This document shows positions 1-64,000 of a stretch of DNA of 64,000 nucleotides, piece after piece (positions within the stretch are counted from its first letter, which is position 1; each line of letters begins with the position of its first letter). The DNA lies in the NCBI RefSeq assembly GCF_900086585.1, contig NZ_FLKM01000009.1, positions 620,001-684,000 of the forward strand, given 5' to 3'. Origin of the DNA: Emergencia timonensis. GTDB taxonomy: Bacteria > Bacillota > Clostridia > Peptostreptococcales > Anaerovoracaceae. Below the pieces are notes generated by a model. That model was not told where the DNA came from, did no database searches, and saw only the letters and a list, made by a program, of their open reading frames with translations. A program made the position numbers and the translations under genes.

Positions 1-2
1 GC

Positions 3-149
3 AGGTCAGAGCCTGGCGGAAAGTCCATGGCTACAGCAGGTCTGATCTGTTCCATCATCGGCCTTGCCCTGTCGCTTCTATCTATCCTATGGACGATGAT
101 CTTCGTCATAGGCTTCATCGATGGAGTGAATTCCTTACGGCGATGGTAA
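3..149 (+). CDS. C-terminal fragment of a DUF4190-like small membrane protein (5' end outside the window)
   Basis: The frame is open from the window edge to TAA at 147-149 and gives 48 residues. They contain a GLICSIIGLALSLLSIL-type hydrophobic helix after a short hydrophilic stretch (PGGKSMA), followed by more hydrophobic residues. The pattern of small residues in the helix, repeated G-L-I/V-x-x-I-I-G-L, is what DUF4190 membrane proteins show. The last codons overlap the yaaA start (ATGGTAA), so the two genes are probably translationally coupled. The function of this family is not established. Confidence 0.55.
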   Translation, partial: RSEPGGKSMATAGLICSIIGLALSLLSILWTMIFVIGFIDGVNSLRRW

Positions 150-883
150 TCATCATTTCCCCGGCAAAGAAGATGAATGTCAATACGGATCTCTTCCCAT
201 GCAGGAATCTCCCCTGTTTCATGGAGGATGCGAAAAAACTGCTGGCTTTTCTGCGGGGACTCACTTATGAAGAGGCAAAGGCGGTATGGAATTGCAGCGA
301 CAAGCTTGCGGCGTTGAATTATGATCGGCTGCAGACCATGGATCTGGAACGGAATCTGACGCCGGCAATCCTGTCTTACGAAGGAATCCAGTATCAATAC
401 ATGGCGCCGGGGGTTTTCACGACGGAGGCTTACGAGTACATCGAGGAGCATTTGCGCATTTTGTCCGGGTTCTACGGCATGCTGCGGCCTTTTGACGGGG
501 TTACGCCTTACCGTCTGGAGATGCAGGCGAAGCTGGGCAGTGCAGAGATTGACTCTTTGTACGACTTCTGGGGATGGCGCATCGCATCAAAACTCTTCGA
601 GGAGGCGGACACGGTCTTGAACCTGGCGTCAAAGGAGTACAGCAGATGCGTTTCGGACTATTTGCCGGAAGATAAAAGAATGATCACCTGTGTCTTTGGC
701 GAACTGATTGATGGAAAGGTCAAAGAGAAGGGCACCATGGTCAAAATGGCCCGCGGGGAGATGGTCCGGTACATGGCGGAGAACCAGATCGAGGACATAG
801 AGAAAATCAAAAATTTCGACCGGCTGGGCTATGCCTATGCAGAGCCGCTTTCAGATCAGCAAACTTACGTATTTTTGAAATAA
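143..883 (+). CDS. yaaA: YaaA family peroxide stress-response protein
   Basis: A 246-residue protein starting MVIIISPAKKMN, the signature start of the YaaA (DUF328) family. That family protects against oxidative damage by limiting free iron and binds DNA in E. coli. The conserved motifs FYGMLRPFDGVTPYRLEM (about residue 110), LNLASKEYS (about 155), and VKMARGEMVRYM with the end NFDRLGYAYAEPLS are present, and the length is typical. A start at 89 would add 18 non-conserved residues, so ATG 143, overlapping the upstream stop, is preferred. It is followed by a palindromic spacer and a strong terminator. Confidence 0.9.
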   Translation: MVIIISPAKKMNVNTDLFPCRNLPCFMEDAKKLLAFLRGLTYEEAKAVWNCSDKLAALNYDRLQTMDLERNLTPAILSYEGIQYQYMAPGVFTTEAYEYIEEHLRILSGFYGMLRPFDGVTPYRLEMQAKLGSAEIDSLYDFWGWRIASKLFEEADTVLNLASKEYSRCVSDYLPEDKRMITCVFGELIDGKVKEKGTMVKMARGEMVRYMAENQIEDIEKIKNFDRLGYAYAEPLSDQQTYVFLK

Positions 884-890
884 AAAACGT

Positions 891-1002
891 GGAAATCACG
901 AAGTCAAGCGGTCAAGTCTGCCAAATCGAGATTTGGGGACTTTTCCCATGAGACCTGCCAACGATTTACTTAAAGTAAATCGGGCTAGGACTTCAAGATT
1001 CC
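891..1002. repeat. Long imperfect palindrome in the yaaA-SDR spacer
   Basis: The outer arms GGAAATCACGAAGTC (891-905) and GACTTCAAGATTCC (989-1002) are imperfect inverted copies. Inside sit two smaller hairpins, CCAAATC-GA-GATTTGG (921-936) and GATTTAC-TTAAA-GTAAATC (963-981). The architecture, outer arms enclosing nested short hairpins over about 110 bp, resembles that of the two elements flanking dnaK, but the sequence differs. It could be a folded 3' UTR or a mobile palindromic repeat. No coding potential is seen. Confidence 0.5.
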
Positions 1003-1022
1003 TATCTTCACATGTATAAACA

Positions 1023-1063
1023 AGAACCCCCTTCGCGGCATGAAAAAACGCGGAGGGGGTTCT
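1023..1063. terminator. Bidirectional intrinsic terminator between yaaA and the SDR gene
   Basis: AGAACCCCCTTCGCG (1023-1037) pairs with CGCGGAGGGGGTTCT (1049-1063) around an A-rich loop. The two genes are convergent, so one hairpin could serve both. A U-tract is weak on either side, so termination efficiency is uncertain. Confidence 0.7.
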
Positions 1064-1079
1064 ATAATCTCAAGGTGGC

Positions 1080-1874
1080 TTATAAGGCCTTGACCAGGCC
1101 GCCGTCAACTAGGATGGTCTGGCCGGTGATGTAGGTATTGGCAGTGCTGGACAGCAGGAAGGCGGCCAGCTTGCCGTATTCTTCCGGCTTTCCGTAGCGC
1201 CCCAGGGGGATGGTCTTAAAGGTGTTGTTCTGCAGCTGCTCTACTGTGATGCCCTGCTTTTCGGCGCGCATCTTGTCCAGGTGGTCGATGCGGGCGGTGC
1301 CGATGCGGCCTGGGCCGATGACGTTGATCAGGATGTTGTATTTGCCCAGCTCCTGTGATACGGTCTTTGACCAGCCGACCACACCGGCTCTCATGGTGTT
1401 GGAGAGGCCCAGGTTGTCGAGGACCGCTTTGATGGAAGAAGAGGTGGAGTTTACGATCCTGCCGCCGCCGTTTTCCATCATGATCGGCGCAACCTCTCTG
1501 ACTACCCGCTGATAGGAGAGAAGGGTCAGATCAAAAGCCCTGTACCAGGCTTCATCGTCAAAGGAGTTCAGAGGACCTGCAGGAGGTCCGCCGGCATTGT
1601 TGAAGAGGGCGTAGATGGGACCGAACTTGTCACAGGTGGCCTTGACCAGGGCTTTGATGTCCTCTGCCTTGGTCATATCGCCGCAGTAATAGGCCACATT
1701 TTCGTTGCCGGTTTCGGCGGTGATTTCTTCCTGTGCTTCTTCCAGCTGCTCTTCAAAAGGGCTGAAGAGCATGACTTTGGCGCCTTCCGCCGCCAGTTCT
1801 TTTGCAACGGCTTTGCCCAGGCCGGAGCTTGATGCCAGCACCAGGGCGCATTTATCTTTTAAACCTAAATCCAT
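1080..1874 (-). CDS. SDR-family oxidoreductase lacking the standard Tyr/Lys catalytic pair
   Basis: A 264-residue Rossmann-fold short-chain dehydrogenase. It has an altered nucleotide loop (ASSSGLGKAVA, about residue 14), NNAGG (about 92), and a serine region NSTSSS (about 142). The ending ITGQTILVDGGL is typical of 3-oxoacyl reductase-like SDRs. Where YxxxK is expected the protein reads LGLSNTMRAGVVGWSK, so the catalytic tyrosine is missing. A group of BKR-like SDRs is known to lack the motif in this way. It is the last gene of the five-gene minus-strand operon under the sigma-54 promoter near 6106. It may be a noncanonical dehydrogenase or a non-catalytic partner. Confidence 0.85.
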   Translation of the reverse strand: MDLGLKDKCALVLASSSGLGKAVAKELAAEGAKVMLFSPFEEQLEEAQEEITAETGNENVAYYCGDMTKAEDIKALVKATCDKFGPIYALFNNAGGPPAGPLNSFDDEAWYRAFDLTLLSYQRVVREVAPIMMENGGGRIVNSTSSSIKAVLDNLGLSNTMRAGVVGWSKTVSQELGKYNILINVIGPGRIGTARIDHLDKMRAEKQGITVEQLQNNTFKTIPLGRYGKPEEYGKLAAFLLSSTANTYITGQTILVDGGLVKAL

Positions 1875-1888
1875 ATTGTACCTCCAAT

Positions 1889-2785
1889 TTATTTTCTTAA
1901 CTTCAAATCGATGACCGGATTGACCAGGGGCTCCATGGCGAAGCCGTCAGGTCCGAAAATCCTGCACTCCAGGGTGTCGCCTTCCTGGATATGGACGGCT
2001 CTCGGCGTTCCTGTGGAGAGGACGTCGCCTGGCAGCCAGCCTTGCATATGGGAAACCAGGGAGACCAGGCGGGACGGGCTGTGGGTCATGTTGTCTACGG
2101 TGTTGGCCGCATGGACTTTGCCGTTGTGAACCGTCTGCACTTCCAGTTTGGAAACGTCCTTTACCTCGTCAGGGGTGACAAGCTGAGGACCAAAGGTCAG
2201 GAAGGTGTCAAAGCCTTTGACCAGGGTCAGATAGCGGGGATTGAGACGGAGAATGGACTCTTCCGTCATATCCAGGATGGTGGTGTAGCCGACAATGTAG
2301 TCCTGCCAGTCTTCCTCTTCGATGAACCTGCACTTCTTGCCCATGATGATGCCCAGTTCTGCTTCGCCGGTGGTCTTTTTTGCTTCTTCCAAAGCTGGAA
2401 TGCAGATTTCATCTCCCGGTCCTGCGATACAGGAGGCCGGCTTGTAGAAACTGCCTGGAAAGCCTACGGGAGCGCCTTCACCCAGGTCGCCTGCGTGATC
2501 CTTGTAGTTGAGGCCGATGCCGAAGATGCGGGGCGGATTCCGGTAGAGGGGTCCATAGACCACCTGATCAAAAGGCACGGTTTCCATCTGCGCAAGTTCC
2601 TCGTGACCCCCGCCGTTATACCAGCGGGTCAGACCGGGAATTTCCTCGGCGCAGATCAAATCGTACATTTCTGTGTGCCAGGCGGTGCCTTTGTTACGGT
2701 TGATGGCGGCAATGGTGACCACGCCGCGCTCTGTTACGATGCCGGCCTGTTCGCGGCCGTCATATCTGATGGTTGCTAATCGCAT
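1889..2785 (-). CDS. Fumarylacetoacetate hydrolase (FAH) family protein
   Basis: 298 residues with the FAH C-terminal fold: FGIGLNYKDHAGD (about residue 88), GSFYKPASCIAGPGDEI, the metal-site EAELGIIMGKK, DYIVGYTTILDMTEES, KGFDTF, and STGTPRAVHIQEGDTLECRI near the end. Family members hydrolyse or decarboxylate acylpyruvates and 2-keto-3-deoxy acids using Mg2+. It lies 12 nt downstream of the homoserine dehydrogenase gene and 14 nt upstream of the SDR gene, so all are probably on one transcript. The aminotransferase at the head of the operon could supply a 2-oxo acid to it. The substrate cannot be read from the sequence. Confidence 0.85.
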   Translation of the reverse strand: MRLATIRYDGREQAGIVTERGVVTIAAINRNKGTAWHTEMYDLICAEEIPGLTRWYNGGGHEELAQMETVPFDQVVYGPLYRNPPRIFGIGLNYKDHAGDLGEGAPVGFPGSFYKPASCIAGPGDEICIPALEEAKKTTGEAELGIIMGKKCRFIEEEDWQDYIVGYTTILDMTEESILRLNPRYLTLVKGFDTFLTFGPQLVTPDEVKDVSKLEVQTVHNGKVHAANTVDNMTHSPSRLVSLVSHMQGWLPGDVLSTGTPRAVHIQEGDTLECRIFGPDGFAMEPLVNPVIDLKLRK

Positions 2786-2797
2786 GTTTCACTTACC

Positions 2798-3835
2798 TCA
2801 CTTTACAAATTGATAGCCTCTGTGGATGTTGACCATATCCCGCAGGATGGACGCCGCCGCAGGAATGACGCCGGACGCGCCGCCGATGATGACCAGTTCT
2901 CCCAGGGTGTTGCAGCAGTAGCGGACGGCTTTGTTCTTGCCTTCTACGCTGTAAAGGAGCTGATCCTGGGAAAGCTTCTCCAGCTTGACGGTCATGGAAA
3001 GCTGGCCGTCTTCCTTTCGAAGGGTTTTGCCTACCAGCTTGTACTTGCAGTTTTCGCTGGCGGCCTGGGCCACTTCCGCTGCCGTCAGGTGGGTGATGCC
3101 TTCTACCTGGATGTCGTCCAGGGTCTTATTCTCCTGCATCAAAACGTTGGTCAGGATCAAAAGCTTGCCTGCCGTATCCCAGCCCTCCACGTCCAGGGTC
3201 GGATTGGTTTCCGCAATGCCGCAGTCCTGGGCTTCTTTCAGGGCCTCGGCGTATTCGCATCCTTTTTCCTCCATAAATTTGAGGATGAAGTTGGTTGTGC
3301 CGTTGAGGACGCCTTCAATCGACGTGATTTCACCGCCTGCCAGATCCATGAGGCCGCCGTTGACCGATGGAAGGGCGCCGCCTGTGGTGCAGCCGATGCC
3401 CAGTTGTACGCCGTGTTCGCGAGCCAGACGATAGAGCTTGTCGTAGTAGAGCATGACGGGGCCTTTGTCGGAGATGACCACGTGCTTTCCCGCTGTCAGC
3501 AGTTTGCGCACATAGTCTGCGCCGGGCTGCCCTGTCTCCTTGTTGGTGGGCGTCATGATGACAGCAAGATCCACGGTCTTGTCACTGGCGATATGATCTA
3601 CGGTGATGTCCGCGCTGCCGCCTGTGAATTTGGTGATATCTTTCTCTTTTTCCGTAAAAGCGGCAAGCTCCTGAAGGTCGATGCCCTCTGCCTGGTAAAT
3701 GCCGCCGTAATAATCGACGATGTAGGGAACGCGGATGTGCAGAAGATGGTCCTTTGCCAGAACCTCTTCCTGCATGTTGAGCAGGCGCACCAGGGCCTTG
3801 CCTACGCCGCCGTAACCGATGATTGCGATGTTCAT
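2798..3835 (-). CDS. Homoserine dehydrogenase family protein without ACT domain
   Basis: 345 residues: NAD(P)-binding MNIAIIGYGGVGKA at the N-terminus, then the homoserine dehydrogenase signature with VLNGTTNFIL, the acidic stretch ETNPTLDVEGWDTAGKL and the lysine-containing DKGPVMLY region. The C-terminal ACT regulatory domain of biosynthetic enzymes is absent; the protein ends just after the substrate domain. Homoserine dehydrogenases interconvert homoserine and aspartate-4-semialdehyde. No threonine-pathway genes are nearby, and the gene sits in a sigma-54 catabolic operon. A role in oxidising homoserine or a related hydroxy acid during degradation is inferred, not shown. Confidence 0.85.
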   Translation of the reverse strand: MNIAIIGYGGVGKALVRLLNMQEEVLAKDHLLHIRVPYIVDYYGGIYQAEGIDLQELAAFTEKEKDITKFTGGSADITVDHIASDKTVDLAVIMTPTNKETGQPGADYVRKLLTAGKHVVISDKGPVMLYYDKLYRLAREHGVQLGIGCTTGGALPSVNGGLMDLAGGEITSIEGVLNGTTNFILKFMEEKGCEYAEALKEAQDCGIAETNPTLDVEGWDTAGKLLILTNVLMQENKTLDDIQVEGITHLTAAEVAQAASENCKYKLVGKTLRKEDGQLSMTVKLEKLSQDQLLYSVEGKNKAVRYCCNTLGELVIIGGASGVIPAAASILRDMVNIHRGYQFVK

Positions 3836-3848
3836 ATATGATTGCCTC

Positions 3849-4826
3849 CTAAATGACGCCGATGGCCATCAGATTGTCTCCCTTGCAGGCCGCAAAGGTT
3901 GACATGACCCAGAGGATGACGCAGTCTTCTTCTGCGTAGAACTCCTTGTAGATCTCCTGGCCGTGGTAGTCGGTGATGGTTGCCAGATGGCGCCCCTTTT
4001 CTATGCGGTCTCCCGGTCTGACAAAGCAGTGATAGATGCCGTCAAAATCGGATTTGAGCCGATAGAAACGGGAAAGCTCCTGCTGGCTGCTGTTTTCTGT
4101 CTTGACGCCCGGCAGCATGCCCAGATGAATCAGCACGTTGCGTGCGCCATTGTAGTGGAGCAGCTTGGTCTTGCATTCGATGAGGCCGATGCCGCCAATT
4201 TCCGGCTGGATGCTGGGGATGCCCAGCTCACTGACCGCCGCATAGAAGTTGCCCTTGTCCGTGGCCCCTGCACCTGCAGTCTCTGTATAGGAGACGTAAT
4301 TCAGGCCGTAGACCTTTGCCATGGCTCGTGCAATTTCCGTTACGGCGGGATCCTGCTCGTTGATATGGTAAAATGCGTAAGGGTGGAGCCATTCGATGCT
4401 GTCACCGCTGTGCATGTCGATGTGGTACTGTGCCTTTGCTGCAAACTCGTGAACCAGGATGTGGCAGAGGCGTTCCGTCATGGTGCCGTCCGCGCTGCCC
4501 GGGAAGGTGTCGTTGAGGTTTTTGCCGTCGATGGGATTGACGAAGGGCTGCTTTGCCTGAAACGACGCGAAGTTGCACTGCGGCACGCCGATGATGGTGC
4601 CTGCCAGATCTTTGGTCTGTATGTCGTTATACAGTTTCAGATTGGCGCCGATGCCCGGATATTCCGTGCCGTGGACGCCGGACGTGATGCAGAGGACGGG
4701 GCCGTCCTGCTCTCCGGCGATGACGTAATAGGGCAGCAGAGTTTCGCCTCCCTGGCCGTCTGTCACCTGGTAATCTGTGATGAATTTATCTCCTCTGTTG
4801 ATTTCTCTGTCTAAGATTTTTAACAT
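3849..4826 (-). CDS. Succinylglutamate desuccinylase/aspartoacylase (AstE/AspA) family zinc hydrolase
   Basis: 325 residues of the M14-like zinc carboxypeptidase fold. The zinc site is visible as SGVHGTEYPG (His and Glu, about residue 50) and HIDMHSGD (about 138). GKNLNDTFPG supplies the substrate-binding arginine/asparagine region of the family in altered form. The C-terminal domain carries a short beta-barrel with GIYHCFVRPGDRIEKG, as in this family. Members remove N-acyl groups from amino acids. It lies between the aminotransferase (13 nt) and homoserine dehydrogenase (13 nt) genes, so it probably deacylates or cleaves an intermediate of the operon's pathway. Confidence 0.85.
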   Translation of the reverse strand: MLKILDREINRGDKFITDYQVTDGQGGETLLPYYVIAGEQDGPVLCITSGVHGTEYPGIGANLKLYNDIQTKDLAGTIIGVPQCNFASFQAKQPFVNPIDGKNLNDTFPGSADGTMTERLCHILVHEFAAKAQYHIDMHSGDSIEWLHPYAFYHINEQDPAVTEIARAMAKVYGLNYVSYTETAGAGATDKGNFYAAVSELGIPSIQPEIGGIGLIECKTKLLHYNGARNVLIHLGMLPGVKTENSSQQELSRFYRLKSDFDGIYHCFVRPGDRIEKGRHLATITDYHGQEIYKEFYAEEDCVILWVMSTFAACKGDNLMAIGVI

Positions 4827-4839
4827 GGGACCTCCCGAT

Positions 4840-6030
4840 TTATTTTTTTAGCAGTTTTTCTGTGGCCTCTTTGATCTTGCCCATGGCCTTCTCGATGTTC
4901 TCATAGGAGTTGGAGAAAGCGATGCGCAGGTAGCCGCTGCCGTATTCTCCAAAGGCGGAGCCCGGAATCATGGCGACGCCGGCTTCGTTGAGGTAGTAGT
5001 CGGACGCTTCCTCGTCAGTGATGCCCAGGGCTTTGACGTTCATGAAACAGTAAAAGGCGCCCTTCGGGCAGTTGCAGCTGAGGCCTTCGATCTCGTTGAT
5101 GGATTTGTATACCAGCTTTCTTCTCTCGTCGAACTGGACGCGCATCTCTTCGATACATTCCTGAGGACCGTTCAAAGCGGCTTCGGCAGCGTACTGACTG
5201 ACAGAAGTGGCACAGGTCACGGTGTACTGCAGGACGCGGATCATGGCGCTGATGAAGTCCGGATTCTTGGAAGCGGCAAAGCCGATTCTCCAGCCCGTCA
5301 TGGCGTAAGCCTTTGATACGCCGTTGATGATGATGGTGCGCATAGCCATGTCCGGCAGAGAGGCGATGCTGGTGTGCTTGCTATCATCATATAACAGTTT
5401 TTCGTAAATTTCATCAGAAAGTACGATCAAATCGTTGTCCTTGGCGATCTTGGCGATTTTCTCCAGGCTTTCTCTGCTGAGAACGGAGCCGGTCGGATTA
5501 TTTGGCGAGTTGACGATGATCATCTTCGTCTTCGGACTGATCAGCCTTTCGATGTCCTCGATCTGCACGTTAAAGTCGTTTTCCTCTAAGAGAGGATAGG
5601 AGACGGTCTTTGCTCCTGCCAGATCAGCGCAGTAAAAATAGTGGAGCCAGGAAGGATTTGGTACCAGCACTTCGTCGCCGGGATCCAGCAGCGCCGTCAT
5701 GGCGATGGATACAGCCTGGTTGGCACCTACCGTGGCGATGATGTCTTCCATCTTCATATCCAGACCGTTATCCCGGTTGAACTTGTCAGCGGCAGCCTGA
5801 CGCAGACCTTCGGTACCGTAGTTGGACGTGTAGTAAGTATAGCCGTCGTCCAGGGCTTTTTTGGCGGCGTCCCTGATAAACTCCGGCGTATCGAAGTTGG
5901 GGCGGCCGATGCCCAGGTTAATGATCTCTTTTCCTTCTTTCTCTAACTTACCGGCAGCCTCAAAGACCTTTCGGATACCGGAGAAAGGAATGGCATCCAT
6001 CTTCACGCTCTGCTTCATTTTATTTGTCAT
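4840..6030 (-). CDS. Pyridoxal-phosphate aminotransferase, class I/II (AspC/PatA-like)
   Basis: 396 residues of fold-type I aminotransferase: N-terminal INLGIGRPNFDTPEFI, NSPNNPTG (about residue 174), the LSDEIYEKLLYD cofactor aspartate/tyrosine segment, the PLP lysine in INGVSKAYAMTGWRIGF (about 240), and the C-terminal arginine region GYLRIAFSNSYENI. It is the first gene of the minus-strand operon, starting about 65 nt downstream of the predicted sigma-54 transcription start. Its product would be a 2-oxo acid for the FAH or SDR enzymes. Similar enzymes use aspartate, aromatic amino acids or methionine; the substrate is undetermined. Confidence 0.9.
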   Translation of the reverse strand: MTNKMKQSVKMDAIPFSGIRKVFEAAGKLEKEGKEIINLGIGRPNFDTPEFIRDAAKKALDDGYTYYTSNYGTEGLRQAAADKFNRDNGLDMKMEDIIATVGANQAVSIAMTALLDPGDEVLVPNPSWLHYFYCADLAGAKTVSYPLLEENDFNVQIEDIERLISPKTKMIIVNSPNNPTGSVLSRESLEKIAKIAKDNDLIVLSDEIYEKLLYDDSKHTSIASLPDMAMRTIIINGVSKAYAMTGWRIGFAASKNPDFISAMIRVLQYTVTCATSVSQYAAEAALNGPQECIEEMRVQFDERRKLVYKSINEIEGLSCNCPKGAFYCFMNVKALGITDEEASDYYLNEAGVAMIPGSAFGEYGSGYLRIAFSNSYENIEKAMGKIKEATEKLLKK

Positions 6031-6105
6031 AATTAAACCTCCTTAAGATATATCGTGTATCGGTTCTGGTCCAAAATGGGAGACAGACCTTATGTAAGTA
6101 TATAA

Positions 6106-6122
6106 AGCAAGGATTGTGCCAA
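6106..6122 (-). promoter_or_regulatory. Sigma-54 (-24/-12) promoter of the minus-strand catabolic operon
   Basis: Read on the minus strand this is TTGGCACAATCCTTGCT, matching TGGCAC-N5-TTGCW with invariant GG and GC exactly spaced. It lies 76 nt upstream of the aminotransferase start and points toward it. The divergently encoded sigma-54 activator is the obvious regulator. A TGATAA half-site at 6166-6171, like those in the array at 7995, may be part of an activator site. Confidence 0.88.
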
Positions 6123-6198
6123 TCTGAATATCGACAAATTTTGACAGATTCGCCCACAGATGCTATGATAACGTTAATCTTTTTAGCGAGGTGTGAAA

Positions 6199-8007
6199 AT
6201 GCTGAAAAACAATAATGATTTTTTGCAGGAGACCTGTGAGATCGTCTCCCAGCTATTTAATGTAGTCATCACCATTATCGATACGGATTTTATCAGGGTG
6301 GCAGGTACCGGCGAATATGAGGCGGAAGTGGGGAAGCATGTAGTCAACCCCAATATCTTCGAGAGTGTGATGGAGAAGAATGATACACTGATCATCAATC
6401 GTCCCGGCGAAGACCCCGTCTGTGCAGGCTGCGCAAACAAGGCGAGCTGCCGTGAAAAAGCAGCAGTCTACGCCCCCCTCCACGTCAAAGGGGAGATTCG
6501 CGGCGCCATGGCTCTGATCGCTTTTACGGAGGAACAGAAAAACAGCGGCCTCTTCGCCAAGGATGTCTTTGTCAATTTTACGAAAAAGCTCTCAGAACTG
6601 ATCTCCAGCAAGATTGAAGCGGCGGAATATGCGGATCAGCTGATGGTCAACCTCAACGAGACCCTGGCGATTCTCAACTCTGTCCACGACGGGGTCATCG
6701 CCATGGATGACCAGGGTTTGATCTATCGAATCAATCAGTCGGCGACGAAGAAATTCGGCATTACGGAGAATCTCATCGGCGCGGACATTGCAGAGGTTCT
6801 GCCGGCTCAGGCGATCCGAGAGATCCGCAGGCGGAAGGAGTACATAGACAATGAAGTTACCATAAGGGGAGAACACGGTGAAACCAACGTATTGCTGACC
6901 TCCAAGAAGATCGAGCACGAGGGGAAAGACTACGGCACGGTCTTGATCATGAAGAGCATTTCGGAAGCCAGCAATATCGCCTCAAAACTGCTCCACGAGT
7001 CTGATTACAAGGTGGATTTCTCCGATATCGTCGGCGAATCAAAGGCCATTCAGGACGTGATCTCCTTCTCTTATAAGATTGCCGACAGCGACTCTACCGT
7101 ACTGATCAGAGGGGAGAGCGGCACGGGAAAGGAACTCTTTGCCCGGGCGATTCACAACCAGAGCAGCCGCCGGAACGGTCCTTTTGTCGCCATCAACTGC
7201 GGTGCCATACCGGAGACTTTGTTGGAAAGCGAACTTTTCGGCTATGAGGACGGTGCTTTTACTGGCGCGAAAAAGGGTGGAAAGGTTGGAAAATGCCAGC
7301 TTGCCAACGGCGGCACGCTGTTCCTTGACGAGGTGGGTGACATCCCCATCTTTCTGCAGGTCAAATTTCTGCGCATGCTCCAGGAGCGGACCATCGAGCG
7401 AGTCGGGGGAAACAAGAATATCCCCATCGACATCAGAGTCATCGCCGCCACCAACCGCAACCTGGAGACGATGATTGAAAACAACGAGTTCAGAAGCGAC
7501 CTCTACTACAGGCTCAACGTCATTCCTATTTTCATACCGCCTCTGCGGGAGCGCAGCGAGGATATCCTCATTATTTCCAAGCATTTTATGGAGAAATACT
7601 CGGCCCTTCTGCGCAAGAACGTCTACGACATGACGCCCCAGGCTGCCAAGATTCTAACCAATTATGATTGGCCGGGCAATATCAGAGAGCTGGAAAACAC
7701 TATAGAATGTGCGCTGAACGTGGAGGGACAGGAGATTCTGACCAGCTTCAGCATTCCCGAGCGGGTCAAGCGCAAAGGCGCTGCAGAGCTTGCCGGAGCA
7801 GAAGCAGAAGTGCATGTGGCAGAAGATATACATGTCTGGGAGCGGGCTGACAGCCTGAAAGAACGCCGGAAGAAGGCGGAAATCGACGAGGTACTGAGAG
7901 CACTTGATAAATACGGATGGGATACCAAGGGAAAAAAGAATGCGGCGGATAGTCTGGGCATCGGCATCGCCACCCTGTATCGCATCCTAAAAGCTTATCA
8001 AAAATGA
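6199..8007 (+). CDS. Sigma-54-dependent transcriptional activator with Cys-containing sensor, PAS, AAA+ and Fis domains
   Basis: 602 residues from ATG 6199, which has GAGG seven bases upstream; GTG 6193 would be too close to it. The N-terminal sensor (about 1-140) holds a C-x2-C-x5-C cluster, Cys75, 78 and 84, that could bind metal or sense redox or a ligand. A PAS-like domain (NSVHDGVIAMDDQGLIYRIN) follows at about 155-260. The AAA+ domain has Walker A GESGTGKE (about 304), the sigma-54-contacting GAFTGA (about 352) and LFLDEVGD (about 375). A Fis-type helix-turn-helix ends the protein (DSLGIGIATLYRIL). It lies between two operons that both have -24/-12 promoters, so it probably activates both. 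Confidence 0.93.
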   Translation: MLKNNNDFLQETCEIVSQLFNVVITIIDTDFIRVAGTGEYEAEVGKHVVNPNIFESVMEKNDTLIINRPGEDPVCAGCANKASCREKAAVYAPLHVKGEIRGAMALIAFTEEQKNSGLFAKDVFVNFTKKLSELISSKIEAAEYADQLMVNLNETLAILNSVHDGVIAMDDQGLIYRINQSATKKFGITENLIGADIAEVLPAQAIREIRRRKEYIDNEVTIRGEHGETNVLLTSKKIEHEGKDYGTVLIMKSISEASNIASKLLHESDYKVDFSDIVGESKAIQDVISFSYKIADSDSTVLIRGESGTGKELFARAIHNQSSRRNGPFVAINCGAIPETLLESELFGYEDGAFTGAKKGGKVGKCQLANGGTLFLDEVGDIPIFLQVKFLRMLQERTIERVGGNKNIPIDIRVIAATNRNLETMIENNEFRSDLYYRLNVIPIFIPPLRERSEDILIISKHFMEKYSALLRKNVYDMTPQAAKILTNYDWPGNIRELENTIECALNVEGQEILTSFSIPERVKRKGAAELAGAEAEVHVAEDIHVWERADSLKERRKKAEIDEVLRALDKYGWDTKGKKNAADSLGIGIATLYRILKAYQK

Positions 8008-8048
8008 TAAAGATTATCGATAATGATAAAAATTATCAATAATGATAA
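7995..8048. promoter_or_regulatory. Three tandem palindromes TTATCR-N4-TGATAA at 19-bp steps (probable activator binding array)
   Basis: Copies start at 7995, 8014 and 8033, each a 16-bp inverted repeat with a four-base A/T centre and exactly 19 bp between starts. The first overlaps the regulator's own stop codon. The array ends 114 bp before the sigma-54 promoter at 8162, a normal distance for an upstream activating sequence reached by DNA looping. Binding by the adjacent Fis-type regulator is an inference. Confidence 0.8.
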
Positions 8049-8161
8049 CGATAGTGAGCGGGAAGAGAATGGGAAATTTAAGAAAATTCTTTCTTCTGAA
8101 ATAGGGGCGAAAGCGTAGATAGAGGGGCTGCCGAGGTGATTCGAGGCGGCCTCTTGGCATG

Positions 8162-8177
8162 TGGCATACTTTTTGCT
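8162..8177 (+). promoter_or_regulatory. Sigma-54 (-24/-12) promoter of the antiporter-deiminase operon
   Basis: TGGCATACTTTTTGCT has the invariant GG and GC of the -24/-12 class with correct spacing and one mismatch to TGGCAC. It lies 64 bp before the antiporter start and 114 bp beyond the palindrome array. Its presence argues that translation starts at 8226 and not at the in-frame codon at 8136. Confidence 0.82.
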
Positions 8178-8225
8178 CTTGTTAGGGATACATGGAATAC
8201 TCGTAGAAGAAAGGAGAAATACATA

Positions 8226-9755
8226 ATGGACTATGGCATTCTATCATTATTTCCTATCGCTCTTACAATCGTTATCGCAATGTGGCTGAAAAACATCTCT
8301 ATTGCACTCTTCGTAGGAGCCTTTGCCGGCCTGATGGTCATGGCAGGAGGTAACCCCTTTAACGCGATGATGTCCTATGTGGTGGATCATCTGGTTCCCA
8401 ACATGACGGACTCCTATTGCGCGGAGGTGCTGGTATTATTGATTTTTATCGGCGGCTTCGTAAAGCTGCTGGAGGTTTCGGGAGGCGCCCATGCGTTTGC
8501 CTCTTCGGTAACCAAGTTTGTCAACAGCAGAGCAAAGGCGCAGATGGCCGGCTGGGTAGCAGGTATCATGGTGTTCTTCTCTGATATCGGAAGTCCGATC
8601 ATCGCAGGGCCTATCGTACAGCCTCTGACAGACAAGATGAAGGTTTCCCGCGAGAAGCTTGCCTGGATTCTGGACACCACGGCTTCTCCGTTATCTATCC
8701 TGGTTCCGTTCCTGGGCTGGGGCGCTTACATCATGGGTCTCATGGGCACGGAGTTCAAGGCGGCAGGCATCGAGACTGCTGAATGGGACATGCTGCTGAA
8801 GGTATGGCCGTTTCAATACTACGCGCTGCTGTCTCTTTTGATGGTGCCGCTGGTAGCTTTTACAAAAAAAGAATTTGGCCCGATGCATAAGGCAGAGATG
8901 AGAGCCCTTCGCGGCCAGGTGGAGCCTGACGGTGTTGTGGCAGAGGCAGTCAAAATCGACACTGACGCAAAGCTGGAAAACAGCAGGCCGATGGTCATGA
9001 TCATTCCGTTGCTGGTGATGATCGGCACCCTCTGCTTCATGCTCTGCCCGCAAGGGTTTCCGTTTAAATCCGTCGATGGCGACCAACTGAGAGGCGCGCT
9101 GATCGCAGGATTCGTATTCGGCGCGGCAGCCAACATCATCCTAGTGGTGATTTTCAAGATCAAGTCATTCAAGAAAATCTGCATGGATTACGTGGCAGGC
9201 CTGGAGAGTATCGCCAGCGTATTCATCACCCTGCTTCTGGCGTGGGTACTGAGCAGCGTGACCAAAGCCATGGGCGGACCAGAGTTCGTCGTCAACATGC
9301 TGCAGGATAACGTGCCAGCCTGGACGCTGCCAGTGATCATCTTTGTGGCAAGCGCCATCATATCCTTCTCCACCGGTTCATCCTGGGGTACCTTCTCCAT
9401 CATGATGACTATCGCTGTACCGGCGGCTATGGCGCTGAACGCACCGATGCACCTGGCTATCGCAGCGGTATTGTCCGGAGGACTCTTTGGCGACCACTGC
9501 TCACCGATTTCCGATACGACCATCCTCTCTGCCAACGGCGCCCGCTGCGACCTGCTCTCGCACGTCAAGACACAGCTGCCGTATGCGCTGATGGTAGGCG
9601 TCGTCACCATTATCACCTTCGCAGTTGCCGGTCTGACAAAGGCCAACGTCGCCGTACTGATCGTAGGCATCGTATTACTGGTGGCAACTGTCATGGTGCT
9701 CTCCAAGATCTGGGGAAAACAAGTTTCTGAAAAAGAGACTGCAAATATCGCATAG
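8226..9755 (+). CDS. NhaC-family Na+/H+ antiporter-like transporter
   Basis: 509 residues, almost entirely transmembrane helices, with the NhaC signatures FFSDIGSPIIAGPIV and FSTGSSWGTFSIMMTIAVPAA and the late GGLFGDHCSPISDTTILSANGARCDLLSHVKTQLPYAL. ATG 8226 follows AAAGGAG at good spacing and lies downstream of the sigma-54 promoter. NhaC-family proteins include Na+/H+, malate/lactate and amino-acid/amine exchangers. As first gene of an operon with two deiminase-superfamily enzymes it probably moves their substrate or product, for example by precursor/product exchange. The substrate is unknown. Confidence 0.88.
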   Translation: MDYGILSLFPIALTIVIAMWLKNISIALFVGAFAGLMVMAGGNPFNAMMSYVVDHLVPNMTDSYCAEVLVLLIFIGGFVKLLEVSGGAHAFASSVTKFVNSRAKAQMAGWVAGIMVFFSDIGSPIIAGPIVQPLTDKMKVSREKLAWILDTTASPLSILVPFLGWGAYIMGLMGTEFKAAGIETAEWDMLLKVWPFQYYALLSLLMVPLVAFTKKEFGPMHKAEMRALRGQVEPDGVVAEAVKIDTDAKLENSRPMVMIIPLLVMIGTLCFMLCPQGFPFKSVDGDQLRGALIAGFVFGAAANIILVVIFKIKSFKKICMDYVAGLESIASVFITLLLAWVLSSVTKAMGGPEFVVNMLQDNVPAWTLPVIIFVASAIISFSTGSSWGTFSIMMTIAVPAAMALNAPMHLAIAAVLSGGLFGDHCSPISDTTILSANGARCDLLSHVKTQLPYALMVGVVTIITFAVAGLTKANVAVLIVGIVLLVATVMVLSKIWGKQVSEKETANIA

Positions 9756-9762
9756 CACGAAG

Positions 9763-9794
9763 CATAGTGGAGCCTGACTTTCGGCTTCACTATG
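9763..9794 (+). other. Stem-loop between antiporter and deiminase genes
   Basis: CATAGTG-G-AGCC (9763-9774) pairs with GGCT-T-CACTATG (9783-9794). There is no U-tract, so it more likely protects or processes the mRNA and sets unequal expression within the operon than terminates transcription. Confidence 0.5.
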
Positions 9795-9820
9795 TTAATG
9801 GATAGAAGGAGTGAGAATAA

Positions 9821-10753
9821 ATGGCATTTTTAGAATTGAACAAAGATAAAAACTTACGAAGGGACGAGACGCCTTTTGAGGAACAGATCAGAGATTACTG
9901 GGGAGACTGGGGTATCAGTTCCCAGTGTGCGCCGCTGAAAAGCGTCCTGCTCAGAAGGCCGGGCAGTGAAATCAATGAATTCAGCTGGGAAGAAGCCAGA
10001 TTCAGGGAAGGCATCGACCCCGATAAATTCAGAGAGGCTCATCAACGCCTGGTGGATTTGTATGAGGAAAACGGCGTCAAGGTTTACTTCCTCGACGAAC
10101 AGAGGGAAGACCGTCCCAACGCCGTTTACTGCCGCGACCTGATGTTCATGACGCCGGAAGGTGCCATCATCGCAAGACCGGCTCTGCCTGTGCGCAGAGG
10201 GGAAGAAGTGGCTATGGCAAAGGCTCTGGCGGCTTTGAATATCCCCATCGTCAAGACCATCACTGGCACAGGCACCTTTGAGGGTGCGGACTGTCTGTGG
10301 GTTGACAGGAAGACGGCAATTCTGGCCAGAAGCTCCAGAACCAACGAAACCGGTTACAACCAGGTTGCCCAGGTGCTGAGAGAGCAGGGAGTGGAGACGA
10401 TTCTGACTGTGCCCATCCCTTATACCAATGCCCACCTGGACGGCATCATGAATTTTGTCGATACCGACAAGGCCATCGTCAACACCAGACAGGTGCCGTA
10501 TGACGTGGTGGAATATCTGATGAACAGGGGCTACAACATCATCGACGCGCCGGATCAGGATGAAGCCAGGTTCTCCCTGGGGCTCAATATCGTGGCGCTG
10601 CGTCCGGGCGTGGTCATCCAGGCACAGGGAAATCCGAAGACAAAGGAGGCCCTGGAGAAAAACGGCGTCGAGGTCATCAGCTTGGACTTTGACGAGATTT
10701 TGAAGGGCTGGGGCTCTGTACACTGCTGCAGCGCCACTTTGGCGAGAGGATAG
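9821..10753 (+). CDS. Arginine deiminase/amidinotransferase-superfamily enzyme (paralogue 1)
   Basis: 310 residues of the pentein guanidino-modifying superfamily. Catalytic positions are visible: FEGAD with Glu154/Asp157, HLDG with His205, and Cys302 in SVHCCSATL near the C-terminus. A further conserved stretch is VYCRDLMFMTPEG (about residue 103). Such enzymes hydrolyse a guanidino group to a ureido group plus ammonia, or transfer an amidino group. The protein is shorter than catabolic arginine deiminase (about 400 residues) and closer in size to amidinotransferase or peptidyl-free deiminases. It lies 6 nt before a paralogue that lacks the aspartate. The free substrate is unknown. Confidence 0.85.
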   Translation: MAFLELNKDKNLRRDETPFEEQIRDYWGDWGISSQCAPLKSVLLRRPGSEINEFSWEEARFREGIDPDKFREAHQRLVDLYEENGVKVYFLDEQREDRPNAVYCRDLMFMTPEGAIIARPALPVRRGEEVAMAKALAALNIPIVKTITGTGTFEGADCLWVDRKTAILARSSRTNETGYNQVAQVLREQGVETILTVPIPYTNAHLDGIMNFVDTDKAIVNTRQVPYDVVEYLMNRGYNIIDAPDQDEARFSLGLNIVALRPGVVIQAQGNPKTKEALEKNGVEVISLDFDEILKGWGSVHCCSATLARG

Positions 10754-10762
10754 GAGGATATG

Positions 10763-11692
10763 ATGGAAAAATTACATACATTCAGAGAAGATTTGGAAAA
10801 AGTCTGGGGCGACCAGTGGAGCGTGACCTCAGAAATCGGCAAGCTGCGTTCGGTGCTGATGCATCGGCCGGGAAAGGAAATCGAAGGGATCACCGATCCG
10901 TCAAAGATTTATTTCCGTGATTTCATCGACGTGGAGAAAGCCAGATGGGAGCACGACCAGCTGGCACAGGTTTACAGAGATCACGGGATCGAGGTCAACT
11001 ATGTGGAAGAGATGGATCCGGGCTGTCCCAATGCCATGTACTGTCACGACCTGATTCTGGGCACCCCGGAGGGGGTCATTGTCACCCGGCCGGGCATCGA
11101 AATCAGACACAAGGAAGTGAAGTATGCTGCCCAAAAGGCTGCGGAACTGGGCGTGCCTATCGTCAAAACCGTCCACGGCAAGGGTATCTTTGACGGCGCC
11201 TGCGCTACCTGGGTTGACAAGGAAACGGTCATCGTCGGCACCGGTTCCCGCTGCAACGCGGAAGGGCTGAAACAGGTAAGCGATACTTTCCGAGACATGG
11301 GTGTGAAGAACATTATCACTCTCTCCATCGCCAGAAACCAGAACCACCTGGACGGCTTCCTGTCCATCGTGGACACCCACGTGGCCGTGACCTATCCTTA
11401 TATCACGCCGGACATCATCTACGAGGAACTGGAGAAGAGGGGCTTTGAATTTGTGGAGATCCCTGCCTTTGATGAGAAGATCAACTTCGCCGCAAACTCC
11501 GTAGCTTTGGAGCCGGGCAAGATCGTCATGCCGAAGGGAGCGCCGAGGACTGTGGAATTACTGAACAAAAAAGGCATCGAGGTCATCGAGCTGGATCTTG
11601 AGGAAATCAAGAAAGGCGGCGGTTCCGTCCACTGCCTGACGGCTTTCCTGAAGAGAGACGATATCCCTGTCTACGAAGTGAAAGAGGACTAG
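10763..11692 (+). CDS. Arginine deiminase/amidinotransferase-superfamily enzyme (paralogue 2, altered active site)
   Basis: 309 residues, clearly paralogous to the preceding gene (YCHDLILGTPEG, HLDG His195, GGSVHCLT Cys291). At the position of the guanidinium-binding aspartate it reads FDGAC, with Cys147 replacing Asp. The loss suggests a different substrate, for example a ureido compound or another amidine, or a non-catalytic partner in a heteromer. ATG 10763 is preferred over ATG 10760 because AGGAGG ends at 10757. It is followed within 3 nt by the PLP-enzyme gene. Confidence 0.82.
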   Translation: MEKLHTFREDLEKVWGDQWSVTSEIGKLRSVLMHRPGKEIEGITDPSKIYFRDFIDVEKARWEHDQLAQVYRDHGIEVNYVEEMDPGCPNAMYCHDLILGTPEGVIVTRPGIEIRHKEVKYAAQKAAELGVPIVKTVHGKGIFDGACATWVDKETVIVGTGSRCNAEGLKQVSDTFRDMGVKNIITLSIARNQNHLDGFLSIVDTHVAVTYPYITPDIIYEELEKRGFEFVEIPAFDEKINFAANSVALEPGKIVMPKGAPRTVELLNKKGIEVIELDLEEIKKGGGSVHCLTAFLKRDDIPVYEVKED

Positions 11693-11694
11693 AT

Positions 11695-12801
11695 ATGCTG
11701 ATCGGCGGATTTTACAGCGTAGACGGCGGCCTGCTGTGCGCAGAGCCGACCGGAGAGGACTTCGATCTGCGCCTTGACTCTGAGGGCGGCTACGACCTGA
11801 AAATCTACACCAACAACGGGCGGACGGCATCGGTCTACGCCATGAAGCACTGTGCGGACAGGATGCGGCACAAGAAGGTTTTGCTGCCCGATTACCTCTG
11901 TTTGTCGGTGATCAGTGCGGTGGAATGGGCAGGTATCGACTATGATTTCTATCGGGTGCAGGCGGATTTGACCGTGGATCTTGCGGATCTTTCTGCGAAG
12001 CTGGCTGATGACGTGGGCATGATCTACCTGATTCACTATTTCTCCGTGCCCCAGCCTTTGGAGGTGGTGCAGGCTGTCAAAGAAATGGCTGCGTCTCGTG
12101 ATATCCTGATCATGGAGGATATCACCCAGGCGCTGTTTTCTAAGGACAGGGAGCGCATGGGCTTTGGCGACTACATCGTAGCCAGCACCAGGAAGTGGTT
12201 TCCGATGACCGACGGCGGCCTGCTTGCCATCAAAGATGGAACCTGCGGAAAGCTGCAGACTTTGGAACCTGCTTATGACGAAAGTGTTTACTGGGAACTG
12301 CTGATTTCCGTGGTGCGCATGCAGTATGAGATGAATCCCCAGATGGACAAGGCGCCTTACCTGCGTTTCGAAAAGGCGGCCAATGCCAGCAGGTATCAGG
12401 ATCTGACGCCCCGCCGCATGACGGCGGCATCGCGGACGATTCTCTTCAACACGGATTTGGACGTTCTGATGAAGAAACGGATAGAGAATTACCGTTATCT
12501 CTATGAGCAGCTTACAGGACTTGAGGAAATTGAGATTCTCAGTCGCCCCCTGGATGCTGGCGGTGATTACGTGCCATTTGGGCTGACCTTGCTGGCAGAG
12601 GATCGGGACGGGCTTTATCGGCATCTGGTGGAACGGAATGTCATTCCGGAGATTCAGTGGCTCCTGCCGGTGGAATACTATGAGCCGGGGGAGGATGCGG
12701 TCTATCTGTCAGCTCACAACCTGATGCTGCAATGTGACCAGCGTTATGACCTCCCGCAGATGAAATACGTTGCAGAGGTGATAAGAGAATATTATGGATG
12801 A
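11695..12801 (+). CDS. PLP-dependent transferase, DegT/DnrJ/EryC1-like fold
   Basis: 368 residues. The N-terminal region has NNGRTASVYAMK (phosphate-binding turn), then IMEDITQALFSK with the cofactor aspartate (about residue 141), and STRKWFPMTDGGLLA with the likely Schiff-base Lys167. The order and spacing match the aspartate-aminotransferase fold-type I subgroup containing DegT/DnrJ/EryC1 sugar aminotransferases, but sequence-level membership is uncertain. It is the last gene of the sigma-54 operon, 2 nt after the deiminase paralogue. In this context it may act on the amino acid made by the deiminases and not on a nucleotide sugar. Confidence 0.7.
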   Translation: MLIGGFYSVDGGLLCAEPTGEDFDLRLDSEGGYDLKIYTNNGRTASVYAMKHCADRMRHKKVLLPDYLCLSVISAVEWAGIDYDFYRVQADLTVDLADLSAKLADDVGMIYLIHYFSVPQPLEVVQAVKEMAASRDILIMEDITQALFSKDRERMGFGDYIVASTRKWFPMTDGGLLAIKDGTCGKLQTLEPAYDESVYWELLISVVRMQYEMNPQMDKAPYLRFEKAANASRYQDLTPRRMTAASRTILFNTDLDVLMKKRIENYRYLYEQLTGLEEIEILSRPLDAGGDYVPFGLTLLAEDRDGLYRHLVERNVIPEIQWLLPVEYYEPGEDAVYLSAHNLMLQCDQRYDLPQMKYVAEVIREYYG

Positions 12802-12807
12802 CAGGAA

Positions 12808-12838
12808 GAAAGGACGAGGCATTATGCCGCGTCCTTTC
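12808..12838 (+). terminator. Hairpin after the PLP-enzyme gene
   Basis: GAAAGGACG-A-GGCAT pairs with ATGCC-G-CGTCCTTTC, giving a long stem starting 7 nt after the stop. No U-tract follows, so it may be a weak terminator or a 3'-end stabiliser. Confidence 0.55.
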
Positions 12839-13230
12839 GATTAGGGCGTATGAAACCGATACGCCTTCATTTTCTATTTTTTGCTTAGTTCTGGCGGATT
12901 TTTTGATTATTGTAAACCAATGCGCCTTCATTTGCAAATTCTTGTTCACTGCTTGCGCGTTTCAGTAATTCAGTGCAAGTAAAATTCCTTTATTTTCCAT
13001 TTTTGAGAGTGTGCAGCTTCTAAAGCGGCCCTAAAGATTGATGAAAAAGACGAATTTGCTTGTTTCTCGCCGTTTTGCAAAGGGAGTAGCGCAAGTAAAT
13101 TCAAAAACATCAAAAATGAAGGCGCGAAGGCAGGTTCAGACAGCGTTTTGTGCCATTAATCCCAGTTTTTTTGGAAATGAAGGCGCACAAATTGTTTCAG
13201 GACTTTGACGTGGCCCCTGCCCAATTATAG
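12839..13230. repeat. Noncoding spacer framed by inverted copies of a CGCCTTCATTT motif
   Basis: CGCCTTCATTT occurs at 12862-12872 and 12923-12933 and in inverted form (AAATGAAGGCG) at 13114-13124 and 13175-13185. The outermost copies extend to TGAAAC at both ends, so the 320-bp block is bounded by imperfect inverted repeats. GYGCAAGTAAA also recurs near 12975 and 13090. No convincing coding frame is present. It could be a small non-autonomous mobile element or a decayed one; a target-site duplication was not identified. Confidence 0.45.
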
Positions 13231-13236
13231 ATTCTG

Positions 13237-13980
13237 TTATTTAAATTTCCACCCTCTAGCGTCCAGTTCTTTGAGTGTCTTTACCACGTATTCTACGATG
13301 GCGTCGTTCATCATCTTCCCTTTTTCTGCCGTAGCCTTTGTGGCATCGCCGGTCTGTGCTGTATCGGTCAGCTCGGAGAAGTCCCATTTGATGTCCAGAT
13401 ATTCCGGAAGGTCAGGAACGACAGATGTTGCCAGCTCCGGCTCACACCAGTCTCCGAAGAGATGATAAGCGATAGAGGTTTCACCTTCGCCGGCGTGGCC
13501 CAGGCCGCCCCAGACCTCAAAGGTGTCTTTTGGCAGCAGGTCTCCTGCGGCTACCCACCACTGTGTCAGGGCTGCAATCTGTGCCTGGGGATATACTTCT
13601 TTGATCTTTCTGGAAGCAACTTCGATTGGAGCGATGTTTCCGTCGTGGCCGTTCATCAGGAAGATGTGGTCGATTCCCTGGCGGATACAGGATTCTACGA
13701 TATCGTAAATCACCTGCGTCGTCGTATCATAGCTCAAAGTCAGTGTGAAAGGAAAGGAATCGTAATGTCCGCTGTAACCTACAGTGATCGGAGGCAGTAC
13801 CAGCATGCCTTCCACCTGGTCCGCAATCTGCTTGGACAGCTTGTAGGAAACCAAGGTGTCGCAGCCTTCTGCGATGTGCTGGCCGTGGGCTTCACAGGAT
13901 CCGATTGCCAGAATCGCTTTGTTGAAGTTTCCTTCCTTTACCTGATGTGCCGTCATTTTAAATAATTCGTTCATAGCCAT
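13237..13980 (-). CDS. Creatininase family protein
   Basis: 247 residues with the metal-binding motifs of the family: SCEAHGQHIAEGCDTLVSY (about residue 29), MNGHDGNIAP (about 113) and GLGHAGEGETSIAYHL (about 155). The family includes creatinine amidohydrolase, mycofactocin peptidase and an archaeal formamide hydrolase; the sequence alone does not select one. It is divergent from an NCS1 permease, so uptake plus hydrolysis of a cyclic or amide N-compound, such as creatinine, is the simplest reading. No creatinase-type gene was seen alongside. Confidence 0.85.
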   Translation of the reverse strand: MAMNELFKMTAHQVKEGNFNKAILAIGSCEAHGQHIAEGCDTLVSYKLSKQIADQVEGMLVLPPITVGYSGHYDSFPFTLTLSYDTTTQVIYDIVESCIRQGIDHIFLMNGHDGNIAPIEVASRKIKEVYPQAQIAALTQWWVAAGDLLPKDTFEVWGGLGHAGEGETSIAYHLFGDWCEPELATSVVPDLPEYLDIKWDFSELTDTAQTGDATKATAEKGKMMNDAIVEYVVKTLKELDARGWKFK

Positions 13981-14023
13981 ATAATAGTTCCTCCTGCATA
14001 AAGATTGATTTCATTTTGATTAA

Positions 14024-14052
14024 ATTATAACTTTAATATGCTTTGATTGCAA
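14024..14052 (-). promoter_or_regulatory. Sigma-A promoter of the creatininase-family gene
   Basis: On the minus strand TTGCAA (14047-14052) and TATAAT (14024-14029) are separated by 17 bp. It runs back-to-back with the permease promoter 7 bp away, so a single regulator bound between them could control both. Confidence 0.7.
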
Positions 14053-14058
14053 TAAAGA

Positions 14059-14087
14059 TTGACGGAAAATAGCGGAAACGATATAAT
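14059..14087 (+). promoter_or_regulatory. Sigma-A promoter of the NCS1 permease gene
   Basis: TTGACG (14059-14064), 17-bp spacer, perfect TATAAT (14082-14087), 50 bp before the permease start codon. Confidence 0.82.
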
Positions 14088-14137
14088 CGAAGTAAATTTA
14101 TCGGTATTATCTAAGGCTTAATTGAAAGGAGCGTAAA

Positions 14138-15571
14138 ATGACAGAAGAGAAGAAAAAAGCTAAAGTGGCAGAAGCTCTGACTACTGACGGCGAATTCATG
14201 CTGGAACCGGTTCCTCTGGATGCGAGGCGATCAACCAGGAGTCAGTTCATGGTCTGGATCGGATTCGGATATGCGGTGACAGGATTGATCGTGGGAGGCA
14301 ACCTGGCCGGTTACGGAGGAACAGGCGGAATGGGTCCGATGATGGCATTCTGGGCCATTGCCCTGGGCATGGGAGCGCTGTATGTGATGACTTCCTTCCT
14401 GGGTGTGGCAGCGCAGAAGACAGGATACAATCTGGCCCTGCTGTCCAAGTTTTCTTATGGAAGCAAGGGGGTCGTCATCCCGCTGTTCATCATGTCCCTG
14501 CTGACGCTGGGCTGGTTTGCCAGCATTGCCGGCATGGTGGGCGAAGTCTGGGGCAAGTGGATCGGAAATCCTTCCGGTATCACTGTAATCAATCCGGAGA
14601 ATTTTGGCATGGAGGGCATGAACCCGATCAGCTTAGAGGAATTCCTCGCTTGTGCCATCTTTGGTGCAGTCTTTACATATACTGCCGTACGGGGAATGTC
14701 TGCCATCGAAAAGGTTGCTACGGTATTCTCACCGTTGATTCTGATCGTAGCGGTCATCGCAGGTGTGGTCTTCATCTCACAGGCAGGCGGCGTCGGTCCA
14801 TTCCTGAATGAAGCAGGTAAACTAGGCGGCATGGGCCTGGGCGACGGCATCACCATCGTTGTGGGAAGCTGGATTGCAGGCGCGATCATGGGCGTGGATA
14901 TGTTCCGCTTTAACAAATCGGTAAAAGCAGTGTGGCTCTGCGCAGCAGCCTGCTTTGTCATGACAAACCCGATTCTGAACTTTGTCGGTTACATCGGCGT
15001 CGTAGTCAATGGGGAGTTCAACTACGTGTTCTGGATGCTGGGAGCAGGGATCATTTTGGCGATTCTGGGCGTTGTCGTATGGACGACGGCTCTGTGGACC
15101 ACGGATAACTCAGAGTTATACTGCAATTCCATGTATACCGGTCCGGCGCTGGATGTCTTTGGCGTCAAAGCGCAGCGCAAGACCATCGTCATCGTCATCG
15201 GTGTCTTGGGAACGATTCTGGGCGCGGCAGCCTTCTATCAGCTCTTCTTCGCTGATTTCATCAACGCATTGGGCGCCATTGCGCCGCCTCTTGCAGCGCC
15301 GATTCTGGCGGACTTCTTCGTGGTCGGAAAAGAGAAGAAGTACGACCACGAAGCGCTGGAAAAACAGCCGGCTGTACGCTGGGCAGGGGTGATCTCCTTT
15401 GCTGTAGGCGCTGTCCTGGGCTTCGTATTCCAGTACGTGACAGCTCTGCCTTACGGACTGCCTTCCGGCTTGTTCGCTTTGCTGGTATCCTTTGTACTGT
15501 ACATCATCATCTACAAAGTGACACCGGATGCAAAGACGGATGCGAAGGTCGTAGCAGAACTTGGGAAATAA
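14138..15571 (+). CDS. NCS1-family (CodB-like) nucleobase/cation symporter
   Basis: 477 residues with about 12 hydrophobic helices after a short polar N-terminus. The family pattern is clear: QFMVWIGFGYAVTGLIVGGNLA near the start, SKFSYGSKGVVIP, LGWFASIAGMVGEV, and the C-terminal IAPPLAAPILADFFVVGKEKKYD typical of CodB/cytosine-purine permeases. Members carry cytosine, hydantoins, allantoin or related small heterocycles with Na+ or H+. Divergence from a creatininase-family hydrolase suggests creatinine or another cyclic amide as substrate. Terminated by a strong hairpin at 15595. Confidence 0.88.
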   Translation: MTEEKKKAKVAEALTTDGEFMLEPVPLDARRSTRSQFMVWIGFGYAVTGLIVGGNLAGYGGTGGMGPMMAFWAIALGMGALYVMTSFLGVAAQKTGYNLALLSKFSYGSKGVVIPLFIMSLLTLGWFASIAGMVGEVWGKWIGNPSGITVINPENFGMEGMNPISLEEFLACAIFGAVFTYTAVRGMSAIEKVATVFSPLILIVAVIAGVVFISQAGGVGPFLNEAGKLGGMGLGDGITIVVGSWIAGAIMGVDMFRFNKSVKAVWLCAAACFVMTNPILNFVGYIGVVVNGEFNYVFWMLGAGIILAILGVVVWTTALWTTDNSELYCNSMYTGPALDVFGVKAQRKTIVIVIGVLGTILGAAAFYQLFFADFINALGAIAPPLAAPILADFFVVGKEKKYDHEALEKQPAVRWAGVISFAVGAVLGFVFQYVTALPYGLPSGLFALLVSFVLYIIIYKVTPDAKTDAKVVAELGK

Positions 15572-15594
15572 AAACTTCCTAATATGAATAGAAG

Positions 15595-15638
15595 AACCCT
15601 CCGGGCAGTTGATGTATAAAGCTGCTGCGGAGGGTTTT
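15595..15638 (+). terminator. Intrinsic terminator of the NCS1 permease gene
   Basis: AACCCTCCG (15595-15603) pairs with CGGAGGGTT (15628-15636), followed by TTTGCTGT. An inner CAG/CTG pairing lengthens the stem. Confidence 0.8.
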
Positions 15639-15675
15639 GCTGTGTGTTCACAAATTGCAGACAATATATTATAAT

Positions 15676-15694
15676 GTAACTATAATACAGTTAC
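15676..15694. promoter_or_regulatory. Palindrome over the -10 region before the hicAB remnant
   Basis: GTAACT (15676-15681) and AGTTAC (15689-15694) are perfect inverted repeats that flank and overlap TATAAT at 15681-15686. This is the position of an autorepression operator, as expected for HicB, whose DNA-binding domain survives in the remnant. Confidence 0.5.
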
Positions 15695-15710
15695 AGATGA
15701 AAGTGAAAAG

Positions 15711-16017
15711 ATGAGTAAAATAGAAAAACTGATAAAAAGAATAGAATCGTTTCCAAAAGATTTTACCTATCAAGAACTAAAAAATATTGAATGATTTCGG
15801 GTATCAAGAATTTCATAAAGCAGTGGACGATTATCTTGAGACTTGTGAGAGCCTTGGCCGTAAGCCGGAGAAAGCGTTTAAAGGGCAGTTCAATGTGAGA
15901 ATTGATCCGGCTCTTCACAAAGAGCTGGCTTATCATGCGGTGCGGGATAACTGCTCGCTGAATCAGTATGTAGAAAACGCCTTGAGGAAGGCTGTGGAGA
16001 AGGAAGAAGACAGATAA
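15711..16017 (+). pseudogene. Collapsed hicA-hicB toxin-antitoxin remnant (fused by deletion and frameshift)
   Basis: A frame from ATG 15711 encodes MSKIEKLIKRIESFPKDF and ends at TGA 15792 after 27 residues; this is the start of a HicA mRNA-interferase toxin. In the next frame (15787-16017) the first residues FGYQEF still look like HicA. The text then becomes HKAVDDYLETCESLGRKPEKAFKGQFNVRIDPALHKELAYHAV...SLNQYVENALRK, the C-terminal part and ribbon-helix-helix of HicB. The middle of hicA and the start of hicB are missing. The toxin is dead; the DNA-binding half may still be made from TTG 15787. Confidence 0.75.
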
Positions 16018-16027
16018 CAGGTCCAGG

Positions 16028-16070
16028 CGGCGCAAAGTGGGGGTTTTACCCCGAGCAGCGCCGTTTTTTT
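16028..16070 (+). terminator. Intrinsic terminator after the hicAB remnant
   Basis: CGGCGC (16028-16033) pairs with GCGCCG (16058-16063), with an inner GGGG/CCCC helix, then seven T (16064-16070). Confidence 0.85.
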
Positions 16071-16206
16071 GGTGCCAGAAGCGGAAACCTAGCCCATCTA
16101 AGACGATTTTCTCGGTATAGGGCTCTATTCGCTTCCTGTATATTCTATTTTTTACAGTTTATATCTTGAGGCGGCGCCGATGCATTTCCTAAATACAGCT
16201 TTCACA

Positions 16207-16254
16207 TCAAAAATCCGGCGCTAGGCACCTCGAAATAGGGCCTTTGCGCCGGAT
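16207..16254 (-). terminator. Intrinsic terminator of the nitroreductase gene
   Basis: ATCCGGCGC (16213-16221) pairs with GCGCCGGAT (16246-16254). Read on the minus strand it is followed by TTTTTGATG. It lies just past the nitroreductase stop. Between this and 16071 another imperfect stem (GAAGCG...CGCTTC, 16079-16135) is the only structure seen. Confidence 0.8.
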
Positions 16255-16271
16255 GGCAGGTTTTGGTCGAT

Positions 16272-16883
16272 CTATATGATATCTGCAATCTCTTCAAATG
16301 ATTTTTTTCGCAGTGTCGGCAGTTCATAATCAGGATCAGGCTTGCCGACGACCAGGATCATGACCGGTGTTTCTCCCTCCGGGCGTCCCAGCAGGTCTCT
16401 GAGAAACGTAGGTGGAGCCGGGGTATAGGTCAGACTTGCCAGGCCCGCGTTGCGGATGGCGTTGATTAGGAAACCGATGGAGATGCCGATGGACTCGTTA
16501 ACATAGTAATTCTTATCCTTCGTGCCGTCCTCCAGCATGCGGTAATATTCCTTGAAAATGACAATCAAACATGGCGCTTCTGTGAGAAATGGTTTTTCCC
16601 AGGTTACTGCAAGTTTGTTTAAATCCGCCTGCCACTCGTCGGTTATTTGTTTTTCGTAAAAGTTCTTTTCTACTTTTTCGGCTTCTTCTCTGATGCGCTG
16701 TTTCACGTCAGGATCTGTGACGATGGTAAAATGCCACGGTTGTTTGTCTGCGCCGTTGGGCGCCGTTCCAGCCGTTAAAACACAGTTTTTTATGACGTCC
16801 ATATCCAAAGAATCAGGTAAAAACTGTCTATATGTACGGCGTTTTCGAGATTCCTCCAACAACTCTTGTGATTTTTTGTTCAT
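16272..16883 (-). CDS. Nitroreductase family flavoprotein
   Basis: 204 residues from ATG 16883, chosen because GGAGGAC lies just upstream (16891-16898); the frame extends further but without conservation. RRTYRQF near the N-terminus binds FMN phosphate, followed by GTAPNGADKQPWHFTIVTD (about residue 38), and a C-terminal GxxxxxPVMILVVGKPDPDY typical of the NADH oxidase/iodotyrosine deiodinase-like branch. Family enzymes reduce nitro groups, quinones or flavins with NAD(P)H. Monocistronic. The exact substrate is not readable. Confidence 0.87.
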   Translation of the reverse strand: MNKKSQELLEESRKRRTYRQFLPDSLDMDVIKNCVLTAGTAPNGADKQPWHFTIVTDPDVKQRIREEAEKVEKNFYEKQITDEWQADLNKLAVTWEKPFLTEAPCLIVIFKEYYRMLEDGTKDKNYYVNESIGISIGFLINAIRNAGLASLTYTPAPPTFLRDLLGRPEGETPVMILVVGKPDPDYELPTLRKKSFEEIADII

Positions 16884-17078
16884 ATGTGATGTCCTCCTCT
16901 TTGGGTTTTGTTTATCAAAGGTTATCACAATCACGCCAATAGTGCAATAATGAAATTATGAATATTAACAAAAAAAATTAATGCTATTTGTTGATTTTGA
17001 TAAAATGCTGTTTGATATTGTGACATAATAATGTAGAGAAACTTCACCGAAATAACAAAAAAAATTTCTAAAAGGGTG

Positions 17079-17107
17079 TTGACATTCAGCAGGTTCAGTA
17101 GTATCTT
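17079..17107 (+). promoter_or_regulatory. Sigma-A promoter of the heat-shock operon
   Basis: TTGACA (17079-17084), 17-bp spacer, TATCTT (17102-17107). The CIRCE element starts 12 bp downstream, so HrcA bound there would block initiation. Confidence 0.8.
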
Positions 17108-17118
17108 ATATATAGTGA

Positions 17119-17145
17119 TTAGCACTCAAATTGAGTGAGTGCTAA
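17119..17145. promoter_or_regulatory. CIRCE operator (HrcA binding site)
   Basis: TTAGCACTC-N9-GAGTGCTAA, an exact match to the conserved CIRCE inverted repeat. It lies between the promoter and hrcA, giving HrcA autorepression and heat-shock control of hrcA-grpE-dnaK-dnaJ. Confidence 0.97.
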
Positions 17146-17162
17146 TAAAGGAGAGATGATGT

Positions 17163-18209
17163 ATGGAATTAACAGAAAGAAAATTAAAAATCCTGCAGGC
17201 AATCATCAGTGATTACGTCAGATCTGCAGAACCTGTTGGTTCAAGAACTCTTTCCAAGAAGTTTGATCTGGGTATCAGCCCCGCTACGATCAGAAATGAG
17301 ATGAGCGATTTGGAAGAAATGGGATATTTATCACACCCACACACTTCTGCAGGCAGAGTACCGTCAGATAAAGCTTACAGACTATACGTAAACCATCTGA
17401 TGGAAAGGCACGAGCTGACTACAGTGGAAAAGAATTTAATTGCTGAGAAGCTGAGAGCAGACGTAAACGAGTTTGACGAAACCATCAAACACGCGGCCAG
17501 AATTCTTTCCGAGATTACGAATTTGACTTCTTTTGCTATGTCGCCTACACAGAATGAGGACACATTGCGGTTTGTCAATCTTTTGCCGGTGGATGAGCAT
17601 ACAGTCGTTCTGATGATTGTCTCTGAAAGCGGTAAGGTTTCTAACACAGCCCTCAAGCTTAAGGTGCCGTACACGGAAGAAAGCCTTCAGATCTTAGCAA
17701 AGAATATAACATATAATTACAATGGCAAGAAAATTACAGATGTCCTGAAAAGTCGCATTATTTCAAACTTTGAATCTGATATCGAAGCAATGAGCAGACT
17801 GGCAGAGAACATCATGCCAAATTTTATGAAGACCCTGGAAGACATGCTCAATGTCAACCTTTATATGGACGGTCTGACAAATATCTTCGATATTCCTGAA
17901 TATAACGACCTGGAGAAGGCTAAGAGCTTCCTTTCACTGCTAGACAAGAAAGAAGACTTTACAAAGCGATTGATGGAAAGAGAAGATGGCATCATTGTTA
18001 CCATCGGTGACGAAAACGCTGATGATTTGATGAATGATTGCTCGCTGATTACGGCAACATATCATGTAGATGGCAAGTTAGTTGGAAAGATTGGTGTAAT
18101 TGGACCGACAAGAATGAGATATGATGAGATTACATCCATCATAGAGTACTTGACAGATAATCTGAACAGTACATTCCAGTTAGAAGGCGGTGAAAAGGAA
18201 AATGAATAA
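17163..18209 (+). CDS. hrcA: Heat-inducible transcription repressor HrcA
   Basis: 348 residues. The N-terminal winged helix reads MELTERKLKILQAIISDYVRSAEPVGSRTL and ATIRNEMSDLEEMGYLSHPHTSAGRVPSDKAYRLYV, diagnostic of HrcA. A GAF-like middle domain follows (IIVTIGDENADDLMNDCSLITATY), and the C-terminus IGVIGPTRMRYDEITSIIEYL is fully conserved. HrcA binds CIRCE when kept folded by GroEL and represses the operon at normal temperature. First gene after the CIRCE site; grpE overlaps its last codons. Confidence 0.97.
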   Translation: MELTERKLKILQAIISDYVRSAEPVGSRTLSKKFDLGISPATIRNEMSDLEEMGYLSHPHTSAGRVPSDKAYRLYVNHLMERHELTTVEKNLIAEKLRADVNEFDETIKHAARILSEITNLTSFAMSPTQNEDTLRFVNLLPVDEHTVVLMIVSESGKVSNTALKLKVPYTEESLQILAKNITYNYNGKKITDVLKSRIISNFESDIEAMSRLAENIMPNFMKTLEDMLNVNLYMDGLTNIFDIPEYNDLEKAKSFLSLLDKKEDFTKRLMEREDGIIVTIGDENADDLMNDCSLITATYHVDGKLVGKIGVIGPTRMRYDEITSIIEYLTDNLNSTFQLEGGEKENE

Positions 18210-18756
18210 CGAAGAAAAAAAAGTAAATGAAGAACTTGACGAAGAAGTTAAGAATGAAACTCCCGACACTGAAGAAACTAAAGAAGATGAGGTCAGGGAG
18301 GAACAGCCGGAAGATGCGGCAGATGCTGAGGCGAATAGTGAAGAAGACGAGGCGGTTAATACAAAATACTTGAGATTGATGGCTGATTTTCAGAACTTCA
18401 AGAGAAGAGTTGAAAAAGAGAAAAGTGACATTTATGCATATGCGAATGAGAAACTCGTATCGCAGCTGCTTGATGTGATAGATAACTTCGAACGGGCGCT
18501 GCTCCACGAAGAAGCAGACGACTCTTATGTCGAAGGAATGAAGATGATTTTCAAACAGCTCACTGGGGTGCTGGAAAAGGCAGGGCTGGAAGAAATAAAT
18601 GCGCTTGGAGAGGATTTTGATCCTAATTTCCACAACGCGGTTATGACGGAGGACAATGACGATTATGACAGCGGCAAAGTCACAGAAGTCATGCAAAAGG
18701 GGTATTTACTCAATAAAAAAGTGATCAGACCTTCTATGGTCAAGGTCAACAATTAA
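18202..18756 (+). CDS. grpE: Nucleotide exchange factor GrpE
   Basis: 184 residues from ATG 18202, which overlaps the hrcA stop (ATGAATAA). A very acidic N-terminal tail (about 1-55, many Glu/Asp) precedes the coiled coil YLRLMADFQNFKRRVEKEKSDIYAYANEKL (about 57-85), and the beta-domain ends with the conserved V-M-Q-K-G-Y-x-L-N-x-K-V-I-R-P-S-M-V-K-V. GrpE releases ADP from DnaK. The gap to dnaK (208 bp) is unusual and contains a palindromic repeat. Confidence 0.96.
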   Translation: MNNEEKKVNEELDEEVKNETPDTEETKEDEVREEQPEDAADAEANSEEDEAVNTKYLRLMADFQNFKRRVEKEKSDIYAYANEKLVSQLLDVIDNFERALLHEEADDSYVEGMKMIFKQLTGVLEKAGLEEINALGEDFDPNFHNAVMTEDNDDYDSGKVTEVMQKGYLLNKKVIRPSMVKVNN

Positions 18757-18761
18757 CCATC

Positions 18762-18865
18762 TTTTTTCCGCATTACTGCAGTTTGCTGCACCAGATGCCC
18801 GGGGTTACGTACTTCGAGTCCGCGCCTTACGCATCAGCTTGCAATCCTGTGTACTGCGAAAAAAA
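18762..18865. repeat. Palindromic repeat element, copy A (grpE-dnaK spacer)
   Basis: Outer arms TTTTTTCCGCATTACTGCAG and CTGTGTACTGCGAAAAAAA are imperfect inverted copies. The centre carries GTACTTCGAGT (18808-18818). Copy B in the dnaK-dnaJ spacer (20863-20958) shares the left arm GCATTACTGCAGTTTGCT, the centre CGTACTTCGAGT, and the right arm CCTGTGTACTGC. Two related copies 2 kb apart in the same operon point to a dispersed mobile palindrome or an RNA-processing element. Confidence 0.75.
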
Positions 18866-18964
18866 TCCAGGTTAATGAAACTGATAGAGTTTCAAGCTTT
18901 TGAATTGATCAACCAAAGGTCTACAGAAAAAGAATTTTAGAGAAATTTTAAGGAGGAAAACAAA

Positions 18965-20848
18965 ATGGCTAAAGTAATAGGTATAGATTTAGGAACAACA
19001 AACAGCTGCGTATCAGTACTTGAGGGAGGAGACCCGGTCGTAATTGCAAACGCAGAGGGTAACAGAACAACTCCATCCGTGGTAGGATTTGCAAAGAACG
19101 GAGAGAGACTGGTTGGAGAAACTGCAAAGAGACAGGCAGTTACTAATCCAGAGAGAACCATCGCATCCATCAAAAGACATATGGGTGAAGACCACACTGT
19201 AGAAATCGATGGCAAAAAATATACACCTCAGGATATTTCTGCTATGATTTTGACAAAACTGAAAACTGATGCAGAGGCGTATTTGGGAGAGAAAGTAACA
19301 GAAGCGGTTATCACAGTACCGGCTTATTTCTCTGACGCACAGAAGCAGGCAACCAAGGACGCCGGAAAAATCGCTGGACTGGAAGTAAAGAGAATCATCA
19401 ACGAGCCGACTGCAGCATCCCTGGCTTATGGTCTTGACAAAGAAGAAGGATCTCATAAGATTCTGGTATACGACCTGGGCGGCGGTACTTTCGACGTATC
19501 CATCCTGGAACTGGGCGACGGCGTATTTGAAGTATTAGCTACTAACGGTGATACACATCTGGGCGGCGACGACTTCGACAATGCAGTCATGAACTTCCTG
19601 GCAGATACCTTCGCAAAAGAAAACGGCGTAGATCTGAGAGCAGACAAGATGGCGCTGCAGAGACTGAAAGAAGCTGCTGAGAAAGCAAAGAAAGAGCTGT
19701 CCAGCGCACAGACTACAAACATCAATCTGCCGTTCATCACAGTAACGGCTGATGGTCCGCTTCATCTGAACATGGATCTGACAAGAGCAAAATTCGATCA
19801 GCTGACTGCTGACCTGGTAAATAAATCAATCGAACCGATGAAGAAGGCCATGGCTGATGCAGGCGTATCAAATAACGACCTGGCAAAGGTAATCCTGGTC
19901 GGTGGTTCCACAAGAATTCCGGCAGTACAGGACGCAGTCAAGAAAGTTACAGGCAAAGAGCCGTTCAAGGGCATCAACCCTGACGAATGCGTGTCCATCG
20001 GTGCAGCTATCCAGGCCGGTGTACTGACTGGCGAAGTACACGATGTACTGCTGCTGGACGTTACTCCACTTTCCCTGTCCATCGAGACACTTGGCGGCGT
20101 TGCAACAAAGCTGATCGAAAGAAATACGACAATTCCTACAAAGAAGAGCCAGATCTTCTCAACTGCTGCTGACAATCAGACGGCGGTAGACATCCATGTA
20201 ATGCAGGGTGAAAGAGAAATGGCAGCCGGCAATATCACACTGGGACGTTTCCAGCTGACTGGTATCGCACCTGCTCCTCGTGGAATTCCGCAGATTGAAG
20301 TTACTTTCGACATCGACGCAAACGGTATTGTAAACGTAAGCGCAAAAGATATGGGAACTGGTAAGGAACAGAGAATCACAATCACTTCTTCCACAAACCT
20401 TTCTGAAGATGAAATCAATCAGAAGGTAAAAGAAGCAGAACAGTTCGCAGAAGAAGACAAGAAGAGAAAAGAAGAAATCGAAGAGAGAAACAAGGCTGAA
20501 AATCTGGTCTATGAGACAGAGAAGGCACTGAAAGAATTAGAAGGCAAGATTTCTGACGATGAAAAGAAATCTGTTGAAGATGCGAAAGAAGAGCTGAAGA
20601 AGGCTCTGGAAGCAAATAATCCAGAGGACATCAAAGCCAAAACAGAAACTTTGACTGAGAAGTTCCACGCAATTTCCACAAAACTTTACGAGCAGGCACA
20701 GGCAGCAGGCGTAGATCCAAGTGCAGCTGGTTTTGACCCGAACATGGGTGCGGCAGGCGCCGGTCCAGATGCAGGCGCTGCTAATAACGGTCCTGCAGGG
20801 GATAACGTAGTTGATGCGGATTATGAGGTTGTGGACGACGACAAATAA
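18965..20848 (+). CDS. dnaK: Molecular chaperone DnaK (Hsp70)
   Basis: 627 residues. The ATPase domain opens with [22 protein letters not shown] and has [17 protein letters not shown] (about residue 170) and [14 protein letters not shown] (about 310). The substrate domain includes [18 protein letters not shown] (about 362) and the lid helices; the C-terminus is Gly/Ala-rich and ends [14 protein letters not shown], the usual acidic tail. It folds and protects proteins with GrpE and DnaJ. A perfect AAGGAGG lies before the start. Confidence 0.98.
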
Positions 20849-20862
20849 TAAAGCTTGCTAAA

Positions 20863-20958
20863 TTTTCGCATTACTGCAGTTTGCTTTTGCAATTGCTCGA
20901 TTGCGTACTTCGAGTACGCGCACTCACAATTACTCGGTAAACCTGTGTACTGCAAAAA
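20863..20958. repeat. Palindromic repeat element, copy B (dnaK-dnaJ spacer)
   Basis: Left arm TTTTCGCATTACTGCAG, perfect central hairpin GCGTACT-TCG-AGTACGC, right arm CTGTGTACTGCAAAAA. It shares three blocks with copy A at 18762. The central stem is perfect here and broken in copy A, whose left outer arm is longer. It would form a long stem in the polycistronic mRNA between dnaK and dnaJ. Confidence 0.75.
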
Positions 20959-21041
20959 TTTCTCAGCGCTTTATAACGCAGCGACAGCTGTGAATGAGTT
21001 TTCGGGCGCACGAAGATTGTTAAATTCGCAATATGATATGT

Positions 21042-21081
21042 AAATTTGCTCATGGCGGCGAGGCCCGCCAGGAGCAAATTT
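21042..21081 (+). other. Strong stem-loop just upstream of dnaJ
   Basis: AAATTTGCTC-A-TGGCGG pairs with CCGCCA-G-GAGCAAATTT. The stem ends 28 nt before the dnaJ start and is flanked by AACGCAG/CTGCGTT arms. There is no U-tract after it. Together with copy B of the palindrome it may lower dnaJ relative to dnaK by processing or pausing. Confidence 0.6.
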
Positions 21082-21109
21082 TACTGCGTTAAGAAGGAAG
21101 GTGAAAGTT

Positions 21110-22261
21110 ATGGCAGAAAAAAGAGATTATTATGAAGTCCTTGGCCTGAAAAAGGGTGCAAGCGACGATGAGATAAAGAAAGCCTTCCGAAAGATGGCTA
21201 TGAAATATCATCCCGATAAAAACCCAGGTGATAAAACTGCAGAAGAGCAGTTTAAAGAAGTCAATGAAGCGTACAGCGTCTTGTCAGATCCTGATAAAAA
21301 GAGCAAGTACGACCGATTTGGCCACGCCGGCGTAGATCCAAATGCTGGCTTTGGGGGTGGCGGTTTCGGAGGCTTTGGCGGCGGAAGCGGCGGTTTTGAC
21401 GATATATTTGATATGTTTGGCAGTATGTTTGGCGGTGGTTTTGGCGGCGGAAGCGCCAGCAGAAAAAATGGCCCTATGAAAGGCAGAGATCTGCAGAAAG
21501 CGATTACCATCGACTTTGAAGAGGCCGCTTTCGGAACAAAGAAAGAGATCAGCATTAACAAATACGTACAGTGTCCGAAATGCAAAGGAGAAGGAAACGC
21601 CCCCGGCACAGAGAAGAAGACTTGCGGCAATTGCGGCGGAACGGGTCAGGTCCATACAGTGCAGAGAACGCCTTTTGGACAGTTCCAGAGCACGGGACCA
21701 TGTCCTGACTGTGGAGGGAAAGGTACGATTATTGATACGCCGTGTCCTGACTGCGGAGGCACTGGGAAAATTCGCAAGAATATCAAAATCAACGTGGATA
21801 TTCCTGCAGGCGTAGATAACGACAGCGTTATTCCTATCAGAGGGCAGGGCGAACCAGGTGAAAACGGCGGTCCTAGCGGCGATCTGTACGTGGTAATTAC
21901 AGTGAAACCACACAAGATGTTTAAACGCGATCGGGATAACTTATACTTAGATATTCCAATTTCCTTCAATCAGGCGGCACTAGGAGATGAAATTACTGTA
22001 CCGACTCTCGATGGAAAGGTATCCTATAAAGTTCCGGCAGGAACGCAGCCAGGCACGGTCTTCAGACTGAAAGGCAAAGGAATGAAAAACGTTAGAAACG
22101 GGCGTATGGGGGACCTGTATGTAAAGGTCGTGCTGGAAATTCCAACCAAGCTGAATTCTAAACAGAAAAAGGCTGTGGAAGAGATGGGCAAAGCCCTGGA
22201 TAACAACTGCTATCAGAAAAAGTCCGGTTTTGCGGAAAAAATGAAAGATTTGTTTAAATAG
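21110..22261 (+). CDS. dnaJ: Molecular chaperone DnaJ (Hsp40)
   Basis: 383 residues from ATG 21110, preceded by GGAAGGTG. J-domain with [35 protein letters not shown] (HPD present), a Gly/Phe-rich linker ([14 protein letters not shown]), and four zinc motifs [24 protein letters not shown] and CPDCGGTG (about residues 145-220), then the two beta-barrel substrate domains. It delivers clients to DnaK and stimulates ATP hydrolysis. A terminator follows, ending the chaperone operon. Confidence 0.98.
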
Positions 22262-22268
22262 TCCAAAT

Positions 22269-22312
22269 AGAGCTGCCGTGCTTGATAATTTCAAGTGCGT
22301 TAGCTCTTTTTT
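22269..22312 (+). terminator. Intrinsic terminator of the chaperone operon
   Basis: AGAGCT (22269-22274) pairs with AGCTCT (22302-22307), with an inner CTTGA/TCAAG helix, followed by a run of T from 22307. Confidence 0.85.
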
Positions 22313-22390
22313 AATCGAAAATGATGCAGGCTCTTGACTATGGGGCGATCATGTGCTTTAAAATATAAGTAGGAATACGGAGGTGGTATC

Positions 22391-23809
22391 TTGAATTTGA
22401 AGTTTCATACAAAATTATCGTATGGCATCGGCGGGCTGGCGGACAACGCCATGTTCACGCTGATTGAGACGTTCCTGCTCTTTTACCTGACGACGGTGGT
22501 CGGCATCAAGCCGGCAGCGGCAGGAACCATCCTGGCACTTGGATGCATCTGGGAAGCCTTTTGCGGTCCGATCAGCGGATTTTTGTCAGATAACATTGAA
22601 ACCAGATTTGGCAAGAGGAAGCCTTTCCTATTGGTGGCGGCGGTACCGGCGGTCATTGTCACCAGTCTGCTCTTTACCTCCATAGACATGAGCTATGGAC
22701 TCAAAGTCATATATTACGGGTTGATGACGATTCTCTTCTGGTGGTGCTTCGCCATCTTCTTTGTCCCGTATATGACCTGGGGGTCTGAGCTGACAAGCGA
22801 TTATCACGAGCGGACGGTGCTGCGGTCCTACGTCTATGTGTTCAATCAAATCGGAAAAGGTCTCGGCATGGTGTTGCCGTCGGTACTGGTCGCCTTCCTC
22901 ATGGGCATTGGCAGGACGCTGGAACAGTCCTGGTCGGCAGTGGGCATGACCGTAGGGATTGCCAGCGGGGCGGCGCTTTTGATCTGCGCACTGACCATCA
23001 AAAAGACCGATGTGCCGGGCTTTGTAAAGGATCCCGATAAGGAGAAGATCCTGACTGCAGAGAACATCAAGAATATGTTCAGAGAATATTTTCAGATCCT
23101 GAAGCTGAAACCGATCAGGTACATCATCGGCGCCAGCCTGATCTATCTCATTGCCAACACGATCTTCGCTTCGGATCTGGTCTACTACTTTACGTATAAC
23201 CTGGGGCTGCCTGCGGTGCAGATTTCGGCGATCACACTGCTGATGACCGTGGCGGGCATCGCACTCACTCCTTTTATTGCAGCCTGTGCGGGCAAAACGG
23301 ACAAAAAGCTCACCTTCATGGCTGGCATGATATTCAGCGGGGTCATCCTCATCGGGGCAAGGTTTGTCGGAGTCAGCTCCTTTGCGGCAAGTTGTCTCAT
23401 GTGCGGGCTCTTTGCCGTAGGGAACACTTGCTACTGGCAGCTGATGCCGTCGATGATCTATGATGTCTGCGAGGTGGAAGAACTGGCATCCGGCGAAAAG
23501 CATTCGGGAGCGGTCATCTCCCTGCAGGCATTGTCGGAGTCGCTGTCTGCGGCGGCAGGCGTACAGATTCTGGGCATTATCCTGCAGCAGGCAGGCTTCA
23601 ACGAAGCGGCGGCAGTACAGGGCGCGTCTGCCCTCACCTGGGTCAGCAACAGCTTCTCCCTTCTTCCGGGAATCGGCATGCTGATCGTGGCATTTGTCAT
23701 CAGCCGTTATCCCATCAACAAAAACACCTTCCCGCGGATACTGGAAGGTGTGGAAAGACGCAGGCGGGGCGAAGCCGTGAACCTGGAAGAGTACGGGGAC
23801 ATCTTTTGA
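22391..23809 (+). CDS. GPH-family (glycoside-pentoside-hexuronide) MFS transporter
   Basis: 472 residues, 12 predicted membrane helices. The start KLSYGIGGLADNAMF and the loop GPISGFLSDNIETRFGKRKPFLLVAAVPA are diagnostic of GPH cation symporters related to MelB. VPYMTWGSELTSDYHERTVLRSYV follows the second conserved loop. The start is TTG 22391 after GGAGGTGG. Family substrates are mostly sugars or glucuronides coupled to Na+ or H+. No sugar hydrolase is adjacent, so the substrate is open. It sits alone between dnaJ and prmA, where many Firmicutes have no gene. Confidence 0.87.
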   Translation: MNLKFHTKLSYGIGGLADNAMFTLIETFLLFYLTTVVGIKPAAAGTILALGCIWEAFCGPISGFLSDNIETRFGKRKPFLLVAAVPAVIVTSLLFTSIDMSYGLKVIYYGLMTILFWWCFAIFFVPYMTWGSELTSDYHERTVLRSYVYVFNQIGKGLGMVLPSVLVAFLMGIGRTLEQSWSAVGMTVGIASGAALLICALTIKKTDVPGFVKDPDKEKILTAENIKNMFREYFQILKLKPIRYIIGASLIYLIANTIFASDLVYYFTYNLGLPAVQISAITLLMTVAGIALTPFIAACAGKTDKKLTFMAGMIFSGVILIGARFVGVSSFAASCLMCGLFAVGNTCYWQLMPSMIYDVCEVEELASGEKHSGAVISLQALSESLSAAAGVQILGIILQQAGFNEAAAVQGASALTWVSNSFSLLPGIGMLIVAFVISRYPINKNTFPRILEGVERRRRGEAVNLEEYGDIF

Positions 23810-24037
23810 TCAAAGGACTGCCAGGCGGGTCTGCCGCAGGCGGGATATCGGCTTTCCTTGCGGCGAGCAAAGGTGTATGATAGAATGGAAGTAAGAAATT
23901 TCCGAAGGCAATAGTTAATGAGTTGGGATTGAGGGAAGGAGATCAGTTATAATTCGTATCGCTGATGGAGGGATTCAGATTTCACCGATAGTATGTCCGC
24001 AAAAAATGTCAAAGCCATTGGCTACAGAAGTCAGTGA

Positions 24038-24269
24038 CGCAAGGCAAAAATATACTACAGGGGAAGAATTGTCACGATTAGAAAGAAGGTGCTCTCATTG
24101 GCTCTCATGCCTGAAAGAGCACCGGTCGTAATAGGCAAGGAATTAAATGATTATAAAATTAGATTAGTACTGGTCGGAAATTAGGATATCTTTTATTGCA
24201 TAGATGAAGAGGATAGAAAAGTAAATATCTTGCGTGTGATGTACGATAGAATGAACTGGAGGGAACATT
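24038..24269 (+). pseudogene. Degraded RelE/ParE-type toxin gene
   Basis: The frame open from 24038 reads GRIVTIRKKVLSLALMPERAPVV, then KIRLVLVGN, a TAG at 24182-24184, then DIFYCIDEEDRKVNILRVMYDRMNW. This is the usual C-terminal half of a RelE/ParE toxin (MPeR, GNYxIFY, hILRVmY) with a stop codon where Tyr is expected. There is no proper stop; the frame runs into prmA. Upstream (about 23922-24124) another frame is open without an ATG near its start and may be an antitoxin remnant. The rest of 23810-24037 holds no recognised feature. Confidence 0.7.
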
Positions 24270-25235
24270 TTGAAATATATAGAAATCAACATCGAAACAG
24301 AAAGCCAGGGCATCGAGGCTGTGATCAGCGAACTGATGAATCTGGGTATTACGAATACTGTAGTGGAAGATCCCAGGGATATCGAAGATCTGATGGACAA
24401 GAAGCAGACTTACGACTGGGACTATCTGGATGATGAGATCATCGAAAAGATGAAGGACAAGCCCAAGGTGACGGTATACTTTGAAGATACGGAAGAGAAT
24501 CGGACGCATATTCGCGAAATTGAACTTGCTATGTCAGAGCTGAAGGCGAAGGCTGCGGCAGGAGAGTTTGGTCAGAACATGGATTTTGGCACTTTGCAGG
24601 TTACCAATAAGCTGGATGACGACGCAGAATGGAAAGACAAGTGGAAAGAGTATTTCAAGCCGTCAAAGATTTCTCAGCGTTTGGTGGTTAAACCGACCTG
24701 GGAGCCTTACGAAAACAAAGAGAATCACCTGGTCATCGAGATCGACCCGGGCATGGCTTTTGGAACGGGAACCCATGAGACGACGTCTCTTTGCGTGAAG
24801 ATGCTGGAATCCTATCAAAAAGAGAATGACAAGGTACTGGACGTAGGCTGCGGAAGCGGCATTTTGTCCATCGCATCGGCTCTTTTGGGAGCGAAGGAGG
24901 TATTGGGCATCGATATTGATCCGGTGGCGGTGGAAGTCGCAGAGGAAAATATCGTTTTGAACAAGGTGGATACTGTGGCCAAGGCGCAATATGGAGATCT
25001 GACCAAAGGCGTCGACTATCAGGCAGACGTCATCGTAGCCAATTTGATGGCCGATTTGGTCATGATGCTGGCAGAAGACGCGGCAAAGCACCTGGTCAAG
25101 GGCGGTTACTTTATCTCTTCCGGAATTTTAGTAGAAAAAGAACTGCAAGTAGTAGAGCATCTGAGAAAGAAGGGCTTTGCCATCATGGAAGTCAGAGAAG
25201 ACGGCGGCTGGTGCTGCATTGTGGCAAAGGCATAG
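24270..25235 (+). CDS. prmA: Ribosomal protein L11 methyltransferase PrmA
   Basis: 321 residues from TTG 24270 after GGAGGG. The N-terminal substrate-recognition domain (about 1-130) is followed by DPGMAFGTGTHETTSLCVKMLE and the SAM motif VLDVGCGSGILSIASALLGAKEVLGIDIDPVAVE (about 190-225). VIVANLMADLV carries the catalytic-loop NPPY-like NLM. It trimethylates ribosomal protein L11. prmA normally follows dnaJ directly in Firmicutes; here a transporter and a dead toxin gene separate them. Confidence 0.95.
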   Translation: MKYIEINIETESQGIEAVISELMNLGITNTVVEDPRDIEDLMDKKQTYDWDYLDDEIIEKMKDKPKVTVYFEDTEENRTHIREIELAMSELKAKAAAGEFGQNMDFGTLQVTNKLDDDAEWKDKWKEYFKPSKISQRLVVKPTWEPYENKENHLVIEIDPGMAFGTGTHETTSLCVKMLESYQKENDKVLDVGCGSGILSIASALLGAKEVLGIDIDPVAVEVAEENIVLNKVDTVAKAQYGDLTKGVDYQADVIVANLMADLVMMLAEDAAKHLVKGGYFISSGILVEKELQVVEHLRKKGFAIMEVREDGGWCCIVAKA

Positions 25236-25288
25236 CTTTAGAAATAGATGAAGGGAGCTTTGAAAAATCAAGGCTTCTTTTTTTGCCA

Positions 25289-25330
25289 TTGACAACCGCA
25301 CTACTTTGTATTACAATGTAGTTGTATCTT
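25289..25330 (+). promoter_or_regulatory. padR promoter with overlapping palindromic operator
   Basis: TTGACA (25289-25294), 17-bp spacer, TACAAT (25312-25317). A 23-bp inverted repeat, ACTAC-N-TTGTA-N-TACAA-N-GTAGT (25300-25322), covers the spacer and -10, and a second TACAAGGTAGT half-site follows within 30 bp. The placement is that of a PadR autorepression operator. Confidence 0.8.
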
Positions 25331-25370
25331 GCAATACAAGGTAGTCTGTTTTGTTCAAAAGGAGAGAAAA

Positions 25371-25703
25371 ATGATTCCATCACAGATGTTAAAAGGCGTT
25401 TTGGAAGGCTGCATATTGGCTGTCATTGAAGAGGACGAAACCTATGGTTATGAAATTACAACCAGGCTGGCAGGCTATGGTTTTGGGGCGGTGGCAGAGG
25501 GAACCATCTATCCGATTTTGCTGCGGCTGGAGAAGAGCGGCAGCATTGCCGCCGAATTGAAACCATCCCCGGCAGGTCCAAAGCGGAAGTACTATCATTT
25601 GACAGCGGCTGGAACAATGAGTCTGATAGAATTTCAGAAGAACTGGCGCTCAATCAGTGAGGCGGTGGATTCAGTATTAGAGGGAGGTAAAAGGAATGGA
25701 TAA
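25371..25703 (+). CDS. PadR family transcriptional regulator
   Basis: 110 residues from ATG 25371 (AAGGAG upstream). MLKGVLEGCILAVIEEDETYGYEITTRLAGYGFGAVAEGTIYPILLRLEKSGSIAAEL is the PadR winged helix, continuing through GPKRKYYHLTAAG. Short PadR (s1-type) proteins repress the genes behind them and are released by a ligand or stress. It overlaps the downstream membrane-protein gene by 8 bp, so it probably controls 25696-26988. Confidence 0.93.
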   Translation: MIPSQMLKGVLEGCILAVIEEDETYGYEITTRLAGYGFGAVAEGTIYPILLRLEKSGSIAAELKPSPAGPKRKYYHLTAAGTMSLIEFQKNWRSISEAVDSVLEGGKRNG

Positions 25704-26367
25704 GAGAACACGGGCATTAGCGGCTGAAAATGAAATAGAAGAAAAGAAAATTTGGGATGCCAGCGAGGAAATCTATACCGATATCGTCGTCTATCTGCGA
25801 GTTTCACGTCTGCCTGCATATAGTCAGGAACTGGTGCGCAGAGACGTTATCCATATGATTTTAGACGGTCAGGAGCGAGGCCAGGGAATCGGGCAGGTCA
25901 TCGGTGAGGATTATAAGGGATTCTGCGATGAAATTATCGACACCTTTCCGCCGAAAGGACAAAAAGAAAAAGTCCTGGAGGTGTTCGATATGATCTGCAT
26001 GTGTCTGTATATTTTAGGCACAATCAGCGTGATATTCAATCTCATCGACAACCTTCGACAGAAGAATCATCTTTTAACCTATTCCCTATCGGCAGCAGAT
26101 GTGTTAAACTTTACTATGATTGTAATCATTGCCAATCTGGTCGTCTATGTGATATGCAAAGGTGCCTTTCAGGAGCCAAAGAAAGAGAGCAAGATGAAGC
26201 TTTTTATAGAAGGATTTTGCCTTTTCTTCTTAATCGCGGGATTCTTTGTAGGTGCAAATCTCTTATTGAGCCATTATGCAGTGCAGTTCAACATGGTTAT
26301 AGCAGTTGCAGGCATTGCTTTGGCATTTGTCGTTCATAGAGTCGTAGAGACCAGAATTCCGGCTTAA
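25696..26367 (+). CDS. Membrane protein with N-terminal helical domain (DUF1048/DUF1129-like), PadR partner
   Basis: 223 residues. The soluble N-terminal part (about 1-95) contains MILDGQERGQGIGQVIGEDYKGFCDEIIDTFPP, a motif common in DUF1048 or DUF1129 proteins encoded after padR. Four hydrophobic segments occupy about 97-220. Such padR-partner proteins often answer to envelope or antimicrobial stress, but the function is not established. It overlaps padR and precedes another membrane protein by 24 nt. Confidence 0.65.
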   Translation: MDKRTRALAAENEIEEKKIWDASEEIYTDIVVYLRVSRLPAYSQELVRRDVIHMILDGQERGQGIGQVIGEDYKGFCDEIIDTFPPKGQKEKVLEVFDMICMCLYILGTISVIFNLIDNLRQKNHLLTYSLSAADVLNFTMIVIIANLVVYVICKGAFQEPKKESKMKLFIEGFCLFFLIAGFFVGANLLLSHYAVQFNMVIAVAGIALAFVVHRVVETRIPA

Positions 26368-26391
26368 GACTATTGCGAGGAGGTTGCCTGA

Positions 26392-26988
26392 TTGAAGAGA
26401 AGCAACTCGAAGAAAAAAGATAATATTATATTCATGCTGTTCTGCCTGGTTCTAGGCATGCTTATGGGCTGGCTGGCCAAGGACCTGGCAGGGAACGGCG
26501 TCATTGGCGCTATCATATCCAATATCGGCATCTGGGTGTTCGTTTCCGCCCTGATTGCTGTCTATTCGCCAGAAGCAGTCCGGGCTGCAGTCCATGTGTT
26601 CCTGTATTTCATTGGGGTCATTGCCGCTTACTATACCCATCTGTTTGCCTTGGGAGGACGCGTCGACATGGGACAAGTCGTCTACTGGATCATCTTTGCT
26701 GCGATCGGCGCTTTGATTGGATTTATTGACTGGCATGCAGGTGATAAAGAGTGGCTGGGGGCTGGCTGTGCCGCCTTGCCGATTTCCCTCTTGATCGCAG
26801 AAGGTTATCCGATTTATCACAGCATGTCGGTTTCACTGGGTTTTGATATCGTCTGTGCCATCATACTTTACATACTTTTGGCTCCGGGAAAAAATCAAAA
26901 ACTAATGGCGCTGCCTTTTATCATGGCATTTACTTTTGCATTGGTATATTTTGACGTTTTTTCAAAGATCTTTGGAGGGTGGATATGA
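26392..26988 (+). CDS. Integral membrane protein (DUF6518-like)
   Basis: 198 residues from TTG 26392 after GAGGAGG. A basic N-terminus (KRSNSKKKDN) is followed by five to six hydrophobic helices, with short loops containing FALGGRVDMGQVV and DWHAGDKEWLGAG. The layout resembles DUF6518 proteins, of unknown function. It ends ATATGA, overlapping the rsmE start, and probably ties rsmE expression to the padR operon. Confidence 0.55.
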   Translation: MKRSNSKKKDNIIFMLFCLVLGMLMGWLAKDLAGNGVIGAIISNIGIWVFVSALIAVYSPEAVRAAVHVFLYFIGVIAAYYTHLFALGGRVDMGQVVYWIIFAAIGALIGFIDWHAGDKEWLGAGCAALPISLLIAEGYPIYHSMSVSLGFDIVCAIILYILLAPGKNQKLMALPFIMAFTFALVYFDVFSKIFGGWI

Positions 26989-27719
26989 GACTTTTTGCAG
27001 ATGCAGGATGCATCGGGGACAAATATATCAAAATTACGGATCAGGGTGATATCAGGCATCTGTCAAAGGTGCTCAGATTGAGAGAAGGCGACGAAATCGA
27101 CGTATCCGATTCTATGGAATGGGAGTATCGAGCGGAGATTGTCCGCATAGAAGAAGAGGAAGTGCTTCTGGTTATCCTCGATAAACAGAAGTTCGCCAGG
27201 GAGCCGAACCTTGAGGTGACTCTTTTTCAGGGCATTCCCAAGGCGGGAAAGATGGAGAGTATTATCCAGAAGTGCGTAGAACTAGGCGTTCACGCCATCA
27301 TTCCTGTGTTTATGGAGCGCACCGTGGTGGTGGATAAGGGTAATTTCAGCAAAAAGCTGGACCGGTGGCAGAAAATCAGCGATGAGGCGGTCAAACAATG
27401 CAAGCGGGGAATGGTTCCACAGGTTGGCAGACAGCGACCCTTCTCCGAAATGCTTGACAAGCTGCGGAACTATGATTTAATCCTCTTTCCTTATGAAAAC
27501 GAGGGCGATTATTCCATCAAAGATTGCCTGCGCGGCCTTGCAGAAAAGCCCCGGTCAGTAGCTATTGTCATCGGGCCGGAAGGGGGATTTTCGGACAAGG
27601 AGGCAGCAGCGCTGGATGAAGCTGGTGCTGCCCGCGTAACCCTGGGCAAGACCATTCTCAGGACAGAAACAGCCGGCATGGCTGCTCTGGCCATGACCAT
27701 GTATGAACTGGAACTGTAG
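26985..27719 (+). CDS. rsmE: 16S rRNA (uracil1498-N3)-methyltransferase RsmE
   Basis: 244 residues from ATG 26985, with GGAGGG upstream. The N-terminal PUA-like domain (MRLFADAG...HLSKVLRLREGDEIDVSD) is followed by the SPOUT knot: FQGIPKAGKMESIIQKCVELGV, VIGPEGGFSDKEAAAL and LGKTILRTETAGMAAL. It methylates U1498 of 16S rRNA. It usually follows prmA; three membrane/regulator genes intervene here. Confidence 0.95.
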   Translation: MRLFADAGCIGDKYIKITDQGDIRHLSKVLRLREGDEIDVSDSMEWEYRAEIVRIEEEEVLLVILDKQKFAREPNLEVTLFQGIPKAGKMESIIQKCVELGVHAIIPVFMERTVVVDKGNFSKKLDRWQKISDEAVKQCKRGMVPQVGRQRPFSEMLDKLRNYDLILFPYENEGDYSIKDCLRGLAEKPRSVAIVIGPEGGFSDKEAAALDEAGAARVTLGKTILRTETAGMAALAMTMYELEL

Positions 27720-27738
27720 AGATTGCCCTGCATCAACA

Positions 27739-29424
27739 TCACTGCAGCAGTTCTGCTATGGATGCTTTAGGGGTCCGAAGTTTTCTTTTTAACAGATAGA
27801 GTCCCTCTGTGTCGCCTTTTTCTATCGTATTAATGCCGCCGTTGCAGCTGAGAGTCGCCTTGAATCCCATGGACTTGAGCAGATCACGGGAATCTTCTGT
27901 GTAGGCGCCAAAAGGCCAGGTGAAGGTGTTAGGATAGACGCCTGTGGTTTCTTTCAACTTCTTTTGCAGTATTGACAAATCCTCTTTCAGGATTTTCTCA
28001 TAAACATCTTCAGATTCCCATTCTTTCTTGCTGGCGCCTTTGCGTCCGCCCTTTGCTTCGTGCGAATCCCAGGTGTGATTCTGAATTTCCCAAAGACCGG
28101 AATCTGACATCTCTTTTATCTGATCCCAGGTCACATTGCAGTAATCTTCCGCACGGTGATCTGCCACGCTGGCCTCTTCGCAGGCGTGACCGATGACGGA
28201 GAGGACGGCTTTCATGCCGTATTTCTCAAGGGCTGGGGTAGCGTAGTTATAATTGTTGCAGTAGCCGTCGTCAAAGGTGATGACGACCGGCTTTTCTGGC
28301 AGCGCTATCTTTCCCGTCTTGTCGTAGACGTAGTCGATGAGTTCTGTCATGGTGATGGCTGTATATCCGTTTTCTTTCAGATATTTCATATCGCTTTCAA
28401 AGGTGGTTGCAGGTATAAAGTAGTCGTTGACCTGTGACTGCTTTTTCGTCAATCCGTGATACATCAGAATCGGGACCTGCGCTGTAGCGGCAGCAGTCTT
28501 CGCTGTTTCTTTGATTTCTGGCGATGCCCGATGCTTTGACAGAAGACGGATCAAGGCATAGGTGTCGATCCATATTTCTGAGTTGCATTCTTTTTGTGAT
28601 TCGTCGAAGACCAGTTGCATACCGAAATGCAGGTGAGGGACATTGATATTGTTGACGTTTTCTTTGACGCTGTATCCGCTCTGGCCGGAATAGCCGATAA
28701 TCTGACCGGCTTTGACGGTGTCTCCTTCTTTGAGATCTTTTATGTATGGAGAATCTTTGCGAAGGTGGGCATAGTAGTAATAACGAAAACCGTCGTTGCT
28801 TCTGATGCCGATCCGCCAGCCGCCGTACTGATTCCAGCCGAGAGCTTCAACTTTGCCGCCTTCAACTGCTGCAACAGGGGTTCCAACACTGCAGAACATG
28901 TCATGCCCAAGATGTTTGCGGGCAAAACCGTAGCTGCGGCCATTTCCAAAGTCATCGCTGTCAGTGTACCAATAGCCTTCAGCTACAGGGGAGTAAGCGG
29001 TAAGACCATAGTTGCCGTCTTTATCCAAACCGAGGAAATTGCCGATTACGGCGCAGTAGGCTTTATAGTAATAAGGGTAGGATTTCATATTAGATGTGAT
29101 ATCTTCTACCGAGCTGCCTTCGTTGAGCGTTTCCACAAACCAATCGATGTCTTTGTGAGAATACATGGAAAAATCGCCGCCATATTTGCAGGCGAGGAAA
29201 GCCAGGATGTCTACCCAGCTGACGTGAAGGTCTTGCTCGTAAGTTTCTATATCTACATTCATGGCGTCTTCCAAAGCTTCGTAGGTGATATCAAAATCAA
29301 CCCATTTGATGTAATCTTTGTTCGCTTTATCGGAGGTGACCATCAAACCCTGGACGCTGTGCTCACTGACCATGACGCAGACTAACAGACATATTAAAAA
29401 AACAGAGAAAAATTTCTTTGCCAT
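27739..29424 (-). CDS. Bifunctional cell-wall enzyme: M23 (LytM) peptidase fused to NodB polysaccharide deacetylase
   Basis: 561 residues with an N-terminal signal peptide (MAKKFFSVFLICLLVCVMVSEHSVQG). A short all-helical region (about 25-140) precedes the M23 domain, where KHLGHDMF (His/Asp zinc ligands, about 169) and VPHLHFGMQ (about 264) are seen with YYYAHL between. The NodB domain (about 315-555) has VPILMYHGL, VVITFDDGY (metal aspartates, about 380), the QNHTWDSH histidines (about 443) and WPFGAYTEDS. The protein would cut peptide cross-links and deacetylate glycan, outside the membrane. It is the only minus-strand gene in the conserved block, between rsmE and mtaB. Possible role: sporulation or germination wall remodelling. 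Confidence 0.9.
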   Translation of the reverse strand: MAKKFFSVFLICLLVCVMVSEHSVQGLMVTSDKANKDYIKWVDFDITYEALEDAMNVDIETYEQDLHVSWVDILAFLACKYGGDFSMYSHKDIDWFVETLNEGSSVEDITSNMKSYPYYYKAYCAVIGNFLGLDKDGNYGLTAYSPVAEGYWYTDSDDFGNGRSYGFARKHLGHDMFCSVGTPVAAVEGGKVEALGWNQYGGWRIGIRSNDGFRYYYYAHLRKDSPYIKDLKEGDTVKAGQIIGYSGQSGYSVKENVNNINVPHLHFGMQLVFDESQKECNSEIWIDTYALIRLLSKHRASPEIKETAKTAAATAQVPILMYHGLTKKQSQVNDYFIPATTFESDMKYLKENGYTAITMTELIDYVYDKTGKIALPEKPVVITFDDGYCNNYNYATPALEKYGMKAVLSVIGHACEEASVADHRAEDYCNVTWDQIKEMSDSGLWEIQNHTWDSHEAKGGRKGASKKEWESEDVYEKILKEDLSILQKKLKETTGVYPNTFTWPFGAYTEDSRDLLKSMGFKATLSCNGGINTIEKGDTEGLYLLKRKLRTPKASIAELLQ

Positions 29425-29473
29425 AAAATAATCCTTTCATAACAATATAATGCGCCCATAGCGAAGATTATTC

Positions 29474-29502
29474 TTGAAGTTACGAGAAAAAGGTTGTACT
29501 AT
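29474..29502 (+). promoter_or_regulatory. Sigma-A promoter of mtaB
   Basis: TTGAAG (29474-29479), 17-bp spacer, TACTAT (29497-29502), 43 bp before the mtaB ATG. A new promoter here fits the interruption of the operon by the wall-enzyme gene. Confidence 0.65.
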
Positions 29503-29544
29503 TTAAGTAACTAGTTAGATTTACACAATAGAAAGAGGATGTTT

Positions 29545-30846
29545 ATGAAAATCGCATTTCACACATTAGGCTGCAAGGTCAACCAATACGAGAGCGAGGC
29601 CATGAAGGAGCAGTTCGCTGCAGCGGGCCACGAAATCGTAGGGGAAGAGGATTTTGCAGACGCTTATGTGATCAATACATGTACCGTGACAAATCTGGCG
29701 GATCGCAAGTCACGGCAATATATTCGCAAGATGAAAAAGGTCAACCCAGGCGCTGTGGTGGCTGTGACAGGCTGTTATGCCCAGGTCAGTCCTGATGAGG
29801 TCAGCCAAATTGAAGGCGTCAACATCGTCGCCGGCACCAATGAAAAGCAAAATTTGCTCGGTTACATCGAGGAATATATGGCTGCGGGCGAGACCCAGTG
29901 TCACGTCAAAGCCTACGAAGAGCTTGACAAATACCAATCGTCAGGTCTGATCACTTCCATGGAATCCAGAACCCGCGCCTACATCAAAATCCAGGAGGGA
30001 TGCAATCGATTTTGTTCCTATTGTATCATTCCTTATGCCAGAGGCAAGGTCAGAAGCCGGGCCTTGGCGGAAATCGTAGAGGAAGCCGGCGGGCTGATCG
30101 CCAAAGGCTTCAAGGAACTGATTCTGACTGGAATCAATACGGCTCTCTATGGGGAGGATCTGGGTCATGGAGGCATCGAACCGCTGATCGCGGAACTCGA
30201 TGCCTTGCCAGGGGACTTTCGGATTCGTCTCAGTTCTCTGGAGCCGACTGTCATCAACGCCTCCTATGTTCAGCGTCTTCTGAAGTATGAGAAACTCTGT
30301 CCTCACCTGCACCTGTCTATCCAGAGCGGATCGGATCACGTCTTACAGCTGATGAACCGCCGCTACAATCGGACGGCATACCTGGATATCGTCAAAGTGC
30401 TTAAGGAATTTGATCCTCTGTACGGCATTACGACAGACATCATCGTGGGTTTTCCGGGGGAGACAGAAGAAGATTTTGCTGACAGCCTCAGAATCATCGA
30501 CGAGGTTGGATTCTGCAAAGTACACGCTTTCAAGTATTCACCGAGAAAGGGGACAAAAGCCGCGGAGCTCGGGGGGCAAATATCCGGTGAGGTGAAAAAT
30601 AGCCGCAGCCGGATTTTGATTGAGAAAGCAGAGGCGGATGCCGGACGGTTTTTTACCCTGTGCAGAGGCGCTAAGCGGCAGGTTTTGTTTGAGGAAATCA
30701 GCGAAGACGGCTTGCTGACCGGTTACACGGACAACTATATCAAAGTTTATGCAATCGGTGAGAATGCGATGTTAAATCAGTTTTACAATGTAAAACTTTT
30801 AAATGAATATAAAGATGGCATGAAAGGAGAGATTGTTAATGACTGA
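29545..30846 (+). CDS. mtaB: tRNA (t6A37) methylthiotransferase MtaB
   Basis: 433 residues from ATG 29545 (six bases after AAGAGG). N-terminal UPF0004 domain with FHTLGCKVNQYESEAM and INTCTVTNLADRKSRQYIRK plus GCYAQVSP (three cysteines, first 4Fe-4S cluster). Radical-SAM CNRFCSYCIIPYARGKVRSR (CxxxCxxC, about residue 153), then DIIVGFPGETEEDF and a C-terminal TRAM domain. It converts t6A to ms2t6A in tRNAs reading ANN codons. Part of the conserved rsmE-mtaB-hinT-rpsU order. Confidence 0.96.
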   Translation: MKIAFHTLGCKVNQYESEAMKEQFAAAGHEIVGEEDFADAYVINTCTVTNLADRKSRQYIRKMKKVNPGAVVAVTGCYAQVSPDEVSQIEGVNIVAGTNEKQNLLGYIEEYMAAGETQCHVKAYEELDKYQSSGLITSMESRTRAYIKIQEGCNRFCSYCIIPYARGKVRSRALAEIVEEAGGLIAKGFKELILTGINTALYGEDLGHGGIEPLIAELDALPGDFRIRLSSLEPTVINASYVQRLLKYEKLCPHLHLSIQSGSDHVLQLMNRRYNRTAYLDIVKVLKEFDPLYGITTDIIVGFPGETEEDFADSLRIIDEVGFCKVHAFKYSPRKGTKAAELGGQISGEVKNSRSRILIEKAEADAGRFFTLCRGAKRQVLFEEISEDGLLTGYTDNYIKVYAIGENAMLNQFYNVKLLNEYKDGMKGEIVND

Positions 30847-31180
30847 TTGTATATTTTGCAGGATCGGAAGTCACGATATCCCGTCGACTGTCGCTTACGA
30901 AGACGACAAGATCATCGCATTTCACGATTTGGAGCCCCAGGCTCCCGTTCACGTTCTCGTGATTCCCAAAAAACACATCGAGTCACTGGACGACGTGACA
31001 GAGGAGGACCAAGAACTTTTGGGTCACATCATGTTTAAGATTCACGAGATCGCTGCTGATCTGGGCCTTGCAAACGGCTACAGAGTTGTCAGCAACAATG
31101 GAGAAGACGCGTTCCAAACGGTTAAGCATCTTCACTTCCATATTCTCGGCAAGAGAAAAATGACCTGGCCTCCAGGCTGA
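30839..31180 (+). CDS. hinT: HIT family nucleotide phosphoramidase-like protein (HinT)
   Basis: 113 residues from ATG 30839, overlapping the mtaB stop by 8 bp. CIFCRIGSHDIPSTVAYEDD (zinc-type cysteines at positions 4 and 7), HDLEPQAPVHVLVIPKKHI, and the histidine triad QTVKHLHFHILGKRKM at the end. HinT hydrolyses AMP-lysine or phosphoramidates. A long palindrome with terminator character follows. Confidence 0.93.
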   Translation: MTDCIFCRIGSHDIPSTVAYEDDKIIAFHDLEPQAPVHVLVIPKKHIESLDDVTEEDQELLGHIMFKIHEIAADLGLANGYRVVSNNGEDAFQTVKHLHFHILGKRKMTWPPG

Positions 31181-31194
31181 TATATGGTGGTACA

Positions 31195-31236
31195 GCAAAA
31201 ACAAACTAGTCCGAATTCGGACTAGTTTGTTTTTGC
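31195..31236. terminator. 42-bp perfect palindrome, terminator of the mtaB-hinT unit
   Basis: The left arm (31195-31215) and right arm (31216-31236) are exact reverse complements, with GAATTC at the centre, and the plus strand has TTTGTTTTTGC at the 3' side. In RNA it forms a stem with a T-rich 3' arm, a usable terminator in both directions. An uninterrupted 21-bp stem is unusually long; the only possible loop lies at the very centre. Confidence 0.8.
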
Positions 31237-31309
31237 TTGGACAACGATACCTTTACCTTTACAACGATGTTAAGACTAAAATAAAAAATGAAAAATTCTG
31301 AAAAAGGTA

Positions 31310-31337
31310 TTGCTTTTTGGATGAAATGTGCTATACT
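31310..31337 (+). promoter_or_regulatory. Candidate sigma-A promoter facing an ORF-free region
   Basis: TTGCTT (31310-31315), 16-bp spacer, TATACT (31332-31337). No open reading frame follows on the plus strand before the convergent permease gene, which makes a noncoding transcript likely. Confidence 0.6.
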
Positions 31338-31343
31338 TTAGTT

Positions 31344-31630
31344 ACAAAAAGCGATGAAGTACTATTCAAAAGCTTCTGACATAAGATAAACTGAAACATA
31401 TGTTTCAGGGAAGAAAGAGGTGAGACCACCAGAAGTGTTTAATGAGGTACAGAGAAAAGTACCGGCTGTTGAACGCATCTAGTTTCGCAAAGTGAAAACT
31501 TAGAAGACTGTGACGACGGTAGTTTGATACCGCCATTGCAGAAGAAGACTAAGACGGAAACTTTGGCAGGAAGAAATGATAGATGTTAAAACAGCCGGTG
31601 CTTTATTTTTTGTATAAAAGCACCGGCTGT
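31344..31630 (+). ncRNA. Candidate structured noncoding RNA (about 285 nt), family not identified
   Basis: Hairpins visible in order: CTGAAACATATGTTTCAG (31391-31408), GGTG-AGA-CCACC (about 31420-31432), GGTAC...GTACC (31446-31463), and CGGTA...TACCG (about 31528). ACCGGCTGT at 31461-31469 can pair with ACAGCCGGT at 31591-31599, which is also the 5' arm of the final stem, so two exclusive folds are possible. No frame codes through it. Candidates such as a raiA-type or 6S-like RNA cannot be decided from sequence alone. Confidence 0.5.
31591..31630 (-). terminator. Strong stem-loop at the end of the permease gene and of the RNA candidate
   Basis: ACAGCCGGTGCTTT (31591-31604) and AAAGCACCGGCTGT (31617-31630) form a perfect 14-bp stem. 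On the minus strand TTTTAAC follows, and it lies 8 bp after the permease stop, so it terminates that gene. It may also end the plus-strand RNA, though no U-tract follows there. Confidence 0.75.
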
Positions 31631-31637
31631 AGTTATC

Positions 31638-32954
31638 TTAGATTTCAAAGGTATGGAACTTTTCGATGGTTCCTTCTTCTTCTTTAAACTCGTAATCGTT
31701 ACCAGGTAAAATGGCATTGGCCGCAATTCCTACGATAGCAGCGATAGCAAGCCCGGAAAGGGTGATTTCTGCGCCAAAGGCAGTAAAGGAGATTCCGCCT
31801 ACGGAGTTGAAGCCCAAAGCGCATACCAGGATGAGCGCAGCGATAATTGTGTTTCTGGACTTAGTAAAATCAACCTGGTTTTCTACTACATTTCTAATTC
31901 CAATTGCGGAGATCATACCATACAGGATCAGAGATACACCGCCGATGATGGCGGCTGGAATCGAGGAAATGAGGAAACTGATCTTTGGTACGAAGGACAG
32001 CAGGACTGCAAAGCAGGCGGCGATGCGGATGACCGCTGGATCATAAATCTTTGTCAGCGCCAGAACGCCTGTGTTTTCCCCATAAGTTGTATTGGCAGGT
32101 CCGCCGAAAGCGGAGGACAGGCAGGTAGCCAGTCCATCGCCTAACAGTGTTCTGTGAAGGCCTGGATTTGCAATATAGTTGTTGCCCGTTGTAGCGCCGA
32201 TGGCAGAGATATCACCGATATGCTCCATCATGGTCGCCAGTGCGATTGGCATGATGGTGATGATGGCGCTGACGTCAAACTTCATAATCATAATTGGCGG
32301 AAGTCCGACCCAGGATTCTTCACTGATAGCAGAAAGGTCTACAGCGCCAGTGACGACAGCAACGACATAAGATATCACGACCCCCAGGATGATCGGTATG
32401 ATTTTAGCCATGCCTCTTCCCCAGATGTTGAAAATGATGATGGTCAGAAGTGCAACCAGGGCCAGGAGCCAGTTCGTCTTACAGTTGGTAATCGCTGTAG
32501 GAGCCAGAATCAAACCGATGGAGATGATGATGGGACCAGTTACCACTGGCGGAAAAAACCGCATAACCTTCTTTGCACCGAAGGCTTTGATAAAGGCTGA
32601 CATCACCACGTAAACCAGTCCTGCGGCAAATACGCCGCCGCAGGCGTAAGGCAGCATCTCTGTATTAGGCGTGCCGTCTGCCAGCATAGGAGCCACTGCC
32701 GCATAACCTCCCAAGAAAGCAAAAGAGGAACCTAAGAATGCGGGAACCTTCCCTTTTGTCAGAAAGTGAAACAGCAGCGTCCCTAGTCCGGCCATGAGCA
32801 AAGTGGTTGCAACGCTGAGGCCGGTCAGGATAGGAACCAGTACAGTGGCGCCGAACATAGCAAAGGTGTGCTGAAGACCCAGTATCAGCATTTTGGGTAT
32901 TCCCAGTTTAGAAGCATCGTGGATTCCGTGTTTGTTTACATCTTCGTTTGTCAT
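31638..32954 (-). CDS. uraA: Uracil/xanthine permease (NCS2/UraA family)
   Basis: 438 residues from ATG 32954, where AGGAGG (32962 on) sits just upstream; the longer frame is the attenuator leader. Fourteen hydrophobic segments with the family motifs LGLQHTFAMFGATVLVP near the start, AFLGSSFAFLGGYAAVAPM, GDGLATCLSSAFGGPANTTYGENTGVLALTKIYDP (about 275), and FGAEITLSGLAIAAIVGIAAN. It is probably a uracil/H+ symporter. Its 5' leader can form alternative antiterminator and terminator stems. Confidence 0.9.
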   Translation of the reverse strand: MTNEDVNKHGIHDASKLGIPKMLILGLQHTFAMFGATVLVPILTGLSVATTLLMAGLGTLLFHFLTKGKVPAFLGSSFAFLGGYAAVAPMLADGTPNTEMLPYACGGVFAAGLVYVVMSAFIKAFGAKKVMRFFPPVVTGPIIISIGLILAPTAITNCKTNWLLALVALLTIIIFNIWGRGMAKIIPIILGVVISYVVAVVTGAVDLSAISEESWVGLPPIMIMKFDVSAIITIMPIALATMMEHIGDISAIGATTGNNYIANPGLHRTLLGDGLATCLSSAFGGPANTTYGENTGVLALTKIYDPAVIRIAACFAVLLSFVPKISFLISSIPAAIIGGVSLILYGMISAIGIRNVVENQVDFTKSRNTIIAALILVCALGFNSVGGISFTAFGAEITLSGLAIAAIVGIAANAILPGNDYEFKEEEGTIEKFHTFEI

Positions 32955-32997
32955 TCGTATAAATCCTCCTTTAATTTGCAAAAACATCTGCGGGCAT

Positions 32998-33088
32998 AAA
33001 AAAAATCTTATCACAGACGTGACAAGATTATCTATTATTCTCCCAATATGTAAATCTTGCCGGCATCATGTTACCGACCTAAAGATGT
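32998..33088 (-). promoter_or_regulatory. Attenuator leader of the uracil permease gene
   Basis: Minus strand, in order: stem-loop ATCTT...AAGAT enclosing GTCGG/CCGGC (33086 to 33054), then a segment where AAGATT (33058-33053) can pair with AATCTT (33029-33024). A terminator stem ATCTTGTCAC...GTGATAAGAT (33028-33005) with eight T (33005-32998) follows. The first loop and the antiterminator share AAGAT, so ligand binding to the first stem would release the terminator. PyrR-binding consensus is not evident. Confidence 0.7.
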
Positions 33089-33102
33089 TCTTTTCTCGAT
33101 AA

Positions 33103-33131
33103 ATACTACATTATTCGTGGACTTCTGTCAA
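33103..33131 (-). promoter_or_regulatory. Sigma-A promoter of the uracil permease gene
   Basis: On the minus strand TTGACA (33131-33126), 17-bp spacer, TAGTAT (33108-33103). It lies directly upstream of the attenuator leader. Confidence 0.8.
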
Positions 33132-33180
33132 GGGAAAATATATAATGGATATTGTGACTATAAAATTTGAGGTGTAAACA

Positions 33181-34149
33181 ATGAGTGATTTAATTCTATA
33201 TCTAAGTGTAGCCGTCATCGGCTACTTTGTCGGCAGCAAACTGAGAGCAAAGCAGGAGATTACCAGATGGACTGGCAGAATTCAGACCTTTGCCATCATC
33301 GTGCTGATCTTTACCATGAGCATGAGCATGGGATCAAAAGGTGAGGTCATGGAGCATCTGAACTCCATCGGACTATATGCGTTTATTATGACCGTGGTGA
33401 TTATATTCTGCTCAGTGGCAGCCATCACCATCTCTAGAAAGTTCTTCAAGCTGGACAAGTACGGGAACATAGAGGGAAGCGAAGTACCGCCGGAAGAAAT
33501 CGCAGAAGAGGAGGAAAAGGCTCAAAAGGACGGCTCTATGACCATCATCATCCTGATATGCGTCGTCGCAGGACTGGCTTTCGGCTATTTCGCTGTGGAC
33601 AGGATTTTTTCCGATATGGAATTTTTCGCCTCTCTGGCCGGCAATCTGATTACCGTCGGTCTCTGTATTCTGTTGTTCTTTGTCGGTTTTGACATGGGCT
33701 TCGAGGGCACTGTCATCGACCATTTTAGAAAAGTCGGACTGCGGGTGCTTGCCTTTCCATTTATCATCATGGTGGGAACCCTGGCTGGCGCTTTGCTGTG
33801 CAGTTTGTTCCTGCCTCTCTCCATCAGGGAGTCTCTTGCCATCGGCGCGGGCTTCGGCTGGTATACCTTTGCTCCCGGCATTATCTTGGAAAAGGGCCTG
33901 GTGACGGCCAGCGCCGTCTCATTTATGCATAACATCATGCGGGAATACATTTCTGTGTTAATCATTCCGATGACGGCAAAAAAGGTCGGCTATTTGGAAT
34001 CTATGGCAGTGTCTGGATGCTCCTCCATGGACGTGTGCCTTCCAATCGTGGAAAAAGCGACTCGCGGAGATATCGCCATGTATTCCTTTATTTCGGGCGT
34101 GATTCAGAGTATGGCCGTTCCTATTTTGGTGCCACTCATTCTGGGATAA
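33181..34149 (+). CDS. LysO-family (DUF340) membrane exporter, paralogue 1
   Basis: 322 residues, eight or nine hydrophobic helices with an acidic cytoplasmic loop (EVPPEEIAEEEEKAQKDG, about 98-115). The start IGYFVGSKLR...WTGRIQTFAIIVLIFTMSMSMGSKGEV, then FVGFDMGFEGTVI and AGFGWYTFAPGIILEKGLVTASAVSFMHNIMREYISVLIIPMTAKKVGY, are LysO/DUF340 hallmarks; LysO exports lysine in E. coli. It is followed 23 nt later by a second copy. It may export a basic amino acid or analogue. Confidence 0.87.
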   Translation: MSDLILYLSVAVIGYFVGSKLRAKQEITRWTGRIQTFAIIVLIFTMSMSMGSKGEVMEHLNSIGLYAFIMTVVIIFCSVAAITISRKFFKLDKYGNIEGSEVPPEEIAEEEEKAQKDGSMTIIILICVVAGLAFGYFAVDRIFSDMEFFASLAGNLITVGLCILLFFVGFDMGFEGTVIDHFRKVGLRVLAFPFIIMVGTLAGALLCSLFLPLSIRESLAIGAGFGWYTFAPGIILEKGLVTASAVSFMHNIMREYISVLIIPMTAKKVGYLESMAVSGCSSMDVCLPIVEKATRGDIAMYSFISGVIQSMAVPILVPLILG

Positions 34150-34172
34150 TTTCTTTGGAGAGGACGAAATAG

Positions 34173-35150
34173 ATGAAGGATTTGATTACATATACCTTAT
34201 TGGCAATCATCGGCTATTTTGTAGGCAGCAAAATGAGGGAACACCGTTGGGTCACCAAATGGACCGGCAGAATTCAGACGGCGGCAATCGCTATTTTGCT
34301 GTTCACCATGGGCCTAAGAATGGGTTCGAATAATGAAGTGACCGATCATCTCAGTTCCATCGGACTGATTTCTGTCGCTATGACATTGGCAATTATGCTG
34401 CTGTCGAGTCTTTCTGCCGCATTAACCAGAAGGTGTATCGGCATGGATCGCTGGGCCGTCATGCAGAATAGAGAAGTTGATTCTTTGGAGGAGACCGTAA
34501 CGACAGACGAGAAATCAGGCAAGGCGCAGACCGTGATGGCCGTGACCATCTTGCTGTCTGTTATGGCTGGACTTCTGTGCGGTTATTTTTTCGTCGGCAG
34601 CCTCTTTGCAGGCCATATGGATCGCTTTGATTTTTGTGCAGGGCTGGCGGTGAACCTGGGTTTGTTCCTGCTGCTTCTTTTGATTGGATTTAACATGGGA
34701 CTTGACGGAACGGTTCTTGAGAACTTTAAGAAGGTCGGCGCTAAGATTTTGTTTTTTCCTTTTGCTATTATGGCAGGCGCGTTTTTGGCCGCCGCCCTCT
34801 GCTCACTGCTGATGGATATCGACTTGCGCCAGTCCTTTGCCGTGACTGCCGGCTTTGGGTGGTATTCACTGGCGCCCGGCATTATTCTGGAACGAGGATT
34901 GGCCCGCTGTGCAGCGATTTCTTTTATGCACTGTATTATGAGAGAATACTTTTCATTACTTTTGGTGCCTATTGTAGCCAAAAAGGTCGGATACATGGAA
35001 GCAATCGGCCTCTGCGGCGCCACTGCAATGGGCGTCTGTCTGCCCATTGTAGAGAAATCGACGCGGGGAGACGTGACGATTTATTCGTTCATCTCAGGTT
35101 TGATTCAAACTGTATCGGTACCGATTTTGATCCCGTTGATACTGGGATAG
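34173..35150 (+). CDS. LysO-family (DUF340) membrane exporter, paralogue 2
   Basis: 325 residues, about half identical in register with the upstream copy (IGYFVGSKMR, WTGRIQTAAIAILLFTMGLRMGSNNEV, AGFGWYSLAPGIILERGLARCAAISFMHCIMREYFSLLLVPIVAKKVGY, VCLPIVEKSTRGDVTIYSFISG). Tandem duplication or a heteromeric pair; both keep the repeat-bearing helices. The MerR gene starts 11 nt after it, so it is probably co-transcribed and controlled by that regulator. Confidence 0.86.
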   Translation: MKDLITYTLLAIIGYFVGSKMREHRWVTKWTGRIQTAAIAILLFTMGLRMGSNNEVTDHLSSIGLISVAMTLAIMLLSSLSAALTRRCIGMDRWAVMQNREVDSLEETVTTDEKSGKAQTVMAVTILLSVMAGLLCGYFFVGSLFAGHMDRFDFCAGLAVNLGLFLLLLLIGFNMGLDGTVLENFKKVGAKILFFPFAIMAGAFLAAALCSLLMDIDLRQSFAVTAGFGWYSLAPGIILERGLARCAAISFMHCIMREYFSLLLVPIVAKKVGYMEAIGLCGATAMGVCLPIVEKSTRGDVTIYSFISGLIQTVSVPILIPLILG

Positions 35151-35161
35151 GAGGATAAGCA

Positions 35162-35947
35162 ATGTTTCTAACTGTAGGAGAAATTTCTAAAGCCCTCGGC
35201 ATTTCCAACGAGGCCATCCGATATTATGTCAAAGAGGGCATCATCAAGCCGAAGAAAAATGAGGAGAACAACTATTGGGAGTATTCTTCTGACGACTTGA
35301 TGAAGTTGACCGATGTACTATTTTACAGGACGATGAATCTGACCATGAAAGAAATTAAGCTGATTATGGGCGGCCTGCACTTGGAAGATATCGGAGCGGT
35401 CATCGATCAAAGAAAGTCAGATATGATTGGCGAGATCAAAGAGCTGGTCAGTTCCCTTTCAGACTTGGACCTGTGGCAGGAAAACTACCGCAGGGAATTA
35501 AACCTGATCGGCAGGTTCACAGTTGGCGCCATGCCGGCAGAGTTCAGAAGATACGGTTGTTTTGAAGAGCCGAACCATATGGCCCGGTATCTGGAGGAAT
35601 GTTTTGATTTGGACAAAGAGGACTGGGGCGGCGTTTCCATTTCATTTTACTACAATATCAACGAAGTGAGACCAAAGCTGCAGCGATATCTTTCCATTGA
35701 AGGTTCGGTCAAATTAAAGGTATCCAATACCTATGACAACATCATTGAGGAGAAAGCAGATCACTGCCTGATTACAGAAGTCCATTACAGTGATGATGTA
35801 CTTGAGATGATTGAACCCATGATAGATTACGCCTGAAAGCACGATCTCCATCTGACCGGAGAATTCTACGGCCGGGAGGACACGAATTATTATGTAGATG
35901 ATAAACGGTCTGGACTTTACAAGATTTATGCGCCCATAAAAGATTAG
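35162..35947 (+). pseudogene. MerR-family regulator interrupted by an in-frame TGA
   Basis: Residues 1-224 begin MFLTVGEISKALGISNEAIRYYVKEGIIKPKKNEENNYWEYSSDDLMKLTDVLFYR, a MerR DNA-binding domain, followed by an effector-type domain. TGA at 35834-35836 ends the frame, but the next 36 codons (35837-35944, stop TAG) read KHDLHLTGEFYGREDTNYYV...GLYKIYAPIKD, typical of the end of such effector domains. Either a recent stop mutation (CGA or TGG to TGA), a selenocysteine or readthrough, or a tolerated truncation. A 224-residue protein may still be made. It probably controls the LysO pair. Confidence 0.75.
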
Positions 35948-35981
35948 CTGATATTTTGCAGAACTTCATAAATAGGTATTG

Positions 35982-36012
35982 ACCTCGGGGTTACCCCGAG
36001 GTTTATTCTTTT
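35982..36012 (+). terminator. Intrinsic terminator after the merR gene
   Basis: ACCTCGGGG-TTA-CCCCGAGGT (35982-36002) is a perfect stem followed by TTATTCTTTTG. Confidence 0.85.
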
Positions 36013-36050
36013 GTTAGGCAGAAATAAATACGACAAAGGAGGCTATCAGT

Positions 36051-37412
36051 TTGAAGGTAGAAGAAATGAAACGGTACATCGATGACCATGCGCAGAATAT
36101 CATCTCAGATCTGAAAGGATTCGTAGATATTCCCAGTGTGTCTTCCGACAAGGAAAACGTGGACAAAGCGCTGGATTATGTGCTGCAGTTGGCAAAAAAT
36201 ATGGGGTTTGAGGCAAAAAGTGTTCTCAATCACCAGGTAGGTGTGATTGAGATTGGAGAAGGGGAAGAGACGATCGGCATTCTATCTCATGTTGACGTGG
36301 TGCCGCCAGAGAATCCCCAGTCTTGGATCAGTCCGCCTTTTGAAATGACAGAAAGAGATGGTCATCTTTGGGGACGGGGAACCATGGACGACAAAGGCGC
36401 GATCATCGTTTGTCTCTATGCGATGAAGTGCCTCTTTGAGAGTGGAGAGCCGCTTAAGAAAAAGGTCCAGATGATTCTAGGTACCCAGGAAGAAGTGGAA
36501 TGGTCTGACATGGAAGCTTATGTGGCGAACTTTCCGCTGCCCGATTATGGATTTACACCTGATGGGGAATTTCCTCTCTGCAATATCGAAAAAGGCTGTA
36601 TGGACGTAGAGCTGTACTTTGACCTAGATGAAACAAGGGACAGGGACGGCTGGTATTTTACAAGCATCCTTGCCGGACAGGCGACCAATGCCGTGCCGGG
36701 CAGCTGCAGCTGTCAGCTGGTCAGATATCAGAATGGGGCGGCAGCAGAAAGCAAGACCCTGACGACGACGGGGAAGCCAGTTCATTCCTGTCAGCCGGAG
36801 AAGGGGGAAAACGCTATTTTTAATATGGCGGATTTAGTCGCCCAAACAGAGCACCGCGAGAATCAAATCAGCAGAATTTTGATGATGCTGAAAGAAAAGT
36901 TCAGCAGTCTCTATGGAGAGGAAGTCGGTTTGTATAGCGAAAGTGAGATGTATAACGGAGAGTTCGTCCACCGTAACGTCTTTGCGCCGACTTTGGTGAG
37001 AACGGATAAAAACCACCTGCTGGTTCATATCAACATCAGATTTGCCTATGGTACAGCAGAGACGGAAATCATCACCAGATTAAGAGAAGTGGCAGAAGCC
37101 TATGGAGGGAAACTCCAAGTATCCAGCTCTATGCCAGCGGTGTACGTCAGCAAGGAGAGACCGTTTATGAAAGCCTTCGCACAGGCTTACGAAGAAGGCT
37201 CCGGCAGAAAGCATTCGTTTGTCCTGGCATACGGCGGTTCTTACGCCAAAGCCATGCCGGGCATCGTCTCCTGGGGGCCGATTTTTCCCGGTGACGAAGA
37301 TACCTGTCATGAGGACAATGAGCACATATCGATCAAAAGTCTGCTGGACAACGGAAAAGTATTTGCCATCGCATTAAATAAGGTGGCTCTGTCAGAGCAG
37401 AGTTTTAAGTAA
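36051..37412 (+). CDS. M20-family metallopeptidase, PepV-like dipeptidase
   Basis: 453 residues from TTG 36051 after AAGGAGG. Metal ligands are seen in GILSHVDVVPP (His, about residue 86), RGTMDDKGAIIV (Asp, about 115), GTQEEVEWSD (Glu, about 149) and GFTPDGEFPLC (about 179), then the lid domain and CHEDNEHI (His, about 436). The family cleaves dipeptides or acyl-amino acids with two Zn2+. It shares a probable transcript with the NhaC gene 20 nt later, so peptide or amino-acid use is likely. Confidence 0.85.
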   Translation: MKVEEMKRYIDDHAQNIISDLKGFVDIPSVSSDKENVDKALDYVLQLAKNMGFEAKSVLNHQVGVIEIGEGEETIGILSHVDVVPPENPQSWISPPFEMTERDGHLWGRGTMDDKGAIIVCLYAMKCLFESGEPLKKKVQMILGTQEEVEWSDMEAYVANFPLPDYGFTPDGEFPLCNIEKGCMDVELYFDLDETRDRDGWYFTSILAGQATNAVPGSCSCQLVRYQNGAAAESKTLTTTGKPVHSCQPEKGENAIFNMADLVAQTEHRENQISRILMMLKEKFSSLYGEEVGLYSESEMYNGEFVHRNVFAPTLVRTDKNHLLVHINIRFAYGTAETEIITRLREVAEAYGGKLQVSSSMPAVYVSKERPFMKAFAQAYEEGSGRKHSFVLAYGGSYAKAMPGIVSWGPIFPGDEDTCHEDNEHISIKSLLDNGKVFAIALNKVALSEQSFK

Positions 37413-37432
37413 TTGAGAAGGGAGTTATTTTT

Positions 37433-38806
37433 ATGAGTTTTGGATTTTGGAGTTTAATACCTGTCATCGTTATCATCGTATTTGCACTTATCACCAAGGA
37501 CACTTTTATTTCCTTATTCCTCGGCGTGGCGACAGGCTTTATCATGGTTGCTGGAGGTAACCCGATCAAAGCCTTTAACGGTTTTCTGGAAACTTTGACA
37601 GAGGTCATGACCGATGATAATACAGCCTGGGTATTGCTGATCTGCGGCCTGTTCGGGTCTTTAATCATGCTGATTACTGAAGCTGGCGGCGCCCTGGGGT
37701 TTTCCCGGTTGGCGGAACGATTCTTAAAAACCAGGACGGCGTCTATGATTGGAACTTGGATTTTGGGTATTATCGTCTGTGTGGATGATTATTTAAACTG
37801 TCTGGCTGTAGGCGCGGCAGTGAGAAAGATCACCGACAAAGAGAGAGTTTCCCGAGAGATGCTGGCCTATATCATCAACTCAACGGGCGTGACGGTATGT
37901 GCAATTATTCCGTTTTCATCCTGGGCGGCCTTTATGGGAGGTCTGATGGAAAAGGCTGACATGTTGGGAGGCTACAGCGTATCAGGCGCATATATCCATA
38001 CGATTCCCTACATGCTTTACGGATGGCTGGCTGTCATCTGCGTGCCGCTCTTTATTCTCAAAGTGATTCCTCTCTTTGGGCCGATGAAGTCTGCTGAGCG
38101 CAGGGCGCTGGATACGGGAGAGGTATTTTCTGCGCAGACAAAGGCACAGCTGAAGGCCCTGCCTGATGAAGAGCTGAAATTCAAGGGCAAGAAATGCAGA
38201 GCGTTTAACTTCCTGGCGCCTATTATCTTGGTGGCTGTGTTGACTGTAACCACAGAGGACCTGCTCATCGGTGTATTTGCAGCATTGGCGCTGTGTTTTG
38301 TCATGTACTTGCCGCAGAGGCTGATGAGTGTGAAGGAATATTTTAACAACATCATGGCCGGGCTGGCCGACATGTTTTCCATGCTGGTCATCATTATTTT
38401 GTCTTACACCTTGATTGAAGTCAACGGCCAGCTGGGTCTGGTGCAGTTCGTTGTAGACATCGCTTTAAAAGCTGTCAATCCGGCACTGCTGCCCGCAACT
38501 ATTTTCATCGTCATCGGCCTGCTGTCTTTCGCTTCGGGCAGTTTTTGGGGGCTTGCAGCAATTGCTTTTCCAATCGTGGGACCTTTGGCTGCAGCACTGG
38601 GTGTAAACCCGCTGTTATGCGGCGGAGCTTTGATTTCTGCCGTCGCTTTTGGCGGACATATCTGCCTCTATTCCGACACGGTTATTTTGACGTCTGCATC
38701 GACGCAGGTGACAAATGCAGAGTATTTCAGGACTTCAGCGCCGCTGGTAGGGGTTCCTTTTGTCCTGGCCGCCATCGGCTTTGTCATCATGGGTTTCGCA
38801 TTATGA
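37433..38806 (+). CDS. NhaC-family Na+/H+ antiporter-like transporter
   Basis: 457 residues, strongly hydrophobic, opening SFGFWSLIPVIVIIVFALITKDTFISLFLGVATGF. CVDDYLNCLAVGAAVRKITDKERVSREMLAYIINSTGV and PFSSWAAFMGG carry the family's ion-site helices, and GGHICLYSDTVILTSASTQV is the late conserved segment. It is the second NhaC-type protein in the window (the first is in the sigma-54 cluster), here paired with a dipeptidase. The exchanged solute is unknown, perhaps an amino acid. Confidence 0.87.
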   Translation: MSFGFWSLIPVIVIIVFALITKDTFISLFLGVATGFIMVAGGNPIKAFNGFLETLTEVMTDDNTAWVLLICGLFGSLIMLITEAGGALGFSRLAERFLKTRTASMIGTWILGIIVCVDDYLNCLAVGAAVRKITDKERVSREMLAYIINSTGVTVCAIIPFSSWAAFMGGLMEKADMLGGYSVSGAYIHTIPYMLYGWLAVICVPLFILKVIPLFGPMKSAERRALDTGEVFSAQTKAQLKALPDEELKFKGKKCRAFNFLAPIILVAVLTVTTEDLLIGVFAALALCFVMYLPQRLMSVKEYFNNIMAGLADMFSMLVIIILSYTLIEVNGQLGLVQFVVDIALKAVNPALLPATIFIVIGLLSFASGSFWGLAAIAFPIVGPLAAALGVNPLLCGGALISAVAFGGHICLYSDTVILTSASTQVTNAEYFRTSAPLVGVPFVLAAIGFVIMGFAL

Positions 38807-38940
38807 CATGTCCATAAGTTCTGATTAGGTTTTTGATTTTCTTCTGATGGTTTCGCGGAACTTCATTCAGGTAGCTTAAAGGTATTGTAACAGGTATCGT
38901 CATTGTGATAAACTATGAGAAAGGAAGAGGAGGATTGGCT

Positions 38941-39474
38941 ATGGCTAAGGGGAAGCTGAGAAAAATGTTGGGGAGCGTGGAATCAAAAGCAAGTATTGAC
39001 TTGATGAATCTGATCGAGACGCAGAGCAAGATTACGTTAGGGATCTGGGCAGTCACCTATGCAAAAGATCATTATTTAGCGATCTATGAAGAGGTTTGTC
39101 CTGCAGAGCGGCGGCTGAGAGAGATTGTAACAGCCTGTGAAGAATATCTGCAGGAAAGCAGGAAGTTGAGCGAGGTTAAGCCTCTGATCAGAGAGGCCGG
39201 GCTGATTGGGCGTGAAATCACCGATAACCCAGTCGGCCAAGCGGCAGCACGTGCAATTTCCGCAGCATGTGCCGTGATGCAGACGCCGACCAATGCTCTT
39301 GGCTTTCTGTTCTATGGTGCGGCGGCCGTCGCCTATAGCCGTGCAGGCTTGACACAGCCAGCGGAGATTTATGATGAATTGGCCGAGAAAGAATTGGGAC
39401 AAGCGCTGAATTCTCTGCAGAAGATTGCAGTCTGCAATGAATCGAACCCTGTGAAGATTAAATGGAACTGCTGA
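38941..39474 (+). CDS. Imm5-like immunity protein (orphan)
   Basis: 177 residues from ATG 38941 with GGAGG upstream. ITLGIWAVTYAKDHYLAIYEEVCPAERRLREIVTACEEYL, then NPVGQAAARAISAACAVMQTPTNALGFLFYGAAAVAYSRAGL, is the all-helical pattern of the Imm5 (pfam14423) putative immunity family. Imm5 proteins usually neutralise polymorphic toxins; no toxin or secretion gene is beside it, so it is an orphan. It is monocistronic, ending at a terminator shared with the GntR gene. It could be a general stress or DNA-binding helix bundle instead. Confidence 0.75.
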   Translation: MAKGKLRKMLGSVESKASIDLMNLIETQSKITLGIWAVTYAKDHYLAIYEEVCPAERRLREIVTACEEYLQESRKLSEVKPLIREAGLIGREITDNPVGQAAARAISAACAVMQTPTNALGFLFYGAAAVAYSRAGLTQPAEIYDELAEKELGQALNSLQKIAVCNESNPVKIKWNC

Positions 39475-39498
39475 TACGATAGCAGAAAACCACAGAAT

Positions 39499-39546
39499 AA
39501 AAGGATGCTGAATGATGGGTCTTCCCTTCAAACAGCATCCTTTTTT
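39499..39546. terminator. Terminator between Imm5-like and GntR genes
   Basis: AAAAGGATGCTG (39499-39510) pairs with CAGCATCC (39533-39540) and the following T6. The A-run on the left arm makes it usable from the convergent GntR gene as well. Confidence 0.85.
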
Positions 39547-39550
39547 GATA

Positions 39551-40198
39551 TTATAATATTTCGTGATGCGCATTGGTAGGTGACCAATGGACATTAACCA
39601 TATAATTGTATAGCCCGGCACTGTCTTTCTCTTTAAATAGTTTTAAAATTTCACGGTGCTCGTCATTAATCAGAGCCAGGTACTCCTTGCTTCTACTAGC
39701 CTCGTCCTTAGAAAATCCTCTGGTGAAAAATTTACTCTTTAGTCTGGATATAGTATCCTCTAAAACCTCATTATCACATTTTTCAATATACACCAGATGG
39801 AATAGGTCTTGTTGTGTTAAGTACATCTCGTAGTTGTCGGTTTTGATGGCCAAATCCATGCTCTGGATATAGAAATCCATGCGAGATAAATCTTTATCAG
39901 TTAAAATATTGCAAGTCATCTGAGCAGCAATACCGTCCAGGGCGCCGATTACAACATATAACTCTGAAGCTTCCTTTTCTGAAACACCTTTTAAAACAAA
40001 GCCTTTTCTTGGCACATTATCCAGAACACCTTCGCAAGATAACTGAATCAAAGCCTCTCTGACGGGAGTTCTGCTTACAGATAGTTCCTGTGAAATTGCA
40101 GTCTCATTAATGCGCTGAGAAGGAATAAGCTTTCCCTCTAAAACTTGTTCTGTAATGTAGCTGTATACATGGTCTTTTAGTGTCTTGTATTTTTTCAT
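39551..40198 (-). CDS. GntR/FadR-family (FCD domain) transcriptional regulator
   Basis: 215 residues from ATG 40198, with GGAGGAATT upstream; the longer frame into the intergenic region is not conserved. The winged helix (LKDHVYSYITEQVLEGKLIPSQRINETAISQELSVSRTPVREALIQLSCEGVLDNVPRKGFVLKG) is followed by an FCD ligand domain with EASELYVVIGALDGIAAQM. It is divergent from a dimethylargininase operon whose promoter lies inside an inverted-repeat operator. It probably represses the operon until a substrate or product binds. Confidence 0.92.
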   Translation of the reverse strand: MKKYKTLKDHVYSYITEQVLEGKLIPSQRINETAISQELSVSRTPVREALIQLSCEGVLDNVPRKGFVLKGVSEKEASELYVVIGALDGIAAQMTCNILTDKDLSRMDFYIQSMDLAIKTDNYEMYLTQQDLFHLVYIEKCDNEVLEDTISRLKSKFFTRGFSKDEASRSKEYLALINDEHREILKLFKEKDSAGLYNYMVNVHWSPTNAHHEIL

Positions 40199-40302
40199 AC
40201 AATTCCTCCAAATTGGTAAGTCTCCGTTTAATGTAACCATAATAGCACAAAATATGGAAAAAAGGAATAAAAATATATATTTGACAGAATTAACAGAATA
40301 CA

Positions 40303-40331
40303 TTGACAAAATATAATATACGGTGTATAAT
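40303..40331 (+). promoter_or_regulatory. Sigma-A promoter of the dimethylargininase operon
   Basis: Perfect TTGACA (40303-40308), 17-bp spacer, perfect TATAAT (40326-40331), 64 bp before the first ATG. Such a strong promoter would need repression, in line with the operator arms that cover it. Confidence 0.88.
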
Positions 40332-40365
40332 CCTCTATAATAAAAATTGTATATTATACACCGTA
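40319..40365. promoter_or_regulatory. Inverted-repeat operator TACGGTGTATAAT / ATTATACACCGTA
   Basis: Arms at 40319-40331 and 40353-40365 are exact inverse complements of 13 bp, separated by 21 bp. The left arm includes the whole -10 box. This is the expected position for the divergent GntR/FadR-type regulator to block transcription. Confidence 0.82.
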
Positions 40366-40395
40366 AGAATTGATGAAGAAAAGGAGAAAAGTAAA

Positions 40396-41172
40396 ATGAA
40401 AAAGTTTAACCATGTAATCGTGAGAAGACCGTGTAAAGCAATGGTAGAGGGCATTACCTCCGTACCTGAATTAGGCAAGCCTGATTATGAACTGGCATTA
40501 AAACAGCATGACGCTTATATCGAAGCACTGAAACAATGCGATGTTGATGTGACAGTTCTGGAAGCTGACGAGAGATACCCTGACTCCTGTTTCGTAGAGG
40601 ACCCGGCACTGATTACGAGAAAGTGTGCAATCATCACGAATCCTGGTGCAGCATCGAGAAACGGTGAGAAAGACGAGATCGTAGGAGCAGTAAAGAAATT
40701 CTTCTCTGACGATCAGATTGAATACATCAAAGCGCCTGGTACCCTGGAAGGCGGAGACGTCATGATGGTTGGCGACCACTTCTATGTTGGAAGATCTGCA
40801 AGAACCAACGAGGAAGGCATCAGACAGCTGACAGAAATCCTCGCCAAATATGATATGACTTGCTCTGAAGTAAAGCTGGAGAAAGTATTGCACTTGAAGA
40901 CAGGTGTCAACTATTTGGAAAACAACAACATGCTGGTATCAGGAGAGTTCATCGAGAAGCCGGATTTTGAAAAATACGACAAAGTTGTCATTCCAGAGGA
41001 AGAAGCCTATGCAGCAAATTGCATCTGGGTCAACGATAAAGTCATCGTGCCTGAAGGTTATCCGGCTGTTTTAGAGGCGGTAAAAGGTATGGGGTATGAA
41101 ACCTTGCTGGTAGATACGTCAGAATACAGAAAATTGGACGGCGGCCTGAGTTGTCTGTCACTTAGATTTTAA
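40396..41172 (+). CDS. ddaH: Dimethylargininase (DDAH)-like amidinohydrolase
   Basis: 258 residues from ATG 40396 (AAGGAG upstream). Start FNHVIVRRPCKAMVEGITS, DERYPDSCFVEDPALI (about residue 63), LEGGDVMMVGDHFYVGRSARTNEEGI with the guanidino-binding Asp (about 119), the His in LEKVLHLKTGVNYLENN (about 166), and the nucleophile Cys in DGGLSCLSLRF at the C-terminus. DDAH hydrolyses N-methylated arginines to citrulline plus methylamines. The length matches DDAH (about 255-280), and all catalytic residues are present, unlike paralogue 2 in the sigma-54 cluster. It heads an operon with an aminotransferase, a symporter and a dehydrogenase. Confidence 0.88.
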   Translation: MKKFNHVIVRRPCKAMVEGITSVPELGKPDYELALKQHDAYIEALKQCDVDVTVLEADERYPDSCFVEDPALITRKCAIITNPGAASRNGEKDEIVGAVKKFFSDDQIEYIKAPGTLEGGDVMMVGDHFYVGRSARTNEEGIRQLTEILAKYDMTCSEVKLEKVLHLKTGVNYLENNNMLVSGEFIEKPDFEKYDKVVIPEEEAYAANCIWVNDKVIVPEGYPAVLEAVKGMGYETLLVDTSEYRKLDGGLSCLSLRF

Positions 41173-41181
41173 TTGAGATAA

Positions 41182-42363
41182 ATGAGATGGGAGATGAAGG
41201 ATTTGAAGAGTCCGTACATAGCAAAGAGACATTGGGATTTTGAAGAGGCTGCTCTGAGCAAGACCAATGAGATGGTAAAACGATATGACGATGTGATCGA
41301 TCTCAGCATAGGCGATCCGGATTACCCGGCCGATAAGGGATGCATCGACAAAATGCATGAAGAAGCTTTGGCAGGACATACAAGATATACAGAATTCCTG
41401 GGCGATGAGGATTTGAGACGGGAAACAATCAAACAGTATAAAGAAGATTACGGATTTGACTTCGACGAAGATGAAATCATCATCACTGCAGGCGGCACCC
41501 ACGCCATGTATCTGACTATGGAAGCAATTCTCGATGAAGGTGATGAAGTCATCGCTATTGCGCCGTATTATATCTATTACCAACCGCAAATTGAACTGCC
41601 AAGAGGGAAGCTGGTAGTCTACAACACACGCAGCGAAGACAACTTTGATGTGGATCTGGCAGAATTTGAAAAACACATTACAAGCCGCACGAAGGCTGTA
41701 ATCATTAATTCTCCAAATAATCCAAGCGGTAAGGTATACAGCCAGGAAAACGTCAGGGGGATACTGGAAATGGCCGAGAAATACGATTTTCTGGTCATCG
41801 CTGATGATATTTATGGAGCATTGAACTATACCGACAATAAAAAGGCGATTTGTTCCTATGAAGAGCGGCCAAAACGAGTGATTACGATATACAGTTATTC
41901 GAAAGATTACTCCATGACTGGGTTAAGACTAGGACACGTTATCGCTGATAAGGAATTGATTGCTACTATGAGACGAGTGAATGAAGCAGTCAACTTCACC
42001 ATTAACTCTATGTCTCAGAGACTAGGCATCGCAGCGATTAAGGGTAGAAAGGAAATCCAGAAAGGGTTGTACGAAGAGTACTATAAGAGGGTGATGTATC
42101 TCTATGAACGCATACAAAAAATGAAGAATATCACCTGTACGAAACCAGAGGGTACTTTTTATGTCTTTGCTAACATCAAACAGACAGGCATCAGTTCTAT
42201 GGACATCTGGGAAAAAATCCTCGATGAAGCCCATGTGTTGGTGCTGCCGGGTAGCGGATTTGGTGAAGCGGGAGAAGGCTATATCCGCATTGCATGCACA
42301 GTAGGTATCGATACATTGAAGGAAGCCTTTGACAGATTGGAGAAAATGAAGATTTTTAAATAA
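41182..42363 (+). CDS. Aminotransferase class I/II, PLP-dependent
   Basis: 393 residues (ATG 41182; ATG 41194 is an alternative because GGGAG lies directly before it). Opening DVIDLSIGDPDYPADKGCI, the PLP region TAGGTHAMYLTMEAIL, NSPNNPSG (about residue 174), ADDIYGALNY (cofactor Asp/Tyr) and the lysine in IYSYSKDYSMTGLRLG (about 237). It lies 9 nt after the dimethylargininase gene. It may transaminate the amino acid produced by that enzyme (citrulline or a derivative) to an oxo acid, matching the dehydrogenase at the end of the operon. The substrate is inferred only from context. Confidence 0.88.
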   Translation: MRWEMKDLKSPYIAKRHWDFEEAALSKTNEMVKRYDDVIDLSIGDPDYPADKGCIDKMHEEALAGHTRYTEFLGDEDLRRETIKQYKEDYGFDFDEDEIIITAGGTHAMYLTMEAILDEGDEVIAIAPYYIYYQPQIELPRGKLVVYNTRSEDNFDVDLAEFEKHITSRTKAVIINSPNNPSGKVYSQENVRGILEMAEKYDFLVIADDIYGALNYTDNKKAICSYEERPKRVITIYSYSKDYSMTGLRLGHVIADKELIATMRRVNEAVNFTINSMSQRLGIAAIKGRKEIQKGLYEEYYKRVMYLYERIQKMKNITCTKPEGTFYVFANIKQTGISSMDIWEKILDEAHVLVLPGSGFGEAGEGYIRIACTVGIDTLKEAFDRLEKMKIFK

Positions 42364-42400
42364 ACTATTGCCTGATATAGAAGAAAGTGAAAGGTGAAAT

Positions 42401-43831
42401 ATGAATATTGGTATTATAGACTGGATCATTATAGCAATATATCTTGCAGGCATGCTGGTAATTGGCTTTATTGCAAAAGGCAAAATCGAAACAATGGATG
42501 ATTTCATCCTGGGAGGAAGAAGATTTAATAGATGGGCCTTAATCGGCACGATTCTGGCTACAATGGTAGGATCAGGCATGTTGATGGGCGCTGTGGGAAA
42601 TGTGTACACCAGTGGAGCAGAGAGTTCGGCTTTCTGGATTTACATAGGCATGGGCATCGGTCTGGTCACAATGGGAATCTGGAGCAAGGCTATTAGAAAT
42701 ACCAACGCCAGGTCATTGGCAGAGATTACGTCTGTTTTCGGCGTATCTACAAGACTGGCTGCGGCAATTGTCGTTTCTATTTATGCTGTTGCTTTGGTAG
42801 CAATTAACATTGCCGGTCTTAGAACGATTATTGTCTACGTGTTCAGCGGAATTAATATTTCGATTCCTGTAGCGACGATCATCGCTGCGGCAATTTCTAT
42901 CGCTTATACGGCAATGGGCGGATTCTTTGCAGTCGTTTGGACAGATGTTGCGCAGTTGGGCATTATGATTCTCGGCGTATTTATTATTGGTCCGATTATC
43001 GGTTTGACTATGGTAGATGGAGGTATGGACACGATTATTACTACTTATGAAGCAGAGGGGATGACGATCACGAATCCTTTGGCAGGAGGCGTGACTGTGG
43101 GAATTGTCGGAACGGTACTGACTTACTTCCTGACATCGCCTGGCGATCCGACCATGCCACAGAGGGCTTTATCAGCAAAAGATGCCAAGACGGCGAGATT
43201 TTCTTTTACGACGACGGGAATCATAGCGCTGCTCTTCGGAGTTTCCATTCTCGTCATCGGTGGTGCAATCCATGTCTTGATGCCGGGAATCGAGGCGAAA
43301 GATTCCGTGCTGCCATTGTTCATTGCAACGTATTATCCGCCGGTTATCAAGGGAATCTGCTTGGCAGGAACAGTAGCTGCTGTCATGTCCTCCTTTGACT
43401 CCTTCCTGATTTTGGCAACGACTCACATCATGTATGACATCGGAAGAACAATCAAACCAGATATGCCAGAAGAAAAGATTTCAAAAGCGCTGCCGAAATT
43501 GACAATTATTATCGGCATACTTGGTATCATCGTGGCGTTGTTCATTACAAGTCTGCTTGATTATCTGACCGCGGTATTCAGCATCGTCGGTTCAGCTTTA
43601 GTGCCAGTGTTGGTAGCTGCCCTGTTCTTTAAATATAAGACGTCAAAGAGAGCTGCTACCTTATCCATTATCCTCGGCGGCGGCATCCCGGCGGTTCTAT
43701 TCTTTACCGTAGGATATGACGTACCGTTGGGCGATCCGACATTTATCGGTGTGGGAGCATCTATTTTGACTTTGATTATTGGCTCACTGATTTGGAAGGA
43801 TAAAGTCAGCGTAGAAGAGAAAGCGGCATAA
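42401..43831 (+). CDS. Sodium:solute symporter (SSS family)
   Basis: 476 residues, about 13 helices. Opening GIIDWIIIAIYLAGMLVIGFIAKGKIETMDDFILGGRRFNRWALIGTILATMVGSGMLMG, containing the family's DFxLGGRR motif, and FFAVVWTDVAQLGIMILG with the W-T-D-x-x-Q signature near residue 185. It probably imports the operon's substrate (methylated arginine, or a related guanidino amino acid) with Na+. It is followed by the dehydrogenase gene after 21 nt. Confidence 0.9.
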   Translation: MNIGIIDWIIIAIYLAGMLVIGFIAKGKIETMDDFILGGRRFNRWALIGTILATMVGSGMLMGAVGNVYTSGAESSAFWIYIGMGIGLVTMGIWSKAIRNTNARSLAEITSVFGVSTRLAAAIVVSIYAVALVAINIAGLRTIIVYVFSGINISIPVATIIAAAISIAYTAMGGFFAVVWTDVAQLGIMILGVFIIGPIIGLTMVDGGMDTIITTYEAEGMTITNPLAGGVTVGIVGTVLTYFLTSPGDPTMPQRALSAKDAKTARFSFTTTGIIALLFGVSILVIGGAIHVLMPGIEAKDSVLPLFIATYYPPVIKGICLAGTVAAVMSSFDSFLILATTHIMYDIGRTIKPDMPEEKISKALPKLTIIIGILGIIVALFITSLLDYLTAVFSIVGSALVPVLVAALFFKYKTSKRAATLSIILGGGIPAVLFFTVGYDVPLGDPTFIGVGASILTLIIGSLIWKDKVSVEEKAA

Positions 43832-43852
43832 GCTTAGTAAGGTGGTGTTAAT

Positions 43853-44779
43853 TTGAAATTTTGTCTAATTGATGCAGGTATTTTTATAGATAAACCGGAA
43901 CTATTGGATCCGTTGAGGGCCATAGGCGAAGTAGAAGTCTTCAATGGCATACCTGCAGGAACGGAAGAAGTTATTGATCGGGCAGGTGATGCCGACGTTA
44001 TCGCTTTCGGGCTGATGCAGTTTACTGAGGAAATGCTGGATGCTCTCCCAAAATTGAAGGTACTTCAATTTATCGGCACAGGCATGTGGAACTTTGTCAA
44101 TGTCGATTACGCTGAGAGCAAAGGAATCAGAGTGCTCAATATTGACGGTTACGGAAGTAATGCGGTAGCGGAGTTTGCAACAGCAATGGCTCTATCTCTG
44201 GCAAAAAATATCCCTCCTGCCGACAGGGTATTGAAAGAGGACAGATGGACCATCGACGGTTTGATGGGTAAGGAAATCAAAGGATCTACCGTCGGGGTCG
44301 TCGGCACTGGGAGCATTGGGCGCTTATCCGCAGAAAAGTTTGCAGCACTGGGAGCTGAAGTCATAGCCTGTGATATCTATGAAAGTGAGTATTTAAAAGA
44401 AAATTACAATATTCAATATAAATCCATGAAAGAAGTTTTTATGGAGGCTGATATTGTAACCTTACATATGAAAGTAACGGAAGAAAATGAAAGGATCATC
44501 GATCATAAATTATTATCGCTGATGAAAAAAGACGCACTTTTAATCAATGTAGCCAGAGCGGAATTGGTCAATACAGAAGATTTATATAAAGCGTTGATTT
44601 CGGGGAATCTGGCTGGCGCAGCCATCGATGTATATGACAGCGAGCCGCCAACGGCTAGGGATTATCAGCTCGCTCAGTTGAAAAATGTCATCGCAACACC
44701 TCACATTGGCTACTATACCCAGGAAGCGAATGACAACTCAATCAAAATGGCGGTCTCCTCTATCTTAGCCTCTCTATAG
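43853..44779 (+). CDS. D-isomer-specific 2-hydroxyacid dehydrogenase
   Basis: 308 residues from TTG 43853 after GGTGGTG. GSTVGVVGTGSIGRLSAEKFAALGAEVIACDIYES is the NAD-binding Rossmann motif (about 140-173), LLINVARAELVNTEDLYKAL carries the catalytic arginine region and ATPHIGYYTQEAN the catalytic His (about 283). Family enzymes reduce 2-oxo acids to D-2-hydroxy acids, or the reverse. It is the last gene of the dimethylargininase operon, where it may dispose of the oxo acid from the aminotransferase and regenerate NAD+. Confidence 0.9.
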   Translation: MKFCLIDAGIFIDKPELLDPLRAIGEVEVFNGIPAGTEEVIDRAGDADVIAFGLMQFTEEMLDALPKLKVLQFIGTGMWNFVNVDYAESKGIRVLNIDGYGSNAVAEFATAMALSLAKNIPPADRVLKEDRWTIDGLMGKEIKGSTVGVVGTGSIGRLSAEKFAALGAEVIACDIYESEYLKENYNIQYKSMKEVFMEADIVTLHMKVTEENERIIDHKLLSLMKKDALLINVARAELVNTEDLYKALISGNLAGAAIDVYDSEPPTARDYQLAQLKNVIATPHIGYYTQEANDNSIKMAVSSILASL

Positions 44780-44796
44780 GACTTAGGTGGAGTCTG

Positions 44797-44826
44797 AAAA
44801 AGGAATGTTTGGCATCATTCCTTTTT
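44797..44826 (+). terminator. Terminator of the dimethylargininase operon
   Basis: AAAAAGGAATG (44797-44807) and CATTCCTTTTT (44816-44826) form a perfect 11-bp stem with an 8-nt loop, then CTTTTT. Confidence 0.9.
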
Positions 44827-44941
44827 CTTTTTGCAATGGTAGCAAAAGGGAAAATTGTTAAGAAGCCCCGGTTTTAGGGCAAAGGGTATCGCCGTAAGGG
44901 CATGTACCAAAAAGTTAAAGGAAATAAATTCGAAAATTGAC

Positions 44942-44970
44942 TTGCCTAATTCGTTCAAAAATAGTATAAT
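44942..44970 (+). promoter_or_regulatory. Sigma-A promoter of rpsU-yqeY
   Basis: TTGCCT (44942-44947), 17-bp spacer, perfect TATAAT (44965-44970), 68 bp before rpsU. It gives this housekeeping pair its own transcription start after the 14-kb insertion. Confidence 0.82.
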
Positions 44971-45038
44971 AATTCCGTTATAGACACGAAACTGTTCACA
45001 GCTGAATATTTCAAGTTGGTCAGGAGGTGAATTGGAAT

Positions 45039-45218
45039 ATGGCACAAGTAATTGTAAGAGAAAACGAAAGTTTGGAAAGCGCTCTAAAGAGATTTAAGAG
45101 ATCGTGCGCTAGAGACGGCGTTATGAGTGAGCTTAGAAAAAGAGAGCACTATGAGAAGCCAAGCGTAAAAAGAAAGAAAAAGTCTGAAGCCGCTAGAAAA
45201 AAGGCTAAGAAATTCTAG
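45039..45218 (+). CDS. rpsU: 30S ribosomal protein S21
   Basis: 59 residues from ATG 45039 (TCAGGAGGTG upstream). [59 protein letters not shown] matches bS21 over its full length, with the conserved basic tail. A small-subunit protein near the anti-Shine-Dalgarno platform. Adjacent to yqeY as in most Firmicutes. Confidence 0.97.
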
Positions 45219-45242
45219 TCATTTAGGATCGAGGTGATATAA

Positions 45243-45689
45243 ATGGCTTTGAAAGAACAACTTATGGCCGATTTTAAAGACGCGATGAAAGCCCGCGACG
45301 AAATCGCCAAGAATACAATCAGTCTTGCTCGTGCAGCAGTCAAGCAATACGAGGTGGACAACAGAGAAGAACTAGACGACGCAGGCATTATTGCAATTTT
45401 ATCAAAGCAAGTTAAAATGCGTAAAGATGCCCTCGCTGATTTTGAAAAAGCTGGTAGAACAGATTTAGTCGACTCATATAATGCAGAAATCGAAATTCTT
45501 AACCGTTATCTGCCTGAGCAGTTATCAAGAGAGAAAGTGCTTGAAATTGTAAAAGAGACTGCAGCCTCACTTGGAATTGAAGGAGGCAAGCAGAACATGG
45601 GCAAACTCATGGGACCCGTCATGGGTAAGGTCAAGGGTCTTGCCGACGGAACCCTGGTGAAAGATGTCGTGATGGAATTTCTTTCATAA
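45243..45689 (+). CDS. yqeY: GatB/YqeY domain-containing protein
   Basis: 148 residues: helical N-terminus (MALKEQLMADFKDAMKARDEIAKNTISLARAAVKQYEVDNREELDDAGII) then YNAEIEILNRYLPEQLSREKVLEIVKETAASLG and GGKQNMGKLMGPVMGKVKGLADGTLVKDVV, the full YqeY layout shared with the GatB tail domain. Thought to bind tRNA or aid amidotransferase quality control; the function is not settled. It follows rpsU by 24 nt. Confidence 0.93.
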   Translation: MALKEQLMADFKDAMKARDEIAKNTISLARAAVKQYEVDNREELDDAGIIAILSKQVKMRKDALADFEKAGRTDLVDSYNAEIEILNRYLPEQLSREKVLEIVKETAASLGIEGGKQNMGKLMGPVMGKVKGLADGTLVKDVVMEFLS

Positions 45690-45703
45690 TATCTGAATGA
45701 GGA

Positions 45704-45735
45704 CAACCTGGTAGAAATACTGGGTTGTTTTTTTA
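45704..45735 (+). terminator. Intrinsic terminator of rpsU-yqeY
   Basis: ACAACC (45704-45709) and GGTTGT (45724-45729) close a stem with a long loop, followed by seven T. Confidence 0.8.
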
Positions 45736-45877
45736 ATGTAGTCAGAAAAACTTGCCTCAACAGGTTCGAATGGAGGACGTTTCAACAAATTAAAATTTTT
45801 CCGCGAACTGATACTAATATGAAGCTGTAAATTCATAGATTTCAACTCTGTCAAAAAGACAAATTTTTCCTTAAAAC

Positions 45878-45906
45878 GCTTGAAAAAAATGTACGAGGGG
45901 TATAAT
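45878..45906 (+). promoter_or_regulatory. Sigma-A promoter of the leader before the wall protein gene
   Basis: Perfect TATAAT at 45901-45906; GCTTGA (45878-45883) stands 17 bp upstream, and TTGAAA (45880-45885) 15 bp upstream. Nothing but noncoding sequence lies between here and the riboswitch, so the transcript has a long leader. Confidence 0.65.
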
Positions 45907-45911
45907 ATTAT

Positions 45912-46101
45912 TAGATATGTAAGGCAGAGGGAAAACCTGCTATGAGTTGGAAAGAACGCGGATAGATTTGGCGGAAACCAGACTGCCGGTCGCATTCTAC
46001 AAAACGACAGTCTAATCAGGCAGGCGGACTTTATGGCTTTGTATTGAATACAAGGTCTTTTGTTTTATTATCAGATGTCAGATGCAAGGTCGTCTTGCAT
46101 C
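45912..46101 (+). ncRNA. Structured leader of unknown class upstream of the riboswitch
   Basis: Stems are visible at GGCAG...CTGC (about 45923-45940), AGACTG...CAGTCT (about 45980-46013), CTTTGTATT/AATACAAGG (about 46039-46060, followed by TCTTTTGTTTTATT, like a terminator), and a perfect GATGCAAG-GTCGT-CTTGCATC (46081-46101). No reading frame of useful length. It may be an attenuating or regulatory element that comes before the cyclic-di-GMP aptamer in the same mRNA, or a separate small RNA. Confidence 0.5.
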
Positions 46102-46121
46102 AAAATATATAGAGAGAGGAG

Positions 46122-46210
46122 GAATCTTGCCAAAGCCGGTGAAAACCGGTGACGGAAAACTAAAGGGCCTTACCATCCCCATGGTTGGCAGCCAGTTGTC
46201 CGGGTACGGA
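46122..46210 (+). promoter_or_regulatory. Cyclic-di-GMP-I (GEMM)-like riboswitch controlling the wall protein
   Basis: The aptamer layout of GEMM-I is visible: GCCAAAGCCGG-TGAAA-ACCGG, GACGGAAAACTAAAGGGCC in the place of GACGCAAAGC...GGGYC, and the closing GGTTGGCAGCCAGTTGTCCG. Downstream, CCCCAT (46167-46172) could pair with ATGGGG of the ribosome-binding region (46244-46249), giving a way to hide the start. Two conserved core bases differ from the common consensus, so an altered ligand (c-AMP-GMP or another) is possible. Confidence 0.7.
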
Positions 46211-46254
46211 CATATACCCGGTAAAAGCGGGTACGCCCGCAAGATGGGGAAAGA

Positions 46255-48408
46255 ATGAAAAAATTAAGAAAGCTGATGGCACTGTTGCTGGCAGTGAGTC
46301 TGATTGCTCTGATGGGGGTGACTTCTTTTGCTGATAATATCGTTCCTGGTACAGAAGAGAAGGATCTCTGCTTGAACTGCAAAAGCGCAGAAGAAGGACA
46401 TGTTCATGACGATAGCTGCTACAACCATTCCTGGGATGACGGTCAGGAGATTATGGCAGCCACCTGTACAGAAGATGGTGAAAAACTGTTTACTTGCACA
46501 ATTCCTGGCTGCAATGCGACTAAGACTGTGCCTGTTTTGGCAGGCCATGCCTGGAATCAAGGTGAGAATACTGTAGCTCCAACTTGTACAGAGAATGGGA
46601 TAAAACAGTACGCCTGTACCGCGGAGGGTTGTGAAGCAACCGAATCTGTAGAGATGAAAGCCCTGGGCCATGACTGGGACGAAGGAACTGTTACCACGCC
46701 AGCCACCGACTCGACCAGTGGTGAAAAATTATTTACATGCCAGCGCGAAGACTGCGACGCGACAAAGACTGAAGTGATTCCTGCCAAATATACGTATGTA
46801 TCAGGAGAGAGCAAATGGAAAACTAACGTAATTTCCTTTGCACCGACAAGCGAAGGCATCACTTACGAGATCACGTATACCTCTACTAAAACCAAAGAGG
46901 TATTTACGCAGGCAGAAGTTGATGCAATGAGCAAGGAAGAAATTAAAACGCACAAACTCTTTGTCTCCAAAATCACATACACCATTCCGAAGGACTTTGA
47001 GGCAAATAAGGTAAACATTTTTATGGGAGATGCAATCAACAACGCTGCAAATTATATGACCTATCTTCCAGGAGATGCAGCCCCGATTCAAATTGCCATT
47101 GTAAACCATTCTTCCCATGGATATGGATATCAGAATGGCAGCTTTGCCGTTACGACAGAAGACTATCAGCAGTATTTTGACAAAGGCTGGGCAACACAGT
47201 CAAACGCAATCGGATATGACAGCCAGAATATTCCAGAGGAATACCTTGCAGTCAGAAGCAAAAATGGAGCCATACAAAGTCTGTATGGTGTAACAAGTAC
47301 ATCAAAAGTGTCAAACGAACAGATGACAGATGCTGTGTTGGGCGCAAAACTAGTAGAAGCCGGTTATTCTAATGGTATTGATGATTTACACAAGTATTAT
47401 CTGGATTACTATAATGAAAAGAAAAATACCAGCTATACAGCTCTTGAACAGCTGCCAGACAGCGAAATCGCAGTACTTTTGACATCTGGAAACACAACAT
47501 CTGTTAAGGAACAGAATACAGAGATTGCAGAACTGTTATACAACTATTTCTACAATCATCTATACAGTCTGACTCCTGCAGGTGCTGGCTATCCTGGACA
47601 TGAAAACAATGCTTATACGATAGGCTCGCTGATGAGAGCTTACCATAATAAACAAGCTACAGTATTTGATCAGTCTATCTCTAAAGCATGGGGCGATATT
47701 GCCGCATCTGCAGAGGATGGAGCCAATTCCTACCTGTGGGAAGGCTTTGAAGCTTGGATTAACAGTCCGGATACACGAAACACATATCAGAATTACAACT
47801 ATGGATTCACTGCAGGTTTTTCACTAGAACGTACAGATACAACCTATAGTGTAATAACCAAATACTTTACATCCACAGACGGTAGTGCACCAGTCTTAGA
47901 CGGCTCTGTGACCAGGGTAGACCAGGTTGCAATTGGTGTCGGTAATACGGCAAGCGTAGTACCTGAAGCTGCATGGAACAGGTATGATGGGAATGACTAT
48001 AAACTTGAAGAACCAGCAAAATTGAGTTTGGTTGCTGTAGTAGATCCGGCATCTAACGTGATTGTTCTCAATTATTACCGAAACGTGTCAGGTCAGGTAA
48101 TCGTTCCACCAGTAGATCCGCCGGTTGACCCACCTGTGGATCCAGATCCGAACGATCCGCAGCCGCTGCCGCCAGATGAGAACTTAGAAGATCCTGAGAA
48201 GCCTGATAATCCGAAAGACAATCCAAACCAGCAGCTTCCGCCGGACGAGCATTTGAAGGAGGATGACAACGTAAAAGCGACGAAGTCAAATCATCCGGAT
48301 CAGCCGAAAACCGGCGATGAATCACAACTGGCTCTGTATTTGATTCTGACTGTAGGCGTCAGTGGAGCATTGGCTCTTACGGTGAGAAGAAAAAGATCGA
48401 GTAAATAA
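46255..48408 (+). CDS. Secreted LPXTG-like cell-wall-anchored surface protein
   Basis: 717 residues. Signal peptide MKKLRKLMALLLAVSLIALMGVTSFA, then three His/Cys/Asp-rich repeats of an E-H-x-W-D...ATCTE(D/N)G...F/YxCxxxGCxAT pattern (about 45-175). A large domain with no recognised homology follows (about 180-610). After a proline-rich spacer (PPVDPPVDPPVDPDPND) come a sortase-like QPKTGD signal, a hydrophobic segment (ALYLILTVGVSGALALTV) and RRKRSSK. It sits behind a c-di-GMP-I-like riboswitch, the usual setting of adhesins in Clostridia. Role inferred: attachment or biofilm. Confidence 0.85.
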   Translation: MKKLRKLMALLLAVSLIALMGVTSFADNIVPGTEEKDLCLNCKSAEEGHVHDDSCYNHSWDDGQEIMAATCTEDGEKLFTCTIPGCNATKTVPVLAGHAWNQGENTVAPTCTENGIKQYACTAEGCEATESVEMKALGHDWDEGTVTTPATDSTSGEKLFTCQREDCDATKTEVIPAKYTYVSGESKWKTNVISFAPTSEGITYEITYTSTKTKEVFTQAEVDAMSKEEIKTHKLFVSKITYTIPKDFEANKVNIFMGDAINNAANYMTYLPGDAAPIQIAIVNHSSHGYGYQNGSFAVTTEDYQQYFDKGWATQSNAIGYDSQNIPEEYLAVRSKNGAIQSLYGVTSTSKVSNEQMTDAVLGAKLVEAGYSNGIDDLHKYYLDYYNEKKNTSYTALEQLPDSEIAVLLTSGNTTSVKEQNTEIAELLYNYFYNHLYSLTPAGAGYPGHENNAYTIGSLMRAYHNKQATVFDQSISKAWGDIAASAEDGANSYLWEGFEAWINSPDTRNTYQNYNYGFTAGFSLERTDTTYSVITKYFTSTDGSAPVLDGSVTRVDQVAIGVGNTASVVPEAAWNRYDGNDYKLEEPAKLSLVAVVDPASNVIVLNYYRNVSGQVIVPPVDPPVDPPVDPDPNDPQPLPPDENLEDPEKPDNPKDNPNQQLPPDEHLKEDDNVKATKSNHPDQPKTGDESQLALYLILTVGVSGALALTVRRKRSSK

Positions 48409-48434
48409 AATTTAAAACGATGCTTGTTTTAGCC

Positions 48435-48475
48435 GTCGTACCGCAAGATGTGGTGCGGCGGATTTTTTACTGTTT
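48435..48475 (+). terminator. Probable terminator of the wall protein gene
   Basis: CCGTCGTACCGCA (48434-48446) faces TGCGGCGG (48455-48462), giving an imperfect stem around GATGTGG. GATTTTTTACTGTTTTTTAAA follows, providing a U-rich end. Confidence 0.7.
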
Positions 48476-48530
48476 TTTAAAAACCGGGCTACGCGGAATC
48501 AACTGACTGACCCAAGAAGTTGGACCAAAG

Positions 48531-48890
48531 GGGGCAGTTACGCATATGCCAGTGCCCAGCGGCAGGCTGCTTAACGAAAGAGACCAAATTAGGCGAAACT
48601 GCGCAACACACCCTTTGCAAAGAGAGGGGCAGTTACGCATATGCCGGTGCCCAGCAGCAGTCTGCTTAACGAAAGAGGCAAAATCAGGCGAAACTGCGTA
48701 ACACACCCTTTGCAAAGAGGGGGCAGTTACGCATATGCCGGTGCACAGCAGCAGGCTGCTTAACGAAAGAGGCAAAATTAGCCGAAACTGCGTAACACGC
48801 CCTTTGCAAAGAGGGGGCAGTTACGCATATGCCGGTGCCCAGCAGCAGGCTGCTTAACGAAAGAGGCAAAATCAGGCGAAACTGCGTAAC
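48531..48890. repeat. Tandem array of four 94-bp units with internal palindromes
   Basis: GGGGCAGTTACGCATATGCC begins units at 48531, 48626, 48720 and 48814 (steps 95, 94, 94). Each unit has GTTACGCA near the left and TGCGTAAC about 75 bp later as inverted arms, with the palindromes GCATATGC, AGCAG/CTGCT and CCCTTTGCAAAG inside. Units differ by few bases, so the array is young. Minus-strand frames through it give repetitive peptides and look like by-products. A terminal hairpin AGCGAG-TCG-CTCGCT sits at about 48924-48939. Confidence 0.9.
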
Positions 48891-49014
48891 AGCGGCAGTT
48901 CAAGAGTACAAGGGCGCCCGGTCAGCGAGTCGCTCGCTCGGGCGATGAGTCCATCTGATATCTTTTTGCCCATTAACAAGTCATATCGGCTGACCACACG
49001 GCATACATTCTAAC

Positions 49015-49272
49015 ATGAAACTGATAAACGAATTTACCTTTGACTTCGATATTACAGGACCAAAGGTTACGGCTTCTGCAAATGCAGCCATCATTGAAAA
49101 TGTACTCAGAGTAGTTTTGATCAGCGATACTTCGGTGACAGTTGATACGGGACGCTTTTATGTTACTGTCAAAGGAAGCAGATTTGTGATAAGCGAAATT
49201 TGGGAAGGACGAATGGAACTTGAAGGAAAAATCGAGGGAATCGAATTTTATAAGGCATTGGGTAAGGATTAA
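49015..49272 (+). CDS. yqfC: Sporulation protein YqfC (YabP/YqfC family)
   Basis: 85 residues: MKLINEFTFDFDITGPKVTASANAAIIENVLRVVLISDTSVTVDTGRFYVTVKGSRFVISEIWEGRMELEGKIEGIEFYK. Length and the beta-rich pattern with a central V-L-x-S-D/E and the closing G-K-I-x-x-I-E-F match the YabP/YqfC family required in forespore/mother-cell sporulation. It overlaps yqfD by 53 bp. No good Shine-Dalgarno is visible right before 49015; upstream is the tandem-repeat region. Confidence 0.85.
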   Translation: MKLINEFTFDFDITGPKVTASANAAIIENVLRVVLISDTSVTVDTGRFYVTVKGSRFVISEIWEGRMELEGKIEGIEFYKALGKD

Positions 49273-50254
49273 GCTGGAAGGGTTTAAGCCTGAACGAATT
49301 ATTTCGGAGGCGATTGCCCGCGGCATGACCATACGCCAAATAGATTATAAAGACGAAACGGAAGTCTGCATGACAGTGGCAGAAGAAGATTTCCGGGTAA
49401 TCAAGAAATTCGCTAAGAGCAAATATAAATTTACCATCATCGACGAAGGAGGTGCGCATCCGGTTGCCAGGAAAATCAAGGCAGGAAAGATGATGATTGC
49501 AGGCATGGCGATTTTTCTTCTCTTTTTTGGTGCTCAAACACTTTTTGTCAGAGAAATCAACGTCATCGGCTGCAAAAGTATTACGGAAAGCAGCATCAGA
49601 GAATGTCTCCGAGAAGAAGGTCTTTACGAAGGCAGCAGAAAGAATTTCGACTGCGACGCCATTGAGCGCAGGCTCTTCAAAGAGTTTGACAACATCGTAT
49701 GGGCAAAAGTGGCTTACGAGGGGAACTACGTGGAAGTGAAAATTTCTGAAAGCAAACAGGTTCCAAGTGACAAAGTCGGTAAAGAGACTCCGTGCAACAT
49801 TGTAGCAGACCAAGACTGCTACATTGAAAGAATTTTGTCTTACACGGGCAGAAGTGTCGTCGCTAAGAATGATTTTGTGAAAAAAGGGGATATACTGATT
49901 ACAGGAACCATTCCCATTGAACATCCTTCCTATGAAATGGGAAAAGATGATTCACCGGAACATTACGTCCACGCTGCAGGCAAAATCGTAGCCAGAGTAC
50001 CTTATTATTATTCTTTTTATATGGAGCCGACAGACGATGTCAAAGCTGCTGCGGGCACCATGCTGAGAGAGTGGATTGCAGAAAATATCCCGGAAAGTGC
50101 GCAAATTTTAAATAAAGACTTTCATTTTGACAAGAAAAAAAATATAATAAGAGTATATGGTACGGTAGAAACTCGCCAGCAGGTGGGGAAAGAAAAGGAG
50201 ATTGTAATTGACAAACACAAACGAGGAACTAAAGAAGATACAGATCGAGGATGA
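49220..50254 (+). CDS. yqfD: Sporulation protein YqfD
   Basis: 344 residues from TTG 49220, which has GGGAAGG upstream and lies inside yqfC. RHWVRIKLEGFKPERIISEAIARGMTIRQI starts the conserved part, a single membrane helix KMMIAGMAIFLLFFGAQTLFVREINVIG follows at about 93-120, then a long extracytoplasmic beta-rich domain with a V-x-x-G-D-I-L-I-T-G segment. YqfD is in the sigma-E sporulation regulon. It overlaps phoH by 47 bp. Confidence 0.9.
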   Translation: MKEKSRESNFIRHWVRIKLEGFKPERIISEAIARGMTIRQIDYKDETEVCMTVAEEDFRVIKKFAKSKYKFTIIDEGGAHPVARKIKAGKMMIAGMAIFLLFFGAQTLFVREINVIGCKSITESSIRECLREEGLYEGSRKNFDCDAIERRLFKEFDNIVWAKVAYEGNYVEVKISESKQVPSDKVGKETPCNIVADQDCYIERILSYTGRSVVAKNDFVKKGDILITGTIPIEHPSYEMGKDDSPEHYVHAAGKIVARVPYYYSFYMEPTDDVKAAAGTMLREWIAENIPESAQILNKDFHFDKKKNIIRVYGTVETRQQVGKEKEIVIDKHKRGTKEDTDRG

Positions 50255-51191
50255 TGTTGACAGAGTAGAACTCTTCGGCAACATGGATGCCAACCTTGGC
50301 TTAATTCAGGAAAGTACAGGTGTAGAAATCTTTCAAAGAGACGATTGTCTGCTGCTGCGCGGTGACAAGCTGGAATTAGCAGAAGGCATACTCAAGGAGC
50401 TGATGGACATTATCAGAGTGGGAGAAAAACTGGATGTTCAGAAGGTCAACTATATCATCAGCCTCAAGGAGCAGGGTCTATCTTATCGAGAGAACAATGT
50501 AAGCAAGGATATCATTTGTTTTACCTGTAAAGGAAGACCACTGAAGCCGAAGACCATCGGACAGAAGAACTATGTGAACAGCATCAGAAAAAAAGACATT
50601 GTCTTTGGTATCGGACCAGCGGGAACAGGTAAAACCTATATTGCTGTAGCCATGGCGATCAACGCCTTTAAAAATAAAGAAGTACAGAAGATCATTCTGG
50701 CCAGACCGGCTGTAGAAGCGGGAGAGCGGCTGGGCTTTCTTCCCGGCGACCTGCAGGAAAAGGTAGATCCCTATCTCCGCCCTCTGTATGACGCCTTGTA
50801 CGATATCCTGGGAAGGGACAATGCCTCCAGACTGAAAGAAAAAGAAGTGATCGAGGTCGTTCCGCTGGCATATATGAGAGGCCGGACTTTGGACAACTCC
50901 TTCATCATCCTTGACGAGGCGCAGAATACGACCAGGGAACAGATGAAAATGTTTTTAACCAGAATGGGCTTTGGCTCAAAAGTTGTCGTCACCGGCGACA
51001 TCACCCAGATCGACCTGCCTAGAGGGAAGAAAAGTGGTTTGATTGAGGCGGAAAGGGTACTAAAGAACGTACGGGACATCGATTTTTGCTATTTGAAGGA
51101 TGTAGACGTGGTCAGACATGAATTGGTCAAGCAGATTATCAACGCTTACGATCAGTTTTATAAGAAGTATCCAGAAGAGATTGAGGAATAA
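50208..51191 (+). CDS. phoH: PhoH family protein (ATP-binding)
   Basis: 327 residues from TTG 50208, overlapping yqfD. An N-terminal KH-like region precedes the P-loop FGIGPAGTGKTYIAVAMAINAFK (about 137-160), followed by LARPAVEAGERLGFLPGDLQEKVDPYLRPLYDALYD and FIILDEAQNTTREQMKMFLTRMGFGSKVVVTGDITQIDLPR. PhoH-like ATPases are linked to RNA metabolism, often paired with the endonuclease YbeY as here. Confidence 0.95.
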   Translation: MTNTNEELKKIQIEDDVDRVELFGNMDANLGLIQESTGVEIFQRDDCLLLRGDKLELAEGILKELMDIIRVGEKLDVQKVNYIISLKEQGLSYRENNVSKDIICFTCKGRPLKPKTIGQKNYVNSIRKKDIVFGIGPAGTGKTYIAVAMAINAFKNKEVQKIILARPAVEAGERLGFLPGDLQEKVDPYLRPLYDALYDILGRDNASRLKEKEVIEVVPLAYMRGRTLDNSFIILDEAQNTTREQMKMFLTRMGFGSKVVVTGDITQIDLPRGKKSGLIEAERVLKNVRDIDFCYLKDVDVVRHELVKQIINAYDQFYKKYPEEIEE

Positions 51192-51193
51192 TC

Positions 51194-51661
51194 ATGAATA
51201 TCTATTTTGAAGATGGACAAGTAGTGGATGAAACGATTTTGGCAACGATGAAAAAAGCAGCCGAATACTGTTTGGATCTGGAACAGGTGGATCAAGAGCG
51301 GACAGAGATCAGCGTTACTTTCGTGGAAGGGGAAGAAATCAGAAATCTGAACCGGGAATACAGAGATACGGACAAGGTGACGGACGTTCTCTCTTTCCCT
51401 CAGTTTGACGATCTTGACGAGATTCCGGAGTTTGGAGAAATCTGTTTGGGAGACGTGGTCATCTGCAAAGACAGGGCCTTAGAGCAGGCGGAAGAATTCG
51501 GCCATTCCTTTGAACGAGAGATCATCTACCTGTTCACCCACAGCATCCTCCATCTGCTGGGTTATGACCACATGGAGGAAGACGAGAAAAAAGAAATGCG
51601 CCAGCGAGAAGAAGAAGTGATGGCACATCTGGGAATATTGCGGGATAGTAGAGGAGAATGA
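51194..51661 (+). CDS. ybeY: Endoribonuclease YbeY (16S rRNA 3'-end maturation)
   Basis: 155 residues with VTDVLSFPQF (about 68) and the zinc motif LFTHSILHLLGYDHMEEDEKKEMRQREE (His-x3-His-x5-His, about 115-125). It processes 16S rRNA ends and helps ribosome quality control. It lies 2 nt after phoH, and its stop overlaps the alternative cdd start. Confidence 0.95.
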   Translation: MNIYFEDGQVVDETILATMKKAAEYCLDLEQVDQERTEISVTFVEGEEIRNLNREYRDTDKVTDVLSFPQFDDLDEIPEFGEICLGDVVICKDRALEQAEEFGHSFEREIIYLFTHSILHLLGYDHMEEDEKKEMRQREEEVMAHLGILRDSRGE

Positions 51662-51663
51662 AT

Positions 51664-52041
51664 ATGGACTACAAAGAACTGTACAGAAAGGCGGCAGGGG
51701 TCATGCCCAATGCTTATGCGCCTTTTTCAAAATTCAGCGTGGGAGCGGCGCTTTTAACCAAGACGGGGGAAGTCTTTACCGGTGTCAACGTGGAAAATTC
51801 TTCTTACGGCGCTACGATCTGTGCCGAGCGGACAGCTTGCGTCAAAGCCGTCTCGGAGGGGTTTCGTGCGTTTGAGGCTCTGGCTGTTGCATCCAGCGGA
51901 GGAACGGCATACCCCTGCGGCATCTGCAGACAATTTCTCTACGAATTTGCACCGGATCTTGACGTCATCGTCGGGGAAGACGAGGCGCACCTGAAAATAT
52001 ACAAACTGAACGAACTATTACTGGAAGGATTTAAATTATGA
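51664..52041 (+). CDS. cdd: Cytidine deaminase
   Basis: 125 residues from ATG 51664 (GAGGAG seven bases before; ATG 51658 lies too close). MPNAYAPFSKFSVGAALLTKTGEVFTGVNVENSSYGATICAERTACVKAV with the zinc His/Cys-Glu motif CAE, and PCGICRQFLYEFAPD with the two zinc cysteines. It deaminates cytidine and deoxycytidine in pyrimidine salvage. It overlaps era by 4 bp. Confidence 0.96.
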   Translation: MDYKELYRKAAGVMPNAYAPFSKFSVGAALLTKTGEVFTGVNVENSSYGATICAERTACVKAVSEGFRAFEALAVASSGGTAYPCGICRQFLYEFAPDLDVIVGEDEAHLKIYKLNELLLEGFKL

Positions 52042-52940
52042 TGAAATCAGGTTTTATCGGCATCATCGGCCGCCCTAATGTGGGAAAATCGACATTGCTC
52101 AACAGCATTTTAGGAGAAAAGATCGCCATTACGACGGACAAGCCCCAGACGACGCGAAACAGCATCAGAGGCATCTATACCAGGTTTGACGAGGAAGGGG
52201 AAACTGACGGCGTGCAGATGGTGTTCATCGATACGCCGGGCATTCACAAGGCAAGAAACAAGCTGGGGGCAGCCATGACGGATATGGCGCTGAATACCTT
52301 CAAAGAAGTAGACGTGATCTTATTCCTGGTGGACGGCAGCATCAAAAAAGGACCGGGAGACAAATACATTGTCGACCTGCTCAAAGATCTGCAGACGCCG
52401 AAGATTCTTGTCATCAACAAGATCGACACCATGGGTCCGGAAGAGTACAAAGAAATCTTTGACGAATACGATGAGCTGGGGGTCTTTGACGGCATCTTCG
52501 GCACGTCAGCCCTAGAAGGCAAAAACGTTCCCGAGCTGATGAACAAGATTGAAGAATACATGGAAGAAGGACCGATGTTCTTCCCCGAAGATATGGTGAC
52601 CGACCATCCGGAACGCTTCATCGTCAGTGAGATTATCAGAGAAAAGGTGCTCAATTATTTGGAGGAGGAAGTTCCCCATGGCGTAGCCATAGAAATCGAG
52701 TCTTATAAAGAAGAACCCAATATCACCCGCATCGGAGCGGTGATTTACTGTGAAAAAAAATCTCACAAGGGTATCATCATCGGCAAGCAGGGCAAGAAGC
52801 TGAAGGGCATCGGCAAGGCGGCACGCCTGGAGATCGAAGCGCTGCTTGGTACGAAGGTCTACTTGGAATTATGGGTCAAAGTTAAGGAAAACTGGAGAGA
52901 CAGTGATTTTGCGCTGTCTAATTTCGGTTACAAGGAATAG
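52038..52940 (+). CDS. era: GTPase Era
   Basis: 300 residues. SGFIGIIGRPNVGKSTLLNSILGEKIAITTDKPQTTRNSIRGIYT (G1 and switch), MVFIDTPGIHKARNKLG (G3, about 68), VINKIDTMG (G4), FGTSALEGKNVPELM (G5), and a C-terminal KH domain with YCEKKSHKGIIIGKQGKKLKGIGKAARLEIEALLG. It binds 16S rRNA near the 3' end and times 30S maturation. It overlaps cdd; recO follows by 3 nt. Confidence 0.97.
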   Translation: MMKSGFIGIIGRPNVGKSTLLNSILGEKIAITTDKPQTTRNSIRGIYTRFDEEGETDGVQMVFIDTPGIHKARNKLGAAMTDMALNTFKEVDVILFLVDGSIKKGPGDKYIVDLLKDLQTPKILVINKIDTMGPEEYKEIFDEYDELGVFDGIFGTSALEGKNVPELMNKIEEYMEEGPMFFPEDMVTDHPERFIVSEIIREKVLNYLEEEVPHGVAIEIESYKEEPNITRIGAVIYCEKKSHKGIIIGKQGKKLKGIGKAARLEIEALLGTKVYLELWVKVKENWRDSDFALSNFGYKE

Positions 52941-52943
52941 GTT

Positions 52944-53714
52944 ATGTACATCAATTCGGAGGGAATCATCTTCAGACAGGTCAAAGCGACAGGCGGCAGA
53001 AGGATGATTCTTTTGTTTACAAAGAAATATGGGAAGATCAGTGCGGGCAGCAATATCAACGAAAAGGGCAGGACAAAATCGGCTCTTGCCATGCGGCCTT
53101 TCACTTATGGTACCTATGAATTGTACAAAAACAGGGAATACTACAATATCAACAGTGCTGATGTTAAAAAAAGCTTTTTCCGAATTGGGGAAGACGTGGA
53201 CAAGTATATGCAGGCTTCCTTTGTTCTGGAGCTGACAGAAAAGATGGTTCCGGAGGATTTGCCGCAACCCAGATTGTTCAATCTGCTGATTGATTTTCTG
53301 GATGCGATGGAGAGTAGAGAGAAAAGACACGAAACCCTGGTGCTGGCTTATGAAGTCAAAGCATTGGCGATTTTGGGCACCTATCCTCAGCTTGACCAAT
53401 GCACCTGCTGCGGCAAAAGTGAAGATCTGCGTTATTTCAGTATTGCAAGCGGCGGCATGATGTGCAGTGACTGTAGGGAAAAAAACCTGGAAAATACGGC
53501 AAATAAAGCCAATGATACATTGATTTATGAAGCGAAATTTGATATAGTAAAGATATTGAAATATTTTTTTGATACGCCGATCAAAGCGTTTGAGAAAATA
53601 GCTCTGGACGAGAAGGCTGCCGAGAGTTTACAGGCAATATTGAGAAAATACATGTCATATTATTTAGACATAGGCACTTTGAAAAGTGAGAGTATTTTTG
53701 AAGGGAAATTTTAG
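52944..53714 (+). CDS. recO: DNA repair protein RecO
   Basis: 256 residues: N-terminal OB-fold (INSEGIIFRQVKATGGRRMILLFTKKYGKISAGSNI), helical middle, and a zinc motif CTCCGKSEDLRYFSIASGGMMCSDC (about 153-177). RecO loads RecA on single-stranded DNA and anneals strands. Immediately after era, as in most Firmicutes. Confidence 0.94.
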   Translation: MYINSEGIIFRQVKATGGRRMILLFTKKYGKISAGSNINEKGRTKSALAMRPFTYGTYELYKNREYYNINSADVKKSFFRIGEDVDKYMQASFVLELTEKMVPEDLPQPRLFNLLIDFLDAMESREKRHETLVLAYEVKALAILGTYPQLDQCTCCGKSEDLRYFSIASGGMMCSDCREKNLENTANKANDTLIYEAKFDIVKILKYFFDTPIKAFEKIALDEKAAESLQAILRKYMSYYLDIGTLKSESIFEGKF

Positions 53715-53726
53715 GAGGTACATGAA

Positions 53727-54422
53727 ATGGAGATTACGTTAGAAAAGATCGAATTAGTCAAAGACAGAACAGGCGTGACTTACAAAGAAGCCAAGGAAGC
53801 TTTAGAAGGCGCTGACGGAAATGTGGTCGATGCGATTATTGCAATTGAAGAGACCATCGACCAGAAATCTTCTAAGAAGATCGGCGCCCAGGGTGAGGCT
53901 TTGATATCAAAGATGAAAGAAGTCGTAAAGAAGGGCAACATCTCAAAGATTCTGGTGACGAGAGACGGTGATACGATTATCAACATTCCTCTGACCGTAG
54001 GCGTCTTGGGAACAGTGGTTGCCCCTTGGGGAATGATTGCAGGCGTGGTTGCGGCCTTTGGCTTCAAGTGCAGAATAGAATTCGTCAAAGACGATGGTTC
54101 TATTATCGACATTACAGAAAAAGCTGGCGATATCTATGAAGAAGCAAAAGAAAAAGGCGCCGACATCTATGAGGACATCAAAGAGAAGGCCCCTGGCGTT
54201 TATGAAGATATAAAAGAAATAAGCGGGGAGGCCTTTGCCAAAGCAAAAGATGCCGCCAAAGACGCAAAAGAAAAAATGATGAAGGATAAAGATTACGACG
54301 ATGACGACATCGATATGGACAGCGTGGATCTTTGTGACAAGGATTGTGACGTATGCGAAGAACCTTGTGAAGAAAAATGTGATGACTGCAGGTTTGATGA
54401 GGTACACGAAGAAGAAAAATAA
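53727..54422 (+). CDS. UBA-like/DUF4342 domain protein with acidic, Cys-rich tail
   Basis: 231 residues. The first 45 resemble an UBA fold of EF-Ts type ([33 protein letters not shown]), then a DUF4342 segment with [41 protein letters not shown] containing a hydrophobic hairpin (about 90-112). A repeat-like region [29 protein letters not shown] and a tail with seven Cys among Asp/Glu follow. Function unknown; it may tether to the membrane and bind metal through the tail. It lies between recO and glyS. Confidence 0.75.
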
Positions 54423-54445
54423 AAAATGGAAGGATATTAGCATCA

Positions 54446-55849
54446 ATGAGTAAAGAAGTTACAATGGAGAAAATCGTTGCACTTGCGAAAAACAGAGGAT
54501 TTGTATATCCTGGCTCCGAGATTTATGGAGGCCTTGCAAATACATGGGATTACGGTCCTCTGGGTGTGGAGTTCAAGAACAACGTCAAGAAAGCCTGGTG
54601 GAAAAAGTTTGTACAGGAATCCAAATACAACGTAGGGCTTGACGCGGCGATTCTGATGAATCCCAGAACCTGGGAAGCGTCCGGTCACGTAGGCGGCTTT
54701 GCTGATCCACTGATCGACTGCAAGGAATGTAAAGCAAGATTCAGAGCAGATAAACTGATTGAAGACTATATGCAGGAAAACGGCATGGAGGTCGTTCCAG
54801 TAGATGGCTGGGCCAATGAGAAACTGGAAGGCTACATCGCCGAAAAAGAAATGAAATGTCCTGAATGTGGAAAGAGCAATTTTACCAGCATCAGACAGTT
54901 TAATCTGATGTTTAAAACGTTCCAGGGCGTTACCGAGGATTCGAAATCAGAAATCTACTTGAGACCAGAAACGGCACAGGGTATCTTTGTCAATTTCAAA
55001 AACGTGCAGAGAACTTCCAGAAAGAAGATGCCTTTTGGAATTGCTCAGATTGGAAAATCTTTTAGAAACGAGATTACTCCTGGTAACTTTACTTTTAGAA
55101 CCAGAGAATTTGAACAGATGGAATTAGAGTTTTTCTGTAAGCCGGGAACGGATTTAGAATGGTTTGACTACTGGAAACAGTATGCAATCAAGTTCCTGGA
55201 ATCCCTGAATATGAACATGGAACACATCAGAACCAGGGATCATGAAAAAGAAGAGCTGTCTCACTACAGCAATGCGACGACGGACCTGGAGTATCTGTTC
55301 CCGTTCGGCTGGGGAGAACTGTGGGGTATCGCAGACAGAACGGACTTCGACCTGAAACAGCACAGTGAATTCTCAGGACAGGAGATGACCTATACCGATC
55401 CTGAGACCAATGAGAAATATATACCGTATTGCATCGAACCGTCCCTGGGCGCCGACAGAGTGGCTCTGGCATTCCTGGTAGATGCTTATGATGAAGAGAC
55501 GCTGACCGATGGCAATGGAAAAGAAGACACGAGAGTCGTCATGAAATTCCATCCGGCTCTGGCACCGTTTAAGGCGGCTGTACTGCCACTGGCGAAAAAG
55601 CTGGCGCCTGTTGCGGAACCGATTTTTGAGGAGCTTTCTAAGTACTTCAACGTGGACTATGACGCAGCGGGTTCCATCGGGAAGAGATACAGAAGAGAAG
55701 ATGAAATCGGTACGCCTTTCTGTATCTGCGTTGATTTTGATACTGAAACAGATGGTTGTGTTACAATTCGTGATAGAGATACCATGGAGCAAGTAAGACT
55801 TCCTATCGACCAAGTTAAAGGATATATTGAAGAGAGATTGGTATTTTAA
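54446..55849 (+). CDS. glyS: Glycine--tRNA ligase (homodimeric type)
   Basis: 467 residues. Class II core: [38 protein letters not shown] (motif 1 region), [16 protein letters not shown] (about 178), [37 protein letters not shown] (motif 2), [20 protein letters not shown] (motif 3), and an anticodon domain ending [17 protein letters not shown]. The four CxxC cysteines (about 97 and 143) bind zinc in the inserted domain. It attaches glycine to tRNA-Gly. Confidence 0.98.
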
Positions 55850-55861
55850 AGGAGATTAGAT

Positions 55862-58489
55862 ATGAAATTCGTTTATTCATTTAATGAAGGCTCAAAAGAT
55901 ATGAGAAGCCTTCTCGGCGGTAAAGGTGCAAATTTAGCAGAGATGACCAAAATCGGTCTGCCAGTTCCATTCGGTTTTACAGTAACGACAGAAGCATGTA
56001 ACAAATACTACGAAGAAAACAAGACCATCGCTGATGAAATTATCGACGAAATCCATGAGAAAATGGCGGAATTAGAAAATGTAACAGGGAAAAAGTTTGG
56101 AGATACGGAGAATCCCCTCCTCGTGTCCGTGCGTTCCGGCTCTGTTTTTTCCATGCCGGGCATGATGGATACCATTTTGAACTTAGGCCTGAACGATGAA
56201 ACCGTAATCACCTTGAGCAACTTGACGGACAACGAAAGATTCGCCTATGACAGCTACAGAAGATTTATACAGATGTTCGGCGACGTAGTGATGGAGATTC
56301 CAAAGAGCGAGTTTGACGCTATTTTTGACGGACAGAAAGAAAAAGCCGGGGCGGAATTCGACGTAGATTTGACAGCAGAAGACCTGAAGGCTGTCATCGT
56401 AGAATACAAGGCTCTTGTCAAGAAGTTCATGGGCAGAGAATTCCCGCAGGAACCGGGCGAACAGTTGATGGAAGCGATTCAGGCGGTATTCCGGTCCTGG
56501 AATAACGACAGGGCTATTCTGTACAGAAAACTGAACAATATTTCTGATAAACTGGGAACTGCAGTCAACGTACAGGCCATGGTCTTCGGCAACATGGGAG
56601 ATACTTCAGGCACTGGCGTGGCATTTACAAGAAATCCAGCTACGGGAGAAAATGCCTTATTTGGAGAATTCCTTGTCAACGCCCAGGGAGAAGACGTGGT
56701 TGCCGGCATCAGGACGCCAAAACCAATTAAGGAAATGGCAGTATCCTTCCCAGACGTATATAAGGACTTCGAACGGATTGCAGACGTATTAGAAAAACAC
56801 TACAAAGACATGCAGGATATGGAATTTACTGTTGAACGCAATAAGCTATACATGTTACAGACCAGAGCTGCGAAGAGAACTGCCGTGTCAGCGGTGAAAA
56901 TCGCCGTCGATATGGTAGGCGAGGATTTAATTTCTAAGGAAACCGCGGTTTCCCGCATTGATCCAAACCAGATTGATCAGCTGCTCCATCCTAACTTCGA
57001 TGAAAAGGCGGAAGCAGAGGCAGAAGTCCTGGCCAAGGGACTTCCTGCATCACCGGGAGCGGCCACTGGCAGAATTTACTTTACTGCCGCTGACGCAGAA
57101 GCTGCCGTTGCCAACGGCGAGAAGGCAATTCTTGTAAGACAGGAGACCTCGCCTGAGGACCTGGCTGGCATGGTGGCTGCAGAAGGCATCCTCACTGCCA
57201 GAGGAGGCATGACCTCTCACGCTGCTGTAGTAGCCAGAGGCATGGGCAAATGCTGTGTAGCCGGCTGCAGTGAAATCGCAGTCAGCGAGAGCGAAAAGAC
57301 TTTGACTATAAAGGACGATGTATATAAAGAAGGCGACTACGTTTCCCTAAACGGTTCCAAAGGAATCGTCTACAAAGGAGAGATTAAAACAGTTGCGCCT
57401 GAATTCTCCGGTGACTTCGGTACTGTGATGTCCTGGGCAGATGAAATCCGTTCTCTGAAAGTGAGAGCCAATGCGGATAATCCGAGAGACGCGAAACAGG
57501 CTGTAGAATTTGGCGCACAGGGTATCGGTCTTTGCAGAACAGAGCATATGTTCTTTGAGGAAGAGAGAATTCCAGCAATCAGACAGATGATTATGGCAGA
57601 GACAGAAGAAGAGAGAAGAGCGGCTCTTGCGAAACTGCTGCCGTTCCAGAAATCCGATTTTAAGGCGATTTACAAAGTCATGGAAGATAAGCCGGTTACC
57701 ATCAGACTCCTGGATCCGCCGCTTCATGAGTTCCTGCCGCATACAGAAGAGGATACGAGAGAACTGGCTGAACAGACAGGAATTTCCTATGCTAAGTTAT
57801 CCCAGATTGCAGAAGAGCTATCTGAGTTTAACCCGATGCTGGGACACAGAGGCTGCAGATTGGCTGTTACTTATCCTGAAATTGCGGAGATGCAGACCAG
57901 AGCAATTATAGAAGCTGCCGTTGAAGTGAAGCAGGAGAAAGGCTTTGACATCATTCCAGAAATCATGATTCCGCTGGTAGGTATGGAGTCAGAAATTGCA
58001 GACGTCAAAGCTACCGTAGAGAAAACCATAGGAACCTGCTTGGGAGAATACGGCGTGGAGATGGAATATCTCATCGGTACCATGATAGAAGTGCCGCGGG
58101 CAGCGCTGACAGCTGGCAGCATCGCCAAAGAAGCAGAGTTCTTCTCCTTCGGAACCAATGATTTGACACAGATGACCTTCGGTTTCTCCAGAGACGACAC
58201 TGGCAAAATGATTAAGGAGTATATGGACAAAGGCATTTTGGCTGACGATCCGTTCCAGACCATCGACCAGGAAGGTGTCGGCTCTCTGATGGAGCATGCC
58301 GTAAAACAAGGTAAACAGACCAGACCGAACATCAAATTAGGAATCTGCGGCGAACACGGAGGAGACCCTAGAAGTATCGAATTCTGCCACAAAATTGGAC
58401 TTCATTATGTTTCCTGCTCGCCATTCCGTGTGCCAATTGCGAGAATCGCAGCAGCACAAGCAGCAATCAAAGAAAAAATAGCAGACTAA
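55862..58489 (+). CDS. ppdK: Pyruvate, phosphate dikinase
   Basis: 875 residues. Opening FNEGSKDMRSLLGGKGANLAEMTKIGLPVPFGFTVTTEACNKY (nucleotide domain), VSVRSGSVFSMPGMMDTILNLGLND, GDTSGTGVAFTRNPATGE; then the phosphohistidine domain GILTARGGMTSHAAVVARGMGKCCVAG (about 450) and the PEP/pyruvate barrel with ITLRLLDPPLHEFLPH-like IRLLDPPLHEFLPH and GICGEHGGDPRSIEFCHKIGLHYVSCSPFRVPIARIAAAQA. It interconverts pyruvate + ATP + Pi with PEP + AMP + PPi; common in anaerobes for gluconeogenesis or PPi use. It lies 12 nt after glyS, then a terminator. Confidence 0.98.
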   Translation: MKFVYSFNEGSKDMRSLLGGKGANLAEMTKIGLPVPFGFTVTTEACNKYYEENKTIADEIIDEIHEKMAELENVTGKKFGDTENPLLVSVRSGSVFSMPGMMDTILNLGLNDETVITLSNLTDNERFAYDSYRRFIQMFGDVVMEIPKSEFDAIFDGQKEKAGAEFDVDLTAEDLKAVIVEYKALVKKFMGREFPQEPGEQLMEAIQAVFRSWNNDRAILYRKLNNISDKLGTAVNVQAMVFGNMGDTSGTGVAFTRNPATGENALFGEFLVNAQGEDVVAGIRTPKPIKEMAVSFPDVYKDFERIADVLEKHYKDMQDMEFTVERNKLYMLQTRAAKRTAVSAVKIAVDMVGEDLISKETAVSRIDPNQIDQLLHPNFDEKAEAEAEVLAKGLPASPGAATGRIYFTAADAEAAVANGEKAILVRQETSPEDLAGMVAAEGILTARGGMTSHAAVVARGMGKCCVAGCSEIAVSESEKTLTIKDDVYKEGDYVSLNGSKGIVYKGEIKTVAPEFSGDFGTVMSWADEIRSLKVRANADNPRDAKQAVEFGAQGIGLCRTEHMFFEEERIPAIRQMIMAETEEERRAALAKLLPFQKSDFKAIYKVMEDKPVTIRLLDPPLHEFLPHTEEDTRELAEQTGISYAKLSQIAEELSEFNPMLGHRGCRLAVTYPEIAEMQTRAIIEAAVEVKQEKGFDIIPEIMIPLVGMESEIADVKATVEKTIGTCLGEYGVEMEYLIGTMIEVPRAALTAGSIAKEAEFFSFGTNDLTQMTFGFSRDDTGKMIKEYMDKGILADDPFQTIDQEGVGSLMEHAVKQGKQTRPNIKLGICGEHGGDPRSIEFCHKIGLHYVSCSPFRVPIARIAAAQAAIKEKIAD

Positions 58490-58496
58490 AGCAGAA

Positions 58497-58528
58497 GGAG
58501 CTGTCTTAAAAGAGACAGCTCCTTTTTT
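58497..58528 (+). terminator. Terminator of ppdK
   Basis: GGAGCTGTCT (58497-58506) and AGACAGCTCC (58513-58522) form a perfect stem followed by six T. Confidence 0.93.
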
Positions 58529-58549
58529 GACATAAAAAGGAAGCAGGGA

Positions 58550-58578
58550 TTGAATTATGATTCGAGGAATGATATAAT
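58550..58578 (+). promoter_or_regulatory. Sigma-A promoter of the Hpt/REC-EAL operon leader
   Basis: TTGAAT (58550-58555), 17-bp spacer, perfect TATAAT (58573-58578). Confidence 0.78.
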
Positions 58579-58585
58579 GATTCTT

Positions 58586-58680
58586 GTAGAAAATATGTGA
58601 TAGAAGAAATGCATGGTATAGACAAAGCGTTCTCTTTTGAACCTGCAGAAGTACAGGTTGAGGCCAGCTTTGTCTTTTTT
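58586..58680 (+). ncRNA. Leader RNA ending in an intrinsic terminator, before the Hpt gene
   Basis: A transcript from the promoter at 58550 would run about 95 nt to the stem GACAAAGC (58621-58628) / GCTTTGTC (58667-58674), with an inner ACCTG/CAGGT stem, followed by six T. That is a transcription attenuator or a small RNA. No riboswitch class is recognised. Readthrough would be needed to express the genes behind it. Confidence 0.6.
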
Positions 58681-58747
58681 AGAAATAGAGAGTACCTGTT
58701 GTCAATTCTGCGCCTAGTAGATGAATTGACATGGAAAGAAGGTGTAC

Positions 58748-59095
58748 GTGTTGAATGATGTTTTTAAACAGATGAAGGAATGGAAATGCGACGTAGAGGG
58801 TGCCCTGGAACGATTTCTTGACGACGAGGAGATGTATATGGACTTCCTGCACCAGATTGCAGAAGAGGAGGCCATCGTCAAACTTGGAAAAGCCATTGAC
58901 GCGGGAGATATACAACTAGCATTTGACTATGCCCATACCTTAAAAGGCGTTCATGGAAATATGGGGCTGACGCCGCTGTATCTTCTGGATATAGAAATCG
59001 TGGAGCCCCTGAGAGAAGGAACCTTTGAAACCGTCAAAGAAAATTATCAAAAACTAGTTGCAGAAAATGAGAAGCTAAAAGAGATTTTAAGATAA
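58748..59095 (+). CDS. Hpt (histidine phosphotransfer) domain protein
   Basis: 115 residues, start GTG 58748 or TTG 58751 (AAGAAGG at 58736-58742). One Hpt helix bundle with phosphorylatable His in LAFDYAHTLKGVHGNMGLTPLYLLDIEIVEPLR (His about residue 60). Upstream part ALERFLDDEEMYMDFLHQI matches the first Hpt helices. It could pass phosphate between a hybrid kinase and the REC domains of the neighbouring EAL protein 10 nt downstream. Confidence 0.85.
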   Translation: MLNDVFKQMKEWKCDVEGALERFLDDEEMYMDFLHQIAEEEAIVKLGKAIDAGDIQLAFDYAHTLKGVHGNMGLTPLYLLDIEIVEPLREGTFETVKENYQKLVAENEKLKEILR

Positions 59096-59105
59096 GAGGA
59101 ACCGA

Positions 59106-62100
59106 ATGGAAAGCGAAAAAAGTATTCTGGTTGTTGATGATAATGCGATCAACAGAGAAGTATTAAGAGAAATCCTTAAAACAGAATATTCGGTCCGGGA
59201 GGCAGAAAATGGTGAAGAAGCACTTCGTATTATGCGTGAGATGCCGGATCGTATTCTTGCTGTCCTCAGCGACATTGTGATGCCTTTAATAGATGGTTTT
59301 CAACTGCTCGAAGAGATCAGCAATGATTCTAAATTGGGCAATATTCCGATTATCGTCATGACTGCCAGCAGTGAAAACCAGGAGGAGATCAAAGCCCTCC
59401 GCATGGGTGCCTGGGATTTTATTACCAAACCATATAATCCGGAAGTGATTCTCTGTCGACTGAGAAACGCTATTGGCAGAAGTGAGGTCGCTGCAGCAGA
59501 ACAGATGAGGCACATGGCCTGCCACGATCAATTGACAGGAATCTATAACAGGGTTCATTTCATGAAGAAAACGGAATCCATGATTAAGCGCAATGCAGAC
59601 AAACAGTTCGTGTTTGTCTACTTTGAAGTGGACAGATTTCAACTGATCAATACTTTCTACGGCGCAAAAGAAGCGGACAGTTTAATTCAGTATTTAGCCA
59701 AAATCTTAAAGCTCTTTGCAGAAACGTATGATCTTTTCACATATGGACGTATGGAGTCGGATGTCTTCTGCTTCTGCATGGAATATGATGCAGATGAACT
59801 GGAGCAGATGATCGATCGCGCCAAAAGCCTGCTCGAACAGTACGGGTCCGATTATGATATCGAACCTAACTTTGGATTGTACGTGGTGAAAGATAATCGG
59901 ATGCCTGCAGAGGTGATGTACAGCAATGCCAGCGTTGCGGCCAAAGAGGGCGCAGGCAATTACTTGAAATATTTTACCTATTATACCGACGAAATGGACG
60001 CGAAGCTGAAAAAAGAACAGGAGATTCTCAACGATATGCACAGAGCGTTGGAGAATGAGGAGTTCTGTATCTATCTTCAGCCTAAATACAATATTCATAC
60101 CAATGCCATCGCCGGAGCAGAGGCACTGGTCAGATGGATGCATCCAGAAAAAGGGATGATTTCACCAGGAGATTTTATTCCAGTGTTTGAGAATAACGGT
60201 TTTATCACCAATCTGGATTACTACATGTGGGAAGAAACCTGCAAACTGTTGCGCAGCTGGATTGACGAAGGTCTTAATCCGTTGCCGATTTCCGTCAACG
60301 TATCCAGAGTGGATATTTATAATTCCCGGTTAGCAGAATCTATCGTGCAGTTGGTAGACAAGTATCAGCTGCCTCACGATCTGTTGGAATTTGAAATTAC
60401 AGAGAGCGCGTATGCTTTTAACCCGATGATCTTGATTAAGCTGGTCAGCGATCTTCATGAAAATGGCTTCACTATTTTGATGGATGACTTTGGTAATGGC
60501 TATTCCTCACTGAGCATTCTCAAGGATATTGAAGTAGATATTCTCAAACTGGATATGCTGTTCCTTTCCAATTCTAAAGATACGGGCCGGGGAGAGAACA
60601 TTCTAGCGTCTGTCATTCGAATGGCTAAATGGCTGAAGATTCCGGTCATCGTTGAAGGCGTTGAGACTGCCAGCCAGGTGAATTTTTTGAAATCTGTAGG
60701 CTGCGATTATGTACAGGGATATTATTATGCCAAACCGATGTCGGTAGGAGAGTACAAAAAACTGAGGATGAAAGCGGAAGGCTTTGACGGAAATCTGAGG
60801 AACAGCGATAATGACGATTTTGATGTAGACTCCCTTTTCCAATCCAACCCGCAGATGAAAGTGCTGTTTGGAGATTTGCTTCAGGCATTGGCAATCTTTG
60901 AATTTGACGGCCAGAATATGGAATTTGTGAGAATAAACGAAGGCTATTATGATCTTTTCGGCTCAGACGACCCTGCTATTAGAATGGGAAATCCGATAGA
61001 AATTGTCGACAGCCAATATCGGGACATCGTTATGAATTCTTTCCGCACGGCAGTAAAAACGCACGGCACTGCCGAGTGTGACTTTATCAGATATACCGCT
61101 ACAGGAGCATCGATTTGGGTCAATCTGAAGCTGAGATATCTAAAAGAGATTGGAAACAAGCACCTAGTATTGGGTCTGCTCGACGACGTGACTGCACAGA
61201 AACGCATCGACTTTGAATTGACAAAATACCGGCAAGCTTTGATTGGAGAAGGTCGTGATGGAAATATCATGATGGTCGTCGATGATATGCCGGCCAACAG
61301 AGCGATTTTGAAAAAGATCTTTTCGGATCAATACACCATCATTGAAGCCTCAGATGGTATGGATGCCCTGGAAAAACTAAATGAAGCGCCTAATGTCTCT
61401 GTTATTCTTCTGGATATCGTCATGCCGCGGATGAACGGCTGGGATTTTCTGCAGCACAAACGGAATCTGCCTGCCATAGCCAACATTCCGGTCATCATCA
61501 TTTCAGCGGAGGATAAACTCAACGAACAGGAAATCGCTTTAGATATGGGCATCAACGACTATATCGTCAAACCTTTTGTGCCGGAAATTGTAAAAAAGAG
61601 GGTCAGCAATGCGATGGATTCTATCAAGTTTATGCAGGAAGCGGTCAGAAAATATGATTCTGCAGCGCAGATGGCGAGAATTGACAGAACTACAGGGTTA
61701 TATCATTTAGATGCGGCCACAAAGATTGTAGATGAGTATTTGGAAGATTTTGCTGATGATCTCAACGTGATGGTCACCTTTGCGGTGGATAATTTTGCGG
61801 AAACGAGCAGACAATATCTGGAGCACTATGACGAAAGTCTGGTGAAAAAAATCGGCAGGATTATCAAAGAGCTGTTCCGCAGGGATGATGTCGGCTTTAG
61901 AACAGATGACGACATCTTTGGTGTCTTTGCGAAGAATTACAAAGACTTAGAAAAACTGAAGGAACGTCTGGACGAGTTTATAGAGCTGGTTACGGCAGAT
62001 AACAGTGAAGACCACGTTGTAATCGTCTGCTCTATTGGCGCAGCGTTCTCCCCAGGGGCAGGAAAAACTTTTGACGAACTGTATGAAAATGCCGAAACTG

Positions 62101-62162
62101 CAAGATTAAACGCAAAAAATACCGGGGAAAACATAAGTAGTATTTACAACGAGCGAAATTAA
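59106..62162 (+). CDS. Multidomain c-di-GMP protein: REC-(degenerate GGDEF)-EAL-PAS-REC-(degenerate GGDEF)
   Basis: 1018 residues. REC 1 (about 5-125) with VVDDN and LSDIVMP phospho-Asp. GGDEF-like region at about 135-290 reads GRMESDVF, so it is not an active cyclase. EAL domain (about 305-555) keeps EALVRW, FEITESAY, DDFGNGYSSL, KLDMLF and EGVET, so phosphodiesterase activity is likely. A PAS-like region (about 595-705), REC 2 (about 720-840; VVDDMP and LLDIVMP), and a last degenerate GGDEF with RTDDDIFGV follow. Probably hydrolyses c-di-GMP under control of phosphorylation; it would lower output of the riboswitch-linked wall protein. Confidence 0.93.
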   Translation: MESEKSILVVDDNAINREVLREILKTEYSVREAENGEEALRIMREMPDRILAVLSDIVMPLIDGFQLLEEISNDSKLGNIPIIVMTASSENQEEIKALRMGAWDFITKPYNPEVILCRLRNAIGRSEVAAAEQMRHMACHDQLTGIYNRVHFMKKTESMIKRNADKQFVFVYFEVDRFQLINTFYGAKEADSLIQYLAKILKLFAETYDLFTYGRMESDVFCFCMEYDADELEQMIDRAKSLLEQYGSDYDIEPNFGLYVVKDNRMPAEVMYSNASVAAKEGAGNYLKYFTYYTDEMDAKLKKEQEILNDMHRALENEEFCIYLQPKYNIHTNAIAGAEALVRWMHPEKGMISPGDFIPVFENNGFITNLDYYMWEETCKLLRSWIDEGLNPLPISVNVSRVDIYNSRLAESIVQLVDKYQLPHDLLEFEITESAYAFNPMILIKLVSDLHENGFTILMDDFGNGYSSLSILKDIEVDILKLDMLFLSNSKDTGRGENILASVIRMAKWLKIPVIVEGVETASQVNFLKSVGCDYVQGYYYAKPMSVGEYKKLRMKAEGFDGNLRNSDNDDFDVDSLFQSNPQMKVLFGDLLQALAIFEFDGQNMEFVRINEGYYDLFGSDDPAIRMGNPIEIVDSQYRDIVMNSFRTAVKTHGTAECDFIRYTATGASIWVNLKLRYLKEIGNKHLVLGLLDDVTAQKRIDFELTKYRQALIGEGRDGNIMMVVDDMPANRAILKKIFSDQYTIIEASDGMDALEKLNEAPNVSVILLDIVMPRMNGWDFLQHKRNLPAIANIPVIIISAEDKLNEQEIALDMGINDYIVKPFVPEIVKKRVSNAMDSIKFMQEAVRKYDSAAQMARIDRTTGLYHLDAATKIVDEYLEDFADDLNVMVTFAVDNFAETSRQYLEHYDESLVKKIGRIIKELFRRDDVGFRTDDDIFGVFAKNYKDLEKLKERLDEFIELVTADNSEDHVVIVCSIGAAFSPGAGKTFDELYENAETARLNAKNTGENISSIYNERN

Positions 62163-62206
62163 TTGTATAATTAAGAAAACTAGGAATTGGGGTGAAAATA
62201 TAATAG

Positions 62207-62683
62207 ATGGTTGGTCTTTGGGGAACTTATATAGGAAATATCATAATGACAATTTTTATATCCATGGTGCCAATCATTGAGCTGAGGGGAGCGATTCCCA
62301 TCGGCGTTGCCAATGGTCTCAGTGTGAGAACAGCGCTTTTTGCAGCGATTATTGGCAATTTAATCCCTGTGCCTATTATCATATTGTTCGTGCGAAAAGT
62401 ATTTGCATTTATCAGAACCAAAAGTGAAAAACTGGACCATCTGGTCTGCAGGTTTGAAGAGAAGGCAAAGAAACAATCAGGTATGGTTGAAAAGTACGAA
62501 TGGTTTGGCCTCGTGCTCCTGGTCGCAATCCCGCTTCCAGGAACTGGAGCATGGACGGGAGCACTTGTTGCTGCTATGCTGGATATGAGGATGAAGAGAG
62601 CATTTCCTGCAATTATGATCGGTGTGATCATCGCAGGGATTGTGGTTTCGTATATTACATACGGAGCAAGTATGTTGTTTTAA
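62207..62683 (+). CDS. Small multidrug-export family membrane protein (COG2426)
   Basis: 158 residues, about four to five helices. The family motif PIIELRGAIPIGVANGLSVRTA (about 20-40) and the C-terminal VLLVAIPLPGTGAWTGALVAAML with basic ends are as in the Sm_multidrug_ex family. Function is tentative; some members give low-level drug resistance. Start ATG 62207 has GGGGTG at a long distance. Confidence 0.85.
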   Translation: MVGLWGTYIGNIIMTIFISMVPIIELRGAIPIGVANGLSVRTALFAAIIGNLIPVPIIILFVRKVFAFIRTKSEKLDHLVCRFEEKAKKQSGMVEKYEWFGLVLLVAIPLPGTGAWTGALVAAMLDMRMKRAFPAIMIGVIIAGIVVSYITYGASMLF

Positions 62684-62718
62684 CATACGGTGGAATCTAA
62701 CAAAAGGAGGTAAGAATG

Positions 62719-63174
62719 ATGATTTTAGGATTATCATGGTTCAGTATGCCGGTCTTCTGGCTGGCTGCAGCGGTCATCTTTGTCATCATCGAAGGACTGA
62801 CCATGGGTCTGACGACTATTTGGTTCGCCGGCGGCGCTGTCATTGCATTGATTGCAGCTTTATTAGGCGCAGGGCTGGAAATACAAATTGGCTTGTTCTT
62901 CGTGGTTTCGATCATTCTCCTGTTCAGCACCAGGAAGCTGTTTGTGAAAAAGCTACATACTGGACAGGAAAAGACCAATGTAGATGCCTTGATTGGCAGA
63001 GAAGCAGTCGTGACTTCAGCGATTAAGCCCCTGGAGCCTGGTATTATCCGGCTGGGAAGCCAGGATTGGACTGCAATCTGCAAAGCGGAGGATACTGTTA
63101 TAGCAGAAGGAACAAGAGTTCAAGTAACCGCCATTGAAGGGGTAAAGGCCGTGGTCGTCCCTTTGGCTGAATAG
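62719..63174 (+). CDS. NfeD-like membrane protein
   Basis: 151 residues (ATG 62716 or 62719; AGGAGG upstream). Three or four hydrophobic helices (about 8-75, including a GLTMGLTTIWFAGGAVIALIAALLGAGLEIQIGLFFVVSIILLF run), then a C-terminal OB-fold domain with VDALIGREAVVTSAIKPLEPGIIRLGSQDWTAICKAEDTVIAEGTRVQVTAIEGVKAVV. NfeD proteins partner SPFH proteins in membrane microdomains; the SPFH gene follows by 13 nt. Confidence 0.92.
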   Translation: MILGLSWFSMPVFWLAAAVIFVIIEGLTMGLTTIWFAGGAVIALIAALLGAGLEIQIGLFFVVSIILLFSTRKLFVKKLHTGQEKTNVDALIGREAVVTSAIKPLEPGIIRLGSQDWTAICKAEDTVIAEGTRVQVTAIEGVKAVVVPLAE

Positions 63175-63187
63175 AAAGGAGATTATT

Positions 63188-64000
63188 ATGGGAGTTGAAA
63201 TGGGTGAAGTAATTAAAATAATCGTAATCGTAGTCTTAATTATCGTAGCAATCGGATTGGTTGTAACGAATATCAGAATCGTGCCGCAGGCAAGAGCCTA
63301 CGTCATTGAAAGACTGGGTGCATATAAAGGAACATGGCAAGTAGGGCTGCATTTTAAAGTGCCTCTAATCGATAAGATTTCCAGGAAAGTATCTCTGAAA
63401 GAAAAAGTGATTGATTTCCCGCCACAGCCGGTTATTACCAAAGATAATGTTACTATGGAAATTGACACAGTTATCTATTTTCAGATTACAGACCCTAAGC
63501 TATATGCTTACGGTGTTGAAAGTCCAATGGACGCAATTGAGAATCTGACTGCGACGACTTTGAGAAATATCATCGGTGAATTAGAACTGGATGAGTCTTT
63601 GACCAGCCGTGAGACGATCAATACAAAGATTCGTATTGTTTTGGACGAAGCTACTGATCCATGGGGTATCAAAATCAACCGTGTGGAAGTAAAGAATATT
63701 ACACCGCCAAGGGATATCCAACAGGCGATGGAAAAGCAGATGAGAGCTGAGCGAGAAAGAAGAGAAGCGATCATCAGAGCAGAGGGTGAGAAGAAGGCTG
63801 CGATACTGACCGCAGAAGGACACAAAGAGGCGGTCATCCTGGAAGCTGAAGCTAGTAAGGAATCAAAGATTCTCGATGCAGAGGCCAGAAAGCAGGCCTC
63901 CATCAGAGAAGCCGAAGGTCAGGCAGAAGCAATCAGAATGGTTAAACAGGCGACTGCCGACGGTATCAAAATGCTGGTTGAATCACAGCCAAACAAGGAA
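63188..64000 (+). CDS. SPFH/band-7 family protein (3' end outside the window)
   Basis: The first 271 residues are present. An N-terminal membrane segment (EVIKIIVIVVLIIVAIGLVVTNI) is followed by the band-7 domain (IVPQARAYVIERLGAYKGTWQVGLHFKVPLIDKI...VSLKEKVIDFPPQPVITKDNVTMEIDTVIYFQITDPKLYAYGVESP) and a coiled-coil arm rich in Glu/Ala/Lys (REAIIRAEGEKKAAILTAEGHKEAVILEAEA). Paired with NfeD, as in stomatin/slipin operons. Confidence 0.94.
   Translation, partial: MGVEMGEVIKIIVIVVLIIVAIGLVVTNIRIVPQARAYVIERLGAYKGTWQVGLHFKVPLIDKISRKVSLKEKVIDFPPQPVITKDNVTMEIDTVIYFQITDPKLYAYGVESPMDAIENLTATTLRNIIGELELDESLTSRETINTKIRIVLDEATDPWGIKINRVEVKNITPPRDIQQAMEKQMRAERERREAIIRAEGEKKAAILTAEGHKEAVILEAEASKESKILDAEARKQASIREAEGQAEAIRMVKQATADGIKMLVESQPNKE

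What the first reader, a model, noticed from the sequence alone, without database searches (positions are those of the whole stretch)
39551..44779. GntR-controlled dimethylargininase operon: possible methylarginine catabolism
A complete DDAH active site is encoded with an aminotransferase, an SSS symporter and a D-2-hydroxyacid dehydrogenase, under a very strong promoter covered by a 13-bp inverted operator. Import of methylarginine, hydrolysis to citrulline, transamination and reduction to the hydroxy acid would be a coherent path, and I do not know it as described.
Basis: partly seen in the sequence, partly recalled or inferred. Interest (0 to 1): 0.7.

Follow-up and report, generated by a model that had tools for sequence, protein, structure and literature searches.

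The report
Methylarginine-degrading operon in gut Clostridia
A gut Clostridia genome carries a switchable four-gene unit that very probably takes up and breaks down methylated arginine, with two extra enzymes that may turn the product into a hydroxy acid; the core enzyme is a known kind, the extra pair is new to me and was seen in only a few relatives.

Summary
Window 39551-44779 has a divergent GntR/FCD regulator, a 12-of-12 consensus promoter, a 13-bp inverted operator over the -10 box (0 of 2000 shuffles reach it), then DDAH, an aminotransferase (AT), an SSS symporter and a D-2-hydroxyacid dehydrogenase (D2HDH), closed by a terminator. DDAH is 60% identical to the P. aeruginosa enzyme with its catalytic residues kept, but scores below NCBI's equivalog cut-off (397 against 450 bits). 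The genome has two more DDAH operons with other transporters. The order DDAH-AT-SSS-D2HDH recurs in four further lineages, and close relatives of this AT and D2HDH were found almost only there, so the four genes look like one functional unit. Best reading: uptake and hydrolysis of methylarginine (well supported by homology), with AT plus D2HDH as an NADH-consuming side branch, most likely on citrulline (inferred). Main rival: citrulline goes to the arginine deiminase pathway for ATP. Extra result: an undescribed GME-fold hydrolase ('NYG') occurs in 21 of 297 genomes of the order, all 21 with DDAH, 16 with it within 5 kb. Bacterial use of DDAH is known; the AT/SSS/D2HDH extension and NYG were not in the papers my searches listed.

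The parts
39551..40198 (-). GntR/FCD regulator (215 aa), divergent to the operon
   Evidence: Pfam GntR 49.8 and FCD 53.1 bits, above cut-offs; no NCBIfam cut-off met
40303..40331 (+). sigma-70 promoter TTGACA-17-TATAAT
   Evidence: 12 of 12; 25 of 79 DDAH upstream regions of named loci have 11 or 12 of 12, against 0.4 expected from shuffles (some loci are close kin)
40319..40331 (.). operator arm 1, TACGGTGTATAAT, over the -10 box
   Evidence: exact 13-bp inverted repeat; 0 of 2000 shuffles; a 15-mer holding it has no second 0-mismatch site in the genome
40353..40365 (.). operator arm 2, ATTATACACCGTA
40396..41172 (+). DDAH, dimethylargininase homologue (258 aa)
   Evidence: 60% identity to P. 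aeruginosa DDAH, catalytic residues kept; NF045658 397 bits, cut-off 450
41182..42363 (+). class I/II aminotransferase; start may be 41194 or TTG 41203
   Evidence: Pfam 217 bits; in one clade with the other operon copies, support 98/92
42401..43831 (+). SSS sodium:solute symporter
   Evidence: Pfam SSF 107 bits; TIGR00813 112 bits, under cut-off 184
43853..44779 (+). D-2-hydroxyacid dehydrogenase, TTG start
   Evidence: Pfam 182 bits; Arg, Glu, His motif positions kept in the five copies aligned
44796..44827 (+). intrinsic terminator-like stem closing the operon
   Evidence: 12-pair stem then T run

Best explanation
A GntR-controlled methylarginine catabolic operon. A methylarginine (ADMA or monomethylarginine from digested protein) enters, most likely by the SSS symporter; DDAH hydrolyses it to citrulline and a methylamine (about 0.85 likely, from homology and active site). 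The aminotransferase and the D-2-hydroxyacid dehydrogenase then convert the amino acid, most likely citrulline, to a 2-oxo acid and on to a D-2-hydroxy acid, moving nitrogen to an oxo-acid acceptor and regenerating NAD+ (about 0.4, inferred). The regulator, probably a repressor, sits on two inverted half-sites over and behind the -10 box and leaves when its ligand, perhaps the methylarginine or citrulline, binds (inferred).
For: DDAH: 60% identity, catalytic residues kept. Unity: DDAH-AT-SSS-D2HDH in the same order in the window, G083 (L180), L079 Bacilliculturomica massiliensis, L048/L049 and L066, at 55-90% protein identity. The D2HDH matched at E 1e-60 in 2 of 297 genomes of the order, both beside DDAH, and in 1 of 391 of the class, the own genome; these searches score only the best first-look candidates. 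The AT of the operon copies is a clade apart from the common paralogue. D2HDH catalytic residues conserved. Three DDAH operons in one genome, each with another transporter type. Operator and promoter; L073, whose GntR is 70% identical and which is of the same genus (its contig has the length of G287 C79), has the same operator core with 0 mismatches, the other 22 GntR-linked loci have 2 to 5. Outside evidence: E. lenta lowers colonic dimethylarginine in gnotobiotic mice and its genome has DDAH (PMC11149096, passages); Eggerthella sinensis (L102) and two Gordonibacter (L104, L105) have GntR-DDAH-APC loci here.
Against: No substrate was tested for any enzyme. DDAH, AT, SSS and D2HDH meet no NCBIfam cut-off in the rows shown. 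76 of 80 named DDAH loci show no AT/SSS/D2HDH, 13 of the 80 with little downstream sequence, so DDAH does not need them. In the E. lenta mice citrulline did not change (PMC11149096). The regulator is not constant: the G083 copy has a sigma-54-type regulator gene (PrdR model 313.6 bits, cut-off 795) in place of GntR, and no GntR was seen near the L048/L049 copies. Operons can move as blocks, so shared order alone does not show a shared pathway. The operator has no demonstrated regulon.
Confidence: 0.47

Rival explanations
1. DDAH feeds citrulline into the ordinary arginine deiminase pathway (OTC and carbamate kinase, encoded elsewhere) to make ATP; AT, SSS and D2HDH import and reduce another amino acid and are only co-regulated.
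For: The own genome has arginine deiminase (503.6 bits, arcA cut-off 489.1 met), OTC (378.5, cut-off 280.85 met) and carbamate kinase (415.7, cut-off 358.25 met) in one run, L131. G169 has DDAH, a second DDAH, and relatives of these three (82-84% identity) on one strand in one cluster (L214); L122 has two carbamate-kinase-like genes near DDAH. 22 of 80 named loci have an APC permease near DDAH, none of these with AT or D2HDH.
Against: Close relatives of this AT and D2HDH were found almost only in DDAH operons, which fits poorly with an unrelated substrate.
Confidence: 0.3
2. AT acts directly on methylarginine, giving dimethylguanidino-oxovalerate, which D2HDH reduces; DDAH is a parallel route.
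For: AT lies next to DDAH; mammals transaminate methylarginines by AGXT2 (recalled, no call). AT resembles the arginine-type PLP enzyme GntC (283.8 bits, under its cut-off 415).
Against: The common paralogue scores as high on GntC (296-298 bits), so this says little.
Confidence: 0.12
3. The DDAH homologue acts on another guanidino compound or on arginine, not on methylarginine.
For: Below NCBI's equivalog cut-off; the genome is rich in PF02274 proteins (26 matched stretches, several per protein).
Against: 60% identity with the catalytic residues kept; two other proteins of the genome already match the arginine deiminase models over their whole length.
Confidence: 0.1

Closest known systems
P. 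aeruginosa DDAH with regulator DdaR
   Same: DDAH homologue at 60% identity, catalytic residues kept; methylarginine metabolism
   Different: DdaR is listed as a PAS-domain regulator (PMC8694187, passages); here GntR/FCD, plus AT, SSS and D2HDH. The primary paper (Lundgren 2017) was not held and not read.
Eggerthella lenta DDAH and loss of colonic dimethylarginine
   Same: Gut anaerobe with DDAH; relatives have GntR-DDAH-APC loci (L102, L104, L105)
   Different: No AT/SSS/D2HDH seen at those three loci
Arginine deiminase pathway (ArcA, OTC, carbamate kinase)
   Same: Hydrolysis of the guanidino group to citrulline; clustered with DDAH in one relative (L214)
   Different: The window DDAH scores 27 bits on arcA, cut-off 489
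CtlX putative citrullinase
   Same: Same superfamily, citrulline metabolism
   Different: 23.8 bits against cut-off 334; CtlX has Asn where guanidino enzymes have Asp (PMC9007349, passages)
Reductive amino acid fermentation (amino acid to oxo acid to R-2-hydroxy acid; pathway recalled)
   Same: Transaminase plus D-2-hydroxyacid dehydrogenase
   Different: No CoA-transferase or dehydratase in the operon; PF06050 (2-hydroxyacyl-CoA dehydratase) matches lie elsewhere in the genome (4 matches)

Membership tests
Dimethylargininase (DDAH) | Cys-His-Glu catalytic residues and the Asp/Glu/Arg substrate residues | tested here: met
   all eight kept; residue list partly recalled, triad described in PMC11659421 passages
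Dimethylargininase (DDAH) | NCBIfam NF045658 equivalog cut-off 450 bits | tested here: not met
   397.3 bits over 254 of 254 positions; so I call it a DDAH homologue
Dimethylargininase (DDAH) | Hydrolysis of ADMA/MMA to citrulline | not testable with these tools
   needs an enzyme assay
Arginine deiminase (ArcA) | TIGR01078 cut-off 489.1 bits | tested here: not met
   27.3 bits
CtlX citrullinase | NF046062 cut-off 334 bits | tested here: not met
   23.8 bits
GntR/FCD regulator | GntR winged helix plus FCD domain | tested here: met
   both above Pfam cut-offs
GntR/FCD regulator | binds the operator at this locus | not testable with these tools
   same operator core found with the nearest GntR, L073, only
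D-2-hydroxyacid dehydrogenase | NAD domain and catalytic Arg, Glu, His | tested here: met
   Pfam; NVARAEL, EPP and TPH present in the five copies aligned; motif meaning recalled
PRK06348 aminotransferase | NF004975 cut-off 549 bits | tested here: not met
   457.9 bits; two common paralogues score 558 and 583.8
SSS symporter | Pfam SSF cut-off | tested here: met
   107.4 bits
SSS symporter | TIGR00813 superfamily cut-off 184 | tested here: not met
   112.1 bits; substrate unknown

The most novel reading that the evidence does not exclude
Methylarginines are a full fermentation substrate for gut Clostridia: DDAH handles ADMA/MMA, the associated 'NYG' hydrolase handles symmetric dimethylarginine (for which I know no hydrolase), and AT plus D2HDH run the carbon chain as a reductive, NADH-consuming branch to D-2-hydroxy-5-ureidopentanoate, possibly on to 5-ureidopentanoate by the genome's 2-hydroxyacyl-CoA dehydratases.
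Probability: 0.1. Interest if true: 0.75.

Novelty: new variant of a known kind. Interest (0 to 1): 0.5.

Why it matters
ADMA is a blood marker and an inhibitor of nitric oxide synthase. A regulated, repeated DDAH system in gut anaerobes names genes that could remove it in the gut, gives products to look for (a citrulline-derived hydroxy acid, methylamines), and points to an undescribed partner hydrolase.

Tried and rejected
Whole-genome regulon of the operator: a 15-mer with up to 2 mismatches gave 11 sites, two of them the arms at this locus; the reversed control gave 12, so no regulon is shown. Arginine deiminase or CtlX identity for the window DDAH: rejected by cut-offs. AT function from solved structures: generic aminotransferases lead the list; D2HDH likewise, phosphoglycerate and lactate dehydrogenases. 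Gene conversion among the three DDAH copies: copies 2 and 3 are near-identical, the window copy differs from them by 2 to 22 bases in every 60-base block; no converted tract claimed. Upstream neighbours in L057 and L059 look hydrogenase-related by eye, not followed.

Papers. In the rows listed (capped: 20 of 26,262, 20 of 436, 20 of 36, 12 of 50, 10 of 17; in full for 17, 19, 29, 68 with none, and 71) I saw none on AT or D2HDH with DDAH or on an SDMA hydrolase. One search lists PMC2962901 (an L-amino acid oxidase paper that names ureido-valerate compounds), not read. The library holds open-licence papers only, so this is weak evidence of absence.

Errors of mine: one row (L079) was on the wrong strand and rows lacked the first residues; redone as A3. 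A1 aligns unrelated proteins and served only to tally families: 53 neighbour proteins that I picked as long enough from the 80 loci. The 80 loci are the best 80 of 186 confirmed relatives, so they lean to the window's kin. L048 and L049 are near copies and count as one lineage. The labels TynB, YfcC, M20am, RocB, NYG and PGERW are mine; NCBIfam cut-offs are met for the tyramine oxidase subunit B and amidohydrolase models, not for YfcC, and RocB rests on recall.

Full report
What is there. The window lies in a 4.66-Mb genome (contig C9, 620001-684000). The nearest named DDAH relatives include Emergencia, Bacilliculturomica and Anaerovorax, so I take the host as an Emergencia-like gut Clostridia (inference). 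Gaps between the four genes are 9, 37 and 21 bp by the ORF list, with no terminator-like site in them.

The DDAH. Identity to P. aeruginosa DDAH is 152 of 254 positions; 14 of 17 active-site positions looked at are the same, the catalytic ones included. NCBI's equivalog cut-off is missed (397.3 against 450). The genome has two further copies at 90% identity: one in a run with an OCD-family gene, a YfcC-like carrier, an M20 amidohydrolase, an ADI-like protein and a RocB-like protein (L128), one followed by an APC permease (L129); a GntR gene lies near each. DDAH at E 1e-40 or better occurs in 58 of 297 genomes of the order; the matches include a second DDAH clade at about 50-57% identity.

The operon as a unit. 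Of 80 named DDAH loci (the best 80 of 186), 4 have AT, SSS and D2HDH, in the window's order: L048, L049, L066, L079; 13 of the 80 have under 3.7 kb downstream. G083 is a further copy (L180). With L048 and L049 taken as one, that is five lineages with the window. The D2HDH matched in 2 of 297 genomes at E 1e-60 and 1 of 391 in the class search. For AT, 89 of 297 genomes match at E 1e-80, but only the window, G083 (78%) and G146 (56%) exceed 50% identity. A tree of 28 rows, rooted at the midpoint, puts the five operon ATs that I entered in one clade (98/92), G146 beside them (100/100). On the 7.8-kb G146 contig no DDAH, SSS or D2HDH was seen, but it begins 170 bases before AT.

Regulation. Of 79 DDAH upstream regions with room, 25 hold a promoter of 11 or 12 of 12 matches; shuffles give 0.4 (kin among the loci are not independent). 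GntR homologues lie near DDAH in 23 of 80 loci. Only L073, with the GntR nearest to the window's (70%) and of the same genus, has the window's operator core exactly; the other 22 differ by 2 to 5 bases, and many show TATATTGTATATAAT-like sites over the -10 box. The regulator can change: G083 has a sigma-54-type gene instead.

What it most likely does. Shown: gene content, conservation, promoter and operator. Follows from family knowledge: DDAH makes citrulline and a methylamine. Inferred: import by SSS, AT and D2HDH on citrulline, ligand and mode of GntR. Elsewhere DDAH goes with carriers: an APC permease in 22 of 80 loci, ABC ATPases among 11 of the 53 neighbour proteins scanned. In G169 DDAH lies in a row with relatives of carbamate kinase, arginine deiminase and OTC (L214; the own-genome queries meet NCBIfam cut-offs). 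So citrulline fermentation is a fair general theme, and AT plus D2HDH a rare extension.

A partner hydrolase. An ADI-like protein of about 290 aa ('NYG', from its first residues) is in the own second DDAH operon and in 9 of 80 named DDAH loci, among them L048, L049, L066 and L079, but was not found in the window or G083 operon. In the order it is in 21 of 297 genomes; all 21 have DDAH (58 of 297; hypergeometric P 4e-17, which ignores kinship), and 16 of 21 have it within 5 kb of a DDAH gene, start to start; of the other 5, four lie 110-584 kb away and one on another contig. Its model (pLDDT 90, pTM 0.89) matches arginine deiminase (Z 31.9, rmsd 2.5, 284 aligned) and P. aeruginosa DDAH (Z 28.5, rmsd 2.3, 252 aligned). 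Its family keeps Glu, His and Cys in EGGD, CLHLM and GGPTC and the Asp in the THD stretch, but has Met where arginine deiminase has the second Asp (FTRD and HLD of guanidino enzymes from PMC9007349 passages). It meets no NCBIfam cut-off. Its substrate is unknown; symmetric dimethylarginine is a guess.

Literature. PMC11149096 (passages): E. lenta colonisation lowers colonic N,N-dimethylarginine, and a DDAH gene is noted; citrulline did not change. PMC8694187 (passages): DdaR listed for regulation of methylarginine metabolism in P. aeruginosa, citing Lundgren 2017, which I could not read. PMC9007349, PMC10294761, PMC6273216 and PMC11659421: passages only.

Verdict. Real, conserved and coherent; the enzyme at its heart is known, its AT/SSS/D2HDH company and the NYG link are not in what my searches listed.

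Noticed in passing
L128:8517-9389 (G000 C8), L048, L066, L079, L073 and others: Undescribed GME-fold hydrolase 'NYG' in 21 of 297 order genomes, all 21 with DDAH, 16 within 5 kb.
   Followed up: partly
window 9821-10753 and 10760-11692; also L130, L132-L135: Two of about ten ADI-like proteins (about 310 aa) of this genome, often in pairs; above the Pfam ADI cut-off, no NCBIfam cut-off met for the two in the window; substrates unknown.
   Followed up: partly
L136 (G000 C8:1644000-1663000): OCD-like gene, two aminotransferases, an arginine deiminase family gene and a carbamoyltransferase in one run; one aminotransferase is a distant paralogue (44%) of the window AT.
   Followed up: partly
L196, G000 C9:710102-711265: Common AT paralogue with one in-frame stop inside the match; pseudogene or assembly error.
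   Followed up: no
L180 (G083 C43): Beyond the operon copy lie a glycyl radical enzyme (nearest models PFL2-3 and hydroxyproline dehydratase, both under cut-off) and an activase, then a permease-like gene (by eye).
   Followed up: partly
window 38905-39471: Imm5-like putative immunity protein gene just before the GntR gene.
   Followed up: no
window 46255-48408: Large protein with a signal-like start and a QPKTG-type sorting-like end (by eye).
   Followed up: no
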